NCBI RefSeq assembly: GCF_002742335.1
Contig: NZ_MDGR01000007.1
Coordinates: 2,918,501-2,982,500, forward strand
Reading direction: 5' to 3'
Length of the DNA stretch: 64,000 nt
From: Reichenbachiella sp. 5M10
GTDB lineage: Bacteria; Bacteroidota; Bacteroidia; Cytophagales; Cyclobacteriaceae
Shown: positions 1 through 64,000 of the stretch, piece after piece
How positions within the stretch are numbered: position 1 is the stretch's first letter
Layout of the letters: each line of letters opens with the position of its first letter
Translations under genes and position numbers: made by a program
The notes under the pieces: model-generated
What the model was told of the DNA's origin: nothing
What the model saw: only the letters and a program-made list of their open reading frames with translations
The model's database searches: none

Positions 1-672
1 CTCAGTCTACACTCGGATTTCTCCTCGGCCAACAGAGGAGCCTGCGTACAAAACTGCCGCAGAGAGTACACCGTCAAAGATGACCGTGGCAATGAACTCA
101 AAATCGACAATGAGTACATCATGAGTGCGGCGGACCTCTGCACGATCGACTTCATGGACAAGGTCGTCGAAGCAGGCGTCTCTGTATTCAAAATCGAAGG
201 CAGAGGCCGTGCTGCAGACTACGTCTACACCACCACCAAATGCTACCGAGACGCAGGTGACGCCATCAATGCAGGCACCTACGGACCGGAGAAGTTTACC
301 CAATGGAAGCTCGACTTGGAGAAAGTCTACAACCGAGGGTTCTGGGACGGCTACTACCTCGGTAGAAAAATGGGCGAATGGAGCGAAGTACACGGTTCCA
401 AGGCAACCACTAAAAAAATATTGCTAGGCAAAGGCGTCAAGTACTTTAGCAAACTAGGTGTGGGGGAATTCCAGATGGAAACTCACACCCTCGAGAGTGG
501 AGACGAGATCATGATCACAGGACCGACCACAGGCATCGTCACGACCAAGGTAGGCGAAATGAGGGTAGGCAACCAACCGGTCAATCAGGTCAAAAAAGGA
601 GACAACTTCTCCATCGCCATCGAGGAGACCATTCGTGCCTCAGACAAGCTGTACAAAATCATACCAGCCTAA
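1..672 (+). CDS. U32-family peptidase/tRNA hydroxylase-like protein, 3' part
   Basis: The open frame enters from the left edge, so the N-terminus lies outside the window. The visible part begins with the U32 hallmark segment SSANRGACVQNCRREY (about residues 8-23 of the fragment), followed by a short strand region and KIEGRGR at about residues 63-69; both are signatures of the U32 family (YegQ/TrhP-like). Members known in enteric bacteria act in prephenate-dependent tRNA wobble-uridine hydroxylation; others were called collagenase-like proteases. The Cys residues in the RGAC...NC segment fit a metal or Fe-S site. The last 80 residues form a beta-rich C-terminal domain typical of longer members. 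It is followed after 5 bases by a 4Fe-4S ferredoxin gene, which suggests redox supply. Family assignment is secure; the exact substrate is not shown. Confidence 0.85.
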   Translation, partial: LSLHSDFSSANRGACVQNCRREYTVKDDRGNELKIDNEYIMSAADLCTIDFMDKVVEAGVSVFKIEGRGRAADYVYTTTKCYRDAGDAINAGTYGPEKFTQWKLDLEKVYNRGFWDGYYLGRKMGEWSEVHGSKATTKKILLGKGVKYFSKLGVGEFQMETHTLESGDEIMITGPTTGIVTTKVGEMRVGNQPVNQVKKGDNFSIAIEETIRASDKLYKIIPA

Positions 673-677
673 GGCGC

Positions 678-905
678 ATGTTCAAAATCATCCACTACCG
701 TGACAAATGCATCGGGTGCTACGCCTGCGTAGAAATCGCCCCCGATCGCTGGCGCATCTCCAAAAAAGATGGACGCTGCACACTCGTGGGATCCAAAATC
801 AAGAAAGGCATCTACCAAGTGGATGCCTTTGACGAGGAATTGGAAGAAAACAAACGAGCGGCTGCCAGCTGCCCTGTCAACATCATCAAGATCAACGGCA
901 AGTAA
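678..905 (+). CDS. 4Fe-4S ferredoxin
   Basis: A 75-residue soluble protein with one cluster-binding set: CIGCYAC at about residues 12-18 gives Cys-x2-Cys-x2-Cys and the fourth Cys is in SCPV near residue 65. This is a single-cluster bacterial ferredoxin that carries one electron at low potential. The start ATG lies 5 bases after the stop of the U32 gene, so the two are probably cotranscribed and perhaps translationally coupled. The context makes the ferredoxin a candidate electron donor for, or cluster partner of, the U32 protein (inference). No second Cys set, so it is not the common 2[4Fe-4S] type. Confidence 0.85.
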   Translation: MFKIIHYRDKCIGCYACVEIAPDRWRISKKDGRCTLVGSKIKKGIYQVDAFDEELEENKRAAASCPVNIIKINGK

Positions 906-928
906 GCCCTGTCTCCTCTAGAGGATTT

Positions 929-1615
929 CTATCTGTTGTAGTGCTTCTGCAGACCATTGACGATATTCCACTGGGCCAGAAGATAGGTCAGCATGACCCA
1001 TATACCCGCATTCTCCATGGGGAGATAGTACCGATCCAAAGCCAGTAGAGCATCCGATAGCAGGAAGAGAATCGCTCCAAATATCACCTGACTCACTCCT
1101 TGCTGGTCGGAGCGACCGTTTCGGTAGATGGCACTCAGCACCATCGCGATGAGAATCAATGCATAGCCCGCAACAGGCAGCTTCAAGTCTCCCAGGTGAG
1201 GCCACAACGCCGACATCAGCACACCAAACACAATCAAGAAAGGCACGGCATAAAGCAGTTTGGCCAGTGCATTGGGAGAAGGACTCTCAGGTACGACTGC
1301 CTTGGCAAAAGACTGTATATAAAGTAGGTGCGCAACGGCAAAAGCACCCAAGCCCAACAGAAAATACATGGGCTGATCGTACATCAGTACCGAGTCTCCT
1401 ACAAACGAGAAAATCAAAGCTCCTGCTGCCCACAAAAACGATGGCGTCAATCGCCCGGTAGTGCCTTGTCGAAAGTACACCAACAAAACAGGCATCAGTA
1501 GTGGTTTGGTAAAATGCCGAAAATGCGTCGCGTCAAACATAAGCGCCAACAACTCTGCTACGCAGACAGTGACAAACACATATTTCAAGATTTGGTGAGA
1601 TGATTTCCCTTTCAT
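929..1615 (-). CDS. YhhN/TMEM86-family lysoplasmalogenase-like membrane protein
   Basis: An integral membrane protein of 228 residues with about eight predicted membrane segments. It carries the YhhN family pattern: KPLLMP near the N-terminus, FVGDSVLM in the middle, an AHLLYIQSF segment and LLSDALLALDRY near the C-terminus, with the conserved acidic residues in membrane helices. Characterised relatives hydrolyse the vinyl-ether bond of lysoplasmalogens; the bacterial role is poorly known. I start at the ATG whose first base is 1615; a longer frame could use a TTG two codons upstream (1621). The stop of the upstream MFS gene lies 2 bases before this ATG, so the two form an operon. The 3' end faces the ferredoxin gene convergently with only 23 bases between stops. 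Confidence 0.8.
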   Translation of the reverse strand: MKGKSSHQILKYVFVTVCVAELLALMFDATHFRHFTKPLLMPVLLVYFRQGTTGRLTPSFLWAAGALIFSFVGDSVLMYDQPMYFLLGLGAFAVAHLLYIQSFAKAVVPESPSPNALAKLLYAVPFLIVFGVLMSALWPHLGDLKLPVAGYALILIAMVLSAIYRNGRSDQQGVSQVIFGAILFLLSDALLALDRYYLPMENAGIWVMLTYLLAQWNIVNGLQKHYNR

Positions 1616-1617
1616 GA

Positions 1618-2799
1618 TCAAACTTCTGTTACGACTGGCAAATTACGCACACTTTTCGAAAATAGGTAAAGAAACCCAACGGCCGACATGGCAGCACACG
1701 CATAAAACACCCTCGAAATATTCGAGAGATCATTGGCATAAAGCCAGCCACTCAACAGTGCCCCCAAACCTATCCCCACCTCCAAGAAAATATACATGGT
1801 AGCCATGCCTCTCCCTCTGCGGTTGACATCACTGAGATCCACTGTCCATGCAAATACCGTAGGAGAACAGAGCCCTGACCCCAGCCCATAGAGGACCGCC
1901 GTAAACAGCAACAGAAATACTGAATCAGCATTGGCCAAACACAACAAGGCTATACAAATGATGAAACTCCCAACTTTGAGAACGGGGACACGCCCGTACT
2001 TGTCCGAGGCTTTGCCCGCTACGATACGTACCAGCAGGGAAGCCACCGTGTAATAGGTAAAAAACAGGCCCCTCGACATGCCCAGTTGGTCACTGACATC
2101 TGGCAAAACGGTCAATATCGCTCCAAAAGCAAAGACAGACAACATCAACATAAATGCTGGCGCAAAGACCTTGGGCTCGTAGATTTCGTCACGATGAATT
2201 CGAAAATGCTCCCATCTCACCGGCTCCTTGTGGACCAAGGTCTCCTTCATCCCGATCAATATCAACACGGAAAGCACCGCAGCAAACGACGAACAATAGA
2301 ACATGATATCCAACGAAAAATGCTCGGCAATCAGCGGCCCTACGGCAGGTCCCAAAGCCATCCCCATCGTACCAAAGAAACCAATCACACCCATCGCCTC
2401 CCCACGCTTGGAAAACGGAATAATATCCGCCACATACGCGGAGGTACCCGTAGGCTTGAAACCCGTAGAAAAACCATTAAACAGACGCAACAACAAAAAC
2501 GCCCACACACTCCCAGCCAAAGGATACATCAAGCCTGCTACGCCGCAGACCAGTGCCCCGACGATCATCACAGGGACACGTCCTACCCTATCTGCAAGTT
2601 TCCCACTGAAGGGGCGAGACAAGCCAGCAGTCAAGGTAAACAAAGCGATGATCAGCCCTTTGTACTCCCCACCTCCCAGCCGGGTCAGGTGCGAAGGCAG
2701 CTCTGGTATGATCATATTGAAACTACTAAAGAAAAGCAATCCACTCAGACAGAGGAGTCCAAATTGAAGTGTATATATGGATTCGGTGTTGTTGTTCAT
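1618..2799 (-). CDS. MFS transporter
   Basis: A 393-residue major facilitator superfamily protein with twelve hydrophobic segments. The loop between helices 2 and 3 has the family motif GKLADRVGRVP (about residues 66-76), and a second related motif GKASDKYGRVP follows helix 8, as expected from the internal duplication. Helix 4-5 has the GTSAYVADIIP region typical of drug/proton antiporter-like MFS members. The substrate cannot be read from sequence; efflux of a small molecule is most likely. It is the first gene of a two-gene unit with the YhhN-like gene. A TAGATTTG match to the -7 box lies only 6 bases upstream of the ATG, so the transcript may be nearly leaderless. Confidence 0.88.
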   Translation of the reverse strand: MNNNTESIYTLQFGLLCLSGLLFFSSFNMIIPELPSHLTRLGGGEYKGLIIALFTLTAGLSRPFSGKLADRVGRVPVMIVGALVCGVAGLMYPLAGSVWAFLLLRLFNGFSTGFKPTGTSAYVADIIPFSKRGEAMGVIGFFGTMGMALGPAVGPLIAEHFSLDIMFYCSSFAAVLSVLILIGMKETLVHKEPVRWEHFRIHRDEIYEPKVFAPAFMLMLSVFAFGAILTVLPDVSDQLGMSRGLFFTYYTVASLLVRIVAGKASDKYGRVPVLKVGSFIICIALLCLANADSVFLLLFTAVLYGLGSGLCSPTVFAWTVDLSDVNRRGRGMATMYIFLEVGIGLGALLSGWLYANDLSNISRVFYACAAMSAVGFLYLFSKSVRNLPVVTEV

Positions 2800-2805
2800 G
2801 GGCTA

Positions 2806-2813
2806 CAAATCTA
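2806..2813 (-). promoter_or_regulatory. Candidate -7 box (TAGATTTG) for the MFS-yhhN unit
   Basis: Matches the Bacteroidota consensus TAnnTTTG on the minus strand, 6 bases before the MFS ATG. No clear TTG/TTTG box is present 17-23 bases further upstream, so support is limited. If used, the transcript would begin at or next to the start codon. Confidence 0.3.
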
Positions 2814-2887
2814 CGCGGACTTGGCCTAGCACTTCTCCCTTACATTTGAAATAATTGTGAAATCTAGGTACTCCCCTAGTCACTCGT

Positions 2888-5689
2888 TTAGAAACTGGTG
2901 TAGGTAGACTGATTGCGGCGATCAAGTTTAAGATCCTTGAGCAACTGAGAATTCACCGCGATACGCACATAGTAGGACTGGCGTGGACCAAAAGGCACCC
3001 AGTTGAAACTCAGGTTCCAACAGTGCAAATCACGACTCACGTTGATTCGTGTCACGGTAAACTCCTTCTCCTTCATGTCGTACCCCGAATTGAAGCCTAT
3101 CCGGGTCTTGTCTGTGATATTGAGTGTCCCGTTGAAATTCAGTGTTTGCGTGATGACCGCATCTGCGTACCCTGTCTTACTGTAATTGAACGCATAGTTG
3201 ACATTCAAACTCCAAGGGACATCAAAAGGGACATAAGCATTGGGGTCATAGGAGATGTAGTTGTTGACGTTTCCTGCTTCGAAATTATCGCTATTGAAAG
3301 GATCGTTTTGCGAAAGCGGATTGTTGGCATTGGTATCTTGTGGCGCTTCGTCCTCGGACTTTTTCGCTCCTTTTGGCGTCAGTTTCAAGCCTACCGAGAC
3401 ACTCGTCCTGGAGAGGTTACCGATCCCCTCCCCGTTGTTCCAGGCGAACTTATCGATCCGTCTTTGGTAATATGAATCCCCACTTGACCCGTTCTCTACA
3501 CTATCCAGTACATAGACATAAGGATCGATCGTACCACTGAGGTTGACATACATGGCTCCTTTGAAGAAAGAGGTTCGGGCGTTCCAGTTGATGTTGCTGA
3601 GTTTGAATTCTTCTGCTAAGAAGTTGTAGGAAGAAGACATGGACAGGTTGTCGAATATTTTGATTTTATTGTACTCGGCGATCGAATCGGATTTGGACTT
3701 GACCTTCATCTCGATGTTGTTGTTGAGAGAGAAAGACACCGAAGCACTCTCTCCTGCCGAAGGTCCTCCGTAGGTAAACCCCTCATACTTGGACAATACC
3801 GCTGTATCTCCATCTTCATCAATTTGTACCTCCTGATACACCCCTTTGGATGGGTCCGCATAGTCTGGAGAGTAGCTAAATCCTACGTTGGGAGTCATGA
3901 CATGACGTATGGCTTTGATTTTTTTGCTTCTAAAATTGTACATCCCATAGAGACGTGTCGACATAGATGCGCCACTATTCCACCAGCCTGCCCGAGAAAA
4001 TTGATTGAGCGTATCTACGACTACTCCTCCCTCAGTCGCATCGTACTCGTACTGCAATTCCTTGGGGTACCACACCTCCGTATAGTTGAAACTCGGGCTC
4101 ACCGTGATATACTTGAGCATATTGAAGGAGGTAGAAACAGGGATCTGGTGCTTCATCCCCAGGTTGGATCGGCGCATGAGCTCCTCCATATTGTCCCCGT
4201 TGAACTCGATTTGTTCGCTTGTAGCGGGTGAGGTATTGATGATATAATCCGGAGTAGACAGCCCCTTGTTGGAGATCTCATTTTCCATAGACATTCGATA
4301 CGTGAAGCCCAACTTACCCAATGCCGTATTTTTCAGATTGCCCACATTTTTGAAAGGCTGTATACGCGAAGCATTGAAACTGATCTCTGGCAAGGACAAG
4401 GTAGTCGCTCCCGTGCTGATGTTTTGGCTGTAGCGTGCGTTGGCTGTCAAATTGAAGGGCGTCCCCTTGAAAGTCTTCGAATACGACACGTTCGAATTGA
4501 ACTGCGACGACACACTCTGCACATAGTCATAGCCCACATTGTTGGCATTGGCGCTATAGCTCTGCGTCCCCATCGATACCGAAGCAGAGAAACGGGACGT
4601 ACCGAAAGACTCCGGCCTGTGACTCCAGTTGACCCAAAAATCTTTGGAATACGAGTCATCTTCGAAAGTCGGGCTGACCGTCTTGTTGTAGCGCATACTC
4701 ATGTTGCCCGAGTACTTGTAGCGCATCTTATAATTGGACTGAGTCTGAAGTCCATAACTGCCATTGGTATAAATATCGCCCGTCACTTTCAGATCCATGT
4801 ACTCGTTGATATCAAAGTAATACCCCCCATTTCTCATGAAAAATCCACGGTTTTGATCCTCTCCATAACTCGGAAATATGATCCCCGAAGACTTCTCTCT
4901 TGGAGAAGGAAACATCCCAAACGGAAAGCCTATGGGCGTGGGGATCTCTCCAAAATACAAGTTGAAAGGTCCCGACAGTACCCGATCATTGGGGATGACT
5001 TTGAGCTTTTTGGATTGTATATAATAATGTGGGTGTTCGTGGTTGCAGGTGGTGTATTTGGCATCACGTATAAACATCTCATCCAGTTCGTTCTTTTTGA
5101 CCCGAGCACCGTGCATGTATGCTCCGTCTTGTTCCGTGATGATACCGTTGATGAGAGCTTTCTTGGTTTTGAAATTGTAAACCATGTCGTCGGTCTCGTA
5201 GGAGTCGCCCCCCTCGGTAAACACAGGTTTCCCAACCTTCTTGCCCGCCGAATCCAAGACATAGTTGGCCCGTAGGGTATTCTCCACCCAATCCATCTCG
5301 ATGCGTTCTCCCGTCAAGGCTATGTTGCCATAGTCGATAGACCCGTCACCATAGAGGTACATTTTTTGATTGGTCAAATCAAAGTAAATAGAATCTTTGG
5401 CCTTGTAATTGACAGTTGTCTCTACGTCGTTGCGTGTTTTGCGAGGAGCAAACTTCGAAGAATCTTTTGCAGCAAGGGCACCACTAGAAGACAGCAGTGT
5501 TTGAATAGAATCTGGCAAAAGCGGTATATATTCGGGGTATGATTTCAGCGAATCCAAATACCCATTCTCGATCAGGTGAGTCACCTTTTGCATGGCTTGC
5601 GCCGTATCGAGTTTGTAATTTTGAGCTGCCCCGATATACCCCAGCAAAACAAGAAAAAGACAAAAAAACGGGGCTTTTATATTGGGCAC
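2888..5689 (-). CDS. lptD: LptD-like outer-membrane LPS assembly protein
   Basis: A large outer-membrane protein, 933 residues from the preferred start. After a signal peptide (PFFCLFLVLLGYIGAAQ) comes a periplasmic part with an OstA/LptA-like beta-jellyroll (roughly residues 100-260; repeats such as YKAKDSIYFD, LYGDGSIDYGNIALTGERI, YKFKTKKALING-like strands), then GFPFGMFP and a long series of amphipathic beta-strands to the C-terminus, which ends in an aromatic residue as barrel proteins do. This is the architecture of LptD, which inserts lipopolysaccharide into the outer leaflet. Start choice: an ATG at 5743 would add 18 residues but falls upstream of the predicted transcription start and 25 bases from the divergent amidase gene; GTG at 5689 gives a normal signal peptide and leaves room for promoters. 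Family confidence is high; the start is moderately sure. Confidence 0.85.
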   Translation of the reverse strand: MPNIKAPFFCLFLVLLGYIGAAQNYKLDTAQAMQKVTHLIENGYLDSLKSYPEYIPLLPDSIQTLLSSSGALAAKDSSKFAPRKTRNDVETTVNYKAKDSIYFDLTNQKMYLYGDGSIDYGNIALTGERIEMDWVENTLRANYVLDSAGKKVGKPVFTEGGDSYETDDMVYNFKTKKALINGIITEQDGAYMHGARVKKNELDEMFIRDAKYTTCNHEHPHYYIQSKKLKVIPNDRVLSGPFNLYFGEIPTPIGFPFGMFPSPREKSSGIIFPSYGEDQNRGFFMRNGGYYFDINEYMDLKVTGDIYTNGSYGLQTQSNYKMRYKYSGNMSMRYNKTVSPTFEDDSYSKDFWVNWSHRPESFGTSRFSASVSMGTQSYSANANNVGYDYVQSVSSQFNSNVSYSKTFKGTPFNLTANARYSQNISTGATTLSLPEISFNASRIQPFKNVGNLKNTALGKLGFTYRMSMENEISNKGLSTPDYIINTSPATSEQIEFNGDNMEELMRRSNLGMKHQIPVSTSFNMLKYITVSPSFNYTEVWYPKELQYEYDATEGGVVVDTLNQFSRAGWWNSGASMSTRLYGMYNFRSKKIKAIRHVMTPNVGFSYSPDYADPSKGVYQEVQIDEDGDTAVLSKYEGFTYGGPSAGESASVSFSLNNNIEMKVKSKSDSIAEYNKIKIFDNLSMSSSYNFLAEEFKLSNINWNARTSFFKGAMYVNLSGTIDPYVYVLDSVENGSSGDSYYQRRIDKFAWNNGEGIGNLSRTSVSVGLKLTPKGAKKSEDEAPQDTNANNPLSQNDPFNSDNFEAGNVNNYISYDPNAYVPFDVPWSLNVNYAFNYSKTGYADAVITQTLNFNGTLNITDKTRIGFNSGYDMKEKEFTVTRINVSRDLHCWNLSFNWVPFGPRQSYYVRIAVNSQLLKDLKLDRRNQSTYTSF

Positions 5690-5728
5690 AAGGATTTTCA
5701 GTTTCAATGAAAAATGAACAAATTTGCA

Positions 5729-5758
5729 CAAAAATATTGCCATTAAAGTTCTAAACAA
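5729..5758 (-). promoter_or_regulatory. Bacteroidota-type promoter for lptD
   Basis: On the minus strand TTG (5758-5756), a 19-base spacer and TATTTTTG (5736-5729) match the consensus TTTG-N17-23-TAnnTTTG. Transcription would begin near 5722, downstream of the ATG at 5743 and about 30 bases before GTG 5689, which supports the shorter lptD product. Confidence 0.5.
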
Positions 5759-5768
5759 GTTCTTCTGG

Positions 5769-6554
5769 ATGAAAAATGTTCTACTAATAGGGATTTTTGC
5801 TTTAAGTCTATTATTCGCTTCCTTCAACCATACGGGGGTCAAAGATTACCGTATACGCAAGGTTGTCATCGATGCTGGTCATGGAGGAAAGGACCAAGGC
5901 ACTTCAGGTCAATTCTCACTTGAAAAAGACATAGCACTAAGTATCGCACTCGAAACAGGGAAAATCATCAACGAATACTTGCCGGATGTCGAAGTGATCT
6001 ACACCCGCAAAGATGACAGCTTTCCTACGCTCTACGAGCGAGCCGATGTAGCCAACAACAACCACGCGGACTTGTTCATTTCGATTCACTGCAACTCCGC
6101 TCCCTACAGCGAAAAAGTACACGGAACAGAGACATACATCATGGGACTCCATATGTCCAACGAAAATTTCGAAGTAGCCAAACGAGAAAATTCGGTCATC
6201 TCTCTGGAGCAAAACTCAGATGAGCATTATGAAGGTTTCGACCCCAAATCCCCCGAATCGTACATTTTATTCTCTCTCTACCAAAATGCCTACCAACAAA
6301 ACAGCTTGGAACTGGCGCAAAACGTAGAAGATCAATTCAAAAATCGAGTAGGAAGAAGGAGCCGAGGGGTTAAGTCTGCGGGATTTTTAGTACTTTGGAA
6401 GACCAGTATGCCTAGCGTCCTGATCGAGACCGGATTTCTCAGCAATGCAAAAGAGGAAAAAGATCTAAACGATAAGTTGCAACAAACGTATATTGCATCA
6501 GGTATTTTCAGAGCATTCAGGGATTACAAAAATCAATTAGAATCTAAAAACTAG
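5769..6554 (+). CDS. N-acetylmuramoyl-L-alanine amidase (Amidase_3)
   Basis: A 261-residue exported zinc amidase that cleaves the amide bond between N-acetylmuramic acid and the stem peptide of peptidoglycan. After an N-terminal signal/anchor segment (residues 3-18) the catalytic domain shows VVIDAGHGGKDQG with zinc ligand His38, LEKDIAL with Glu52, FISIHCN with His107 and SVLIETGFLSN with catalytic Glu220. Length and motifs fit single-domain AmiC-like enzymes. A longer reading frame could start at TTG 5724, but the ATG at 5769 places the signal segment at the very N-terminus. It is divergent from lptD and followed after 9 bases by an MCE gene, a common pairing in this phylum that ties cell-wall turnover to envelope lipid transport. 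Confidence 0.9.
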   Translation: MKNVLLIGIFALSLLFASFNHTGVKDYRIRKVVIDAGHGGKDQGTSGQFSLEKDIALSIALETGKIINEYLPDVEVIYTRKDDSFPTLYERADVANNNHADLFISIHCNSAPYSEKVHGTETYIMGLHMSNENFEVAKRENSVISLEQNSDEHYEGFDPKSPESYILFSLYQNAYQQNSLELAQNVEDQFKNRVGRRSRGVKSAGFLVLWKTSMPSVLIETGFLSNAKEEKDLNDKLQQTYIASGIFRAFRDYKNQLESKN

Positions 6555-6563
6555 ACCACACCA

Positions 6564-7505
6564 GTGACCAAAGAAGTAAAAGTCGGTTTATTCGCCGCGA
6601 TATCAGGAGCCATTTTGTATTTCGGGTTCAACTTTCTCAAAGGGATAGACTTTTTTTCGTCTACGAGTAGGTATTATGCGATATACGAAAACATAGACGG
6701 TCTCAACATCTCCAACCCCGTCATCGTCAATGGCTATGCAGTGGGGCGTGTGAGCAACATCGAAATCCTCCAAAAAAGAAACAATCAAATCATCGTAGAG
6801 ATGGATGTCAAAGGCACCTTGACCATAGGCAAGGGCACCTCGGCGATTTTGATGAACAGCGACTTCTTAGGCAGTAAATCCATCCTGCTCGACATCAAAA
6901 ACATCGACCAACCCCTCGAAAGTGGTGACACCATACATGGAGAAGTGGATCTAGGCCTAGCAGCCATACTCAACCGCGCAGAACCACTCACCGATGACAT
7001 AGGTGTGACCATCAGCCGTCTCAACGGAATCCTCAAAGGCATGCAGGGCACCGGGCAAGAGGTAAAAGTCACGCTCGAAAACCTAAACAAGACAGTAGTC
7101 AACGTCAACAACCTTGTCGTACAAAACAACGTCAAGCTCAAACGAAGCTTTGACAACCTCAACTTGCTCATGAACAATGTCAACCAAAAGGTAGACCTCT
7201 TGGGGCCGCTACTCGTCAATGCAGACTCTACACTCCAAAAAGTCAACAATCTAGAATTGGAAGAAACGCTGAGTTCACTCAACTTGGTCCTTGCGGGACT
7301 ACAGACCACCATGGACGACATCAATAGTGGCAAGGGCACACTGGGCAAAATCATCAACGAAGATTCCCTGTACACCAACTTGAATCAGGCGATCTTGGAC
7401 TTGGACCAATTGCTGATCCACATCGATGAAAACCCAAAGCACTTTTTGGGTCCGCTGGCTAAGTCATCGAAAAAGATAGCTCGGGATCGGGAGGAGAACG
7501 ATTAA
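6564..7505 (+). CDS. MCE/MlaD-domain lipid-transport protein
   Basis: A 313-residue inner-membrane-anchored periplasmic protein. One membrane helix (about residues 8-26) is followed by an MCE domain (about 37-115, beginning YAIYENIDGLNISNPVIVNG), then a long helical region (about 150-295) of the type that forms a tube or needle in MCE proteins. The family binds phospholipids and moves them between inner and outer membranes, as MlaD does with an MlaFE ABC transporter. No MlaE or MlaF gene is in the window, so its partners are elsewhere. The start is GTG; the next possible Met is far inside the MCE domain. It lies 9 bases after the amidase gene and ends inside a perfect hairpin. Confidence 0.87.
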   Translation: MTKEVKVGLFAAISGAILYFGFNFLKGIDFFSSTSRYYAIYENIDGLNISNPVIVNGYAVGRVSNIEILQKRNNQIIVEMDVKGTLTIGKGTSAILMNSDFLGSKSILLDIKNIDQPLESGDTIHGEVDLGLAAILNRAEPLTDDIGVTISRLNGILKGMQGTGQEVKVTLENLNKTVVNVNNLVVQNNVKLKRSFDNLNLLMNNVNQKVDLLGPLLVNADSTLQKVNNLELEETLSSLNLVLAGLQTTMDDINSGKGTLGKIINEDSLYTNLNQAILDLDQLLIHIDENPKHFLGPLAKSSKKIARDREEND

Positions 7506-7528
7506 TCCAAAAAACATTTTGGATTAAT
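7501..7528 (+). terminator. Perfect 12-bp hairpin overlapping the MCE gene stop
   Basis: Arms 7501-7512 and 7517-7528 are exact complements around a 4-base AACA loop. The stem contains the MCE stop codon (7503-7505). The right half is T-rich (TTTTGGATTAAT) but no separate T-tract follows. It most likely ends the amidase-MCE transcript. Confidence 0.6.
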
Positions 7529-7587
7529 CCGAATATCCAAAGATTCTTTTGTCGCCAACCTTTTCTAAAAGACCATAATACTCTAAT

Positions 7588-9084
7588 TTGAGCGTCAAAC
7601 TCTATTTCATCATCATGTTGTCTTTTTTACTAGGTTTATTCTTTGTTGCAGGCGAAACTTTCGCGAGCACCACAACGCCTAGCCAAGGCTTGGACAGTCT
7701 AAAAATACAGCTGGACACGACTCAAAACGTCGAATCACGGGCCGAACTTCTCTTTCTGATCGGAGATCAAGAAAGCAAAATAAATGGCACGACGGCACTC
7801 CCCTATTATGCGGAAATTTTAGAAATCGCCAGCGAAAAGAAAAACCCAGTCATGCGCTCCCGAGCATACAATCGCATCGGCGTGCTGTGGTACATCGAAA
7901 ACAACATGCACGAGTCGATGCGAAACTACTACCTGGCACTGGAAGGGCTCCGAGAAATACCCAGCAACTACGACCTGCTGTGCGGCATCAACAACAACAT
8001 CGCCTGGAATTTTCAAAAACAAAAAGACTACAAAAGAGCACTAGAATACTACAATACAAGTGAGCGTTTCTGTGAAATGTCCAATAACCAATCCATACTC
8101 GCTCATGTGCTCAACAACAAAGGTGTGGTCTTCAAAGACTTGAAAGAGTACGACAAAGCACTCTCTCAGCTCAAAAAGTCCCGTCAAATCAACAAGCAAC
8201 AAAACGACATCACACGGGAGCTATTCAACATCAACAACATCGGCGTAGTATACCAAGAGCAAGGACACTACGAAACAGCCAACAAGTATTTCATTCAGGC
8301 TCTCATCCTCAACCAAAAACGGCAAGATCATTTTGAAGCGACCAACAACCTGATGAACCTGGGCAAATCCTACTACATGCTCCATCAATACAACGCAGCT
8401 GAAGACACCCTCAAACATGCTCTGCGACTTTCTGAAATCACCCGATCCGTACCGCAACGTCACGAAATCCTCAACTACCTCTACCAAGTCAAAGAAAAAC
8501 AACAGGACTATCAAGAAGCCCTTCACTACTACACCGAATACAATAACCTAGAAGACAGCCTATTCAAGCAAGGACAGTATACTGACCTCATCGAATTAGA
8601 AGCCAAATACAAATCGGCACAGAACGAACGTATCCTACAGGAATCTCAAAATCAGCTACTCAAACAGCAATACATCAACACCTTGTTTTTGATCGCCCTG
8701 CTATTTGCGCTCCTTTTCATCGGGATCCTGATCTGGATCTACACCAACAAAAAACGCAACGAGAAAAAACTCATTGCCCTCAACAAAGAGATCGACGAGC
8801 AGAATGACAAAATTCAAACGATCAACCACAACCTCGAAAAAACGGTCAATGATAGAACCAAGGTCATCCGTGAACAAAACGAACACCTTCGTGAATTTGC
8901 CTACATGAATTCGCACAACATCCGACGTCCTCTTTCCAATATACTCGGTTTGCTCAGCTTGATCGAGGAAGAAACAGACCCACAAAAGATCAAGGAACTC
9001 ACCTCATTGGCCAATGAAACGGCGACAGAAATGGATGAAATCATCCAGGAAGTCAACCAGCAACTCCGAGAAGAGAAACTTTAG
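7588..9084 (+). CDS. TPR sensor protein with HisKA-like domain but no ATPase domain
   Basis: A 498-residue protein: signal peptide (to about residue 27), periplasmic tetratricopeptide repeats (about 50-320, with NNIAWNFQKQKDYKRALEYY-type repeats), one membrane helix (about 352-372), a coiled coil (375-430) and a C-terminal helical hairpin containing NSHNIRRPLSNILGL with His443. That hairpin is the dimerisation/phosphotransfer part of a histidine kinase. The protein stops about 55 residues after it, with no N, G1 or G2 boxes of an ATPase domain. It could be a phosphotransfer or dimerisation partner for another kinase rather than a kinase itself. The start used is TTG, which gives a Lys-containing signal-peptide n-region; ATG at 7612 is the alternative. 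It is not obviously cotranscribed with hemE downstream. Confidence 0.75.
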   Translation: MSVKLYFIIMLSFLLGLFFVAGETFASTTTPSQGLDSLKIQLDTTQNVESRAELLFLIGDQESKINGTTALPYYAEILEIASEKKNPVMRSRAYNRIGVLWYIENNMHESMRNYYLALEGLREIPSNYDLLCGINNNIAWNFQKQKDYKRALEYYNTSERFCEMSNNQSILAHVLNNKGVVFKDLKEYDKALSQLKKSRQINKQQNDITRELFNINNIGVVYQEQGHYETANKYFIQALILNQKRQDHFEATNNLMNLGKSYYMLHQYNAAEDTLKHALRLSEITRSVPQRHEILNYLYQVKEKQQDYQEALHYYTEYNNLEDSLFKQGQYTDLIELEAKYKSAQNERILQESQNQLLKQQYINTLFLIALLFALLFIGILIWIYTNKKRNEKKLIALNKEIDEQNDKIQTINHNLEKTVNDRTKVIREQNEHLREFAYMNSHNIRRPLSNILGLLSLIEEETDPQKIKELTSLANETATEMDEIIQEVNQQLREEKL

Positions 9085-9138
9085 TCTTCCGCCCTTCGGA
9101 ATAGTCTCTCTCGGTTTACTTCTAGAGTTTTTGAATTG

Positions 9139-9146
9139 TATATTTG
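9139..9146 (+). promoter_or_regulatory. Candidate -7 box (TATATTTG) for hemE
   Basis: Full match to TAnnTTTG, ending 21 bases before the hemE ATG. A weak -33 partner, TTTA at 9115-9118, sits 20 bases upstream. The box overlaps an upstream TTG start candidate, supporting ATG 9168. Confidence 0.45.
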
Positions 9147-9167
9147 CAGCAAAATTCAAAGACGCGT

Positions 9168-10196
9168 ATGACACTTCAAAATGACTTACTGATTCGGGCA
9201 GCCAAAGGAGAAAAAACAGAACGAGTACCTGTATGGCTCATGAGACAAGCGGGACGTATACTACCCGAGTACCGTGCAGTCCGTAGTAGTGTCAGTGGAT
9301 TCATTGAGCTCGCCAAAACTCCCGAGCTTGCCGCAGAAGTGACCATTCAGCCCGTCGATCTCTTGGGCGTAGATGCAGCGATCATCTTTTCTGACATCCT
9401 CGTCATCCCAGAAGCCATGGGACTCCCCTACCAAATGGTAGAAAAGAAAGGACCGTGGTTTGAAAATACCGTATCGTCCACGAGTGATCTAGCCAAGATA
9501 CACTTGGCCGAACCCGAACAAGACCTATCCTATGTACTGGATGCGATCAAGATCACCAAGAAAGAATTGAATGGCCGTGTGCCCTTGATTGGCTTTGCAG
9601 GAGCACCATGGACCATTTTTTCATACATGGTCGAAGGAGCAGGTAGCAAAACCTTCTCCAAAGCCAAAAAAATGCTCTACGCCGAACCAGAGCTCTCACA
9701 TCAACTCCTGCAAATGATCACCGAGAGTACAATCCGATACCTCAAAGCGCAGATTGAAGCAGGAGCGGACTTGATACAGATTTTTGACTCATGGGCCGGC
9801 ATATTGTCCCCCGAACAATACGATACCTTCGGACTCAAATACATCAGCCAAATCTGCAACGCCATCAACGATGTACCAGTCACAGTCTTTGCCAAAGGGG
9901 CCTTTTTTGCACGCAAGCGCATGGGGACGCTCAACTGCGAGACCATTGGCCTAGACTGGAACATGAGCGTATCTGCTTCGCGTCGACTCATAGGAGACTC
10001 CAAGACACTGCAGGGCAATCTTGACCCCTGCGTACTCTACAGTTCTGATGAAGAAATCGAAAAGAGAACCATCCAAATGCTAGAAGCTTTTGGAGGACAC
10101 AAACACATCGCTAATCTTGGGCACGGCGTCTATCCAGACATTCACCCTGACAAAGTCAAAGTCTTCATCGAAACGGTAAAGAATTGGAGAGCCTAG
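9168..10196 (+). CDS. hemE: Uroporphyrinogen decarboxylase
   Basis: A 342-residue cytosolic enzyme that removes the four acetate carboxyls of uroporphyrinogen III to give coproporphyrinogen III in haem synthesis. Signatures: [16 protein letters not shown] near the N-terminus (substrate-binding Arg residues and Gly-rich loop), [12 protein letters not shown] with the essential Asp, [16 protein letters not shown] in the middle, and [15 protein letters not shown] near the C-terminus. Length is usual for the family. ATG 9168 is chosen because a TAnnTTTG box lies just upstream and a frame from TTG 9144 adds only eight unconserved residues. Other hem genes are not adjacent. Haem supply matters to the nine-haem nrfHA products encoded in the same window, but no direct link is visible. 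Confidence 0.95.
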
Positions 10197-10215
10197 TAAG
10201 AGACAACTAGCTCTC
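10187..10215. terminator. Hairpin spanning the stop codons of two convergent genes
   Basis: GAGAG plus CTAGT (10187-10197, one bulged C) pairs with ACTAG plus CTCTC (10206-10215) around an 8-base loop. It contains the hemE stop (10194-10196) and the stop of the hybrid kinase (10207-10209). No T-tract on either side, so termination function is uncertain. Confidence 0.4.
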
Positions 10216-12594
10216 TGAGAGGGCTTGTTCTCTCTTCTCTATGTGAATTCTTATTTTGTTGTATAAGTCTTCTGGCTCAAAAGGCTTAGTGATGAAATCA
10301 TTCATTCCACACTCGAAGACCTTGTCCCCAACATCCAGCATCACGGATGCAGTCAGCGCCAAGATGGGTATCTCAAGACCGCCTTTTCGCAACTCACGTG
10401 AAGCCGTATAACCATCCATCACGGGCATTTGCAAATCCATCAAGATCAAATCGTACTCAACTGTAGCTGTTTTTTCCAAAGCCTCTCGGCCATTTTCAGC
10501 CACGTCTACATCGATATCCCATCGTGACAAGAACTTCTTGGCTACCATGACATTGACGGGATTATCCTCTACCAACAGGATTTTCTTCCCTTCGAGTTCG
10601 TTGCGATCTACTTTTATCGTTTCTGACACTTTCTCTTGCGTTTCGCTGATCTGAAAAGTTTGTGTAAAGTAAAAACGAGAGCCCTGTCCCTCTATACTAA
10701 ACACGTTGATTTTAATTTTTTGAAGATCCAGTATCCGCTTGGTAATCGATAGACCAAGACCTGTCCCCCCGTATTGACGCGTCGTAGATGTCGATGCTTG
10801 CGAAAAGCTATCAAAGATCTTATCCTGCTTGTCTTTAGGAATTCCAATACCCGAATCTTCGACAGTAAACTTGATCGACACCCGCTGTTTGGTCAACATT
10901 ATTTTGGTCAAACTTAGAGTTACTCCCCCTTCATTGGTAAACTTGATTGCATTGCCAATCAAGTTGGTCAATATCTGGCTCATCCGTAAACCGTCACAGA
11001 CTACAAACTTAGGAATGTCTTCATCATATATAACGTTTAGATAGATATTTTTCTCTCTTGCCTTGGTTTCTTGTGCCTTGGCGATATTTTGACATACCTC
11101 TACGATATTGACATCTACATATTCAAATTCTATTTTACCCGCATCGAGTTTGCTATAATCCAATACGTCATTGATCAGTACGTGCAGATGCTCTGCCGAA
11201 AATTTCAAGGTTTTGAGATCATCTACATGCTCCTTTTTCGGTTCATCCCCGATCAAATAGTTGGTCAAACCTATCACAGCATTGAGTGGTGTCCTGATCT
11301 CATGTGAGATCATTGACAAGAAATCCGACTGTGACTTGGCTGCTGACTCGGCCTTTTCCTTCGCAATTTCGATTTTGCGGTTGTAACGATAAAATAGGAT
11401 AATAGACTGGATAAAAAAGAACTGCTGATACCCCACGAAATAAAACATCAAAGACGCACGTGCCCACCCAAAATACTCCAGCACTCCGGTTGCCATCACA
11501 AAAAACAGCACACTCGAACTCACCAAGGACAATTTGGACCCTTCACGCTTTCGCATCACCGCTACCACATATGTACCAAACATGTACACAAAGCAGAACA
11601 GCATAAATACCACGAATGGAGTCGCTAGCTCAGAAAAAACACGTACAGAAAAGAAAATACTCGTCACGATACATATCCCACAAAATGCCGTCGAGATGAA
11701 CAAAAAGACTTTGGAGGTTTCTTTCTTGTACAAGTGATACGAATAGAAGGAAAAAGACCATGCGGACAAAAACATCGTGATATACTCTAGTCTGAGCGTC
11801 AATTCCCAGGGCAATGTCGGCACCAGCGCATGAAAAGTATAGTTGCCAGAACCGATCGCACGGTAGCTATAAAATAGGCAAAACAACGCATAGAAAAATA
11901 TCTGCTTCTCATGTCTCCCAAAGGAAAACAACACCATAAAGAACAAACCCACAAAAAACAAACTGGATGCCATGATGAGGTCATTCGCCTCCTCTCGACG
12001 CTTTTGTGTCTGCATGATCACCTTTTCGCCCAGTTCGATAGGTGCCAGTGCCCCTCCTCTCGAATGCTGAAAATTGGATATCTGCAGGACGATATCCAAT
12101 GTATCGTTGGTGATTTTGAGGTCTCGGGTGATCAACTCCCAATGAGGGTTAGATGTCAAAGCATTTTTCCCTACTTGACCATTGGCTGAGATATACTCCC
12201 CGTTGATAAATAAGATGTACGAACTGTAAAAATGAGGGACTGAAATTGCCAATTCAGGCGTGACAGAATTGAGAACTACACGCAAACGCTGTGTAGCAAA
12301 CCCACGGTTGGTGATGACAGCATTGGCGATTGTATCGTTTTTCCAAAGTTTGGGGAATTGACGAAAAATTGGCGTATAGTTTCCCGAATCGAATTCATTG
12401 GGAAAAATGAGCTGCTCCCAATAAAACTCCCACTCTCCGTCTAGACTAATGGGAGCACTTTTCTGAAACTCCCAACCACGAAGATCCAAGAAACCCTTTT
12501 CTATTTGAGGCACCTTCTTCGTTTCGGCTTGTAAATCAATGCTGTAGCTACAAAAGCACAACGAAAGGCAAATAAGTAGGAGATTAGTTTTCAA
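10207..12594 (-). CDS. 7TM-DISM hybrid sensor histidine kinase/response regulator
   Basis: A 795-residue membrane sensor. Order: signal peptide (1-24), extracellular jelly-roll sensing domain of the 7TMR-DISM type (about 30-190), seven membrane helices (about 205-405), HisKA with phosphorylated His in SMISHEIRTPLNAVIG (near residue 429), HATPase with DSGIGIP and YGGTGLGLSI, and a C-terminal receiver with LILMDLQMPVMDG (phospho-Asp near 720) and a KPFEP loop. Such hybrids sense an extracellular, often carbohydrate-like ligand. No DNA-binding domain is fused, so output is by phosphorelay or protein contact. The only usable start is TTG at 12594, because an in-frame stop lies five codons upstream and no ATG precedes the signal peptide. 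It is convergent with hemE, and the aminotransferase gene lies upstream on the same strand beyond a terminator. Confidence 0.9.
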   Translation of the reverse strand: MKTNLLLICLSLCFCSYSIDLQAETKKVPQIEKGFLDLRGWEFQKSAPISLDGEWEFYWEQLIFPNEFDSGNYTPIFRQFPKLWKNDTIANAVITNRGFATQRLRVVLNSVTPELAISVPHFYSSYILFINGEYISANGQVGKNALTSNPHWELITRDLKITNDTLDIVLQISNFQHSRGGALAPIELGEKVIMQTQKRREEANDLIMASSLFFVGLFFMVLFSFGRHEKQIFFYALFCLFYSYRAIGSGNYTFHALVPTLPWELTLRLEYITMFLSAWSFSFYSYHLYKKETSKVFLFISTAFCGICIVTSIFFSVRVFSELATPFVVFMLFCFVYMFGTYVVAVMRKREGSKLSLVSSSVLFFVMATGVLEYFGWARASLMFYFVGYQQFFFIQSIILFYRYNRKIEIAKEKAESAAKSQSDFLSMISHEIRTPLNAVIGLTNYLIGDEPKKEHVDDLKTLKFSAEHLHVLINDVLDYSKLDAGKIEFEYVDVNIVEVCQNIAKAQETKAREKNIYLNVIYDEDIPKFVVCDGLRMSQILTNLIGNAIKFTNEGGVTLSLTKIMLTKQRVSIKFTVEDSGIGIPKDKQDKIFDSFSQASTSTTRQYGGTGLGLSITKRILDLQKIKINVFSIEGQGSRFYFTQTFQISETQEKVSETIKVDRNELEGKKILLVEDNPVNVMVAKKFLSRWDIDVDVAENGREALEKTATVEYDLILMDLQMPVMDGYTASRELRKGGLEIPILALTASVMLDVGDKVFECGMNDFITKPFEPEDLYNKIRIHIEKREQALSES

Positions 12595-12657
12595 TCTGAA
12601 TCATTCAGTTAGTTGTGAATGATAAAACTAATGAAATCAGACGATAATCAAAGGAAT

Positions 12658-12684
12658 AGAGGGGCTAAACGTCTCAGCCCCTCT
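12658..12684 (-). terminator. Hairpin terminator after the aminotransferase gene
   Basis: Nine-base GC-rich arms AGAGGGGCT (12658-12666) and AGCCCCTCT (12676-12684) with a 9-base loop, 8 bases past the aminotransferase stop; read on the minus strand it is followed by a short T-rich stretch. It separates this gene from the hybrid kinase gene downstream. Confidence 0.7.
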
Positions 12685-12692
12685 ACAATCAG

Positions 12693-13886
12693 TTACTTCA
12701 ATTTTGCGGCAGCCTCTTTGATGCGGCTAATCGCAGTTCTTAGGTCTTCTTCTGAAGCGGCATAAGACAATCTCAAACAATCCGGATCACCGAAAGCCTC
12801 TCCTGTCACCAACGAGACGTGCGCTGTCTCTAGCATGTATAAGCAAAAATCAGAGGCGTTGTTGATGGTTACGTTTCCATCTGATTTGCCGAAGTACTCG
12901 CTCACATCAGGGAAGAAATAAAACGCTCCTTGCGGCATATTCACTTTGAAACCTGGGATATCACTCAACAATCCGTGCACCAACTCTCTACGCTTGCCGT
13001 ACTCAGCAGTCATCTCTCTAGTAGGAGCTAAATCAGTAGTCAGAGCAGTATAGGTCGCGCGCTGTGCGATAGAGCAGTTGGCAGAAGTCAATTGACCTTG
13101 GATCTTGTTGCAGGCTTTGGCCAACCAAGTCGGTGCGCCGATATAGCCTACTCTCCATCCAGTCATTGCAAAACCCTTCGCTACTCCGTTGACGGTGACC
13201 GTCTTGTCTTGCATCCCTTCGATAGCTCCGATGCTCGCGTGTCCTCCAGAAAAATTGATATGCTCATAAATCTCATCAGAGATCACCAAGATGTCATGCG
13301 GTTTCAAAACCTCAGCAATCGCTTCGAGTTCTTCCTGTGTAAATACAGACCCTGTAGGGTTGCATGGAGAAGAGAATATCAATGCTTTTGTTTTGTCCGT
13401 AATGGCAGCTTTGATTTGCTCCGCTGTTGCTTTGAAATCGTTTTCAATCCCTCCTTTGACCAGCACTGGAGTTCCTTCGGCCAATTCGATAAGCGCAGTA
13501 TAACTCACCCAAAACGGGGACAATACAATCACTTCGTCACCTGGGTTGAGGATTGACAAAAAAACATTCGCTATAGACTGCTTCGCGCCGTTTGATACGA
13601 CGATTTGATCTGGCGAGTAAGTCAACCCATTTTCCTTTTTGAATTTTTCGGAAATGGCCTCTCTCAAGTCCGCATAACCATTGACTGGTGGGTATGCGAA
13701 GTACTTCTCTGAATCAATAGCCTGCTTGGCACCTTCTTGGATGTGCTTTGGAGTTTTGAAATCTGGCTCTCCTAAACTAAGACTGATGACGTCAATTCCT
13801 TTGGCCTTGAATTCTCTTGCTTTGGCAGCCATAGCCAAAGTGGCAGATTCTGCCATGTTTTTGATTCTGTTTGAAAGTTGTTCCAT
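12693..13886 (-). CDS. Class I aspartate/prephenate-type aminotransferase
   Basis: A 397-residue PLP enzyme of fold type I. Visible motifs: SLGEPDFKTPKHI (37-49), SNGAKQSI (98-105), SSPCNPTGSVF (172-182, PLP-contacting Asn), ISDEIYEHINF (202-212, PLP-ring Asp204), and VAKGFAMTGWRVGY (235-248) with Schiff-base Lys237. CLRLSYA near the C-terminus carries the Arg that binds the substrate alpha-carboxylate. This pattern is the 1-beta/1-gamma aspartate aminotransferase group, interconverting aspartate and oxaloacetate with glutamate/2-oxoglutarate; some members also use prephenate. Single-gene unit with its own TAGTTTTG box and terminator. Confidence 0.9.
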   Translation of the reverse strand: MEQLSNRIKNMAESATLAMAAKAREFKAKGIDVISLSLGEPDFKTPKHIQEGAKQAIDSEKYFAYPPVNGYADLREAISEKFKKENGLTYSPDQIVVSNGAKQSIANVFLSILNPGDEVIVLSPFWVSYTALIELAEGTPVLVKGGIENDFKATAEQIKAAITDKTKALIFSSPCNPTGSVFTQEELEAIAEVLKPHDILVISDEIYEHINFSGGHASIGAIEGMQDKTVTVNGVAKGFAMTGWRVGYIGAPTWLAKACNKIQGQLTSANCSIAQRATYTALTTDLAPTREMTAEYGKRRELVHGLLSDIPGFKVNMPQGAFYFFPDVSEYFGKSDGNVTINNASDFCLYMLETAHVSLVTGEAFGDPDCLRLSYAASEEDLRTAISRIKEAAAKLK

Positions 13887-13916
13887 TTCGTGTTTTCAAT
13901 CTAAAATTTGATAGCA

Positions 13917-13924
13917 CAAAACTA
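13917..13924 (-). promoter_or_regulatory. Candidate -7 box (TAGTTTTG) for the aminotransferase
   Basis: Full match to TAnnTTTG on the minus strand, 30 bases before the ATG. A TTTC at 13948-13945 lies 20 bases further upstream. The same octamer precedes clpS and gldA in this window. Confidence 0.45.
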
Positions 13925-14020
13925 GACAAGCTTTCTAGAAGGGAGAAAGGAATAAGTTTTAAAAATTTAACACTATGGTTAAAGTTTGTTCAAATTAGCG
14001 TACAAAAGCCACACAGGTAA

Positions 14021-14794
14021 TTACTTATTCATCCATTGCTTAAATGCTCTAATCTCCGTTTTTGTGACAGAAACATTTGAATTATCAGGTGGGCTAGGAA
14101 CCAATTCTACTTGCAATTTAGTATTGGCAAGTATTTCCACACGTTTTATCGCGTGAATATTGACGGCATAATTTCTATTTATTCTAAAAAACCGCTTGGG
14201 GTCTACTTTGGTAATGACACCTCTAATCGTATCATCATACAAATAGCTTTCCCTATTGAAGGTATAAATAAATAGATGCTTACCAGAGCCATAGAAGTAT
14301 GCAACATCCTCTATCTTGAGTGTTTTCAGGTCGTATCCATGTTTGACGAGAAACTGCTGCTGATATTTTTGTCCTCCCTTCAACTCTTTTGAAATAGAAG
14401 CAATTTGATCACTACTCAAACGAATGCTCATGTTTTTCAACTTCAGCAGAGCCTCATGAAGATCTCTTTCATCAAAAGGCTTGAGCAGATAGTCGATGGT
14501 GAATAGTTTGAAAGCTTCTAGCGTATAAGTGTCGTAGGCCGTAGTGAAAATTATAGGCGCCTTGATTTCTACTTGTTCCAATATTTCCAAGCTGCTCCCA
14601 TCTGCCAGATGAATATCCAGAAAAATAAGATCCGTCTCATGATTAATGAAATATTGAACGGCGCTATCCACGGACTCCAATACAATGATTTCCTTGATTG
14701 GCAATACATCCTGCTGGAGCAACGTTCGTTTCAAGAACTCTGCCGCGGGCGATTCATCTTCTACTATCGCTACATTTATTCCTTTCTCCCCCAT
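14021..14794 (-). CDS. LytTR-family response regulator
   Basis: A 257-residue two-component regulator. The receiver domain (1-120) has the acidic pair in VEDE, phospho-acceptor Asp60 in DLIFLDIHLADG and Lys in LLKPF. The C-terminal LytTR DNA-binding domain (about 150-255) has LKIEDVAYFYGSGKHLFIYT, the FFRINRNYAVNIHAIKRVE core and beta-strands to the end. These regulators bind paired short direct repeats as dimers. It is divergent from the LytS-type kinase gene with 133 bases between starts, the usual arrangement for a cognate pair, and likely controls the metalloprotease-SusCD run next door (inference from position). Confidence 0.93.
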   Translation of the reverse strand: MGEKGINVAIVEDESPAAEFLKRTLLQQDVLPIKEIIVLESVDSAVQYFINHETDLIFLDIHLADGSSLEILEQVEIKAPIIFTTAYDTYTLEAFKLFTIDYLLKPFDERDLHEALLKLKNMSIRLSSDQIASISKELKGGQKYQQQFLVKHGYDLKTLKIEDVAYFYGSGKHLFIYTFNRESYLYDDTIRGVITKVDPKRFFRINRNYAVNIHAIKRVEILANTKLQVELVPSPPDNSNVSVTKTEIRAFKQWMNK

Positions 14795-14801
14795 TGATTG
14801 T

Positions 14802-14809
14802 CAAAAATA
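14802..14809 (-). promoter_or_regulatory. Candidate -7 box (TATTTTTG) for the LytTR gene
   Basis: Full TAnnTTTG match on the minus strand only 7 bases before the ATG. No convincing upstream box. If real, the mRNA would have almost no leader. Confidence 0.3.
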
Positions 14810-14927
14810 ACCACAGCTCCTCGCATAAGGTTCATTTGCATTTGGTAATTCTACTATTTCATCAAAATTCTACAGATTTGTTCTCCCTTTTCATCTATAC
14901 TTGGTCCATTCCAACATTACTCCCATT

Positions 14928-16478
14928 ATGCTTGATACTTTCATCCGATTTGTCAACAGAGGCAACAAATATCTATCAGCACTTTTTGTAGTAGTTCTTA
15001 TAGCTATTGCGACTACTTTTTTCCTCACTGACCTTATCTCAGACCAGGTCAACCAAGCCAACAACAATGTGGCCACACATAGCTTCCAAAACAAATACCA
15101 AAACATCAAGCATGAATTTTCTCTCTATCTCAAACCCATCACCAATGCACAGCTTTTTGCTAGGACCAACGACTCAAGCGTAGCTGATTATGTAGAAAAA
15201 GTCCTGCAAGCGCAATCCATGGATAGCCTAGTTTATCGAAACTGGTACTTTATCGAAACCAACGGAGACATTGGCAAAGCATATTTCAATTCCCGAAAAG
15301 AGCACGACTCCTCTTCATTCACCTCTTGGAGGTACGAAAGAAGTAGTATAATCAAAGACGAGCAAGGCGCATATTATTGGCGAAATCAGAGTCTCATAGA
15401 GACAGAGCAAGGCAGTATTCATATGGGGTATGATCTTGATTTGGTACGCTTGCATGATTACATAGGAGATTTGGATTCCTATGCCATCAGCTATGCTTAT
15501 GTCTTTGACCAAAAAGGGATGTGCTTGCTACACCCAGATGTGACACGCATTGGACAAAATGTATTTGATTTCAATCTAATAGAACCCGCAGACACTACAT
15601 TCAATGAACGCAACTATTCTAAACGAGTAGTTAAATCTGAATATCTCCAAATCAATGTAACCAACTACATACGCAAATTACAAATTGGTGGGTCTACGTG
15701 GTTTGTTTCGGTCAATTTCCCCAACAGTATTCATGAAGAGGATATCAACCTGATCAAGAAGTACGTGACTATTATATACATCGTATCGACATCCCTTCTC
15801 CTATTTTTATTCTACTTCTTCAGTTTCAGACTCAGGCGCGAGTATCGAGAAAAAGAACAGCTACAACAAGAAAAGTCCGCCCTAGCCTTGCAAAAGGAAG
15901 TAGCAGAAAAACAAAATGCCTACTTCCAACTACAGCAGCTCAAAAACCAAATCAACCCACACATGCTGTTCAATTCTCTGAACACACTGTACACTCTGGT
16001 AGACAAGGATCAAAACCTCTCCAAACAGTTCGTTCATAAACTTTCGAAACTCTATAGGTACCTGACCGACCGGCCCGAAAACAACATATGCACAGTAAAT
16101 GATGAACTCGAGATCGTGAGAGAATATTTATTCATGCAAAAAATCCGTTTTGACAATCGACTAGTTTTTGAAGTCGAAATAATGGCGCAGGCATCCCTCT
16201 ACCAAAAAGTCCCCTACCTAGCTGTACAGACCGTAGTAGAAAACGCCATAAAACATAATATAGCTACGACTGACACCCCTCTGATTATTACCATCATGGT
16301 AGACACGGATCTACTGACCGTAAAAAACAACTACCAGCCCAAAAGAGTAACCCAAGATTCCGGAGAACAATTTGGTTTGCGCTACTTGCGTAGTATCTAC
16401 GAGTATTACCATTGTGACAATTTTGGCAGTTATATAGAAAACGGTCATTTCAACTGTCAACTCCCCTATTTGACATAA
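14928..16478 (+). CDS. Cache-domain LytS/YehU-type sensor histidine kinase
   Basis: A 516-residue membrane kinase. Helix 1 (about 15-37), an extracytoplasmic Cache-like sensor (about 40-265, including YAYVFDQKGMCLLHPD and a following IGQNVFD), helix 2 (about 280-300), a coiled coil, then the His_kinase domain with QLKNQINPHMLFNSLNTL (His near 345) and a HATPase with the N box VVENAIKHN. The ATPase lid ends in a reduced FGLRYLRSIYEYY, common in this family. It should phosphorylate the divergent LytTR regulator. ATG 14928 is preferred to a TTG at 14901 because it starts just before the first helix. The Cache fold suggests a small-molecule ligand such as an amino acid or organic acid. Confidence 0.88.
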   Translation: MLDTFIRFVNRGNKYLSALFVVVLIAIATTFFLTDLISDQVNQANNNVATHSFQNKYQNIKHEFSLYLKPITNAQLFARTNDSSVADYVEKVLQAQSMDSLVYRNWYFIETNGDIGKAYFNSRKEHDSSSFTSWRYERSSIIKDEQGAYYWRNQSLIETEQGSIHMGYDLDLVRLHDYIGDLDSYAISYAYVFDQKGMCLLHPDVTRIGQNVFDFNLIEPADTTFNERNYSKRVVKSEYLQINVTNYIRKLQIGGSTWFVSVNFPNSIHEEDINLIKKYVTIIYIVSTSLLLFLFYFFSFRLRREYREKEQLQQEKSALALQKEVAEKQNAYFQLQQLKNQINPHMLFNSLNTLYTLVDKDQNLSKQFVHKLSKLYRYLTDRPENNICTVNDELEIVREYLFMQKIRFDNRLVFEVEIMAQASLYQKVPYLAVQTVVENAIKHNIATTDTPLIITIMVDTDLLTVKNNYQPKRVTQDSGEQFGLRYLRSIYEYYHCDNFGSYIENGHFNCQLPYLT

Positions 16479-16583
16479 AGACTTTTGCTTTACTCCGCTT
16501 TTTGTCCGCCTTACTCCATCTGATTTTTCATAAACATCTGTTACAAGCATATTTAGGAATTATTAACAGCAGATTTGAGATTT

Positions 16584-19106
16584 ATGCGGGGAGTTTATGT
16601 GGTGGTACTGGTCTTTTCATGGTTCTTTTTTGGCCATCTATCAGAGGGGTTTAGCCAGTCAGCAAAGGGTGCGGAGGAAGAAGTAGTGACCGATAAGGAC
16701 AGTACCTCAAACCAAAAAAACAAATACAAAGAACTACTAGAAAAAGGAACATGGTCCAATGGACTTTTCAATGTAATTAGACAAAAAGGAGATTATTTCT
16801 TTGAAGTATCAGACTCTCTGATGGGAGTAGACCTACTCCTGGTCAATAAAATATCCAGCGTCCCCTATGCGCTCAACGGTCATGGTTTGAACAAAGGCAT
16901 GGCCTATGAAAGCAAAATGATAAGGTTTTACAAAGACACTGCGCTGAACAAGGTCTGGGTAAAAACCATCAACCCGAGAGTAAGCTCTCCAGCAAACGAT
17001 GCGATTACTCTTTCGGTAAAAGAAAACTTCGTCGAGTCAGTCATCGAGTCTTTCGATATCGAAGCAAAAAACGAAGATTCTACTACAGTCGTCATCAAGG
17101 TAAATAAGATCTTCGACGGAAACCGCAAAAGCTTTACTGACTTACTCGCCAGTACAGGGCTAGGTGGTGGCATACAAACGGATCTTTCCAAAATAGAAGA
17201 CATCAAGGCTTTTCCAGAAAACATCGTCGTAAAAAGCCTATTGACCACTTCTGTGAGTGAAGGAGGACCTGCTCTTCCACTTTCTATTGGGATCACCTTA
17301 AATATCGTACTATTACCAAAGAACCCCATGATGCCTCGCTATGCCGACAAGCGCATAGGGTATTTTGACAAGCCTATCAGCTATTTCTCCGATGAGCAGC
17401 ACGAAATAGAAAACCGAGAGATGATCACTCGGTGGAGATTGGAACCGAAAGAAGAGGATGAAGAAAAATACCTCAGTGGTGAACTCGTGGAACCAAAACA
17501 ACCCATCATCTATTATATCGATCCCTCTACACCTCCTCAATGGAGAACATACATTCAACAAGGAGTGCTTGACTGGAACGAAGCATTTGAAGAGGCCGGA
17601 TTTAAACATGCCGTCCAAGCTAAAGAGGTGACTGATGAAGAAGATTTTGATATCGATGATGTACGCTATTCGGTCATCACCTATGCAGCATCTGCCCAGA
17701 AAAATGCCATGGGGCCATCGATCATTGACCCCCGAAGCGGTGAAATAATAGAAGCAGACATCATGTGGTGGCACAATGTAATGAAAGCCGTCCACATGTG
17801 GATGCGTGTACAGACAGGGACAATAGATCCTAAAGCTAGGGCTAACAAATTTTCTGACGCACACATGGGAGAAGCTATCCGTTTTGTTTCCTCTCACGAG
17901 GTAGGGCACACCTTTGGTTTGACACACAATATGGGAGCTTCGCACAGCTACCCCGTTGACTCTTTGAGATCTCCCTCATTTACCAGTCATATGTCTGGCA
18001 CAGCACCTTCGATCATGGATTACGCCAGGTACAACTATGTCGCCCAGCCGGGGGATCATGTGACTGAAATCACCCCGGAAATTGGCATCTATGACAAATA
18101 CGCCATCCACTGGGGCTATAGATGGTTAGGCCTGAGCGATCCTCACGATGAAACAGCACAACTAAACGACTGGATCAGGGCACATGAAAATGACCCACTC
18201 TACTTTTATGGACCACAGCAGCCTGACATCATAGACCCGAGAAGCCAGTCAGAAGACCTAGGTGATGACGCAGTGAAAGCCAGTATGTATGGGCTACAAA
18301 ACCTTAAGAAAATCGTACCCAACATACTGAGTTGGGCTGCAGAAGTGGATCAAGACTATTATCAAGCTGCAAAACTTTACAAAGGCGTCATTGACCAGTG
18401 GGTAACTTACAACGGCCATGTGGTCTCCAACTTAGGAGGGGTCTACATCAACAACACAGTCGCTGGAGACAAAAAAGAGAGCTATGTACCCGTACCTGCC
18501 TTAAAACAAAGGGAAGCCGTAAACTATTTGATAGAAAATGGAGTTAAACCACAGCATTGGTTATTCACTCCTGATCTGATCCACAAAGTATACGCGGTGA
18601 GAGACGCTCCTGACGGTGAGCGCTATTACTCTCCCGTTTCGCTCATGCGAACCTACCAAACCAATGTGATGTATGCGATGGTTAAAACAGATCGGCTGGC
18701 TCGTATTATCGACAATCAAGTGCTTGTAAAAGGTGGAGAAGAGGTCTTTACGGCTCACGACATTTATGACCCTCTATTTGAGGCAGTTTTCCAAAAGACT
18801 GAGAAAGGCAAAGACCTAGATATGTATGATCGCATGACTCAAAAGAATTATGTCGACGTACTGACCGTTGATAGACTTGAATTACTCAAAAAGACCAAAG
18901 AAAATGCACTAACAGACGATCATCGCGAGTTTAAAAACATACACTACACCTACATACCCCGTGTATCAGACATCGGTTCGATACAGCATGCTGAGTTGCA
19001 GCGCATTTTAAAGCTTCTAAAGAAGAAGAGAAAAAGTGGAGACAGAGATACTAGGGCTCACTACGAAGATTTGATTTCGAGAATTGAGTTTAACCTAAAA
19101 AATTAG
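16584..19106 (+). CDS. Secreted zinc metalloprotease (DUF5117/DUF5118, gluzincin-like)
   Basis: An 840-residue exported protein. After a signal peptide (ending near SEGFSQ) come N-terminal domains of the DUF5118/DUF5117 type (about 50-300), then a metzincin-like catalytic domain. YYIDPSTPPQWRTYIQQGV and DWNEAFEEAGF (near 315-340) precede a zinc site HEVGHTFGLTH at about residue 438 (HExxHxxGxxH) and a downstream Met-turn-like SIMDYARYNYV. The family is widespread in Bacteroidota beside SusC/SusD genes and is assumed to degrade proteins at the cell surface or in the periplasm. The SusC gene starts 10 bases after its stop, so they are one operon. ATG 16584 is chosen over TTG 16575. No T9SS tail or lipobox is seen. 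Confidence 0.9.
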   Translation: MRGVYVVVLVFSWFFFGHLSEGFSQSAKGAEEEVVTDKDSTSNQKNKYKELLEKGTWSNGLFNVIRQKGDYFFEVSDSLMGVDLLLVNKISSVPYALNGHGLNKGMAYESKMIRFYKDTALNKVWVKTINPRVSSPANDAITLSVKENFVESVIESFDIEAKNEDSTTVVIKVNKIFDGNRKSFTDLLASTGLGGGIQTDLSKIEDIKAFPENIVVKSLLTTSVSEGGPALPLSIGITLNIVLLPKNPMMPRYADKRIGYFDKPISYFSDEQHEIENREMITRWRLEPKEEDEEKYLSGELVEPKQPIIYYIDPSTPPQWRTYIQQGVLDWNEAFEEAGFKHAVQAKEVTDEEDFDIDDVRYSVITYAASAQKNAMGPSIIDPRSGEIIEADIMWWHNVMKAVHMWMRVQTGTIDPKARANKFSDAHMGEAIRFVSSHEVGHTFGLTHNMGASHSYPVDSLRSPSFTSHMSGTAPSIMDYARYNYVAQPGDHVTEITPEIGIYDKYAIHWGYRWLGLSDPHDETAQLNDWIRAHENDPLYFYGPQQPDIIDPRSQSEDLGDDAVKASMYGLQNLKKIVPNILSWAAEVDQDYYQAAKLYKGVIDQWVTYNGHVVSNLGGVYINNTVAGDKKESYVPVPALKQREAVNYLIENGVKPQHWLFTPDLIHKVYAVRDAPDGERYYSPVSLMRTYQTNVMYAMVKTDRLARIIDNQVLVKGGEEVFTAHDIYDPLFEAVFQKTEKGKDLDMYDRMTQKNYVDVLTVDRLELLKKTKENALTDDHREFKNIHYTYIPRVSDIGSIQHAELQRILKLLKKKRKSGDRDTRAHYEDLISRIEFNLKN

Positions 19107-19116
19107 GAAGGGAAGG

Positions 19117-22100
19117 ATGAGAAGAGTTATTTATCTATTGGCAATGCTGCCAAGTATGCTGTGGGCGCAAGATGTAAAACGCATAAGCGGCCAAGTCACA
19201 GACATCGAAAGTGGTGAGCCACTGATTGGGGCATCCGTATATATATCCTTGGAAGCTATAGAAACTGAACGATCAGTAGTAGGCACCATCACAGATATCG
19301 AGGGCATGTTTTCTTTCCAGGCACCTGCAGATGCCAAAAACGTGACCGTCACCTACACAGGCTATGAGTCCAAAACCTACACAATAGAAGGTCAATATAC
19401 GGAAGGCATACGGATAGAGCTCAAGCAATCAAGTGACATGCTCAACGAGGTAGTACTCACCGGGTACCAAGAAACTACCATGCGCAAAACAACATCTGCC
19501 ATCAGTAAGGTAGAAGTCAAAGACATCAAGCAAGCTGGCGTAGCTAGCGTAGATCAAATGCTACAAGGTCAATTGCCTGGAGTATTTGTCCAGCAAACGT
19601 CTGGTGCACCAGGTGCCCCCGTCAAAATCAACATTCGTGGCACGGCCTCACTCAATGGTTCCTCAGACCCGCTCTGGGTATTGGATGGCATGCCACTAGA
19701 AGGAGACGACGTACCTACGGACTTTAGAGACAAGGACAACATTGATCTACTCAAAAGCTACCCTATAGCGGGCATCAATCCAGATGATATCGAGAGTATC
19801 ACAGTACTCAAAGATGCTTCTGCAACCAGTATCTATGGTGCCAGAGCTGCCAATGGCGTAATCGTGATCACTACCAAAAATGGTCAAATAGGCAAAGCTA
19901 GAATCAATGTCTCGGCAGGCACATTTGTCACACAAGCCCCTGACTACAGCAAACTGAAGCTGATGAACTCTGATCAAAAAGTGGATTTCGAATTGTACCT
20001 AGCAGAAAGAGATGACCTCAACTATCTATCTGACAAAGGAGAAGTAGCACGTATATTGGATAGCTACGGCCAATATGATCAAATGTCTAGTGGAGGGTTC
20101 TCTAGTCTCAGTCCTGAAGCTCAGGCTGCTATCAACCAGCTCCGAACAACAAATACCAATTGGGGGGATGAGCTATATCAAATGGCCCTCAACCAACAAT
20201 ACGGATTGAACATATCTGGTGGAAATAAGAACAATGACTATTATTTCTCTGCAGGGTATTTTGAGGAAAAAGGTAGTACAATCGGATCAGGGCAGCAGCG
20301 TTTCAACCTTTCCTTAAAGGATAACTTCAAAATTTCCGAAAGACTAAAACTAGGGGTAGCAATATTTGGGAGTCAAAACCGAACCTATTCTTATCTCAGC
20401 GGAATAGATGCCTATACAAACCCTGCATATTATGCCCGTACAGCCAATCCTTACCTTGCCCTTAAGGATTCCAACGGTGAGTATATCTATGACCCAGACT
20501 TGGTCGAAAGAGAAGATTTGAATTTACAATACAATGTACTCGAAGAACGTACCAATACCAGTAATGAACTTGTAGTAAATTCGATCAAATCAATCTTCAA
20601 TATCAAATATGCATTTGATTGGGGATTGGTAGTCAATAGCCAGCTCGGACTACAACTGGACAATGATAGCCAAGAACAAGTCTCAGATGAAGAAAGCTAC
20701 TATACCCGAAAATACGAACTCAAATCCAGATACACAGACGGAGACGGACAGTATCAATACTACATGCCGCAAGGAGGCATCATCCAAAACACCAACAGCA
20801 ACGATTTTCAATACAACTGGAAGTCTACCTTGAACTACGGCCAAGTGTTCTACAATAGACACGAAGTGGATGTGCTCTTGGGTGCAGAGTTTAGAGAAAC
20901 TACCAACAACTCCGTTTTCACCCGTGGCTTTGGATTCAACCCCAACACTCTGACCACTATCCCTATCACTTACGACAAAGCATCAGACAATTCTAACTTT
21001 GATACCTACACCAAGACAGCATTGCACAATGCATACTCTTCCTTTTTTGGCACATTCTCATACACCTACGACAACACCTACTCCTTATTTTCCAGCTTAA
21101 GGTACGACGGTTCCAACCTATTTGGCGTCAACCCTAAGTACCGCTATTTGCCGATCTGGTCTGTAGCAGGCTCGTGGAACATCGCCAACGAAGATTTTTT
21201 GTACGAGGCGGGTTTAGACATTCTTAAACTCCGAGCTTCATACGGAATCCAAGGCAATATAGACAAGTCAACTTCTCCCTATGTGATTGGCACCTACGGC
21301 TCGACGAGCATACTCCCTGGACTCCAAGAAGAATCAATAAGTTCATTAGGAGCACCTAATCCTGATCTAAGGTGGGAAAAAACCACCTCAACCAACGTAG
21401 GTCTTGATTTTGGCATGGGAAGTGGGCGATTATTCTTATCTGCAGACCTGTATTACCGCAAAGGAACTGACCTGGTAGGTTTAAGATCTGTCCCTTTGGA
21501 ATCGGGATACAACTTCATCACGACCAACTGGGCGACCCTCGTTAATAAAGGCTTTGAGTTTTCTCTAAGAACAGTAAACATCGAGACAGACCGATTTAGG
21601 TGGTCTACCAATTTCAACATCTCTGCCAACAAGAACGTGGTAGAAAAAATACAAGCGCATGACGACTCTTTCAAACCATCACTAGAAGGCTATAGCGTCA
21701 ATGCCATTTTTGCACTAAAGACCGCAGGACTAGACGGCAATGGGTTACCCATTTTCGAAAAGGATGGTCAACAAATGAGTGCTGTAGACTTTTTTCAACT
21801 TCGTGACGGCACTACGGGTGAGCAACTAACCCGCGAAGAGCATAGGGAGCTGTATACCTATATGGGGGACGGAACCCCTAAACTAAATGGAGGCTTCAAC
21901 AACTCCTTTAGATATAGACAGTTTGACTTGCAAATAGCTGCCAACTTTGTCATCAAGCAGCTCGTACAGCGTACACCTTCCTACCACTTGACTTCCGTAA
22001 ACCCTTCTAGAAATTACAGCACCGAGATCCTTTCAGCCAGCACTAATGGATTACCTGCTCTTATTGGTTTCAATTCCCCTGGAATTGAAACCTCTTTGGT

Positions 22101-22389
22101 CTACACCTGGTTCAACTCTGGAGATGATGGCCTGACCTACAATGATCTGGATATCTGGGTGAGTGAAATATCGTACCTAAGGATCAACAGCATCAGATTG
22201 GGTTACAATCTAAGCAAAAACACTCTGGACAAGCTTCGGCTCAATTCAGCGAGAATCTATCTGGAGGGAAGAAACCTACTGGTCCTAAGCACAGATTACG
22301 ACTACTATTTCGACCCAGAAACCTACGGCAGCCCCTACGCTCAACCCATCCCAAGAATGATTGCTGCGGGAGTTAATCTATCATTTTAA
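19117..22389 (+). CDS. SusC/RagA-type TonB-dependent outer-membrane transporter
   Basis: A 1090-residue outer-membrane receptor. Signal peptide (1-17, ending LWAQ), a carboxypeptidase-regulatory-like domain (about 22-105, ISGQVTDIESGEPLIGASV), the TonB-box/plug region starting near NEVVLTGY, plug signatures LQGQLPGVFVQQTSG and INPDDIESITVLKDASATSIYGARAANG, and a 22-strand barrel ending in LSF. SusC proteins form a pedal-bin complex with a SusD lipoprotein and import oligomers with TonB energy. Position between a large protease and SusD suggests peptide rather than glycan uptake (inference; RagAB is the known peptide example). Confidence 0.95.
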   Translation: MRRVIYLLAMLPSMLWAQDVKRISGQVTDIESGEPLIGASVYISLEAIETERSVVGTITDIEGMFSFQAPADAKNVTVTYTGYESKTYTIEGQYTEGIRIELKQSSDMLNEVVLTGYQETTMRKTTSAISKVEVKDIKQAGVASVDQMLQGQLPGVFVQQTSGAPGAPVKINIRGTASLNGSSDPLWVLDGMPLEGDDVPTDFRDKDNIDLLKSYPIAGINPDDIESITVLKDASATSIYGARAANGVIVITTKNGQIGKARINVSAGTFVTQAPDYSKLKLMNSDQKVDFELYLAERDDLNYLSDKGEVARILDSYGQYDQMSSGGFSSLSPEAQAAINQLRTTNTNWGDELYQMALNQQYGLNISGGNKNNDYYFSAGYFEEKGSTIGSGQQRFNLSLKDNFKISERLKLGVAIFGSQNRTYSYLSGIDAYTNPAYYARTANPYLALKDSNGEYIYDPDLVEREDLNLQYNVLEERTNTSNELVVNSIKSIFNIKYAFDWGLVVNSQLGLQLDNDSQEQVSDEESYYTRKYELKSRYTDGDGQYQYYMPQGGIIQNTNSNDFQYNWKSTLNYGQVFYNRHEVDVLLGAEFRETTNNSVFTRGFGFNPNTLTTIPITYDKASDNSNFDTYTKTALHNAYSSFFGTFSYTYDNTYSLFSSLRYDGSNLFGVNPKYRYLPIWSVAGSWNIANEDFLYEAGLDILKLRASYGIQGNIDKSTSPYVIGTYGSTSILPGLQEESISSLGAPNPDLRWEKTTSTNVGLDFGMGSGRLFLSADLYYRKGTDLVGLRSVPLESGYNFITTNWATLVNKGFEFSLRTVNIETDRFRWSTNFNISANKNVVEKIQAHDDSFKPSLEGYSVNAIFALKTAGLDGNGLPIFEKDGQQMSAVDFFQLRDGTTGEQLTREEHRELYTYMGDGTPKLNGGFNNSFRYRQFDLQIAANFVIKQLVQRTPSYHLTSVNPSRNYSTEILSASTNGLPALIGFNSPGIETSLVYTWFNSGDDGLTYNDLDIWVSEISYLRINSIRLGYNLSKNTLDKLRLNSARIYLEGRNLLVLSTDYDYYFDPETYGSPYAQPIPRMIAAGVNLSF

Positions 22390-22400
22390 AACATCAGGAA

Positions 22401-23720
22401 ATGAAAAAGATACTACTAATTAGTTTGATTGCCATGAGCACCCTGTCTTGCGATGAGTTTCTGGACATTCAGCCAGTAGGGCAGGTCATACCTGTCTCGG
22501 TAGAAGAATACCGCAGTTTCCTCACGACAGCTTATGCCATCGTACCCGATCACAAGGTCCTGATGACATACCGTACAGACGAGCTACTGCTCACCGAAAA
22601 TTCTGCGGGCATAGCATACTATGAAGATATCTACCTATGGCGAGATGACAATCCTTCATTGCTCACTACTCCTTACCCCTACGCCAGCTTTTACACAGTC
22701 ATATTCTATGCCAACCATGTCATCAACAGTACTGAAGACATCATCGGTGAGCAAGAAGAAATTGAGCAACTGGTGGGTGAAGCCTATGGCTTGCGTGCCT
22801 TGAACTATTTCGAACTCGTCAACATGTACGGGGCACCGTACGATGCAAGTACTGCCGATTCCGAACTAGCCGTACCGATAGTCACCACCTACGACTCTGA
22901 CAGAAGGTACTTTAGAGAAACTACAGCGGCCGTATATCAGTTGATCAATGAAGACATAACTATGGCCGAAAGCCTCCTGCAAGTAGCCAGACAAGAACCC
23001 GGCTATAATTACAGATTTTCTATCGCAGCACTCAAAAGCTTGAAAGCAAGAGTAGCCTTGTATATGCAAGATTGGAAAACTGCTATAGAGGCTAGCCATG
23101 AAGCCCTGTCCATACAGGGAGATTTGCTCGATCTGAACGAAAGCCATGAAGTGATGCCGTGTGAATACAACTCAGAGGAGTCCATACTCGCGCTACAGGA
23201 AGTAACCTCTGTAGACATACTACAAAACGCGTCAATTTCCGAATACTTGATCAATACATACAATCAATCAGACGACTTGCGTTTTGACGAGATGTATAGG
23301 GTATCTGGTTCGGGATACAGCTCTAAAAAATCCTCCGGCAGCAATTTCAAGTCAACGTTCCGCACAGCTGATCTCTACCTGATGCTCGCGGAGGCTAATG
23401 CTCACCTTGGAGGTGCCAACCTACAAACGAGCAAATCTGCCTTGCTCACACTTGCGCAAAACAGATACACGCCACAGGGATATACGGACTACCAATCACA
23501 GATAGAATCTATGAACCAACAGCAACTACTGGACGAAGTACTCCAAGAAAGACTCCGAGAATTTGCCCTAGAGGGCCACAGGTGGTACGACATTCGTCGT
23601 ACCAATTCAACGACTATTGACAAGATCTTTGAGGGGGAAGCTTTCACCCTCAATGTAGAAGACACCCGCTATACCCTGCCTTTTCCACAAGACGCAACCA
23701 TCAACAACCCTGATCTATGA
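22401..23720 (+). CDS. SusD/RagB-type nutrient-binding lipoprotein
   Basis: A 439-residue surface lipoprotein: the signal peptide ends in LSC with lipid-attachment Cys17, then the SusD fold with a helical TPR-like scaffold (residues about 95-260, including LVGEAYGLRALNYFELVNMYG) and the C-terminal SusD segment with LQERLREFALEGHRWYDIRRT. It is shorter than typical SusD proteins (500-600), fitting a small RagB-like member. It caps the SusC barrel and binds incoming substrate. It starts 11 bases after the SusC stop. Confidence 0.93.
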   Translation: MKKILLISLIAMSTLSCDEFLDIQPVGQVIPVSVEEYRSFLTTAYAIVPDHKVLMTYRTDELLLTENSAGIAYYEDIYLWRDDNPSLLTTPYPYASFYTVIFYANHVINSTEDIIGEQEEIEQLVGEAYGLRALNYFELVNMYGAPYDASTADSELAVPIVTTYDSDRRYFRETTAAVYQLINEDITMAESLLQVARQEPGYNYRFSIAALKSLKARVALYMQDWKTAIEASHEALSIQGDLLDLNESHEVMPCEYNSEESILALQEVTSVDILQNASISEYLINTYNQSDDLRFDEMYRVSGSGYSSKKSSGSNFKSTFRTADLYLMLAEANAHLGGANLQTSKSALLTLAQNRYTPQGYTDYQSQIESMNQQQLLDEVLQERLREFALEGHRWYDIRRTNSTTIDKIFEGEAFTLNVEDTRYTLPFPQDATINNPDL

Positions 23721-23760
23721 CCCTTATTTATTTTTTAACTTTTAACGCAATTGAAACTTT

Positions 23761-24786
23761 ATGAAAAGTATTTATTCACTCTTGTGCCTAGCTCTAATAG
23801 GATTGAGCTTGGCATCATGTTCAGAAGATGAAGCAACGAAATCCAACCTCGCCAGTATCGAGTCTTTCGAAATTGCATTCGGACTAGATGAAGGCGTAGA
23901 ATATGAATTTGACGCAAACAGCATTAGCGTAAGTGTTCCTTTTGGGACAGTGCTCTCTGGATTAGAAACCACAGTGGCAATCTCTGAAAACGCCTTAGTA
24001 GAACCTGTATCAGGTTCAGCAATTGACTATACCGATGGCGAAGCAGTGACCTTTACTGTGACTGCAGAGGATGCCACTGTACAAACCTATGACGTCACTG
24101 TAACTGTGCGCGGCGAGGTAGGAAGCGGGTCTAAGCTAGAGACCTACAGCATTGCTGATCTATTCGGCGAAAATGCTACTACTACTTACCTGTATTCTGA
24201 TCTATCTGGTTTTGTGACAAAGTACACCAAAGTCGCAGACGACTGGGGCACGGAGATTACTTCTACTTATGAATTGATCTATGATGACAAAAACCAGGTA
24301 ACTGAACTCAAATTCACTTCTGGACAAACCGAAGGAACGACTACCTATGGCTACAATGAAGATGGACAGATCATCTCCGGCGAACAAACTGAGAATGGTG
24401 AAGCTGTTTACTCCTACACTTATACTTACAGTTCAGGTATTCTTTCAGAAATACTCAGAACCGATCGCTTGGACGATGATTTCGAGTCAACTACCGTATT
24501 CACCGTAGAAAATGGCAATGTCATCAACATGGTGAAATCTGGAGAGGAATACACTGCCAGCTATGATGACAAAGAAAACCCATTCAAAAACCTTTATCCA
24601 GCTGCATTCGCTGCTATCAACATTGGCATAGAAGATATCAATGTAAACAATCCGATTTCGGGAACACTAGCGGACAATGCCATCACCTATGAGTACAACG
24701 AAGATGGCTACCCTGTATCTGCCAGCTACACCTACTTCGATGGATTAGCCACTGTAGACAAAGCATTTACCTACTACGCTGAGTAG
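23761..24786 (+). CDS. DUF5018-like lipoprotein
   Basis: A 341-residue lipoprotein (lipobox LASC, Cys20). Residues about 28-118 form a repeat-type beta domain (IESFEIAFG..., ISVSVPFGTVLSGLETTVAIS, VTFTVTAEDATVQTYDVTVTV), the pattern called DUF5018 and often seen in surface lipoproteins of Sus loci. The rest (about 150-341) is made of short YD-like repeats such as YELIYDDKNQVTELKF, YGYNEDGQIISGE and YEYNEDGYPVSASY, like a wound beta-sheet. It likely sits on the cell surface as an accessory binding protein for the SusCD system, 40 bases downstream of SusD and before a strong terminator. Function is not otherwise known. Confidence 0.75.
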   Translation: MKSIYSLLCLALIGLSLASCSEDEATKSNLASIESFEIAFGLDEGVEYEFDANSISVSVPFGTVLSGLETTVAISENALVEPVSGSAIDYTDGEAVTFTVTAEDATVQTYDVTVTVRGEVGSGSKLETYSIADLFGENATTTYLYSDLSGFVTKYTKVADDWGTEITSTYELIYDDKNQVTELKFTSGQTEGTTTYGYNEDGQIISGEQTENGEAVYSYTYTYSSGILSEILRTDRLDDDFESTTVFTVENGNVINMVKSGEEYTASYDDKENPFKNLYPAAFAAINIGIEDINVNNPISGTLADNAITYEYNEDGYPVSASYTYFDGLATVDKAFTYYAE

Positions 24787-24813
24787 TAGAAATCAAAAAT
24801 GCAATGCATTTAC

Positions 24814-24848
24814 ACCCACCAGGGCTTGCTGCCTGGTGGGTTATTTTA
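24814..24848 (+). terminator. Strong intrinsic terminator of the protease-SusCD run
   Basis: CCCACCAGG (24815-24823) pairs perfectly with CCTGGTGGG (24832-24840), extended by an outer A-T pair, 8-base loop, followed by TTATTTTAT. Confidence 0.88.
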
Positions 24849-24922
24849 TATCACTTATTTTCATTTCCCCTCTTTCGACATTAGATCTACCTGCCGTACT
24901 AACGATCTCAAATGAAAGTTAA

Positions 24923-27097
24923 ATGAGCCTCAAGAAAAAACTACCCCTATTTATTGTCACAGTTGTAGCTGTTACGATCATACTGATCACTGGTATCTCC
25001 ATTTACACTATCAACAAAAAAGCCAATGCTGACATAAAGACCCTACAGCAACAAGAAATGAACAATGCCCGAGAACGGCTAAAAAATCTGGTAGAGCTAG
25101 CCTATAGTATGATTGACAACAATCACTCTGGATCACATGGAGAGGCCAATCTGTATGCTGCCCTCTCCATACTGTCCAAACTACAATTTGGGGATGGTGA
25201 GGGATATTTTTGGGTCACGGACACACAGCTACCCTTCCCTACCATGATACTCAATCCTGCCAACTCAGAAATACATGGAGACACCTTGAAAGATGAATCG
25301 TACAACGTCATCAAAGATGAACCTGGCAAAAACGTACACCAGAAACGGGTAGAGCAAGTATTAGCAAATGGAGAAGCTTTTGTGAACTACTACGAACAGC
25401 GTGATGCAAAAGGAGACATGCTGAGCAAACTATCCTACTCACGACACTACAAGCCCCTAGGCTGGGTGATATCCACTGGGGTATTCGTAGATGCCATAGA
25501 TGCCAAAGTAGCCTTGAAGCAAAAAGAACTCAAACAACAAATCGGTCAGATGATAGTCGCCATCAGTATCTCCGCTGTATTGCTCTTTCTCATCGTTATT
25601 TTCATCAGTATCCGGTTTTCTAACTCCGTCACTTCAGCGATCAACAATGTAGCCGAACGATTGCGAGAACTAGCCGCTGGAAAGCATGTCAGCCACATGA
25701 TCAGCAATAGAAAAGATGAAATAGGCGAAATGGTAGCTTCACTCAATGACTTAGTAGACGGCATGACATCCTACGAACAGTTTGCCACTCAGATTGGCAA
25801 AGGTAATCTTGACCACAGTTTTGAAAAAAGAAGCGAAGATGATGCATTAGGTTCAGCATTGCTCAGCATGCGATCCTCTCTCAAATCCGTGCTGGAAGAA
25901 ACCAATGCAGTATTGGAAGAAGCCGGTGACAATGGCAATTTGAAAGCAAGAATATCTCTACTACACAAAAAGGGAGTATGGATGGAATTAGCCGAATCAA
26001 TCAATGGGTTACTAGAATCTGTAGCTACACCACTCATAGAAATCAATCGAGTAGCAAACCATATGGCCATTGGCAACCTTGCAGAAAGGTTCTCATTAGA
26101 AACCGCTGGTGACATTGCTCAAACAGCTCACAGCCTCAATCAAGCATTGACCAACCTCAATCATCTGATTGCAGAGGTGATGAGCAGTGCAAACAGTGTA
26201 GATAGTTCTACCTATGAAATGCTCTCCGCCAACAGTGAAATGAATCGAGGTACGTCTGAAATAGCCTCTTCCATTTCCCAGATGAGTGATGGAGCACTTA
26301 CCCAAGTCGCCAAAGTTGATGAATCCTCACAGGTAATAGAAATGATTATCCATTCATTCAATGAGATGAAAGAACTTGCGAACGAAATCAATGAAGCTTC
26401 TGATGAAGGCTATGGCAAAAGTATGGGAGGCATGAAAATCATGTCTGAACTGGACAGCAGCATGCATACCATCCTAAACAATTCCGAAGAAACTGCCAAT
26501 CACATGAAACTGCTCACAGATAGGTCCCTGGAAATCAATAAAGCCGTAGAAGTGATAGCCAATATAGCCAAACAGACCAATATGCTAGCGTTGAATGCTG
26601 CAATAGAGGCTGCTCAAGCAGGTGACGCAGGTAGAGGGTTCGCTGTAGTAGCCGAAGAAATCAGAAAACTAGCAGAATTATCCAATCAGTCGGCCTCAGA
26701 AATCAGCACCTTGATCACTGCCGTACAAAGCGACACAAAAGACGCCAGTCGATTTATCCTAAGCATGAATACTACAGTGAAATCAGGTGCACTGGCATCC
26801 AATAAGGCCACTGTAGCATTCAAAGGAATCATCAATTCTTCTGAGAAAACATTAAAGCTCTCTGAAAGAATTGTCCACACCATAGAAGAACAAGAAGGAA
26901 GTGTACAATCAGCCATGAGTATCACTGAAAGTATCGTAGTGATCGCCGAACAAACTGCAGCAGGATCCAGAGAAGTAGCCAGTGCTGCCAGCCAAGTAGC
27001 TGCAGGCATGGATACATTTGCAGAAAAATCTAAAGGACTGTCAGATATAGCATCCGAACTCAAAGAAGAACTAGCTAAATTCAAAATACTCAATTGA
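24923..27097 (+). CDS. Methyl-accepting chemotaxis protein with Cache sensor
   Basis: A 724-residue chemoreceptor. Helix 1 (about 8-29), a periplasmic single-Cache domain (about 40-200; GEGYFWVTD and [18 protein letters not shown] are typical sCache_2 segments), helix 2 (about 208-230), HAMP and linker (about 232-400) and a coiled-coil signalling domain with the hairpin tip [20 protein letters not shown] followed by [16 protein letters not shown]. It should control a CheA/CheW array. No other che gene is in the window, and chemoreceptors are uncommon in this phylum. It follows the protease-SusCD terminator by 75 bases, so it is transcribed separately but may sense related nutrients. Confidence 0.93.
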
Positions 27098-27283
27098 AAC
27101 CGTCCAAATTTAAGCTACGTCATACAAGTATTAGGATATAGTCAAACGATACATCTACAAAAAAGAAGGTAAAAGCCATTATTCGTTCAGCTGCCCACTA
27201 AAATACCTCAACTACTCGCATGGATATCTCCTGTGCTAGACACCTCATCTATCGACAAGAATAGAAGATCGCGAAGACCATTA

Positions 27284-27898
27284 TTATTCACCACTTTGAT
27301 AGGCAGTACGGCGCAATATACTCCGTCCTAGCGTCACCTCATCTGCATACTCTAGTTCACCACCGACAGGAATCCCTCGGGCGATCGTAGAGATGCTGAC
27401 CCCTGTCTCTTCTAGCTTTCTAGAAATATAAAATGAAGTCGTATCACCTTCCATCGTGGCACTAAGAGCCAAAATCACTTCTTTGACTTCTCCCTCCGAA
27501 CTACGGATACGCTGTATCAGTGACTCGATGTGTAGGTCTTCGGGTCCTACTCCTTCGATCGGGGAGATTACCCCTCCCAAGACATGAAACATCCCCTTGT
27601 ATTGTCCTGTGCTACGAATGGCCAACATATCTGGCGTGTCTACCACGACACAGATCACCGAAGGATCGGTATTGATGGTACGGCAGACACAGTCAGTTGT
27701 ATGAGAGATGATGTGACAGGTTTGGCAATATTTGGTTTCTTTCCGGAGTCTGAGTAGCGCAGCAGATAGCTCTTCGGTCGTAGACTGCTTCTCTCGGAGC
27801 AGGTGCAGGGCCAACCGTAGCGCAGTCTTCTTGCCTATCCCTGGCAGCCTAGAGATTTCTCTTACCGCCTCTTCTATCAATTCACTCGGAAATTCCAT
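27284..27898 (-). CDS. recR: Recombination mediator RecR
   Basis: A 204-residue DNA-repair protein: N-terminal helix-hairpin-helix with RLPGIGKKTALRLALHLL (about 18-35), a zinc-ribbon-like CQTCHIISHTTDCVC (about 58-72) and a Toprim domain from CVVVDTPDMLAIRSTGQYKG to GDTTSFYI. Length matches the family. With RecO and RecF it loads RecA onto gapped DNA. It follows clpS by 8 bases and is probably cotranscribed with it. Confidence 0.96.
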   Translation of the reverse strand: MEFPSELIEEAVREISRLPGIGKKTALRLALHLLREKQSTTEELSAALLRLRKETKYCQTCHIISHTTDCVCRTINTDPSVICVVVDTPDMLAIRSTGQYKGMFHVLGGVISPIEGVGPEDLHIESLIQRIRSSEGEVKEVILALSATMEGDTTSFYISRKLEETGVSISTIARGIPVGGELEYADEVTLGRSILRRTAYQSGE

Positions 27899-27906
27899 GC
27901 GGCAAT

Positions 27907-28182
27907 TTAGACGATTACTGCATTTATCCCCGCATCGATGATTCCTTCTTTCATCGGCTTGAGATCGTCATAGCTCCCCTTCTTGACCTCACACTTGCCG
28001 TTGAAATGAATGATGTAGGTACATTGCTCCGCCTGAATGCGCTCGTGCTCGCATACTTTAATCAGCGTATCGATCACATGATCAAAAGAATTGACTTCAT
28101 CGTTGAATACGACAAGCCCTCTCCCCTCTTCGGATTTCTCATCAACCAGTACTATTTCTTCCTCTTCGAATTGCCAAGACAT
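27907..28182 (-). CDS. clpS: ClpS-type adaptor protein
   Basis: A 91-residue adaptor. The core LVVFNDEVNSFDHVIDTLIKV, EQCTYIIHFNGKCEV and KKGSYDDLKP is the ClpS fold that docks on the ClpA/ClpC N-domain and delivers N-degron substrates. The open frame runs 55 codons further upstream, but that extension is unlike ClpS and overlaps the promoter region; ATG 28182 gives the normal family length and is preferred. Operon with recR. Confidence 0.88.
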   Translation of the reverse strand: MSWQFEEEEIVLVDEKSEEGRGLVVFNDEVNSFDHVIDTLIKVCEHERIQAEQCTYIIHFNGKCEVKKGSYDDLKPMKEGIIDAGINAVIV

Positions 28183-28205
28183 AACTTTCAAGATTAATTC
28201 AAATG

Positions 28206-28213
28206 CAAAACTA
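28206..28213 (-). promoter_or_regulatory. Candidate -7 box (TAGTTTTG) for clpS-recR
   Basis: Exact TAnnTTTG match on the minus strand, 23 bases before the clpS ATG. Its position inside the longer open frame supports the internal clpS start. Confidence 0.45.
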
Positions 28214-28319
28214 GAATAAACCCACGAAACTCTAAATTTATTCGTGAGTATTAAAACGAAAGTCCAAAACGTGACAATGGCATGATCCTTGGCTACCTTC
28301 GCATACAAACAGACAAAGG

Positions 28320-28796
28320 ATGAATAAATATATAGTAGCCCTGGCAAGCCTCACTCTATTTTTAGCTAGTCACCACGCATTCGCGCAAAGCAAAAGAAAA
28401 AGAAAAAAGCAAGACATCAGTCTCGTCATTCAAACTGCACAAAGCTACACAGGCACCCCCTACAAATACGGCGGCACAGGCCACTCTGGTATAGACTGTA
28501 GCAGCCTCATCCAAAATTCGTTTTCACAAGCAGGATATGCCATCCCTCGCACCTCAAAAGATCAATCCAAGTACGGCAAAAAAGTGGGGTGGAACAGACT
28601 AAAGCCTGGAGACATCGTGTTCTTCAAATTCAAAGAGAAACGCAACAAATGGTATCATAGTGGACTCATCACCTCCGTCGACCGTGACCATATCTACTTC
28701 GTCCATGCCTCCTCTTCCCGAGGAGTCGTCCAATCGGACCTTTATGCAGACTACTACAAATCCCGTGTCAAGACTTTTAGGCGAGTCATCAAATAA
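28320..28796 (+). CDS. NlpC/P60 peptidoglycan endopeptidase
   Basis: A 158-residue secreted cysteine peptidase: signal peptide (1-22, ending HAFAQ), a basic linker SKRKRKKQ (24-31), then the NlpC/P60 domain with nucleophile Cys60 in GIDCSSLI, His113 in YHSGLI and His129 in VHASSS, the standard Cys-His-His triad. Preceding YKYGGTG is the usual lead-in. It cuts gamma-D-glutamyl-diamino acid links in peptidoglycan stem peptides. Divergent from clpS; a small exported protein gene follows after 68 bases. Confidence 0.92.
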   Translation: MNKYIVALASLTLFLASHHAFAQSKRKRKKQDISLVIQTAQSYTGTPYKYGGTGHSGIDCSSLIQNSFSQAGYAIPRTSKDQSKYGKKVGWNRLKPGDIVFFKFKEKRNKWYHSGLITSVDRDHIYFVHASSSRGVVQSDLYADYYKSRVKTFRRVIK

Positions 28797-28864
28797 ACTG
28801 ACTCAAAGAAAGCAATTGAGAAGTGCATTGCCTATTTTGGTATAAAAAAACACCCAACAATCCT

Positions 28865-29212
28865 ATGAAAACAAAAATCATTGCACTACTAGCTATTGTG
28901 TTTGCACTATCTATCCAGTCATCCTATGCGCAGAGCACTTCAGAGATCGACATGGACGAATATTTCGCAGACCTCAACCTCACAGAAGACCAAAAGGTCA
29001 CCTTTGACGAAATCACAGATGAGTACTACGCCAACTTGCAACATGTACAAGAAACAGAAACGTCAAAAACCAAAATGTACAAGGCCTACAAAACCCACAA
29101 AAAGACTCGGGACAATAAAATGAAGGCCCTCATGGACAAAGAGCAATACTCGCTCTACCAAACCAAACAAAAAGAATTGGAAAAGAAAGCACGGGAAGAA
29201 AACCGGGGGTAA
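28865..29212 (+). CDS. Small exported helical protein (Spy/CpxP-like, unassigned)
   Basis: 115 residues; signal peptide of about 21 residues ending SYAQ, then a mature chain that is almost entirely helical and highly charged. The segment LTEDQKVTFDEITDEYY resembles the LTxxQ-type helix of periplasmic Spy/CpxP-like chaperones, and the Lys/Glu-rich C-terminus (KQKELEKKAREEN) is typical of such small proteins. The resemblance is loose. The start at 28865 is preferred to an upstream ATG at 28823 that would bury the signal peptide. It is followed by a strong terminator and faces miaA. Confidence 0.65.
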   Translation: MKTKIIALLAIVFALSIQSSYAQSTSEIDMDEYFADLNLTEDQKVTFDEITDEYYANLQHVQETETSKTKMYKAYKTHKKTRDNKMKALMDKEQYSLYQTKQKELEKKAREENRG

Positions 29213-29235
29213 GCGCCCCTCCAAAACATACCTAC

Positions 29236-29260
29236 AAAGCCTCCTTACTCGGAGGCTTTT
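29236..29260 (+). terminator. Intrinsic terminator between convergent genes
   Basis: AAAGCCTCC (29236-29244) and GGAGGCTTT (29251-29259), 6-base loop, followed by TATTTTC on the plus strand. The stem overlaps the last codons and stop of miaA on the other strand. Confidence 0.8.
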
Positions 29261-30162
29261 ATTTTCTCATCAATCAGAGTCTGGATCGCTGCTACCTCCC
29301 CACGCTCAAACCAATGAAACTCATCGTCACGACTAAACCACGTCATCTGTCGCTTGGCATAGCGTCGGGAGTTGCGCTTGAGCAGGCGTACTGCCTCCGC
29401 ACGATCATAGGCTCCATCTAGATAGCCAAATATCTCTCGATACCCCACAGTCTGTAGGGCATTCAGGGTGCGATGGGGGTACAGCGCTTCTGCTTCGTCA
29501 AACAATCCCTCAGCAATCATCACATCCATACGGTCATCGATGCGCTGATACAGTGTCTTGCGATCCTCGTGAATACCTATCTTGAGGACATCATAGCTCC
29601 GTTGCCTTTTGGGCTTGGCTTGACGATGCGAACTGAATGGTCGTCCCGTCGCCCGAATCACCTCCAAAGCCCGAATCACTCGCTGATGATTGTGTCGATC
29701 GACCTGTGCATAATACACGGGATCAGCTTCTTCAAGCTCAGCCAGCAAAACCTCCAACCCCACCGTCTCCAACTCCTCTCTCAAGGTCTCACGAATCCCC
29801 GCTGGCACGGCAGGCATCTCGTCCAGTCCCTCGCAGAGTGCCTTGATGTACAAGCCAGACCCTCCCACTACAAACACCACATCGTGGGCTTCAAACAATC
29901 GCTGTAGCAGTGCATCCGCGTCCTCAGCAAATTGCCCCGCATCATACTCCTCCTCCACCGAATGACTATTGATGAAGTGATGCGGCACAGCCTCCAATTC
30001 ATCTTGATCTGGCTTGGCAGTACCTATCTCCATCTCTCTATAAAATTGCCGCGAATCAGCAGACAAAATCTCAGTCTGATAGGTCGTCGCTAGCCGAATC
30101 GACAGAGCGGTTTTGCCCACCGCTGTAGGGCCTGCTATGACAACCAACAAGGGATTTTTCAT
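29245..30162 (-). CDS. miaA: tRNA dimethylallyltransferase
   Basis: A 305-residue enzyme that adds the dimethylallyl group to A37 of tRNAs reading UNN codons. It has the P-loop GPTAVGKTALSIRLA (11-25), SADSRQFYREMEIGTAKP (35-52), VVGGSGLYIKAL and a C-terminal region with VGYREIFGYLDG and RYAKRQMTWFSRD, all standard MiaA signatures. Length is normal. Its promoter boxes place the transcription start at or near the ATG. The 3' end overlaps the terminator of the convergent small exported protein. Confidence 0.95.
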   Translation of the reverse strand: MKNPLLVVIAGPTAVGKTALSIRLATTYQTEILSADSRQFYREMEIGTAKPDQDELEAVPHHFINSHSVEEEYDAGQFAEDADALLQRLFEAHDVVFVVGGSGLYIKALCEGLDEMPAVPAGIRETLREELETVGLEVLLAELEEADPVYYAQVDRHNHQRVIRALEVIRATGRPFSSHRQAKPKRQRSYDVLKIGIHEDRKTLYQRIDDRMDVMIAEGLFDEAEALYPHRTLNALQTVGYREIFGYLDGAYDRAEAVRLLKRNSRRYAKRQMTWFSRDDEFHWFERGEVAAIQTLIDEKIKASE

Positions 30163-30166
30163 GGAG

Positions 30167-30200
30167 CAAAGATAGTATTGGGGTGGTTCATTTATCTCAA
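30167..30200 (-). promoter_or_regulatory. Promoter of miaA, probably giving a leaderless mRNA
   Basis: TTG (30200-30198), a 23-base spacer and TATCTTTG (30174-30167) on the minus strand fit the Bacteroidota consensus. Only 4 bases separate the -7 box from the miaA ATG. Confidence 0.45.
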
Positions 30201-30336
30201 TTAAAATTTAGTATTTCAACAGGTATAGGATATATTAGCGTGCAGCGAACCGAATATTGTGATCCACCACCCAAACCATCCCAATACACCAATCGCCATT
30301 GCAGAGAATAAAAAAAACCGTAGCAATACTCTACAC

Positions 30337-30789
30337 ATGGAAACAACCGAAAGTCTATCTCGACAAAGTCAGTCCGTTGACAACAGAGGAGCAAAACCTG
30401 AAGTGGTCTTGGAAAAGCTCATCTACCGTCCCACGCGTATCACTCCCCTTATTTTTTTTGATCCGTCGAGAGGTCTCCTTGAGTTGAGAGGCAAATCCAG
30501 CCCTGAGAATGCGCTGCATTTTTACAGCAAGCTCATGACTAGCATAGAAGAATTTGCCCTGCAAGGCGAACAAAACTTGGTCGCTAATTTCAAACTAGAA
30601 TACTTCAACACCAGCTCTTCCAAATGCCTGTTTGATTTGCTCAAAAAACTGCTTTTGGTAGAAAAAAATGGCAAACGCGTCTCTATCAACTGGTACTATG
30701 AAGGGTATGACGAAGACATGCAAGAGGCCGGAGAAGATTACGCTGACCTGCTTGGCACGACATTCAATTTCGTAGAAACGGAGTACTAA
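30337..30789 (+). CDS. SiaC-family (DUF1987) regulatory protein
   Basis: A 150-residue cytosolic protein. The DUF1987 pattern is visible: TPLIFFDPSRGLLELRGKSSPENA, then FKLEYFNTSSSKCLFDLLKKL and INWYYEGYDEDMQEAGEDYADLL, with the NTSSS loop that in SiaC carries the phosphorylated residue. In Pseudomonas, SiaC is an anti-sigma-antagonist-like switch phosphorylated by a kinase, dephosphorylated by the SiaA phosphatase, and stimulates the SiaD diguanylate cyclase. None of those partners is nearby, so this is an orphan copy. ATG 30337 is chosen over an upstream frame start at 30259 whose extra 26 residues are unconserved-looking. Confidence 0.8.
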   Translation: METTESLSRQSQSVDNRGAKPEVVLEKLIYRPTRITPLIFFDPSRGLLELRGKSSPENALHFYSKLMTSIEEFALQGEQNLVANFKLEYFNTSSSKCLFDLLKKLLLVEKNGKRVSINWYYEGYDEDMQEAGEDYADLLGTTFNFVETEY

Positions 30790-30936
30790 ATCTAGCTCCG
30801 AAATCCCCTTCTACTTACAAACGCCAGCCCAAGCACTGCGCATACAGAGGGTTCCCCAGGGGATGAGCAAAAGGAAATGAACCTTGAGCAGCTGCAAGCC
30901 ACAGCATACAGCAAACACCACTTCTCAGATACAAAA

Positions 30937-30957
30937 AAAGGGCTGCTACAGCCCTTT
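30937..30957 (-). terminator. Intrinsic terminator after the E2 gene
   Basis: AAAGGGCTG (30937-30945) pairs with CAGCCCTTT (30949-30957), 3-base loop; on the minus strand a run of seven T follows. The plus side is also T-rich, so it may work both ways. Confidence 0.82.
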
Positions 30958-30987
30958 CTATTTTATCCTATCTATACAGCGTACTCA

Positions 30988-32328
30988 TCAGACACTACGC
31001 TCCGTATCAAACTGCTCCAAGTAGTCCGCAACACGTCTCACAAACATCCCTCCCAGTGCTCCATCTACGACTCGGTGGTCATAGGAGTGAGACAAAAACA
31101 TCTTGTGACGAATGCCGATAAAATCTCCTTTGGGCGTTTCGATCACACTGGCCTTCTTGACGATGGTACCGAGGGCGAGGATCCCCACCTGCGGCTGTAC
31201 GAGTATCGGCGTCCCCATGACATTGCCAAACGACCCGACATTGGAGATGGTATACGTCCCATCGTTTAGGTCATCGGGCGTGAGCTTGTTGTCTCGACCT
31301 CTCTTGGCCAGATCATTGACCGCATAAGAAAGTTCCTTGATACTCAATCGGTCAGCATTTTTGATTACAGGTACAATGAGATTACCCGAAGGCAAGGCCA
31401 CGGCCATTCCTATGTTGATGTTCCCTTTCTTGATGATCTTGTCCCCATCGACTTGCACGTTGATCATTGGGTAGTCCCGAATGGCATTGGCGACCGCCTC
31501 AATAAAAATCGGTGTAAAGGTCAGCGGCTGTCCATGTTCTTCCATGAAAGCACGCTTGTGCTTGTTGCGCCAGTTGACCACATCGGTCAGATCTGCCTCT
31601 ACGAATGAGGTCACATGAGGTGCCGTCTGCACGGAGGAGAGCATACGCTCTGCGATCATTTTGCGCATGCGATCCATGACAATGATCTCATCTTCCCCTG
31701 TAAATATCGCCGGGGTAGGTTGCACACCAAACTTCGCTTTGGGTTTGGTCGATTTCTCTTGGGTGATACCTGGCTCAGTACCAAACACCTTGGGGCTTTT
31801 GGAGCGCACCAGTGCCAATATATCTTTCTTGGTTACACGCCCCTCTTTGCCTGTCCCTTGGAGCGCATCGAGCTCTTTCATGGGGATCCCTTCTTCTCTA
31901 GCGATCGTCATCACCAGCGGCGAATAAAATCGCCCAGAAGTTGATTTTTCAAGGATTGGTTGGGGCACGACTTGAGTTGTGCTAGCCGAGTGCTTGTCTA
32001 CTGCAGTAGTCAATAACTCCTCCGCTTCTGCAACTGCCGCTTCCTCGAGCTCCTCAGACTCGTTGGCTTTAGCAGCAATCTCATTGTCATCTACTTCGAT
32101 GATGGCAATGGGCTTGCCTACCTCTACGACATCTCCTTCGTTGGCCAATATCTCCTGCAGTACACCCGAGTAAGTCGACGGCACTTCTGTATCTACTTTA
32201 TCCGTAGCTACTTCCAAAACGGACTCGTCTTCTTCTATATTTTCCCCTACTTTCTTGAGCCACGAAAGGATGGTTCCTTCCATTATACTTTCACCCATTT
32301 TGGGCATCACCATTTCTACTTGAGCCAT
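30988..32328 (-). CDS. Dihydrolipoamide acyltransferase (2-oxoacid dehydrogenase E2)
   Basis: A 446-residue E2 subunit. The lipoyl domain (2-76) has Lys44 in EVATDKVDTEVP; a flexible Glu/Ala-rich linker follows; the peripheral E1/E3-binding domain is at about 133-173 (YSPLVMTIAREEGIP, GTGKEGRVTKKDIL); the catalytic domain ends with SYDHRVVDGALGG, the HxxxDG acyltransferase motif. It transfers acyl groups from lipoate to CoA. Sequence style fits the branched-chain or generic 2-oxoacid group rather than pyruvate E2 with several lipoyl domains; no E1 or E3 gene is adjacent, so the substrate is not settled. Single-gene unit between cinA and a terminator. Confidence 0.9.
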   Translation of the reverse strand: MAQVEMVMPKMGESIMEGTILSWLKKVGENIEEDESVLEVATDKVDTEVPSTYSGVLQEILANEGDVVEVGKPIAIIEVDDNEIAAKANESEELEEAAVAEAEELLTTAVDKHSASTTQVVPQPILEKSTSGRFYSPLVMTIAREEGIPMKELDALQGTGKEGRVTKKDILALVRSKSPKVFGTEPGITQEKSTKPKAKFGVQPTPAIFTGEDEIIVMDRMRKMIAERMLSSVQTAPHVTSFVEADLTDVVNWRNKHKRAFMEEHGQPLTFTPIFIEAVANAIRDYPMINVQVDGDKIIKKGNINIGMAVALPSGNLIVPVIKNADRLSIKELSYAVNDLAKRGRDNKLTPDDLNDGTYTISNVGSFGNVMGTPILVQPQVGILALGTIVKKASVIETPKGDFIGIRHKMFLSHSYDHRVVDGALGGMFVRRVADYLEQFDTERSV

Positions 32329-32388
32329 ATCCGTATCAATTTCATTTTTTGGGAATATCCCGCAATATAGGCGATTTACGCCTAAAAA

Positions 32389-33639
32389 TCACCCTTCATT
32401 CAGCGTTTGACGGAGGAAGTTGAGCGCCTTGATGACGCTGTATTCGATATTGAGAATACGCGTCCCTGCTGCCTGAACCCGCTGCGAAACAACACGATCT
32501 CCAAAGGATATAGCCAACCAAACCGTACCCACAGGTTTTTCTTCTGTACCTCCGTCTGGGCCAGCGATTCCCGTCGTAGCAATTCCAAGGTCCACGTGGA
32601 GTTTTTTGCGTACACCAATGGCCATTTCTTTGGCTACTTCCTCGCTCACTGCTCCATATTTTTCGATCGTCGCAGCAGAGACATCCAGCATGTTTTCTTT
32701 GACCGAATTGTGATAGGCGACAATCGACCCATGGTAGTACTCCGAACTCCCCGGCACAGACGTGATCCGATGCGACAGATAACCACCCGTACAACTCTCG
32801 GCTGTCGCCACAGTCACCCCCTGACTCTTGAGCAATTCGCCCACGGCATCCTCGATCTCTAGATCACCAAAGCCATACACGTACTCTTGGATCATCGGCA
32901 AGAGCTCTGCGATCTGTGCATTCATCTCTGCATCTAGTGTCGCTCGGTCTGTCCCTACGCCTGTCAGTCGGAGTTTGACCTGCCCACGTCCTGGCAAATA
33001 GGCCAGAGCCAAATGTGAAGGCAGAGCATCTTCCCAAGAGGCAATCTCCTCAGCCAGCCACGACTCTCCGATCCCAATCGTACGTACCATCTGGTGCAAA
33101 ATCACTGGCAACTGAAACCGCTTCTTGATTTTGGGCAGCACCGACTTGGTCATCATGGCCTTCATCTCAAAGGGCACTCCTGGCATGGACACCACGATGC
33201 GCTTGTTGATATCAAACCACATCCCGGGAGCTGTCCCACGATCGTTGGTGATTTTGATGGATCCTTTTGGCAAATAGGCCTGCTGACGATTGATCTCCGT
33301 CAGTTCCTTGCCCAATCGGGCAAAAATCGACTCCACATCCTCTAGTGCTCCTTCGTTGAGTTCGAGAGGCATCTCAAACTGCTCTGCCAATGCCTGCTTG
33401 GTCAGGTCGTCCTTGGTAGGCCCCAGTCCTCCCGTCACAAACACCACCTGGCTATGCAACAGCGAATCTGCCACAGCCTCTTTGATGAGCTCAGACCGAT
33501 CCGCAATCGAATACTTGCGACGTACCTTGATCCCCATATCGTCCAATTGCTGACTGATCCACTGCGAATTGGTGTCCAATATCTGACCATACAGGATTTC
33601 ATCCCCTATGGTAATAATCTCTGCATAAATCTCTCTCAT
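32389..33639 (-). CDS. cinA: CinA-family protein (competence/damage-inducible, NMN deamidase)
   Basis: A 416-residue two-domain protein. The N-terminal MoCF-like domain (about 1-170) has IGDEILYGQILDTNSQW and TGGLGPTKDDLT; the C-terminal PncC domain (about 255-416) has ATAESCTGGYLSHRIT and GIAGPDGGTEEKPVGTVW. Full-length CinA hydrolyses ADP-ribose-like pyridine-nucleotide breakdown products in the first domain and deamidates nicotinamide mononucleotide in the second, recycling NAD. Length is normal for the two-domain form. It lies 60 bases upstream of the E2 gene on the same strand. Confidence 0.94.
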   Translation of the reverse strand: MREIYAEIITIGDEILYGQILDTNSQWISQQLDDMGIKVRRKYSIADRSELIKEAVADSLLHSQVVFVTGGLGPTKDDLTKQALAEQFEMPLELNEGALEDVESIFARLGKELTEINRQQAYLPKGSIKITNDRGTAPGMWFDINKRIVVSMPGVPFEMKAMMTKSVLPKIKKRFQLPVILHQMVRTIGIGESWLAEEIASWEDALPSHLALAYLPGRGQVKLRLTGVGTDRATLDAEMNAQIAELLPMIQEYVYGFGDLEIEDAVGELLKSQGVTVATAESCTGGYLSHRITSVPGSSEYYHGSIVAYHNSVKENMLDVSAATIEKYGAVSEEVAKEMAIGVRKKLHVDLGIATTGIAGPDGGTEEKPVGTVWLAISFGDRVVSQRVQAAGTRILNIEYSVIKALNFLRQTLNEG

Positions 33640-34049
33640 TCCTAAATACTAGTTAGCGGCACAAAATCCATAGTCCCCCATCCTTATACCGAAGCAACAA
33701 AAATAGGTTGGAAAACAATACCAATAAACTCGAATATTTGAAATAAGAAAGAAGACAATCAACGCAAGCAAATTCCAACCGAATAACTTGGCCAAGTTCG
33801 TAGTGTCCAAAAGTCCTCGTCCAGAACGATTGATCAAAACCTTCCCTCCTATTCTTTCTTCTTCTGATAATGACTCAGGTAGAACCTTAGCTGCACTTGT
33901 TCTATTGGCAGACACAAAACCACTCCGATTTGTCCTCCCCCTCCCTCTAATAATACGTCTGGTCGTTTTTATATTCTTGCTGCGATTTGTACCTTTAGCC
34001 TTGAACCAATCACTGATTCGGCTCTCTTTTCACTACTAGCACTACACCT
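33640..34049. other. Gene-free stretch between divergent genes
   Basis: About 410 bases between cinA (minus) and a small lipoprotein gene (plus). Open frames of 80-90 codons exist on both strands but lack a signal peptide at the start, known motifs or good codon bias. I see no tRNA cloverleaf, repeat or clear promoter pair. Confidence 0.5.
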
Positions 34050-34403
34050 ATGAAATATATACTCCTCTTATTGGCCCTTGGACTCGTCGTGGCATGCTCC
34101 TCTTCCAAAAAAAACGGAGAGAAGTCCGCAGAAGAAATCAGTATGGAACGATTTGAGGGCAATTTCAAAGTGGGAGACATCGATCCATTCAATGCGATCG
34201 TATTTCCGATGTACCATTCGTTCGAGGTAGAACTACAAATCGCCCAAGAACCCATCATCTTCTTCTTCGACAGTTTGGACAGCCAGGGACAATTTGTCTA
34301 CACCTCTGACGACCAGTCCATGTCCTTTCGTATGGAGTCCGACCACAAAAAGGGCCTGTTTTACGAGATCAACGAACCCGAACAGAAAGTCACCAAGGAA
34401 TAA
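34050..34403 (+). CDS. Small lipoprotein of unknown function
   Basis: 117 residues. The signal peptide MKYILLLLALGLVVACSSS has a clean lipobox with Cys16. The mature chain is a charged linker (KKNGEKSAEE) followed by a compact beta-rich domain (about 35-110; FEGNFKVGDIDPFNAIVFP, IAQEPIIFFFDSLDSQGQFVY). I do not recognise the domain. A second exported protein gene follows after about 90 bases, so the two may act together in the envelope. Confidence 0.7.
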   Translation: MKYILLLLALGLVVACSSSKKNGEKSAEEISMERFEGNFKVGDIDPFNAIVFPMYHSFEVELQIAQEPIIFFFDSLDSQGQFVYTSDDQSMSFRMESDHKKGLFYEINEPEQKVTKE

Positions 34404-34495
34404 TTTCGACATATTCGTTGATTTAATCCCTAGCTCCTCGCCTCAACTGCCTAGATATGCTTAATATTGGCCCTTGGTTACAAATTAAATCCCCA

Positions 34496-35143
34496 ATGCT
34501 GCAGAATTTTTTACTCGCTACTTTAGTATTCGCACTTAGTTTCACTTCTACATTCGCCGAAGTGGAAGACAAAAAAAAGCCCAAGGATCAAGACCCTAAA
34601 ATCGAAAGACTCCTTATCGTGGTATTGGTTCGCAACGTCGAACAGCGCAAAATCCTGGAAGATGAATTGAGTTATGATTTTTCGGATTATGGCATCAAAA
34701 CCATACTGAGTTATACGACGCGATTGGCAGGAGCTGAGCATGTCACCAAAGAAGAGGTAAAACGTGTCTGCAAAAAAACAAACGCCGATGGGGTAATGAT
34801 CGTCAAACTCGTCGACATAGAGCAACAAAACGGCTACTCCTACAACCAACGAGCACAATACCAAGGGGCTGGTGCTCCCTCAGCGACCAGTAGTGGTGTG
34901 GTCTTCACCAACCGTGGCACCTACAGCTGGGGCGATTACGCCTATGGCAACTACTTTGATGCGGTCAGTTCCAACATCGTCGAAATCCAAACAGACATCT
35001 ACCATGTAGATTCCGAAAAAAGAGTATTCCAAAATGACAACAAATTCAGAGTAGGTGAGATCGAATCTGCGATCGGTAAATTCTCCAAGACAACTACCAA
35101 ACGAGTCGTCAAAACCAAGCAAATCAAGAGAAACGAAGACTAA
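34496..35143 (+). CDS. Exported protein of unknown function
   Basis: 215 residues from the ATG at 34496, which puts a normal signal peptide (ending STFAE) at the N-terminus; an upstream ATG at 34457 would add 13 residues. After a Lys-rich linker (DKKKPKDQDPK) there is an alpha/beta domain (RLLIVVLVRNVEQRKILEDEL, TKEEVKRVCKKTNADGVMIVKLVDIEQQ) resembling the periplasmic nucleoside-like fold seen in lipoproteins that probe the secretome, then a Gly/Tyr/Ser-rich loop (about 125-155) and a beta C-terminus. I do not recognise the family. It is convergent with fadH. Confidence 0.7.
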   Translation: MLQNFLLATLVFALSFTSTFAEVEDKKKPKDQDPKIERLLIVVLVRNVEQRKILEDELSYDFSDYGIKTILSYTTRLAGAEHVTKEEVKRVCKKTNADGVMIVKLVDIEQQNGYSYNQRAQYQGAGAPSATSSGVVFTNRGTYSWGDYAYGNYFDAVSSNIVEIQTDIYHVDSEKRVFQNDNKFRVGEIESAIGKFSKTTTKRVVKTKQIKRNED

Positions 35144-35154
35144 CCCGTCTTCTC

Positions 35155-37212
<2,058 letters not shown>

Positions 37213-37458
37213 CTAAGTTTACTGGATTTTTCGTTCGTAGACAATAATGTACGAGCTTCTATTTCTTTCGAAGACCTGTCGCATGACTTTTGCTGCAAGA
37301 ATATTTGCTCTACTCCAAGACCTATGCGCCATACGCCAAAGGATAGAACGAAGAATATAACATCTGCTCAGAATGTTCCTCTTCTCGCCACCTTTCAGAA
37401 ACTATCTCATTATTTTGAGCTATACTTACCCTCTAACTACAATTGACAACCAAGTACA

Positions 37459-38073
37459 ATGAAACACCTTTTTAGCGCCCTTCTCTTCCTTTTCGTTTTT
37501 TCCAATGCCTACTCCCAAAAATACATGGACAAGCTACTTGTAGAATCTTGCGAATGTGTTGACAAGATTGATATTGATTTAGAATTGCAACAGTACAACC
37601 TACAATTGGGTCTGTGTATGCTCGAAGCAGCACAACCCTACCAAAAACAACTCTTGAAAGACTATGAGATCGATATAGCCCACATCGACACGAATGGGCA
37701 AGGTGAAAAACTAGGTCGAATGATTGGCGTAAAGATGGCTTCTGTCTGTCCCAATACCCTCCTCGCTCTCTCCAACAAAATGAACCCTCAACCCTCACCA
37801 GAACCCAGCATCCAAGTAGCGACAGCTACCGTGTCCCAAATAGACCATGACCCGTTCGTCGTATTCACTCTCAAAGACTCCTACGACAAGGAAGTAAAAT
37901 ACTATTGGTTGAGCCCCGTAGAATCAGATCTGGAGCTCATTCAAAACTACCCCGCCCTATTGGACAAAAAGGTCAGCATCCGCTACGAAACCCAAGAGCT
38001 TTTTGATCCCAAGATTGAAGTATACCGTGACTTCAATGTGATTCAAGAGATTAATCTTGCGATAGAGGAATAA
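37459..38073 (+). CDS. Exported Cys-containing protein of unknown function
   Basis: 204 residues with a signal peptide ending NAYSQ. The N-terminal mature half is helical with a CEC motif (residues 31-33), a further Cys in LGLCMLEAAQPY and one in ASVCPNTL, a pattern seen in exported hypothetical proteins of this phylum. The C-terminal half (about 118-204) looks like a beta-barrel OB-type domain (DPFVVFTLKDSYDKEVKYYWLSP, KKVSIRYETQELFDP). Function not recognised. Repeat copy A lies just downstream. Confidence 0.7.
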   Translation: MKHLFSALLFLFVFSNAYSQKYMDKLLVESCECVDKIDIDLELQQYNLQLGLCMLEAAQPYQKQLLKDYEIDIAHIDTNGQGEKLGRMIGVKMASVCPNTLLALSNKMNPQPSPEPSIQVATATVSQIDHDPFVVFTLKDSYDKEVKYYWLSPVESDLELIQNYPALLDKKVSIRYETQELFDPKIEVYRDFNVIQEINLAIEE

Positions 38074-38105
38074 CGAAAACCAGCACAACATCACCTTTGG
38101 CATCA

Positions 38106-38236
38106 GGATACCAGCCCAGCTAAAGGTCTATAGCGGCTGAAATCTATTGCAATGTCCACCGTAGTGCTCGATGCGAACAAGCACTACGGTGGTTGCACTG
38201 CTGTCTATCGACACCAGTGTGACAAGGACGATTGGA
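38106..38236. repeat. Dispersed hairpin repeat, copy A
   Basis: Shares with copy B at about 40027-40150 the segments GGAT-CCAGC, ACCGTAGTGCTCG, GTTGC-CTGC, TATCGA-AC-AGTG and the 15-base GACAAGGACGATTGG, in the same order and orientation. Its core is a perfect 13-bp inverted repeat, CCACCGTAGTGCT (38156-38168) against AGCACTACGGTGG (38180-38192), with an 11-base loop. It sits between the convergent unknown exported gene and the cupin gene. Confidence 0.75.
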
Positions 38237-38249
38237 TTGACAGTCGTAT

Positions 38250-38804
38250 TTACTTCACGAAGGATATGCCGTGATTGCCACAAATCTTGGCTACCGTTTC
38301 AAAATTGGGAGGTCCAGGAGGTAGGTCGGACAATTCCTGAAACATCATCTCAATACCAGCAGGAAAAGCACTCGTGATCATCTTTGCCTTTTCTGTACCG
38401 ACCACTGTCCAGGCATGCGAAATATTCTTAGGGGCGAAAGCTGTGTCTCCTGCCTGTAGCACTGTCGTTTTTCCGTCTACCATGATCTCGATTTGCCCTG
38501 CAATCACCCTAAAAATCTCATCTTCTTTGGTATGAATATGAGGCGGTATGCCGACACCTGGCTCTACATCATCTACCCACTCCACAATTTGGTTGTCAGT
38601 ATCACTACCTACTAGTTTGTGCGTCTGGATATCTCCAAGCACATTGAGCACATCCCCATTTCCATCTCGGATAATTTTGGATTCGAGATCCGCAGTTGAT
38701 CTGTCCTCGCCTAAAATGCTTTTGCTGACGGAAACTCCCGGAATCAAGGCAACCCCAATTCCGATACCTGTTGTTTTGATAAAATTCTTTCTGTCCATTA
38801 TCAT
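38250..38804 (-). CDS. Exported cupin-domain protein
   Basis: 184 residues. The N-terminus MDRKNFIKTTGIGIGVALIPG is a Tat-like signal with RK in place of RR. The cupin domain (about 75-165) has the metal-site pattern PPHIHTKEDEIFRVIAG with two His and one Glu, then GDTAFAPKNISHAW with the second motif His. Cupin_2 proteins of this size include dioxygenases, isomerases and binding proteins, so the reaction is unknown. Start 38804 or 38798 (two ATGs two codons apart). Its upstream neighbour on the same strand is an AraC regulator 194 bases away, and the pair lies between the two copies of the hairpin repeat. Confidence 0.8.
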   Translation of the reverse strand: MIMDRKNFIKTTGIGIGVALIPGVSVSKSILGEDRSTADLESKIIRDGNGDVLNVLGDIQTHKLVGSDTDNQIVEWVDDVEPGVGIPPHIHTKEDEIFRVIAGQIEIMVDGKTTVLQAGDTAFAPKNISHAWTVVGTEKAKMITSAFPAGIEMMFQELSDLPPGPPNFETVAKICGNHGISFVK

Positions 38805-38998
38805 TCTGTTTTATTGATTAAATGTGTGGTTTTCCTCTACAAACAAGCCTTTGCCATAGCGAAATAGGTAGTATCTGACCAAGGCTGATGCCCCAGATGA
38901 TGGCAAAGTCTTGTTTCACCTTGTGGAAACTAAGATAAAGGAGAAGGGTACTTTGAAAGTTGTGATAAAATCGGCAAAACCTTAGAATTTCAGCAAAA

Positions 38999-39808
38999 TC
39001 AGCTTTTTCTAATCTGTGAAGGTGATAATTTGGAGTGCTTTTTTAGATAATAACTGAAATAATCGGGCGAGGAAAACCCAAGATCATAAGACACTTGTTT
39101 GATAGGCTTGTCCGTAAATTTCAATTCGTAACGGGCCGTCATCACCAGCTTTTCGTCAATCAGGCTTTTGGCATTTGTCCCCAATACATCCTTTACGCAT
39201 TCGTTCAGGTACTTGTCCGAAACGTGCAGTTGCTGAGCATACCCACTCACCTCGTGATGCTCCGAATAGTATTTATCAATCCTTTGCTTGAATTTGTAAA
39301 CCAGGGCTGCTTTTTGGTTGTTGTCAGAAATAAACGTCCTGATATTGCACTTTCCGTCACAGTACACAAAAAAGGTGTTCAATAGCGATAGGATAGCCTC
39401 ATCTTTATGCGCCAGATTGGTACTGATTAGTTCATCCAGCATCTCCAAAATCGACTTTACGCGTATTTCGATTCCTGGCGAAAGATTTATTTTAGGGATC
39501 TCGTCCGTAGATTTGAAAATTCGGACTTGTGTAATGTGTAGATTCTTGAACGTAGGGTAGTCCAGTGTGCTTTTTGGCAAGTACAGTAAGTAGCCTGAGG
39601 AAGCCGCCGTTTCTCTTTTATGTATGCTCCAATCAAAATCCGGGGTGAGGAAGAATACCGAATTGGACACGTTGCTGTACTTTGTCTTGTTAATTTCAAT
39701 ATGCTGAACACCTTTGTGAATCCAACACAGCGTATAACAGTCCCTTTCACTTCGGCTTGAAGTTACCTTGTCGAGAATTGGCGATATTTTTATTGCATCT
39801 AGTGGCAT
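38999..39808 (-). CDS. AraC-family transcriptional regulator
   Basis: 269 residues. An N-terminal cupin-like ligand domain (about 1-130) precedes the AraC DNA-binding domain (about 165-268) with two helix-turn-helix units: VSGYAQQLHVSDKYLNECVKDVLG and IKQVSYDLGFSSPDYFSYYLKKHSKLSPSQIRKS. The second unit is the most conserved AraC stretch. It probably controls the adjacent cupin gene. Some stretches are more A+T-rich than nearby genes (first 60 bases of the 3' end are about 28% G+C), which hints at transfer but is not uniform across the gene. Confidence 0.92.
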   Translation of the reverse strand: MPLDAIKISPILDKVTSSRSERDCYTLCWIHKGVQHIEINKTKYSNVSNSVFFLTPDFDWSIHKRETAASSGYLLYLPKSTLDYPTFKNLHITQVRIFKSTDEIPKINLSPGIEIRVKSILEMLDELISTNLAHKDEAILSLLNTFFVYCDGKCNIRTFISDNNQKAALVYKFKQRIDKYYSEHHEVSGYAQQLHVSDKYLNECVKDVLGTNAKSLIDEKLVMTARYELKFTDKPIKQVSYDLGFSSPDYFSYYLKKHSKLSPSQIRKS

Positions 39809-40226
39809 GCTGATGTGACTGTCAACCTAACTTGGCGAGGTGACGCACTTGAATTCACTGTAGCAAAGTAGTAAAATCTGCTGGTGCATCCAAAGCATCA
39901 GATCGGACTGCAAACAGAATGGAAGGCGACAAACACTTTAGAATTTCCGAGACCTTACTATTGAATAGCGCACTACTACTGGATAGGAGCAACGGATGGA
40001 CGCCCTTCTGTATTTCGGATCATAGTGGATGCCAGCAGTAAACAAGGTGAAGGCTGGGTACCGTAGTGCTCGCTCGCAGCGAGGGTTACGGTAGTTGCTC
40101 TGCCATGTATCGATACAAGTGCGTCCTCATCACAGACAAGGACGATTGGGGGCATCTCCTCACTCTATATGTTTCCAGCGAAATATATAGGTCAAAAAAT
40201 GGCATTGATTTGCTGTGATTTTGTCA
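39809..40226. other. Intergenic region with repeat copy B and a possible coding remnant
   Basis: About 420 bases upstream of the AraC gene. It contains repeat copy B. Just before it, an open frame without a start (39965-40066, plus strand) reads HYYWIGATDGRPSVFRIIVD, continues to a stop inside the hairpin, and has a protein-like composition; it may be the broken end of a lost gene. The first 150 bases show nothing recognisable. Confidence 0.45.
40027..40150. repeat. Dispersed hairpin repeat, copy B
   Basis: Homologous to copy A. The stem is kept with different bases: TACCGTA (40059-40065) against TACGGTA (40087-40093), and inside it CTCGCT (40069-40074) against AGCGAG (40078-40083) with a 3-base loop. 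The tail GTTGC...GACAAGGACGATTGG is shared; copy B has about 12 extra bases before GACAAGG. Confidence 0.75.
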
Positions 40227-40227
40227 A

Positions 40228-40449
40228 ATGAACGAAAAAACAACCTTTTTTAACCCTCTATTGAAAAGAGTAGACGGAGAGTACTGTATAGAAACAGAGT
40301 TTACACTTGGTGGCCAACATTTTTCTAAACCAAAATATCTAGGAGAGGGAGGATTTGGGTATTTCAAGATCCCAAACCTGATTGGAAAACGTGTAAAAGT
40401 GCTATGCCACGATGACGAAAAGGTAGAAATACTTAGTATTCTCCCTTAG
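40228..40449 (+). CDS. Small hypothetical protein
   Basis: 73 residues with an ATG start and a balanced composition suggesting a small beta-rich soluble protein (GEYCIETEFTLGGQHFSKP, LGEGGFGYFKIPNLIGKRVKVL). No signal peptide, membrane segment or known motif. It begins about 78 bases after repeat copy B. Codon use looks natural, so it is probably real, but I cannot assign a role. It is convergent with ccsBA. Confidence 0.5.
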   Translation: MNEKTTFFNPLLKRVDGEYCIETEFTLGGQHFSKPKYLGEGGFGYFKIPNLIGKRVKVLCHDDEKVEILSILP

Positions 40450-40567
40450 ATCCCCATCTGTAACGAGGGAGATTGAGGATATTGGTAGTGTACTAGGATA
40501 GACATCTATAGAGACGATGGGCATTTCAAATCCCCAATCAATGCGAACCCTGCACGGTCAGTAGCGA

Positions 40568-43500
40568 TTAGCTCTTCTGCCCGTGCAGCTTCTTATAGTT
40601 CCACTTGGAGAGGATCGCCAATATCACTACGCCAGCCACGATCCAGTACACGAACTGTGGGATCGGTACGGGATCACCTTTGGCGTAGGAATGCAAGCCT
40701 GCAAGGTAGTAGTTGACCCCAAAGGAAGTCATGATGATGCTAAAAAACCCTACTACACTGGCCAAGCTATAGACATAGAGGTCGTTGAGCTTCGGCACGA
40801 GACGCAGGTGGAGTATCGTCGCATACACGATCACCGAGATCAGTGCCCAGGTTTCTTTTGGATCCCAGCCCCAGTATCTCCCCCAGGATTCATTGGCCCA
40901 TACCCCACCGAGGAAGGTTCCTATGGTGAGCATGAACAGTCCGATGGTCATGGACATTTCGCTGATGTAGCTTAGTTCTTTCATGCTGTTGAACAAGCGC
41001 TCATTGCCCTTCTTCTCGACAATCATAAACACCAAAGTGAGTATCCCCAGCAATGCCGACAGTGCCAACGGCGCATAGCTACTCACGATGATCGCCACGT
41101 GGATTTTGAGCCAGTAGGATTTGAGTACAGGCACAAGGTTGGTGATCTCAGGATTGAGCCAATCCAAGAAGGCCACAAACAGCAGCGTCCCAGCAAACAG
41201 AGCCGCTAGCGGTACCACAAAATCAGACTTGCGGTAAAACGAGAAGCCAAACAACATCAGCGCCCAAGACACCAATATGATCATCTCATAGCCGTTGCTC
41301 CAAGGAGGATACTGTGCTGCATACCACCGCAAGATCAGGTTGAAGGTCAAGGCCAAAAAGCCCACAAAAACCACTGCGGTCAAGCCGATCTTGCTCTTGT
41401 CGACCAACAAATTGTTCGGGTAAAAAACCGAAAAGATCGCAACGGCCAATAGTGCGATGCCTGTCAACCAGAAGAAAGAGAACAGGTGGTTGAACAACCT
41501 GAGTTTGTTGTACAGCAATTCTGCCCGCTGGATGTTGCTACTAGGGATCACGGCTGCACCTTTGACATTTTGGAAGGTGCGGATGTAACTTAGCGTCTCG
41601 TCGGCTTGCGTCCAATCTTTGTCTCTACTGGCCTTGAGTACACTCTGGTAGTACATCGGCATGATGCGCTTCACAAATACAGAATCTTCTCCTTTGAACG
41701 CCTCTCCCTCGTATTTGTCATGAAACCAAGTATTCTCTGGATCGCCTTCTAGCGGAAACAATTTTAAATAGTATCCAGTCAACCCTTGAAAGAAAACATT
41801 GAACCGCTCGTCTACATGGATCAGCTCCTTGTCCAGATTGGATCGCTCTGCGGGTTTCTTGCGGTTGGCCTCTTCCACCAAATCCAATAGCAGGTAATTG
41901 CCCCGCTGATCCAACAGGTCAGTGAAAGCCAAATATTTGGTTTCCTCTTTGCCTATCGTTTCGAGGATGGCCGCTCCTTTCTTCGGATCGATCTTGATGA
42001 TGGGCACAGCCTGCCACACCATGGGATTGATTTGCATCATCAAAAACTGCTGATCGCTGTTGAGCTTCATATCAGGCGTCAAAGCAAAAGACGAACGTCC
42101 ATGCACCTTTCTCAAGAATTCGGATGACAAGGTATTGACTGGTTTGATCCGTCCATCCAGATCCTGCACGAGCAACTCCCCAAATTCATTGGCTTTGTCC
42201 GCGGGGATATAACTGGATTTTATATTGTTGAGAAAGGCTTGTTGGTCTTGTTGCCCCGTCTCCTGGGCAGATACGCCACTCCATAGTCCTAGCACCAGTA
42301 CGACTGTAGAAGCGACCTTCTTGGCATTGAGTGCTGACAATTTCTTATTGATGGTTTGAAACCTAGAGTTCTTCCAAAACAGTGTCAAGAACATCCCGAT
42401 CCCCAGCAAAGTGTAACCGAGATAGGTAATGTTCGTCCCCCACCAATCGCTGTTGACCGAGAGCACCGTGCCCAACTCGTCGGTATCGTAGGATGCCTGA
42501 AAGAATCGATACCCACGGTAGTCCAATACATTGTTCATGTAGATGTGATACGGAAACTGCTCCTCTCCATCTATGACCGTGACACGACTCGAATAGGACG
42601 ATGGGCTCACTGATCCAGGGTAGCGTATCAACTCAAAATCATTCAATGCAATCTCAAAGGGTAGCTGTATGGGCTTGGGTCCGTAGGTGATGTCGACATG
42701 ATACGCCCCCAATTGCACGTGTTGTTTGTCGCTGTAGTTGCCGTCAAAAGCAGGCAAAAGCACCTCGTGCTGTATCTCACCATCTGACAGCTTGACAAAC
42801 AGCAGATCATCCAGCGTCTTGGCCTTTTGCTGATCCTCAGACTGACGATAGACCACTGCGCTGTGCTCAAAAATCTCTGGCACTACGAAGGCTACTCCTT
42901 CCCCTTGATACAGCGCGCGCAATTTCAGGTCTTGTAGCGTATCTGCAGGCAACCTACCCCCTGACTGGGTAGCCATGATCATAAACGATAGCTCTACGGG
43001 AGACTGAATCTTCAATTCGCCATCCACTTCATAGATATTGACTGCTCCTGGTACGGGATTGTTGAATGTGACGGGGTAGTTATTGACCAGGATCGACCCG
43101 CCCGACTGCAAGTACAAATTTTCTCTACCGGTGGTGCCAGCAGTCACTACTGTGAGTACGGCACCTCCTGTTTTGGATTCAATTACTTTTTGTTCGGCCT
43201 GCGGCACAAAAGCGGCAGCCTCGACCGTCACCTCTCCATTTTGTCCAAAAGACAAGTCAAAGTCAGGTTGACTGAAAAAGGATAAATTGAGTTGCTGCTC
43301 GTAGGTCTCTTTGTAGTCTCCCTTGGTCACCTCGACCTGAAGGTAGCGCTCCTGCGAAACGATCTCCGAAGCAGCCTGCCCCTCACGGATACTCATGAGC
43401 CCCTCGAAACCATAGTAGCGTGTCACAAATGCTCCAATGAGCGTGACGATGAATGCGACATGAAACAAAAAGATGGGAAACTTCTCTTTGCGTAGGAGCT

Positions 43501-43708
43501 TGTACCGAAAGATGTTTCCCATAAAATTGAGCACCAACAAAAACATGATCACCTCAAACCACCAGGCTTTGTAGATCATCGTTTGGACGGCTTGCGTACC
43601 AAAATCGTTTTCCAAAAATGTACCGTAAGCCATCGCTATGGCAAAAAGCAAAAGAAGTACTGTTGTCAACTGATTAGAAAACAATACTTTAAAAATTCCT
43701 GACTTCAT
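40568..43708 (-). CDS. ccsBA: Fused cytochrome c biogenesis protein CcsBA
   Basis: A 1046-residue fusion of the two System II components. The N-terminal ResB/CcsB part has membrane segments near residues 10-30, 48-66 and 78-98, a large periplasmic domain and a fourth helix near 430. A junction with a signal-like hydrophobic stretch (near 465-485, ending GVSAQ) leads into another periplasmic domain (to about 740) and then the CcsA/ResC part with many helices and the haem-handling WWD segment SWGRYWGWDPKETW (near residue 940). CcsBA carries haem across the membrane and attaches it to CxxCH motifs. It is the last gene of the nrf operon, 15 bases after nrfA, and presumably matures NrfA and NrfH, including the unusual CxxCK site. 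Confidence 0.92.
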   Translation of the reverse strand: MKSGIFKVLFSNQLTTVLLLLFAIAMAYGTFLENDFGTQAVQTMIYKAWWFEVIMFLLVLNFMGNIFRYKLLRKEKFPIFLFHVAFIVTLIGAFVTRYYGFEGLMSIREGQAASEIVSQERYLQVEVTKGDYKETYEQQLNLSFFSQPDFDLSFGQNGEVTVEAAAFVPQAEQKVIESKTGGAVLTVVTAGTTGRENLYLQSGGSILVNNYPVTFNNPVPGAVNIYEVDGELKIQSPVELSFMIMATQSGGRLPADTLQDLKLRALYQGEGVAFVVPEIFEHSAVVYRQSEDQQKAKTLDDLLFVKLSDGEIQHEVLLPAFDGNYSDKQHVQLGAYHVDITYGPKPIQLPFEIALNDFELIRYPGSVSPSSYSSRVTVIDGEEQFPYHIYMNNVLDYRGYRFFQASYDTDELGTVLSVNSDWWGTNITYLGYTLLGIGMFLTLFWKNSRFQTINKKLSALNAKKVASTVVLVLGLWSGVSAQETGQQDQQAFLNNIKSSYIPADKANEFGELLVQDLDGRIKPVNTLSSEFLRKVHGRSSFALTPDMKLNSDQQFLMMQINPMVWQAVPIIKIDPKKGAAILETIGKEETKYLAFTDLLDQRGNYLLLDLVEEANRKKPAERSNLDKELIHVDERFNVFFQGLTGYYLKLFPLEGDPENTWFHDKYEGEAFKGEDSVFVKRIMPMYYQSVLKASRDKDWTQADETLSYIRTFQNVKGAAVIPSSNIQRAELLYNKLRLFNHLFSFFWLTGIALLAVAIFSVFYPNNLLVDKSKIGLTAVVFVGFLALTFNLILRWYAAQYPPWSNGYEMIILVSWALMLFGFSFYRKSDFVVPLAALFAGTLLFVAFLDWLNPEITNLVPVLKSYWLKIHVAIIVSSYAPLALSALLGILTLVFMIVEKKGNERLFNSMKELSYISEMSMTIGLFMLTIGTFLGGVWANESWGRYWGWDPKETWALISVIVYATILHLRLVPKLNDLYVYSLASVVGFFSIIMTSFGVNYYLAGLHSYAKGDPVPIPQFVYWIVAGVVILAILSKWNYKKLHGQKS

Positions 43709-43723
43709 ATGATTTGTATCTCC

Positions 43724-45235
43724 TTACTTCATGGAGACGGCCTTCTTCACCCCCATGCCTTCTTCACGTTTCTTAGCCTCTTCGAGCCACTTAGGTATGA
43801 TATTCTTCTTAAACTCTTCCTTCTCTTTCTCCAAAGCTACACGATCGATTCCCATCAATTGTTGCGCCTTGTCTTTGGTCGTGATGTCTGGGTAAGGCAA
43901 CTCTTCGTTGTACCCCAAACTCGCCAGCAATCTGGCCAGCTTGATCCGACCTTGGCCTGCCACATCCATCGCCGAACTGACCACTCTACTCACCTCCACG
44001 GGAGAGTGAAAAGAAGCCCCATGAGACGCTACCGAATAGTCCCATCTCCACTGCGCATGTCGAATATCCTGCAGGATGTCCACCATATCCGCTTCGGTCG
44101 CGCCCAACTCCCATGCCTTGCCCGCTTCCAAGTGCAAACGAACTAAAATTTTCTCCAACTTCTCCATATTTTCGGCAACCATTTTCTGTCTTGTATAGAC
44201 ATCTGCTACCAAATCCTCTTTGTCTTGACGATGACAGACCTGACAGGAGTTGGTTACGTTGTTGAGTGGAGACTGGATATGGTGGTCTGTGTACTTCTGT
44301 CCACCTTCTGAGGTATATGGCATGTGACAATCCGCACAGGACACCCCGCGCTTAGCATGTATGCCCGTGCTGTATATTTCATACCCTGGATGTTGAGCCT
44401 TGAGCATTGGCGCTTTGCTCACCGCATGCGTCCAGTCACTGAAATTGATCTCATCATAGTAGGCCTCCATCGCCTCCACAGAAGTACCGTCTCTCCATGG
44501 GAACACCAAATAAGGCACGCCTTCTTTGCCCGGAAGGTTCTTGTTGAAATAGTACTCAACATGACACTGCGCACACACCAGAGAGCGCATCTCTTGATGA
44601 CTCGATGCGTTGATATCCTTGCCCATCGCCTCGAACGCCTCGATCAGCGCTGGGCGTGTGATACGAAGACTCATGGTCTCAGGGTTGTGACAGTCGGCAC
44701 ACCCTATAGCATTGACGACTTCCGCCCCCTTATCAGCCCACTTACCACTATAGAACTCGTCTATTCCGATCTCATTCATCAGACGAGGGACGTCTGGGCT
44801 CTTGCAGGTCCAGCAAGTACTCGGCATAGGCCCTGTACCAGGCCCCGTAGGAGCGCCCGTTCTGAGGATGTCACGAATATCATCTACTGCATAGTAGTGC
44901 CCTCGTGGTGCATTGTACTCCTTGGAGAAAGCATAGCCTGCCCACAAGATCACCAATCTCGGATCCTTTTCGAGCATATCAACAGGCTTGCTTCCGCCTT
45001 GGTAACTCTGAAAGGTCGTGTCTTTGGTTTCCAAGAAGGACTGATACTGTCTCGGAAAGTTCTCTCCCCACACTTGATTGCGGGGTTCATTGTCCGCTAT
45101 CTCTACCATGGGTTGGTAGGCGAACTTGGATTCGGTTTTTCTACTGATGATGCTATTGGCTAACAGGCTCAGTAAAAAGGCTGCTACTGCAGTCGCAAAA
45201 AATAAAAATACATGTCTTTTTTTGATAGAGGCCAT
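43724..45235 (-). CDS. nrfA: Ammonia-forming cytochrome c nitrite reductase
   Basis: A 503-residue pentahaem enzyme reducing nitrite to ammonium with six electrons. N-terminal membrane/signal segment (9-31). The catalytic haem site is CWTCK at 141-145 (Lys in place of His); the four other sites are CADCH (179-183), CAQCH (221-225), CADCH (300-304) and CQVCH (331-335). CAQCHVEYYF carries the active-site Tyr and KAQHPGYE the active-site His. All expected ligands are present. Follows nrfH by 15 bases. The product is anchored or docked at the NrfH quinol dehydrogenase. Confidence 0.97.
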   Translation of the reverse strand: MASIKKRHVFLFFATAVAAFLLSLLANSIISRKTESKFAYQPMVEIADNEPRNQVWGENFPRQYQSFLETKDTTFQSYQGGSKPVDMLEKDPRLVILWAGYAFSKEYNAPRGHYYAVDDIRDILRTGAPTGPGTGPMPSTCWTCKSPDVPRLMNEIGIDEFYSGKWADKGAEVVNAIGCADCHNPETMSLRITRPALIEAFEAMGKDINASSHQEMRSLVCAQCHVEYYFNKNLPGKEGVPYLVFPWRDGTSVEAMEAYYDEINFSDWTHAVSKAPMLKAQHPGYEIYSTGIHAKRGVSCADCHMPYTSEGGQKYTDHHIQSPLNNVTNSCQVCHRQDKEDLVADVYTRQKMVAENMEKLEKILVRLHLEAGKAWELGATEADMVDILQDIRHAQWRWDYSVASHGASFHSPVEVSRVVSSAMDVAGQGRIKLARLLASLGYNEELPYPDITTKDKAQQLMGIDRVALEKEKEEFKKNIIPKWLEEAKKREEGMGVKKAVSMK

Positions 45236-45250
45236 GGTCGGGACATTTGG

Positions 45251-45850
45251 TTATTTAGAAGACTTCAATTGTTTTTTGATCCAGTCTGGGACAAACTCCT
45301 TCTGCTGCTGACGAACGGACAACGGTTCAATGAACTGACCAATGGCCGCCAAGCTTTTCACTCTGCCATGAGGAGTCTCTCTGTGACATTCCCAGCAGGC
45401 TCTGCTGGTTCTATTTTCTTCATGATTGTCCACCCAAGATGCCATTTTTGCATCGGTGACTTGATCGATATGGCACCTGATGCAATTGTTTTGCACTACA
45501 TGCTGACTGGGTTCTCGCATGGTGATCGCCTGAGGCTCCATTCGCATCGTATAGATCGAGGCATGGTACAATCCATCCATTGCTTTGAAATAGTACTTGT
45601 TCACCACATTGTTGTGCGGTACATGACAATCATTGCAGACGGTGACACGCTGGTGCGAACTATGATCCCACGTGATGTACTCAGGAGTCATCACGTGACA
45701 ATTGATGCATGCCTTGGGATCGTCAGAGAGGTAGGATACCGCGTTGGACACTCTCAACACATAAAACCCTAAACCAGCCATCAGCCCACACAAGAGTGTA
45801 ACGGGTACGATCCACTGGTCAGGTGGTATTATCTTGTTTAGGAGGTTCAT
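45251..45850 (-). CDS. nrfH: Cytochrome c quinol dehydrogenase NrfH
   Basis: A 199-residue NapC/NirT-family tetrahaem protein: one N-terminal membrane helix (about 14-33), then CINCH (48-52), CNDCH (72-76), CIRCH (123-127) and CWECH (152-156). It takes electrons from the menaquinol pool and passes them to NrfA. The C-terminus extends about 40 residues past the last haem site. Thirteen bases separate it from the upstream porin-like gene, and it precedes nrfA, the standard nrfHA order. Confidence 0.96.
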   Translation of the reverse strand: MNLLNKIIPPDQWIVPVTLLCGLMAGLGFYVLRVSNAVSYLSDDPKACINCHVMTPEYITWDHSSHQRVTVCNDCHVPHNNVVNKYYFKAMDGLYHASIYTMRMEPQAITMREPSQHVVQNNCIRCHIDQVTDAKMASWVDNHEENRTSRACWECHRETPHGRVKSLAAIGQFIEPLSVRQQQKEFVPDWIKKQLKSSK

Positions 45851-45862
45851 GGTACCATTAAG

Positions 45863-47179
45863 TTAATCCTTCTTCGAAGAATTAAAAAGCTGTGGACGAA
45901 AATCTACCATAACCCAAGCCCAGTTGTTGAGTGCCGAAGCTTCACCGGTATACCCCGTCACGACACCTTTGATCTGCTCCATCGACTCTGTAGCAAACAT
46001 CTGAGAATAGCCTAAATTGACAGTCACTGCAGGGTCCAGTTTCCAAGTCATCACTAAATCGATCTCTGTACCAAGATTGCTCGAGTAGGATTGTGACACG
46101 TCATTGACATCCACGATATCTACAGGGCTCAAAAACTGGTGAATATTGGCTTTGAGTGAAGAACTTGCCCCTGTCTTCCACTCTGTCATGATACGAAAAT
46201 CCAACAATCCCGTACTATTGACAGAGCCCTGCATACGATGAGGGTTGCCCACATAGAAATAATCCATGTATCCATAAAACTTGTGGTTAGATCCAAACAA
46301 CGGATTGAATGAATGGTCGTTAGACGATCCATAACTTGTCCCTGACATATAGTCCACCCCCACGTTGATAGGCGTCAAATCCGTAGCATAGATCACATGT
46401 GCAGCCAACATATGTGCGGAATTGTTTTCTCCCACACGGTTCTTTCCTGTTTGCAAATAGGATTCCCCTTCTAGTTTCAATCGGTCGTTTACTTTGTAGT
46501 CCAACAACAAGGCAAAACTCTGCTGAGCGACACCACTGGAATCGATCACATTTTGGTACCCGTTGTTCAATGCCATGGCATTGACAACTAGCTTATCCAA
46601 CTTTTTGGTCAACCATACATACTCCATGTGCTTGTAGTTTACCACACCGTCATAAAAAGTCCCTTGTACCAGCGTAGGCTCATAGGCATTTTGATTAAAA
46701 GCCGCTCCCACATCGATTTTCCACCCCGTCGCTTGATTCTCATAGATCAACAACAAAGCATCGTGACTCCTACCCTGTGGCTGCCAGTTCGAGCTACCAA
46801 AGAAACGTTCGTTGTGATAACGAATAATCTGTCGACCTGCTTTGAAGGATAGTTTATCTGTAAAGAAATATTGCCCCCAAGCCTCTGAAAAATGTAACGT
46901 ATTGTTCTCGTCGGTTTTGTAGGGTTGATTGGTTGACCCCCACATACGTACATCCTGTGCTGTCACTTTGATCTTGTATTTTTCTTGAGTGAGCCCTACA
47001 GACAGTCGTGTTCTTTGCTCTGTATAGAAAGCAGGCCCCTCATCAGGAGCATTGAGTTCTTTGAATCCGTTTCGCAATTCGGACCGAGGTCTGATTTGAG
47101 CATCTATAACAAATTGTGCGTAAAGGTTAGAAGTGAAAGTCATGGCCAGCACCACGAGACAAATTTTGGAATAATTCAT
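45863..47179 (-). CDS. Alginate-export-type outer-membrane beta-barrel protein
   Basis: A 438-residue outer-membrane protein: signal peptide ending NLYAQ, then QIRPRSELRNGF, YTEQRTRLSVGL and KVTAQDVRMWG, a run of amphipathic beta-strands and an aromatic ending typical of 16-18-strand porins; this is the alginate_exp domain pattern. In many Bacteroidota such proteins accompany periplasmic respiratory enzymes and are thought to admit small anions. As the first gene of the nrfHA-ccsBA operon it is a good candidate for nitrite or nitrate entry (inference). ATG 47179 is preferred to TTG 47188. Confidence 0.8.
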   Translation of the reverse strand: MNYSKICLVVLAMTFTSNLYAQFVIDAQIRPRSELRNGFKELNAPDEGPAFYTEQRTRLSVGLTQEKYKIKVTAQDVRMWGSTNQPYKTDENNTLHFSEAWGQYFFTDKLSFKAGRQIIRYHNERFFGSSNWQPQGRSHDALLLIYENQATGWKIDVGAAFNQNAYEPTLVQGTFYDGVVNYKHMEYVWLTKKLDKLVVNAMALNNGYQNVIDSSGVAQQSFALLLDYKVNDRLKLEGESYLQTGKNRVGENNSAHMLAAHVIYATDLTPINVGVDYMSGTSYGSSNDHSFNPLFGSNHKFYGYMDYFYVGNPHRMQGSVNSTGLLDFRIMTEWKTGASSSLKANIHQFLSPVDIVDVNDVSQSYSSNLGTEIDLVMTWKLDPAVTVNLGYSQMFATESMEQIKGVVTGYTGEASALNNWAWVMVDFRPQLFNSSKKD

Positions 47180-47272
47180 TCGATTCAACAGATTAGTTAA
47201 TATGAGCCTAAAGATACAATCCTATTTTATGTTAAAAAACAGATATCTCCGTCACTTATGAGAATAATGCTT

Positions 47273-48163
47273 TTACTTTTTTCGTGTCACAAAATACACG
47301 CCGATGATCACCACTACCGCTCCGATCATCTGAAAAACCGTCAACCGCTCGCCCAAAAAAATCCAAGCCAATACGATCGTAGACACAGGCCCAAAACTCG
47401 CTACGATCGAGAAATCTGATGCTCCGAGTAGCTTGATCGCGTAAGATATAAGGTAGGAAGGAACAACCGTTGAAAATACCGCCATACCCAAACTCAGTCC
47501 ATACACCTCCATCGGGTAATTCATCAAGTCAAAATCCCCAACGAAGCAATAATGAACGACCACACAGACACAAGAAACAATCATGGCCAGCGAAGTAAAC
47601 AGCACAGGCCCTAACTTTGGAATCAACCAATCGCTCCCCACCAAGTACGACGCGTAGGTCAACGCACTCATGACAATCAAAAGTACCCCCACCACGTTGG
47701 ACAATTCAGAAAATCCCGGCTCCTGAAAATACATCACCACGATACCCGCATAGGATATCATGACTGCAATCACTTGGTTCTTGGCAATCTTCTTTTTCAG
47801 AAACAACCAAGACAGAAACAAGACAATCGTGGGGTAAATGAACAAAATGATCCGCTCTAAACTAGCCTTGATATATTGTAACCCGAGAAAATCAAAATAG
47901 CTAGCCAGGTAATACCCGAGAAACCCAAACAACAACACTGCTCCAAATATCCTTGGCGTCAACTTTTCTTTCAACGCAGAAAAATTCAAAGCCGCAATCA
48001 CCAGGTAAATGGGTAGAGAAAACATCATCCGAAAAAGCAACAAAGTCACAGTATCTATGCCAAAAGCATACGCCAACTTGACGACAACAGCCTTGGCAGA
48101 AAACAATACAACTCCAAGAAGGGCAATGAGAAAGCCCCAATGTTTTAGGGAAAATACAGGCAT
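47273..48163 (-). CDS. EamA/DMT-family transporter
   Basis: A 296-residue membrane protein with ten helices in two EamA repeats (about 8-140 and 155-292). The repeat ends LERIILFIYPTIVLFLSWLFLKKKI and SIVASFGPVSTIVLAWIFLGERL are the conserved EamA helices. These permeases export metabolites such as amino acids or purine compounds; substrate not shown. It lies 93 bases upstream of the nrf porin gene on the same strand, probably as a separate unit. Confidence 0.9.
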   Translation of the reverse strand: MPVFSLKHWGFLIALLGVVLFSAKAVVVKLAYAFGIDTVTLLLFRMMFSLPIYLVIAALNFSALKEKLTPRIFGAVLLFGFLGYYLASYFDFLGLQYIKASLERIILFIYPTIVLFLSWLFLKKKIAKNQVIAVMISYAGIVVMYFQEPGFSELSNVVGVLLIVMSALTYASYLVGSDWLIPKLGPVLFTSLAMIVSCVCVVVHYCFVGDFDLMNYPMEVYGLSLGMAVFSTVVPSYLISYAIKLLGASDFSIVASFGPVSTIVLAWIFLGERLTVFQMIGAVVVIIGVYFVTRKK

Positions 48164-48246
48164 ACGATTTGGTTTTGACGCGAAGTAACAATAACTGAGA
48201 ATAAAGAACTACAAAAGCTCACAAATTAGAGATTCTTGAATAGTTG

Positions 48247-48274
48247 TTTGCTAGGTAGATTTCCTATAGATTTG
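48247..48274 (+). promoter_or_regulatory. Promoter for the PAS histidine kinase gene
   Basis: TTTG (48247-48250), a 16-base spacer and TAGATTTG (48267-48274) match the Bacteroidota consensus with a slightly short spacer. It leaves about 70 bases of leader before the ATG. Confidence 0.45.
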
Positions 48275-48348
48275 AAATGAGAAAAATGTAAAGCCAAACT
48301 ATCTGGTAAGCCACCAAGACTTAAACCAAACTCAGATTCGCGGCATTT

Positions 48349-49929
48349 ATGGATTGGTATGGAATCGTCGGTTCCCTGATTAGCTTTGGGCTATTGAGTG
48401 GGGGAATGGCAATTATCTTTCAGAGATCTAAAAAAAGTATTCTTCATCGAGCTTCTATTGATAAATCTATCAATGGCCACAATCATACGGATTACGAAAA
48501 CTTAAAATTGCTTCTCAAGCATGCGCAAAAAGAAGCGAAACTCGGAACATGGGAATGGGACCTCCTCACCAATGAAATCCACTGGTCAGACGAAATTTTC
48601 AACATTTTGGATCTACCTGGGAAAGTCACTCCCAATATAGAAATCATCCGAACCATCATCCACGAAGAAGATGCCGAAGAATATGACAAAACCATTCGGG
48701 ATACACTAGCGGGCAAATACCCCCGAAGAATCCAATACCGCATCACTACCAAAAGCCACTATATCAAACACATCTCTGAAAAACGAGAAGTCATCAAGAA
48801 TGAAGAAGGGCTTCCCGTCAAAGTCCTCGGTACGATACAAGACATCTCCAACGAAACCCAAACCACCAGCTACCTATTCAAAACCAAGAGCAACTACAAA
48901 CTCCTCACTGAGACACTACCTGTAGGCATCTACCGCTCCAACAAAAAAGGAGACATCTTGTTTGTCAACCAACGCATGGTCGAAATGTTTGGCTATGATT
49001 GCATCGAGGAAATGATGCGTCATCAGACGCAAAACTTCTACCAAAGCACCGACGACCGCACGGCACTCGTGTCCCACCTAGAAAAGGAAGGGATGCTTAT
49101 CGATTACAAAATCAAATTTCGACGCAAGGACGGCAGCATATTCATCGGTACAGAAAATGCACAAATAGAAGGTGATGAACTACATGGCGTCATTCAAGAT
49201 GTCACCGAGAAAAGTGCCCTAGACGAAGAGAAAAACGAACTCATCACGACACTTCAAAGACAAAACGAAGATCTGGAACGATTCGCTCACATCATCTCAC
49301 ACAACCTCCGGTGCCCTCTGGTCAACCTAGAAGGCTTGACTCAAATCATAGACAGGACTACTCTGAGTGCTGACAACCAAGAAATCGTAGACCTCATGGT
49401 CCTCTCCACCAAAAACCTCGACATGATCATCAAAGACTTGAACAAAACCGTATCTATCCGAGACAAAAAGCACGCGCATTACGAAAAGGTAAACCTGCGG
49501 CATACACTCTCAGATGTCAAAAAAGACCTCCGAGAAGAAATAGCACAGCATAAAGCCACCATCATCACCAACATTGACATCAAGGATGAAATCCAATCCA
49601 TCCCTGGCTTCATCAACAACATTCTCTACCAGATCATTGACAACTCAATCAAATTCAATCATCCAGACAGAGCCCCTGAGATCAGCATCACTTTTCATAG
49701 TACCTCTCGTAGCAACAACCTCATCGTAGAAGACAACGGCAAAGGAATAGACCTCTCACTCAACAAAGAACGTCTATTCAAACTATATGAAAAATTCGAC
49801 CCGCACATGAAAGGACGAGGAGTCGGGCTATACATGGCGTACAACCACATCAATGCTCTCAAAGGAAGCATTGATATCGAAAGCCAAATCGGTCTAGGAA
49901 CCACAGTCAAAATCACACTCCCCAAGTAA
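48349..49929 (+). CDS. PAS-domain sensor histidine kinase
   Basis: 526 residues. One short N-terminal membrane helix (about 5-24), two PAS/PAC domains (about 58-165 and 180-290; WEWDLLTNEIHWSDEIFNI and YRSNKKGDILFVNQRMVEMFGY), a coiled coil, HisKA with FAHIISHNLRCPLVNLEG (His318) and HATPase with IIDNSIKFNHPD, DNGKGID and GRGVGLYMAYNHI. Complete kinase, but no regulator gene is adjacent. Its phosphotransfer motif HNLRxPL is the same subtype as the ATPase-less TPR protein at 7.6-9.1 kb. Confidence 0.92.
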   Translation: MDWYGIVGSLISFGLLSGGMAIIFQRSKKSILHRASIDKSINGHNHTDYENLKLLLKHAQKEAKLGTWEWDLLTNEIHWSDEIFNILDLPGKVTPNIEIIRTIIHEEDAEEYDKTIRDTLAGKYPRRIQYRITTKSHYIKHISEKREVIKNEEGLPVKVLGTIQDISNETQTTSYLFKTKSNYKLLTETLPVGIYRSNKKGDILFVNQRMVEMFGYDCIEEMMRHQTQNFYQSTDDRTALVSHLEKEGMLIDYKIKFRRKDGSIFIGTENAQIEGDELHGVIQDVTEKSALDEEKNELITTLQRQNEDLERFAHIISHNLRCPLVNLEGLTQIIDRTTLSADNQEIVDLMVLSTKNLDMIIKDLNKTVSIRDKKHAHYEKVNLRHTLSDVKKDLREEIAQHKATIITNIDIKDEIQSIPGFINNILYQIIDNSIKFNHPDRAPEISITFHSTSRSNNLIVEDNGKGIDLSLNKERLFKLYEKFDPHMKGRGVGLYMAYNHINALKGSIDIESQIGLGTTVKITLPK

Positions 49930-50140
49930 TCCCGAGAACAACAAAATAGAAACATTTCAATATTCAGTTTAACTATTGAATCACCCGTCTTCTCTTTTCG
50001 ATGAATACCCCCTATTCTATCGATAAAATCACCCTCCCGTTATTTCATTTCCACTGGTTCCTTCTTAATATTGATCTTCAATCAGCTGATCTACTTGCTA
50101 CGTATTGTCTCGTAACCACTACTTAGCCAAAACTCTAGAA

Positions 50141-51262
50141 ATGAAAAGATCAGTATTCGCTACTTCAATCCTCCTGATTTTTCTGATGTGCCCAAGATTG
50201 GGCTCAAGCGCCCCTGTCACCATACGCGGTATGGTCACCGATGCGCAGACCAACGAGCCACTCCCCTACGCCAACATCATCTATGGATCGGAGGGGACTT
50301 CAACCAATATGGACGGCAGCTTTGTACTGACGATAGACCCGCTACTGGAAGAACAAAAACTCCACATACGATACATTGGATACGAATCTCGACACATCAC
50401 GCTCGATGAGATGGATACCAATCTCTACATCGAACTCGTATCCACGAGCGTGGTACTGGACGACATCATGGTTTACTCCGCCGAACAAATCATGAGTGAC
50501 CTAGACGGTCACCGCCAGATCAACTACGAATATGGAGACCAGCTTCTACTTTCCTACTACAAGGAAACGGTCACTTCCAATGACGACATCTATTACCTAG
50601 CCGAGGGGATTTTTGACATCTATCTCCCGACAATCTACAGTGGAGACAAAACTGCCGTAAGCGCTCGCAAAACAAGAAAAAGAGAATTTATTGCACTAGA
50701 CACCATAGAGATACCGATGATCACTGGGCACGTCAGCGACATGGTCAATGGAGCCACTCGCCGCAAGGGGAGCTTTCTGGACCCCAACCAAAGAAAGAAC
50801 TACATATTCTCCAAGGAAGACTTGACGATCTATGACGGACGTGAGGTCTTCAAAATCTACTACGAACCCAAAACGAAAAAAGGAACTTCAAAAGGTGTCC
50901 TCTACATTGACTCTGAAAGCAAAGCAGTCATAAAAGCGGAATACTATCCTGTCATTGATCAGCAGAATTTTTGGACGAATGTCAAATGGACAGAAGAGTA
51001 CACTCAAGTAGACGGTACTTGGTTCATCCATCGTGTCTCCTATACTGGCGAATGGAAAAGCAAGGAGAGAAGCTTTGCGTTTAATGCACTCATGGTCGTG
51101 ACGGATTTTGAAGATGCAGAAGGCAAGCCAAAACTAAAAAATGAATTGTCCAACAATGCCATCTTCTTTCACGAAGCTTCGACATTTTCGGACAGTTTCT
51201 GGGGCATAGACAACTACGTACAGCTCTCCGAACACGAAAGGATGTCCTTTGCCAAAAAGTAA
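50141..51262 (+). CDS. Exported carboxypeptidase-regulatory-domain protein
   Basis: 373 residues. Signal peptide (to about residue 25), then a CarboxypepD_reg-like beta-sandwich (about 26-110; IRGMVTDAQTNEPLPYANIIYG, IRYIGYESRHITLD) like that at the N-terminus of SusC proteins, and a C-terminal domain (about 140-370) with strand-rich segments such as FKIYYEPKTKKGTSKGVLYID and DGTWFIHRVSYTGEW. Proteins of this layout are common in the phylum and are thought to be periplasmic or outer-membrane associated; function unknown. ATG 50141 is used because TTG 50105 adds a non-signal extension. Confidence 0.8.
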   Translation: MKRSVFATSILLIFLMCPRLGSSAPVTIRGMVTDAQTNEPLPYANIIYGSEGTSTNMDGSFVLTIDPLLEEQKLHIRYIGYESRHITLDEMDTNLYIELVSTSVVLDDIMVYSAEQIMSDLDGHRQINYEYGDQLLLSYYKETVTSNDDIYYLAEGIFDIYLPTIYSGDKTAVSARKTRKREFIALDTIEIPMITGHVSDMVNGATRRKGSFLDPNQRKNYIFSKEDLTIYDGREVFKIYYEPKTKKGTSKGVLYIDSESKAVIKAEYYPVIDQQNFWTNVKWTEEYTQVDGTWFIHRVSYTGEWKSKERSFAFNALMVVTDFEDAEGKPKLKNELSNNAIFFHEASTFSDSFWGIDNYVQLSEHERMSFAKK

Positions 51263-51283
51263 TTACTTGACCTAACCAAAAAA

Positions 51284-51306
51284 AGCGAACCGCTCTGCGG
51301 TTCGCT
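51284..51306. terminator. Bidirectional intrinsic terminator
   Basis: Perfect 10-bp stem AGCGAACCGC/GCGGTTCGCT with a 3-base loop between the convergent carboxypeptidase-regulatory gene and dnaN. The plus side is followed by CTCCTTTTTAT and the minus side by a run of seven T. Confidence 0.9.
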
Positions 51307-51348
51307 CTCCTTTTTATCTTTTCCTCTCTTAGCTCGCTTGAGCTCTAC

Positions 51349-52476
51349 TTATGCAGAATAATTGCTAAGCATCACTGGCATCACAAGCATCAGCAAGTCT
51401 TCGTTTTCATCTCCATCTACTGGAAAAATCAAACCTGCTTTATTGGCTTCCGAAAATTTCATGGTCACCTGCGTAGAATCAATATTGGCAAGCATTTCGA
51501 TGAGGAACTTACCGTTGAATCCAATCTCGATATCGCCACCGTCATGATCACAAGACAAACGCTCGTTTGCTTCATTGGAGAAATCCAAATCCTCTGACGA
51601 AATCACTAACTCACTCCCTGCAATTTTCAGACGGACTTGATGGGTAGTTTTGTTGGCGTAGATCGCAATCCTCTTGAGCGAGCCCAACAACTCCAAACGA
51701 TCAATTGTCATGGCATTGTCATTGTTTGCAGGGATCACATTTTCGTAATCAGGGAAACGCTCGTCAATCAATCGACACACCATACGGATCCCGTCAAATT
51801 TAAAAAAAGCATTCGCTACGTTGTATTCTACGTTGACATTGGTATTGGACGAAGGGAGAGTAGCTCTCAACAAAGTCAAAGCCTTGCGAGGAATAATCAT
51901 ACTCGACCCTGCATCCGAGGCAATATCCACTCTTCTATAGCGAATCAATCTATGACCGTCTGTCGCGACAAACGTCGTATTGGTATCTGCCAAATTCAAA
52001 TATACCCCCGTCATGGCAGGTCTCAACTCATCGTTGCTCGTCGCAAGGATCGTATTGTTAATGGCATTGCCCAATACATCCGAAGAGATATTGACCGAAC
52101 TCCCGTCAGACACTGTAGGCACTTTAGGAAAATCCGTCGCATTCTCACCAGCCAACTTGTATCGACCATTGTCCGAGTTGATCTCGATGCTGTAGGTATT
52201 CTCATCGATACTAAACGTCACCGGCTGCTCCGGCAGGTTCCTCAAAGTCTCCAACAAGATCTTGGAAGGCACAGCAATGTTGCCATTTTCTTTGGCCTCC
52301 ACCTCGAGCTCAGTGATGATAGACGTCTGCAAATCCGATGCAGTAATCGTCAACTTGCCATCAGCAATCTCGAACAAGAAATTTTCTAGAATAGGAACAA
52401 CTGGATTGGTCGTAATCACACCATTGATAGCTGCCAACTGCTTCAATAAGTATGAAGATGAAACGATGAATTTCAT
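51349..52476 (-). CDS. dnaN: DNA polymerase III beta sliding clamp
   Basis: A 375-residue clamp subunit made of three similar domains. Typical signatures: FIVSSSYLLKQLAAINGVI at the N-terminus, LQTSIITELEVEA, TFVATDGHRLIRYR, VCRLIDERFPDYENVIP and the C-terminal LLMLVMPVML. The homodimer encircles DNA and tethers the polymerase. It is not near dnaA here; it sits downstream of the gld-DUF4340 genes on the same strand, with its own candidate promoter. Confidence 0.97.
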   Translation of the reverse strand: MKFIVSSSYLLKQLAAINGVITTNPVVPILENFLFEIADGKLTITASDLQTSIITELEVEAKENGNIAVPSKILLETLRNLPEQPVTFSIDENTYSIEINSDNGRYKLAGENATDFPKVPTVSDGSSVNISSDVLGNAINNTILATSNDELRPAMTGVYLNLADTNTTFVATDGHRLIRYRRVDIASDAGSSMIIPRKALTLLRATLPSSNTNVNVEYNVANAFFKFDGIRMVCRLIDERFPDYENVIPANNDNAMTIDRLELLGSLKRIAIYANKTTHQVRLKIAGSELVISSEDLDFSNEANERLSCDHDGGDIEIGFNGKFLIEMLANIDSTQVTMKFSEANKAGLIFPVDGDENEDLLMLVMPVMLSNYSA

Positions 52477-52546
52477 TGGATATAGGAATTAGTTATGTTC
52501 TAAGTAAAATGAAAATTCGCAAAAAGACACTCCTCCGAATTTGAGC

Positions 52547-52554
52547 CAAAGTTA
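52547..52554 (-). promoter_or_regulatory. Candidate -7 box (TAACTTTG) for dnaN
   Basis: Full TAnnTTTG match on the minus strand, 70 bases before the dnaN ATG and between the DUF4340 stop and dnaN. No good -33 box at standard spacing. Confidence 0.35.
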
Positions 52555-52610
52555 ATGATAAAATCCAAATAAAAAACACCTAGGTTCAAGCAATGGAAAT
52601 CCTCTTCGGA

Positions 52611-53537
52611 TTAATCCATTTGGAAGTAATCAGCAGTCACCAACAGGCTATTCAGACGCTCTTGATCGACCACTATCCTATCTCCCGATCGATTGGTCAG
52701 CAGGTAAAAACGCTCGCCCGGAATTTTGGCATACACCTCTAAATCTCTGTTCTTTCGCTCATCTATATCACGAAGTATCAACCGAGCCACAGGCATGGTC
52801 TTGGCGAGACTATCGTAGCGTGGGTAGTCCCCAGGAGTCAGATAATCATTGAGTTGAAACTTCTCCAATCCATTGATATACGTCATGAGTTGTGTCGTAT
52901 CGATATGCTCCAAGGCATTGACCTTGAAAAATCGATCTTCAAAATCGATCTTCAGTGACTCCCCGTCTGCATAAGAAATATTCAATTCTTGCAAAGACCT
53001 AAAATTGGAATCGAACAATAGCCGGTCCCTCCATTGGTTGGGTGTCAACTCGAACACTCCTGACACATAATGATTGTACCCAGGGATACCCACTAGATAA
53101 ACTTGGCTCAAACTCTCATCTCCAAAATAGGCCTGTGACTTGCTCAGGTCCCCGCCTGCATACCACTCATTCGTTTCACCGTTTGCGACGACACTGATTT
53201 TCTGGCCAGACTCTCGCAAGGATTTTTGGATACGCTCCAAATTCAGCTGACTGACTGGGCGCTGTACGCGCACTTGCTGCATGATCGAAAAAACCACCTT
53301 GATCAAAGCAGGATCAGCAAGCAGCGTATCATTGAGCTGCCAGCCCCCTCTTTGCCGCTGTACTTGCAACAGTCCCTGCGGACCTTGGATGACTATCGAC
53401 GAAACTGAGGCTGTATCCTCTATCGCAAAAATTGACCGATCAAACGAATCTCGTTCCTCTCCATCAAAGTAGAACAATGCCGCTGACACGATGATCAACA
53501 AAGCCAATATTCCGGTGAGCTTTTGTACCTTACTCAT
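52611..53537 (-). CDS. DUF4340-type membrane-anchored protein
   Basis: 308 residues. One N-terminal helix (about 8-24) then a repetitive extracytoplasmic beta/alpha domain typical of DUF4340: LLQVQRQRGGWQLNDTLLADPALIKVV, YFGDESLSQVYLVGIPGYNHYVSGVFEL and FELTPNQWRDRLLFDSN. In other bacteria DUF4340 proteins are encoded next to GldG-like ABC transporter parts. Here its ATG overlaps the gldG stop (ATGA), so it is translated with gldG. It may be a periplasmic subunit of the GldAFG transporter (inference). An upstream in-frame extension to 53633 lies wholly inside gldG and is rejected. Confidence 0.82.
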   Translation of the reverse strand: MSKVQKLTGILALLIIVSAALFYFDGEERDSFDRSIFAIEDTASVSSIVIQGPQGLLQVQRQRGGWQLNDTLLADPALIKVVFSIMQQVRVQRPVSQLNLERIQKSLRESGQKISVVANGETNEWYAGGDLSKSQAYFGDESLSQVYLVGIPGYNHYVSGVFELTPNQWRDRLLFDSNFRSLQELNISYADGESLKIDFEDRFFKVNALEHIDTTQLMTYINGLEKFQLNDYLTPGDYPRYDSLAKTMPVARLILRDIDERKNRDLEVYAKIPGERFYLLTNRSGDRIVVDQERLNSLLVTADYFQMD

Positions 53538-55219
53538 TTGAAATTCGCATATTTTCGTTTTCTCCAAAACACTCGTAGCACACCATACACGAGCAATAGC
53601 ACGATAGGCAACACCAAGTTCAACAGTTGCCAATACAGCTTTTCTTCTCCGATTTGTACTTTATCCAACGGACGTATTTTGATCTCTTTGGATTTGGATG
53701 TAATCACCCCATTTTCGTTGAGCATATAATCTAGCGCATTGAGCACAAAATCGGCGTTCGCGTACTTTTGTTGGTTGTATGGACTCAATCCCAACTCCAA
53801 AGGCTCCCCAGTCTTGAGGTCAAATTCATTGCGGATCATGTCTCCGTCTGCACATACCAGTAGTGCTGCTTCTTGCCCTTCTGCTACAAACTCTGCCTTG
53901 GACATGCCTTTGGGCAAGAGCCTATTTTTGTAAAGCGAGGTGAAATTCCCTTTGAGCAAATAGGCCACCGCTTTCGAACCCGAAGTAAAACGCTTGGGGT
54001 CCAAATTCTTTTGCAACTCATTGAACGCTACCTTGACGGGCGTGGCAGACACCATCGAGTACTGAGATGTCATGAGCAGAGGGATCTTTTCTACGCCATC
54101 TGCACGTACCGTATCGATAGTCGAAACAAACCTAGTCTGCACTACATCGAGATTTTTGGTGATTGGATGATCTCCAAAAGTGTTGATATTCGGAAAGAAA
54201 GGCCACGGCAACATCCGTATCTGAGGCTGGTCACCCGTCATCCCTGCCACGACAGGAAACTCCCCACTGAAGATATCTTGGACAAAATTGCGGTTGACAC
54301 GCACACCGTATCTAAACAGCATATCATCCAACCCCAACTCATAGGGAAATGCATATGTCCCTTCCCCAGAAGCACTGTCCATATTGACACGCAATGCATC
54401 GATGAAAAACAAAGCCTTCCCTCCTTGCATGATGTATTGATCCAGCAGGTACTTTTCCTTGTCAGAAAATGTAGTCGTCGGCTTGGGTAGTATCACTGCG
54501 TCATAGACAGATAAATCTTTCTCACGCGTAGGTAAATCAATCTTGAAAACATTGTACTTGGCAGCTAAGACACCCGTCAGTCCTGCCAAATTGAGCGAAT
54601 CAGGCTCCTGATGTCCAAGCACCAACCCCACGTTCTTTTTGACGTCCGTCGACAAATTGCGAATCGCACTGACTAACTCATACTCAATCCCTTCGATGGA
54701 TTGATTGAGTTGCTCCTCCGCAGTAGCTCCCTGATTGCCCTTGAGCAGCAGCACGGGCAGTTCACGACCATAATAGGACACGATGGCACCTGGAAAGATA
54801 AGTTTCTCCGTCTTGTTGCCATCACGAGTATAGTTGAGATTGGTAGGTTGAAGTCCGCGCTGCATCAACGAACGAAAGTACTCGTTGCGTCCTTTGGTGC
54901 TTTTGGCGATCGACGGGTCTTTGAAACTATACTTGACCTGCTTACCCGAATAGTACTCCAGCTGATCGAGCGTCTCTTTGATGGCTTTTTGCAAACGCTT
55001 GAATCCTGCAGGCATCTCTCCTTCCAAAAACACTTCTACATATACGGGTTCTTGAAGGCTCTCCAGGACCTCAATACTCGCCTCTGATATCGAATAACGC
55101 TTTTCCTCAGTCAAATCGAAACGAAGCGGAAAACGATCCACAAGCTGATTCACAACCACCAAAACCATGAACCCAATGGCCAATTGCAATATGTTGATCA
55201 ATCGATTATTCATCACCAT
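53534..55219 (-). CDS. gldG: Gliding motility ABC transporter component GldG
   Basis: 561 residues. A short N-terminal helix (about 8-24), a large periplasmic ABC-type-uncharacterised-transport domain with RFDLTEEKRYSIS (about 32-44), GHQEPDSLNLAGL and ADGDMIRNEF, and a C-terminal helix (about 532-552) followed by a basic tail RVFWRKRKYANFK. GldG works with GldF and GldA; loss stops gliding in Flavobacterium. Two ATGs (55219 and 55213) fit; the second makes a TGATG overlap with gldF. The 3' end overlaps the DUF4340 gene by 4 bases. Confidence 0.93.
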   Translation of the reverse strand: MVMNNRLINILQLAIGFMVLVVVNQLVDRFPLRFDLTEEKRYSISEASIEVLESLQEPVYVEVFLEGEMPAGFKRLQKAIKETLDQLEYYSGKQVKYSFKDPSIAKSTKGRNEYFRSLMQRGLQPTNLNYTRDGNKTEKLIFPGAIVSYYGRELPVLLLKGNQGATAEEQLNQSIEGIEYELVSAIRNLSTDVKKNVGLVLGHQEPDSLNLAGLTGVLAAKYNVFKIDLPTREKDLSVYDAVILPKPTTTFSDKEKYLLDQYIMQGGKALFFIDALRVNMDSASGEGTYAFPYELGLDDMLFRYGVRVNRNFVQDIFSGEFPVVAGMTGDQPQIRMLPWPFFPNINTFGDHPITKNLDVVQTRFVSTIDTVRADGVEKIPLLMTSQYSMVSATPVKVAFNELQKNLDPKRFTSGSKAVAYLLKGNFTSLYKNRLLPKGMSKAEFVAEGQEAALLVCADGDMIRNEFDLKTGEPLELGLSPYNQQKYANADFVLNALDYMLNENGVITSKSKEIKIRPLDKVQIGEEKLYWQLLNLVLPIVLLLVYGVLRVFWRKRKYANFK

Positions 55220-55941
55220 TTTCTCGCATCCAAAATCAACTTAGTCAATAGCAGCATCCCTGCTATCACACTCAAAAAATAAACAATATCACTCAGGTCA
55301 ATCAAGCCACGACTCAAAGCACCATAGTGAAACAACATGCTCGCCTGTTGTAAAAACAAAGCTGATCCTGCCCAAATATCAATTGTCGCGATCGAGTCCA
55401 AACCTGAGTAGAGCAGAAAACACAAAAACACCGCAAGCACAAAAGCCACTACTTGATTTTCGGTCACAGACGATGCAAACACGCCTATACTCACAAACAC
55501 CCCGCCCAATAGCAATAGTCCAATATAGGACCCTATCGTTCCAGAAATATCAAGATTGCCCACAGGCTTGCCCAACTGATACACCGTGTAGAAATACAGC
55601 AACGTAGGCAGCACAGACAACACCACCAAAACAAAACCCGCTAGATACTTCCCAAGAATGATCTGCATGGCAGTCATCGGTCGAGTCAACAACAATTCGT
55701 TAGTTCCTGTGCGCTTTTCTTCTGCAAAAAAGCGCATCGTAATCGCAGGTATCAAAAACATAAACACATAAGGCCCCAGATTGAACAACGTACTCATGTC
55801 GGCATAGCCGTACTCCAGGACACTACTCTCAGGAAACACCCACATCAATAAACCGATGGTGGTCAAGAACACCGCGATCACAATGTAAGCGATCAGGCTA
55901 TTCAAAAAACTGTTGATTTCTTTGACAAATACCGCGTACAT
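55213..55941 (-). CDS. gldF: Gliding motility ABC transporter permease GldF
   Basis: 242 residues, six membrane helices. FAEEKRTGTNELLLTRPMTAMQIILGKYLAG (about 70-100) is the ABC2-type permease signature in the first large loop. Together with GldA (ATPase) and GldG it forms a transporter required for gliding and type IX-dependent surface functions in studied species. Its ATG overlaps the gldA stop by one base (TGATG), so translation is coupled. Confidence 0.93.
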   Translation of the reverse strand: MYAVFVKEINSFLNSLIAYIVIAVFLTTIGLLMWVFPESSVLEYGYADMSTLFNLGPYVFMFLIPAITMRFFAEEKRTGTNELLLTRPMTAMQIILGKYLAGFVLVVLSVLPTLLYFYTVYQLGKPVGNLDISGTIGSYIGLLLLGGVFVSIGVFASSVTENQVVAFVLAVFLCFLLYSGLDSIATIDIWAGSALFLQQASMLFHYGALSRGLIDLSDIVYFLSVIAGMLLLTKLILDARKW

Positions 55942-56858
55942 CAGCGTTCTTGGGTTAGGTCGTGAAAGATATCCTCGAGGGACGTCCCCTCCTCTTGCAA
56001 TCCCACCAAAGGCAAATTGCGGGCAGCTGCCAGTTTGAAAATGGCACTTCGTGCCTCTTCGCTATCAGCCGTCTGTAGCTTGTACACTCCACTACCCAAG
56101 CCCTCGACTTTCGTCAAAATCTCCAAGCCTGTCAGCAAAGACATATCTACATCCTCTTTGAACTCCACCCGAAGACTCTGCTCCTGCCGCACCCCTTTGG
56201 AAAACTCTTCGATCAATTGATCAGCTATGATCTCCCCGCGATTGATGAGTACCACCCGGTCACAGAGTGCTTGGACTTCTTGCATGATGTGTGAAGAAAA
56301 AATCACCGTCTTGTTTTGCGAAACCTCTTTGATCAGCTTCCTAATCTCCAATATTTGATTAGGGTCCAAGCCAGTGGTAGGTTCGTCCAAAATGAGCACT
56401 TCTGGATTGTGCAACAGGGCATGCGCTAGGCCGACACGCTGACGGTACCCCTTGGACAACTGTCCTACTTTTTTGTTTTGTTCGCGAGAGAGGCCACATT
56501 GTCTGACCACCTCTAGAATACGTGCTTTTCGTAGTGCATGACTCATCCCATAGGTCCTCCCCGAAAAATCCAAAAATTCGTGCACATACATATCCAGATA
56601 CAAAGGATTATGCTCTGGGAGATAGCCTATCTTTCGCTGTGCGACCAAGGTGTCATTCGCTATATCCACTCCCGCTACAGTCACAGTCCCTTCATCGGCC
56701 TGGAGATAGCCTGTAGCGATTTTCATGGTTGTGGACTTCCCTGCTCCATTTGGACCCAAAAAACCCAAAATCTCACCTTGCTTGGCGACAAACGAAATAT
56801 CATTCACTGCGCGCTGCTGGCCATAGATTTTAGTTAGATGTGCTACTACGATTGACAC
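55941..56858 (-). CDS. gldA: Gliding motility ABC transporter ATPase GldA
   Basis: 305 residues. Walker A GPNGAGKST (about 36-44), Q-loop near GYLPEHNPLY, signature QLSKGYRQRVGLAHALL, Walker B VLILDEPTTGLDP and switch His in FSSHIMQEV, followed by a C-terminal extension of about 90 residues as in NatA/GldA proteins. First gene of gldA-gldF-gldG-DUF4340. A TAGTTTTG box lies 30 bases upstream. Its closest functional relatives are gliding transporters, here supported by the adjacent gldFG genes. Confidence 0.94.
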   Translation of the reverse strand: MSIVVAHLTKIYGQQRAVNDISFVAKQGEILGFLGPNGAGKSTTMKIATGYLQADEGTVTVAGVDIANDTLVAQRKIGYLPEHNPLYLDMYVHEFLDFSGRTYGMSHALRKARILEVVRQCGLSREQNKKVGQLSKGYRQRVGLAHALLHNPEVLILDEPTTGLDPNQILEIRKLIKEVSQNKTVIFSSHIMQEVQALCDRVVLINRGEIIADQLIEEFSKGVRQEQSLRVEFKEDVDMSLLTGLEILTKVEGLGSGVYKLQTADSEEARSAIFKLAAARNLPLVGLQEEGTSLEDIFHDLTQER

Positions 56859-56888
56859 GATATGATTCTTGGTTTATGCTTAGAATTG

Positions 56889-56896
56889 CAAAACTA
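56889..56896 (-). promoter_or_regulatory. Candidate -7 box (TAGTTTTG) for the gldAFG operon
   Basis: Exact TAnnTTTG match on the minus strand, 30 bases before the gldA ATG. Same octamer as upstream of clpS and the aminotransferase. Confidence 0.45.
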
Positions 56897-56955
56897 TCAT
56901 TGAAAATGACAATTTATAATTTGTCTGCTTCTTTTAACAAAAGATAACTTTCTAA

Positions 56956-57780
56956 TCAAAGCTCATCCTGTGTGATCAATTCTCGCATGATCTCCGTCAT
57001 GGCAGGCTCTGCTTTTTCTGCCGCTGCAATGATGTCCTGGATTTTCACCTTCTCGATATGTCCAGGGTAGCACAAGTCCGTCAATACTGAGATCGCAAAG
57101 ACCGGTAAGCTCATCTGTCGTGCAACGATCGTTTCGGGTACTGTAGACATTCCTACCGCATCTGCCCCTAGTATCCGCAGCATCTTGTACTCCGCTCTGG
57201 TCTCAAGGTTGGGTCCATTGACTCCTACATAAACCCCTACATGTACCCGAGTCTGGTGCTGCACTGCGATTCGTCTAGCACGATCTATCAAGGTCAGGTC
57301 ATAAGGCTCGCTCATGTCAGGAAACCGATCACCCAGATCGTTGAGATTTCGTCCCACTAGTGGATTTTCTGTTTGCAGATTGATATGGTCCTCGAGGATC
57401 ATCAAATCGCTTTTCGCAAAATCAGGATTAAGAGCTCCTGCAGCATTAGATATCAACAGCTTTTTGATTCCCAGCAGCTTCATCACCCGAATGGGAAAAG
57501 TCACTTCCTTCATCGTGTAGCCCTCGTAGTAGTGGAAACGTCCCTTCATCGTGACTACTGGCTTGCCTCCCAACAAGCCAAATATCAACTTACCCGTATG
57601 AAACTCAACCGTCGAAATAGGAAAATGAGGGATATCCTCATAACTCAACTCCGCGACCACTTCGATATCATCAACCAAGGCTCCCAACCCCGTCCCCAGG
57701 ACTATACCATAGACGGGGACCAAGTCTACTTTGGACTGTATATACGCGGTGGCTTCTTTGATTTTATTGTACTCTTCCAT
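56956..57780 (-). CDS. Purine-nucleoside phosphorylase (trimeric type)
   Basis: A 274-residue enzyme splitting purine nucleosides with phosphate. Signatures: GIVLGTGLGALVDDIE (phosphate loop), TMKGRFHYYEGYTMKEV, LLISNAAGALNP, GVNGPNLETRAEYKML and AVGMSTVPETIVARQMSL (purine and ribose contacts). Length and motifs are those of the high-molecular-weight-independent, trimeric PNP family. ATG 57780 is chosen over GTG 57795. It follows gldA on the same strand by 97 bases but has no evident functional link to gliding. Confidence 0.93.
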   Translation of the reverse strand: MEEYNKIKEATAYIQSKVDLVPVYGIVLGTGLGALVDDIEVVAELSYEDIPHFPISTVEFHTGKLIFGLLGGKPVVTMKGRFHYYEGYTMKEVTFPIRVMKLLGIKKLLISNAAGALNPDFAKSDLMILEDHINLQTENPLVGRNLNDLGDRFPDMSEPYDLTLIDRARRIAVQHQTRVHVGVYVGVNGPNLETRAEYKMLRILGADAVGMSTVPETIVARQMSLPVFAISVLTDLCYPGHIEKVKIQDIIAAAEKAEPAMTEIMRELITQDEL

Positions 57781-57850
57781 GGAATAATAATACACTTCGA
57801 ATGTGTGAGAAAATGAAAAGCGAATATAAATCCTCTTTCGCCTAACTATG

Positions 57851-57880
57851 TTGTACGGGAGTATTATATCTTATATTTTG
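57851..57880 (+). promoter_or_regulatory. Weak promoter candidate for the FGE-fold gene
   Basis: TTG (57851-57853), an 18-base spacer and TATATTTTG (57872-57880), one base longer than the consensus. It is about 50 bases before the ATG at 57929. Confidence 0.3.
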
Positions 57881-57928
57881 CAATAAGAACCAAATCAATA
57901 TCTCTAACCAATAACTCCAAGACAGTTA

Positions 57929-58930
57929 ATGAATCACGGTTTTCTTACGCTCTCAATTCTGTTCATTTGTTTCTCTAGCTACTCGCAAACCCTCCACCCT
58001 ACAAGTAACGACCCAGGATGTTGCAGCGAAAAAACAGCTCTACCCTATACCTTCAACCCTGATGAATCTAAGGTGTTTTTTCAACTGTACGTATCAAACA
58101 AAACCTCAGAAAAAGAGGTTTTCTATGAAGGAAAGTATGATCCCTGGAAAGAAAACAAAGACAATCATCTCTACAGCCAAACCTACCTCATCCCACCGGG
58201 GAGTTTACCAATCAGTGTAGGCAAATTCTTGGATCAAACCGAAGTAGCCAACATCCACTACCAAGAATTTTTGTTCCACATCACCAAGGACTCAGCCAAA
58301 TATGTAGATCGCGCCTACTATCCACAGATAGACAACAAGTTCAAAACGAAGTACTTCCTCAATCCAGAATTCTACTTTTACCCTGTGGTAGGTGTCACCT
58401 ACGAAAATGCCCAAGCCTACTGCGACTGGAGGGCTGAAAAACTCAACGAAGGTCTCAAGGAGATGCTAGCTAAGCAAATCAAAAAATATCGGTACAGCGG
58501 CAGATTACCTAACGAAAAGGAATGGAAAAACATGACAGGTGCACCTGAAACTGTCGTCCTGGACAAGTATTACACGTTTGGAAAGAAGGAAACAGCTTTC
58601 TTCGAAGAGGACATTGTCAGCAGTCGATTTGCGACAGATGCCCTGCTCAAAAAAAATGACTACTACGGATACAACCACAACTTCAAAGTCGACGGAACGA
58701 TTGGACTAGAGGTCGAAATCCCCTTCTACATCTACAGCTTTAGCCCTACGGCCAGTGGCTTCTACAATGTCTATGGCAATGTCAAAGAATTGGTAGAAGA
58801 AGGATACGCTATTGGCGGCAGCTTTTTGACAGAATTTTCAGCAGACGAACTTTTCTACCCAGACGAGACACAAGCTTACCGAACAGACGTAGGTTTCAGA
58901 TGCTTGACGGAGGTAGCACGAAGAAAATAA
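57929..58930 (+). CDS. FGE/sulfatase-modifying-factor-fold exported protein (GldJ/GldK-like)
   Basis: 333 residues with a signal peptide ending SYSQ. The formylglycine-generating-enzyme fold spans about 90-330: SVGKFLDQTEVANIHYQEFL, VVGVTYENAQAYCDWRAEKL, YSGRLPNEKEWKNMTG, GFYNVYGNVKELVEEGYAIGGSF and TDVGFRCL. The catalytic Cys pair of true FGE enzymes is not evident, as in the gliding lipoproteins GldJ and GldK. There is no lipobox, so it is not a canonical GldJ/K. A role in the gliding/T9SS machinery is plausible; not proven. Confidence 0.75.
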   Translation: MNHGFLTLSILFICFSSYSQTLHPTSNDPGCCSEKTALPYTFNPDESKVFFQLYVSNKTSEKEVFYEGKYDPWKENKDNHLYSQTYLIPPGSLPISVGKFLDQTEVANIHYQEFLFHITKDSAKYVDRAYYPQIDNKFKTKYFLNPEFYFYPVVGVTYENAQAYCDWRAEKLNEGLKEMLAKQIKKYRYSGRLPNEKEWKNMTGAPETVVLDKYYTFGKKETAFFEEDIVSSRFATDALLKKNDYYGYNHNFKVDGTIGLEVEIPFYIYSFSPTASGFYNVYGNVKELVEEGYAIGGSFLTEFSADELFYPDETQAYRTDVGFRCLTEVARRK

Positions 58931-59041
58931 ATAGAACCAACAGCATATAATCCATGATTGATACCCCCATTGTTTAATCTAATACTAACCTCTACTAGGA
59001 CTGAATTCACTAACCTAACCCGCATCTAACCACCTGAACTT

Positions 59042-60835
59042 ATGAAGAAACGACTATTTTATTCACTGTACGTATTGCTCATGTCACTATGTACAACACC
59101 TGCTTGGGCACAAGCGCTTTCTACGCTATACGACAACCAAGCCACAATCACCATTGACGAATCGATGGTATCGGGCAATGCCTCCCTTTTCCAATTTGTC
59201 GTACTAGTTTCCCTCGAAGGTGTGGAAGAACTAAAAACCACATCCAATGGTGGAGAAATACAGGATCCCAACGGCTATGACATAGTATTTGCGAAAAGCC
59301 CAGACGCAGAGCTCAGTGAGATACTCCCTCATCAACTCGAATACTATGACGGCAGCAATGGAGACCTCATTATATGGGTACTCATTGACTTATTGAGCGC
59401 AACTGTAGATACAGAATTGACTCTATTTTACGGAAGAGTCTCTCCTCCGAACTACAACGACAATTCACTTTGGAACACAGCAGGATACATCGGTGTATGG
59501 CAGCTCTCAGAAACCCCCGACGGATCTGCCAATATCATAGATGCTTCTGGCAACATCAGCCCTGGCACATCCCACAACATGGATGCCTCCAATGTGGTAT
59601 CGTCAGTAGTAGGCAAAGGCTATTCTTTCAACGGAGTAGACGAATACATCGCAATACCCGATGACGTCCAATTGGAACCATCTGGTTCATTTACAATCTC
59701 GTGTTGGTTTCAGGCTGGGAGTTCTCAGCCACAGGACTATGCCAAGTTGTTTTCCAAAGGAAGAACTGGAGCACCCTATGCCTCCTACACCCTAGAGATG
59801 CGCCCCAAAACTGAAGCCCCTGCAGACGCATCCAATTTCGAAGCAGAAGTAGGGTTTCAAACAGGAAGGAGCAATGGAAACTATGTACTGACAGACTCTA
59901 ACAACAACGGCAAAGACGATGTAGAACCCGACGGAAATTGGAACTACTTCGCAGGGGTAATTGACGATGACGGTGGGCCGAGCATCACTCAAAAACTCTA
60001 CCTCAACGGAGAACTCATCTCCTCATCTACAGAATACAGCGGTTCGGCTATTGACTTCTATACTGGCGGAAACTACCCCCTCACCATCGGCGGGTTGGTC
60101 GATGGTACCACTCCATTCAACCTGTTTCAAGGAATTATCGATGAGCTCAGAATATCCAACTTCGTCCATAACATTGACTACATCAAAACCGAAGTAAACA
60201 ACACCTCCTGTTCAAACCGGTACATGACTATCTCAGGCTTCACTACGGGAGTAGTCACCTGCAACGCCGCAACGCTTCCTGTGGAATTCATCCACCTTTC
60301 GGCACACAGAGACAATCATCAAACTCGCATAGAATGGACCACTGGATCAGAAAAAAACAACGATTTTTTCACTGTAGAAAAATCATGGGACAATAAGCAC
60401 TTTGAAATCTTGGGCACTGTCAAGGGAGCTGGTACCAGCACGGCTGCCCACGACTATTCCTACATAGATTATAGCAGGAATTCTGGCATTGTGTACTACC
60501 GCATCAAACAGACTGATTATGATGGTCAATATGAGTACTCCCAGTTGATCAAGGTCACTGGGGCACAGCAAAACGGTGGAGAACTATCTATCTACCCCAA
60601 TCCAAGTCCAGAAAACACCTCATTGCAACTCACTCTCTCTGGACTCAAAGGCAATCAAGTACAACTCACCTTGACAAACATATCCGGTATACAGGTCCTC
60701 CACGAAGAACTGCAGAACCTCACCACTGATCGTTTCACCTACGAATTGGACACTCACCATTTGAGAGCAGGTACTTACATTCTTTCTGTGGTGAGTCAGC
60801 ATCAATCCTTCGTAAACCGAGTCGTCATTCACTAA
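59042..60835 (+). CDS. T9SS-targeted surface protein with DUF2341 and LamG domains
   Basis: 597 residues. Signal peptide ending AWAQA; an N-terminal DUF2341-like domain (about 28-135; GYDIVFAKSPDAELSEILPHQLEYY, TLFYG), a LamG/concanavalin-like domain (about 145-375; YSFNGVDEYIAIPDD, GSFTISCWFQ, YLNGELISSS, FQGIIDELRISN), a linker domain (about 400-500; VEFIHLSAHRDNHQTRIEW, YYRIKQTDYDGQYEYSQ) and a type A sorting tail from SIYPNPSPENTS to FVNRVVIH. The tail directs secretion by T9SS and anchoring or release at the surface. LamG domains bind glycans or proteins. It is a likely adhesin or scavenging protein. Confidence 0.88.
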   Translation: MKKRLFYSLYVLLMSLCTTPAWAQALSTLYDNQATITIDESMVSGNASLFQFVVLVSLEGVEELKTTSNGGEIQDPNGYDIVFAKSPDAELSEILPHQLEYYDGSNGDLIIWVLIDLLSATVDTELTLFYGRVSPPNYNDNSLWNTAGYIGVWQLSETPDGSANIIDASGNISPGTSHNMDASNVVSSVVGKGYSFNGVDEYIAIPDDVQLEPSGSFTISCWFQAGSSQPQDYAKLFSKGRTGAPYASYTLEMRPKTEAPADASNFEAEVGFQTGRSNGNYVLTDSNNNGKDDVEPDGNWNYFAGVIDDDGGPSITQKLYLNGELISSSTEYSGSAIDFYTGGNYPLTIGGLVDGTTPFNLFQGIIDELRISNFVHNIDYIKTEVNNTSCSNRYMTISGFTTGVVTCNAATLPVEFIHLSAHRDNHQTRIEWTTGSEKNNDFFTVEKSWDNKHFEILGTVKGAGTSTAAHDYSYIDYSRNSGIVYYRIKQTDYDGQYEYSQLIKVTGAQQNGGELSIYPNPSPENTSLQLTLSGLKGNQVQLTLTNISGIQVLHEELQNLTTDRFTYELDTHHLRAGTYILSVVSQHQSFVNRVVIH

Positions 60836-60907
60836 TCCAAAACGCACCCCTACCCTGTTACGTGAGGGATAGCCATCCTTCAAAATTCAAAAATTGCATG
60901 ACTCAAA

Positions 60908-60952
60908 AAAAAGCCCTGCAGTCAGACTAAATTTCTGACTGCAGGGCTTTTT
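60908..60952. terminator. Very strong bidirectional terminator
   Basis: A 19-bp perfect stem: left arm 60908-60926 (from AAAAAGCCCTGC to GTCAGA), right arm 60934-60952 (from TCTGAC to GGGCTTTTT), 7-base loop, with T-runs on both strands. It separates the T9SS protein gene from the LRR gene. Confidence 0.93.
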
Positions 60953-60979
60953 GATACGCTATTGTAATGAAGCAAGTGT

Positions 60980-63397
60980 TCAATAATACACCACTTCACA
61001 CTCTGGGTTACTGGTTTTGAAGTCATCTACAACCATTTGAAGCAATCGGGTATTGTTGCATATGAGTTTCTTGAGATTTTGCAATTCACTCAACCGACCC
61101 AATCTCCAAATCCTCGTATTGCTCACATCGAGCAGTTCGAGCTGATGCAATTCAGAGACCCCTTTGAGACTGGTAATACTCGTTCCCGAACCATTGAGTT
61201 CTTTGAGAGATGTCAGACCTTTGAGATCACTGAGTCCCCCTATTGCTGTATTCGACACATTCAAGCTCTCCAACTGAGCCAATGCCGCGATCCCCTTGAG
61301 CGACTCCAGAGGACCATTGGTACAAGTCAACTTTCGAATCCCTGTGTGTACGTACAGTTGATCCAGACTAGACATACTCACTCTATCCAAAGTCACCTCT
61401 TCCAAATTGATAAACATATTGAAAGGCTCCAAAGAAGCGACTGACATCCCTGAGACGGAGACTTCTGTCTTTTCAATCAACTGATGCAGGTGATAAGTAT
61501 CGGTCTTCTCTACCCCAAAAGCCTGCTGCCACTCAGGGCTCAAGCTATCCCACCAGTTCGACAAAATATCCGTTTGGTAAATCACTACTGCCTTGGGATT
61601 GGCCTGTAGACAAGCAACTACCTCACCTGTATTGACAAAGACCCCGTCTAGATCCACGAGTTCGAGTTGACTGAGTTGGCTCAACGCCTCTATATCCTGT
61701 ACCGCACTTCCTGTCAACACCAAACGACGCAACTGACGATTTTTTTCCAATCCCTTCGCACTGAGTGCTTTCAAATCCTTACCAATCAAGGTATGAAGTT
61801 CACTCATTTCAGACGTGAACGAAAAGTCTCCAAACTGATTTTGACTCACGTCCAAATATTTTATTCGATCAAATTTTTTGAGAGGAGCGGTACTCCTAAG
61901 CCCTCCCCCTGCAAGCACCAGCGAATCCCGGTTGATCAGCTTGATGATCTCCTCCTTGCCAGGATCTTGTCCTTTGAGTGTACTTTTGAGTGCGATTTTC
62001 CAATTGGCAGAGAGAGCATTCCACCACTGCATGACCTGATCACTATTGGTCACGATGAGTGTCTGAGGGTTCTTAGTCATGTAAGCCGATGCAACCTCCT
62101 CCGTCACCTGAGTATAGTCGGCATAGACCTTCTTTAGCCCGGGCAAATTTTGCAATGGGGTCAAATCTTTGACACTCGTCTCGTTGATGGTCAAGACTTC
62201 CAGTGCGGGCAAATTACTCAACCCCACCAACCCAGTGATAGGTGTTTGGGACACATTTAGCTTCACCAAATTAACCTTCCCGCCAAACACGGATAGATCA
62301 TTGATGGATGTATTGGACACATCTATGGCCTCCAGTCCCTTGCAACCTACCAAGACACGCCCTTCGATCAAGGGGGTATTGGACAAGTCGATTTTGCGCA
62401 AAGTAGTCAGTTGTGCGAGGGGCGAAAAATCCTGCACCCGTGTGCCAGACAAGTTGAGCTGCTCGATGGATTTCAAACGGCCGATCGGAGTGATATCTAT
62501 CACCTGAGTATTCGCCAAACTCAATTTCTTCAGTTGACCAAAATACTCCAGGGAGCCCACATCATCTATGGCCAGGTCTTCTGCTCTCAACGTATTCAAA
62601 TCTCGTGCATAGCGCAACGGACTGATATCCGTAATTTGAGTCTGGCTAATGTCGACGACCTTGAGTGCTCTCAAAGCAGCCAGAGGCTCAAGGTTGAGCA
62701 ACAGGTCGTTTCCCGAAAGATCAAGACTATCAATCGCTGCGATCTGGCGTAGTACTTTCTGATTGACACTATCGAAAGGCACATAGGATTTGAATACTTT
62801 GACCCAGCCATAGGACAAACTCTCCCACCAGGCTTGTAGTTCACGCTCGCGACTGACTTTGGTACTGTAGACGCTAGCGATCTTCAAGTCACCGGATTCT
62901 TCGTTGCTATTGACTTCTACAAATCTCTTTTTGATATTGTCATACGTCTCTCCTTCGAGTGTTGTCCCCGTGATGTGGTTTTCAAAAGAAACGAGATAAT
63001 AGTACACACCCTCTTCCTTCTGGATCATCTCGATCTGAATATCTTCAAAATCAAAGGTGATACCTTGAAAAAAGAAGTCCACATCCCGCAAATAAGCCGT
63101 CACGTCTTTGTTGGTGATAACCTTACGGTCTTGAACCAAGTCATCCTCGATCTGCACATCTTTGTCGACGAAGACCTTCTTGAAACTCTGGGTAACAATC
63201 ACTTCTTTGTCTCTCGTAGAACTTTTAGCAGAGCCCACCGAATTGAGCAAAAATTCATAAAAATTGACCAAGCTCCTCACCTCATCGAAACGAGTAGTAT
63301 CGGCCAGCTGATCTTGGGACCAAGCAGGAGACATCGAAAAAGCGAGTGCAAAACACACGCTGACCCATGTAGATATACGACGTTTAGTCTTTGTCAT
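60980..63397 (-). CDS. Modular leucine-rich-repeat exported protein
   Basis: 805 residues with a signal peptide ending PAWSQ. Residues 30-185 form a beta-rich head (VYYYLVSFENHITGTTLEG, LKIASVYSTKVS). From 189 the chain is a triple repeat of the same unit: WWESLSYGWVKVF (190), WWNALSANWKIAL (458) and WWDSLSPEWQQAF (615), each followed by a strand-turn (IDSLDLSGN, DSLVLAGGG, EVSVSG), LRRs of the internalin kind (LKKLSLANTQVIDITPI, LNVSQTPITGLVGL) and a closing NPxxxVxY-type segment (TKNPQTLIVT, QANPKAVVIY, TSNPECEVVY). Exported LRR proteins usually bind other proteins. No T9SS tail or anchor is seen, so it is probably periplasmic. Its start overlaps the upstream gene by 14 bases. Confidence 0.85.
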   Translation of the reverse strand: MTKTKRRISTWVSVCFALAFSMSPAWSQDQLADTTRFDEVRSLVNFYEFLLNSVGSAKSSTRDKEVIVTQSFKKVFVDKDVQIEDDLVQDRKVITNKDVTAYLRDVDFFFQGITFDFEDIQIEMIQKEEGVYYYLVSFENHITGTTLEGETYDNIKKRFVEVNSNEESGDLKIASVYSTKVSRERELQAWWESLSYGWVKVFKSYVPFDSVNQKVLRQIAAIDSLDLSGNDLLLNLEPLAALRALKVVDISQTQITDISPLRYARDLNTLRAEDLAIDDVGSLEYFGQLKKLSLANTQVIDITPIGRLKSIEQLNLSGTRVQDFSPLAQLTTLRKIDLSNTPLIEGRVLVGCKGLEAIDVSNTSINDLSVFGGKVNLVKLNVSQTPITGLVGLSNLPALEVLTINETSVKDLTPLQNLPGLKKVYADYTQVTEEVASAYMTKNPQTLIVTNSDQVMQWWNALSANWKIALKSTLKGQDPGKEEIIKLINRDSLVLAGGGLRSTAPLKKFDRIKYLDVSQNQFGDFSFTSEMSELHTLIGKDLKALSAKGLEKNRQLRRLVLTGSAVQDIEALSQLSQLELVDLDGVFVNTGEVVACLQANPKAVVIYQTDILSNWWDSLSPEWQQAFGVEKTDTYHLHQLIEKTEVSVSGMSVASLEPFNMFINLEEVTLDRVSMSSLDQLYVHTGIRKLTCTNGPLESLKGIAALAQLESLNVSNTAIGGLSDLKGLTSLKELNGSGTSITSLKGVSELHQLELLDVSNTRIWRLGRLSELQNLKKLICNNTRLLQMVVDDFKTSNPECEVVYY

Positions 63398-64000
63398 AAA
63401 TATAATCCTTCATTTGTTTTTTTTCATCCTCGTTGGCTAACGCTACAAGACTCGATATCAACCAGCCAGAATTGTAGCCTACACGGTTGAAATACGACAC
63501 CCCAAAATAATAGCCTTCGATGGCAAAGAAATGAAAAGAGACATCCTTGACCGTGACAAATTGCATATTTCCTTGATTCATTTCATAAAGAAATATACTC
63601 AGGTAATCCGGCTGAAAATCTCGAGCAGTGAATTGTTCATCATGCTGATTGTTTTGAAACGCCTTGCGTAGTGTCATAAACTCCAACTCATGACTCATCG
63701 GATGAAGAAACTGCTTGGTCTCTGTGGTATCCTTGTCAAATTTGCTCTTGAACACCTCAAAAGCCACATCATCAATGATCCATTCGTATCCCTGTCCCTG
63801 CTGCTGCAGCTGCATATAAAGCACACCAGGGACTTCTTTGCCTCGGTAGCGAAATGTAGCATGCACCTCTGCCACCCAATCATCGGTATGAAAATCCAAA
63901 AACTGAGGGGCCTTCTTGTCGGTGATCTGACGTACAAAACCATCCAAATCTTGGCGACTAAACTGCCCTGTCTTGGTATCGAAGAGTACAGGCATGTATT
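63384..64000 (-). CDS. Unassigned protein, C-terminal part, partner of the LRR gene
   Basis: The open frame runs off the right edge (a Met occurs at 63995 but coding appears to continue). Visible are about 200 residues of a beta-rich soluble or exported protein with HTDDWVAEVHATFRYRGKEVPG, YEWIIDDVAFEVF, FLHPMSHELEFMTL and DVSFHFFAIEGYYFGVSYF. It resembles the head region of the LRR protein in style (DVDFFFQGITF). The last codons overlap the LRR start by 14 bases, so the two are translationally coupled and probably work together. Function not recognised. Confidence 0.7.
   Translation of the reverse strand, partial: YMPVLFDTKTGQFSRQDLDGFVRQITDKKAPQFLDFHTDDWVAEVHATFRYRGKEVPGVLYMQLQQQGQGYEWIIDDVAFEVFKSKFDKDTTETKQFLHPMSHELEFMTLRKAFQNNQHDEQFTARDFQPDYLSIFLYEMNQGNMQFVTVKDVSFHFFAIEGYYFGVSYFNRVGYNSGWLISSLVALANEDEKKQMKDYIYDKD

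Follow-up and report, generated by a model that had tools for sequence, protein, structure and literature searches.

REP elements tagged by GTAG or CGTC have been described as short imperfect palindromes of intergenic regions that are present in multiple copies and frequently follow closely on the end of a gene (PMC3733652). According to the same article, CGTC repeats occur in Bacteroidetes, head-to-tail CGTC dimers are negligible, and REPs or terminal inverted repeats lie on either side of RAYT genes. The hairpin repeat analysed here is like the elements described there in its imperfect palindromes and frequent position just past a gene end, and may share their intergenic location and multiple copies. 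It differs from them in having few copies per genome and longer composite units (~95 to 420 bp) and, unlike the CGTC repeats, its neighbouring copies are mostly direct.

A second likeness is to the attC sites and gene cassettes of integrons, where hairpin sites in direct orientation enclose one gene or a small operon; attC sites carry the end motifs RYYYAAC and GTTRRRY. Routes of gene gain and loss are less well mapped in Bacteroidota than in Proteobacteria. Direct repeats bracketing accessory genes would be a general and testable route in Bacteroidota, and if only passive they would still be useful marks of plastic chromosomal sites. None of the papers listed in a literature search deals with such repeats around the genes of this group.

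The window, a 64,000-nucleotide stretch of the genome of Reichenbachiella sp. 5M10 (G000; other G numbers denote genomes of relatives), contains two copies of the repeat, A (38106-38236) and B (40027-40150), both on the minus strand and both ending in GACGATTGG. They bracket a gene for a cupin-domain protein of 184 residues (38250-38804, minus strand; Pfam Cupin_2, E 5.8e-17) and a gene for an AraC-type regulator of 269 residues (38999-39808, minus strand; Pfam HTH_18, E 2e-17), and A follows the cupin stop codon at a distance of 14 bp. The original prediction, that the copies share segments in the same order and orientation and flank the two genes like direct repeats, agrees with the coordinates and the alignment. 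In A and B 62 nucleotides are common at 74% identity (38158-38219 and 40060-40121), and the exact 15-mer GACAAGGACGATTGG is found in the same order and orientation relative to this segment (38221-38235 and 40135-40149). The local alignment score of 49 was reached by none of 1000 shuffles, where the maximum was 28, and none of the 17 direct-repeat families in the window (seed 13, minimum length 18) is longer than A/B.

The first hairpin of A has perfect 13-bp arms (38156-38168 and 38180-38192), and that of B is situated at 40060-40092. The second hairpin of B (approximately 40122-40148) has the loop CATCACAGACA, and A has lost one arm of it, so the two copies are not equivalent. None of 200 shuffles folds as well as the A region; the fold of the B region is less striking, and 9 of 200 shuffles fold equally well. 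A covariance model built from nine copies to represent the region of the second hairpin matches A at 38180-38236 with 24.1 bits and B at 40082-40150 with 57.8 bits. Judged from their sequences, A and B descend from one REP-like hairpin repeat and are directly oriented copies of it, now diverged. Because A is without half of its second hairpin and the copies are 74% alike, any event at this site is judged to be old, and with A decayed and A and B differing by 26%, nothing appears to point to current activity. Close kinship of A and B, which might point to a single local event, does not stand out: each of them aligns about equally well with a third copy, in G002 (A-B 34.5, A-G002 32.0, B-G002 32.5).

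Half of a RAYT-type REP with the motif AGAAGGGCGTC is located at 39999-40030 (minus strand), where a copy in G002 agrees with it at 28 of 32 bases (0 of 500 shuffles). It is overlapped by the "protein-like remnant" of the original prediction (39965-40066), which is probably a chance frame that runs through the REP. The palindrome GGTCKTAGCRTCYGCTAAGACC, half of which lies inside B, is present in 7 of 8 genus genomes (a reversed control pattern in none) and, as in REPtrons, stands on both sides of Y1-transposase genes, at 3 of 19 loci. RAYT genes were found in all 8 genus genomes searched. Unlike the REPs of REPtrons, the hairpins shared by A and B, which differ in sequence from this palindrome, were not found as RAYT ends: they flank none of the 19 Y1_Tnp loci scanned, and one G001 copy lies ~1.2 kb from the domain. 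A itself was rejected as a RAYT REP; its comparison with the G002 copy was not significant (228 of 500 shuffles), and that with the G001 copy gave 4 of 500.

To judge from the model matches, the A/B repeat recurs across the bacterial family, mostly between genes. Matches occur in 23 of 196 family genomes and 14 of 84 genera (E<=0.01), and, with the threshold at E<=1, in 6 of the 8 genus genomes, where several of the matches are weak. This bears out the suggestion in the original prediction that A and B belong to a family-wide repeat. The proposed search of the own genome for further copies returned only A and B with blastn; the covariance model gave four matches at E<=1, two of them A and B and the other two the opposite strands of a single palindromic copy at 653 kb. 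Relatives also contain the second hairpin, and G001 has 17 matches (E<=1). Most of the copies examined lie outside reading frames, with one overlapping a gene end by 20 bp.

Pairing within the hairpin is well kept: standard pairs fill 92% of pair cells, a share reached by 0 of 500 shuffles. Among 81 local matches (68 distinct), in an alignment that was fitted to the model and leans towards it, 7 of 10 pairs have changes in both partners, more than in any of 500 shuffles or in the slid controls. The repeat is a conserved palindrome able to form a stem-loop, as is a REP element. CGTC opens the second hairpin, yet by eye it pairs with GACG in several copies. Rfam at gathering score, applied to the window and eight array loci (128,008 bases), has no family that matches the repeats; away from them it found one SAM riboswitch and three tRNAs. 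The repeat was also rejected as a single known RNA family after a permissive scan of 37400-41000, which gave one sub-threshold IS009 match, inside the cupin gene. Viral contigs contain no match to the exact 22-base consensus of the repeat, which is a strict test, and in one Persicobacter plasmid 79 bases match part of a repeat unit of G001.

The AraC-cupin pair is itself an ordinary operon with a patchy spread. AraC is present in 6 of 196 family genomes including its own (E<=1e-60), and the cupin gene stands beside it in all five other carriers. Seven congeners have no AraC ortholog, and across the genus no match exceeds 34% identity besides that of the window. Among named genomes there are 18 AraC loci, 12 of them with a cupin gene near, and the best relative is a protein of Zobellia uliginosa (78% identical). 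Such a scattered distribution suggests lateral transfer, by which this lineage most likely gained AraC and the pair as a whole. Plasmids gave no DNA match to the gene block, and their AraC matches are all below 60% identity. The A+T richness attributed to AraC in the original prediction is mild (41.4% G+C against 45.5% for the window), and ~10% of 810-bp stretches are as low.

The same prediction had named relatives that keep the genes without the repeats as evidence against repeat-mediated insertion. The repeat was found in none of 22 other AraC carriers (E<=0.01) in the limited DNA scanned around them, ~1.5 kb per side for five of them, and 17 of the 22 have an adjoining cupin gene. The gene pair therefore does not depend on the repeat. 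Together with the family-wide distribution of the repeat, this argues that A, B and the genes between them are not a self-contained cassette with its own ends. Insertion mediated by the repeat survives in part, through a one-copy site in G001 and through gene gains or rearrangements beside the repeat elsewhere.

One possible explanation, which we hold tentatively, is that REP-like repeats act as recombination seams. Incoming DNA that carries genes and a repeat would recombine with a resident repeat copy, and the gain would have been caused by homologous recombination at the repeats rather than by a dedicated enzyme; direct copies would also allow later gene loss. This model would explain why sites with one copy and no gene are found beside sites with at least two copies and genes between them. 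For this very site, a role of the repeat in the gain is plausible.

The seam model is supported by the matching place in G001, which contains a homologue of the left flanking gene (204 residues, window 37459-38073, plus strand; 67% amino acid identity), one repeat copy and then ccsA, with no cupin or AraC gene. An empty site with one repeat left had been envisaged in the original prediction. The ccsA product, a ResB/CcsA cytochrome c assembly protein of 1046 residues (window 40568-43708, minus strand), is 99% identical in G001. In the window, a degenerate third copy, C (40425-40484, minus strand, limits approximate), is mostly erased and is detected weakly by the model (E 0.17); over its last 22 bases (40463-40484) it agrees without a difference with the right end of the one G001 copy. 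Rightward from this end, identity is 91-100% over most of ~5.5 kb (window 40486-46000), with one dip to 75%, and then 61-84%; other aligned blocks have 65-87%. The near-identical tract begins inside the repeat, which also supports a seam. A recent exchange between species or lineages, with one edge at the repeat, is the probable origin of the ccsA tract, so G001 is not to be taken as an overall close relative. Its one-copy site may be a loss, the ancestral state or a product of the ccsA exchange. The stretches compared at the ccsA site of the six remaining congeners show no part of the cupin-AraC block.

A small orphan reading frame of 73 residues lies between B and C (40228-40449, plus strand); it has no Pfam match and, among the loci compared, no tblastn match outside its own genome. 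In G001, ~290 bp of short tandem-like repeats (L072:6727-7017) that are absent from the window separate the repeat copy from ccsA, and similar units are found in L204 at 5175-5349. The largest difference beside the site is at window 914-37483, where 36.5 kb stands against ~1.6 kb in G001.

Including the window and G001, six site comparisons were lined up. Gene content or gene order differs beside the repeat in five of them, and the repeat alone differs in one. The copy at 653 kb in G000 is single, whereas on contig 15 of G001 a gene for 142 residues stands between two copies. On contig 17 of G001, a block of MarR, unnamed and glyoxalase genes is bracketed by two copies identical over ~95 bp. 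This block matched only one of seven other genomes, G004, where it is elsewhere, and its left flank continues differently in G000 and G002. From ~150 bp past the second copy, L205:8421-12004 is 99% identical to a distant part of G000 (2584834-2588417). Compared with G110, G145 has a 1.4-kb insertion that includes a 225-residue reading frame; it shows a 29-bp direct repeat and has the hairpin at one of its edges. The 653-kb, contig 17 and G145 sites each support recombination at the repeats. In G155 and G070 an amine oxidase gene and its neighbour are in swapped order, and repeats are present in G155 and absent from the G070 stretch.

The distribution of copies supports the seam model as well. 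In G001 there are 5 neighbour pairs within 2 kb where 0.1 is expected (16 of the 17 matches used), and at most 2 were seen in 20,000 random draws. Neighbour pairs within 6 kb, counted by hand among family matches at E<=0.01, are direct in 24 of 26 cases. The genes between copies encode DUF4386, MarR, glyoxalase, bestrophin and unnamed proteins and, in G155, small frames and an amine oxidase.

Several observations count against seams. When weaker local copies are included, 39 of 49 neighbour pairs are direct and 10 opposed, and direct pairs number 25 of 35 if a tandem array of 15 units is left out; copies within one genome are not independent in these counts. Of 11 genomes with neighbour pairs, seven have direct pairs only and four show opposed ones. 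Many copies are single and bracket no gene. The G145 insertion has one copy rather than two, and the empty G110 site opposite it has no hairpin match. About 2 kb from this insertion, a copy in G110 is absent from G145 with, by eye, no evident gene difference. The 36.5-kb difference beside the site contains no match to the repeat model. The 74% identity of A and B and the arm missing from A speak against a recent event.

To the seam model we give the same weight as to the reading that A and B are passive, that is, ordinary mobile hairpin repeats that settle just past genes, accumulate in plastic intergenic regions into which foreign genes come as well, and took no part in the gain. Such repeats would account for the AraC carriers without a repeat (17 of the 22 with an adjoining cupin gene), for the joining of B to half of a RAYT-type REP, for the repeat-only difference between G110 and G145 and for the repeat-free 36.5-kb difference. 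A gene end lies at most 60 bp before the copy in 18 of 58 copies, the gene running the same way as the copy in 13 cases and the opposite way in 5, a placement that also fits ordinary repeats or terminators. Passive settling is at odds with clustering in G001 far above chance and with accessory genes bracketed by copies at several sites in several genera.

It is unlikely that genes and a hairpin site are moved together by an enzyme, either an integron-like site-specific recombinase or a RAYT/HUH transposase whose substrates are single-stranded hairpins. Such a system would fit the arrays in which direct copies enclose genes, the sharp limits of the repeat when copies are aligned, the compensatory changes that conserve the hairpin and the RAYT genes of all 8 genus genomes searched. 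Unlike in attC sites, RYYYAAC and GTTRRRY are both present in 0 of 10 copies, the limits of some copies having been set by eye. Unlike in integron arrays, none of 30 Pfam-scanned proteins in or beside the arrays matches an integrase, with one IS110 transposase among them, and the 22 other AraC carriers indicate that genes also travel without the site. Apart from the G001 copy ~1.2 kb off, the second hairpin is close to none of the 19 Y1-transposase loci. Slightly more doubtful still is a cassette-like gene exchange on hairpin repeats throughout the family, in which genes in small chromosomal arrays would be gained and lost as gene-plus-repeat units without an integron integrase, via a putative recombinase or RAYT-type enzyme.

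A composite mobile element, a single transposable unit that brought cupin and AraC and of which A and B would be the ends, was graded as already disfavoured and is very improbable: direct copies do flank exactly the gene pair, but they differ by 26% and a lost arm, the frames between them match only cupin and AraC in Pfam, with no transposase gene, unlike in a composite transposon, and the 22 other carriers have no repeat in the DNA scanned.

Minor observations were made at the other repeat loci. The tandem array consists of fifteen hairpin units with a spacing of 174-182 bp and no gene between them, and it is situated at L209:8775-11370 in G070. A different repeat of ~155 bp occurs at L205:6456-6610, with further copies 88-96% identical in G000 and G001. 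The IS110-type transposase gene (L207:15658-16626) lies ~2.5 kb beyond the G155 repeat cluster. In three of eight loci scanned, tRNA genes are situated within ~1 kb of repeat clusters (L213:5943-6015, L208:9006-9079 and L212:5672-5745).
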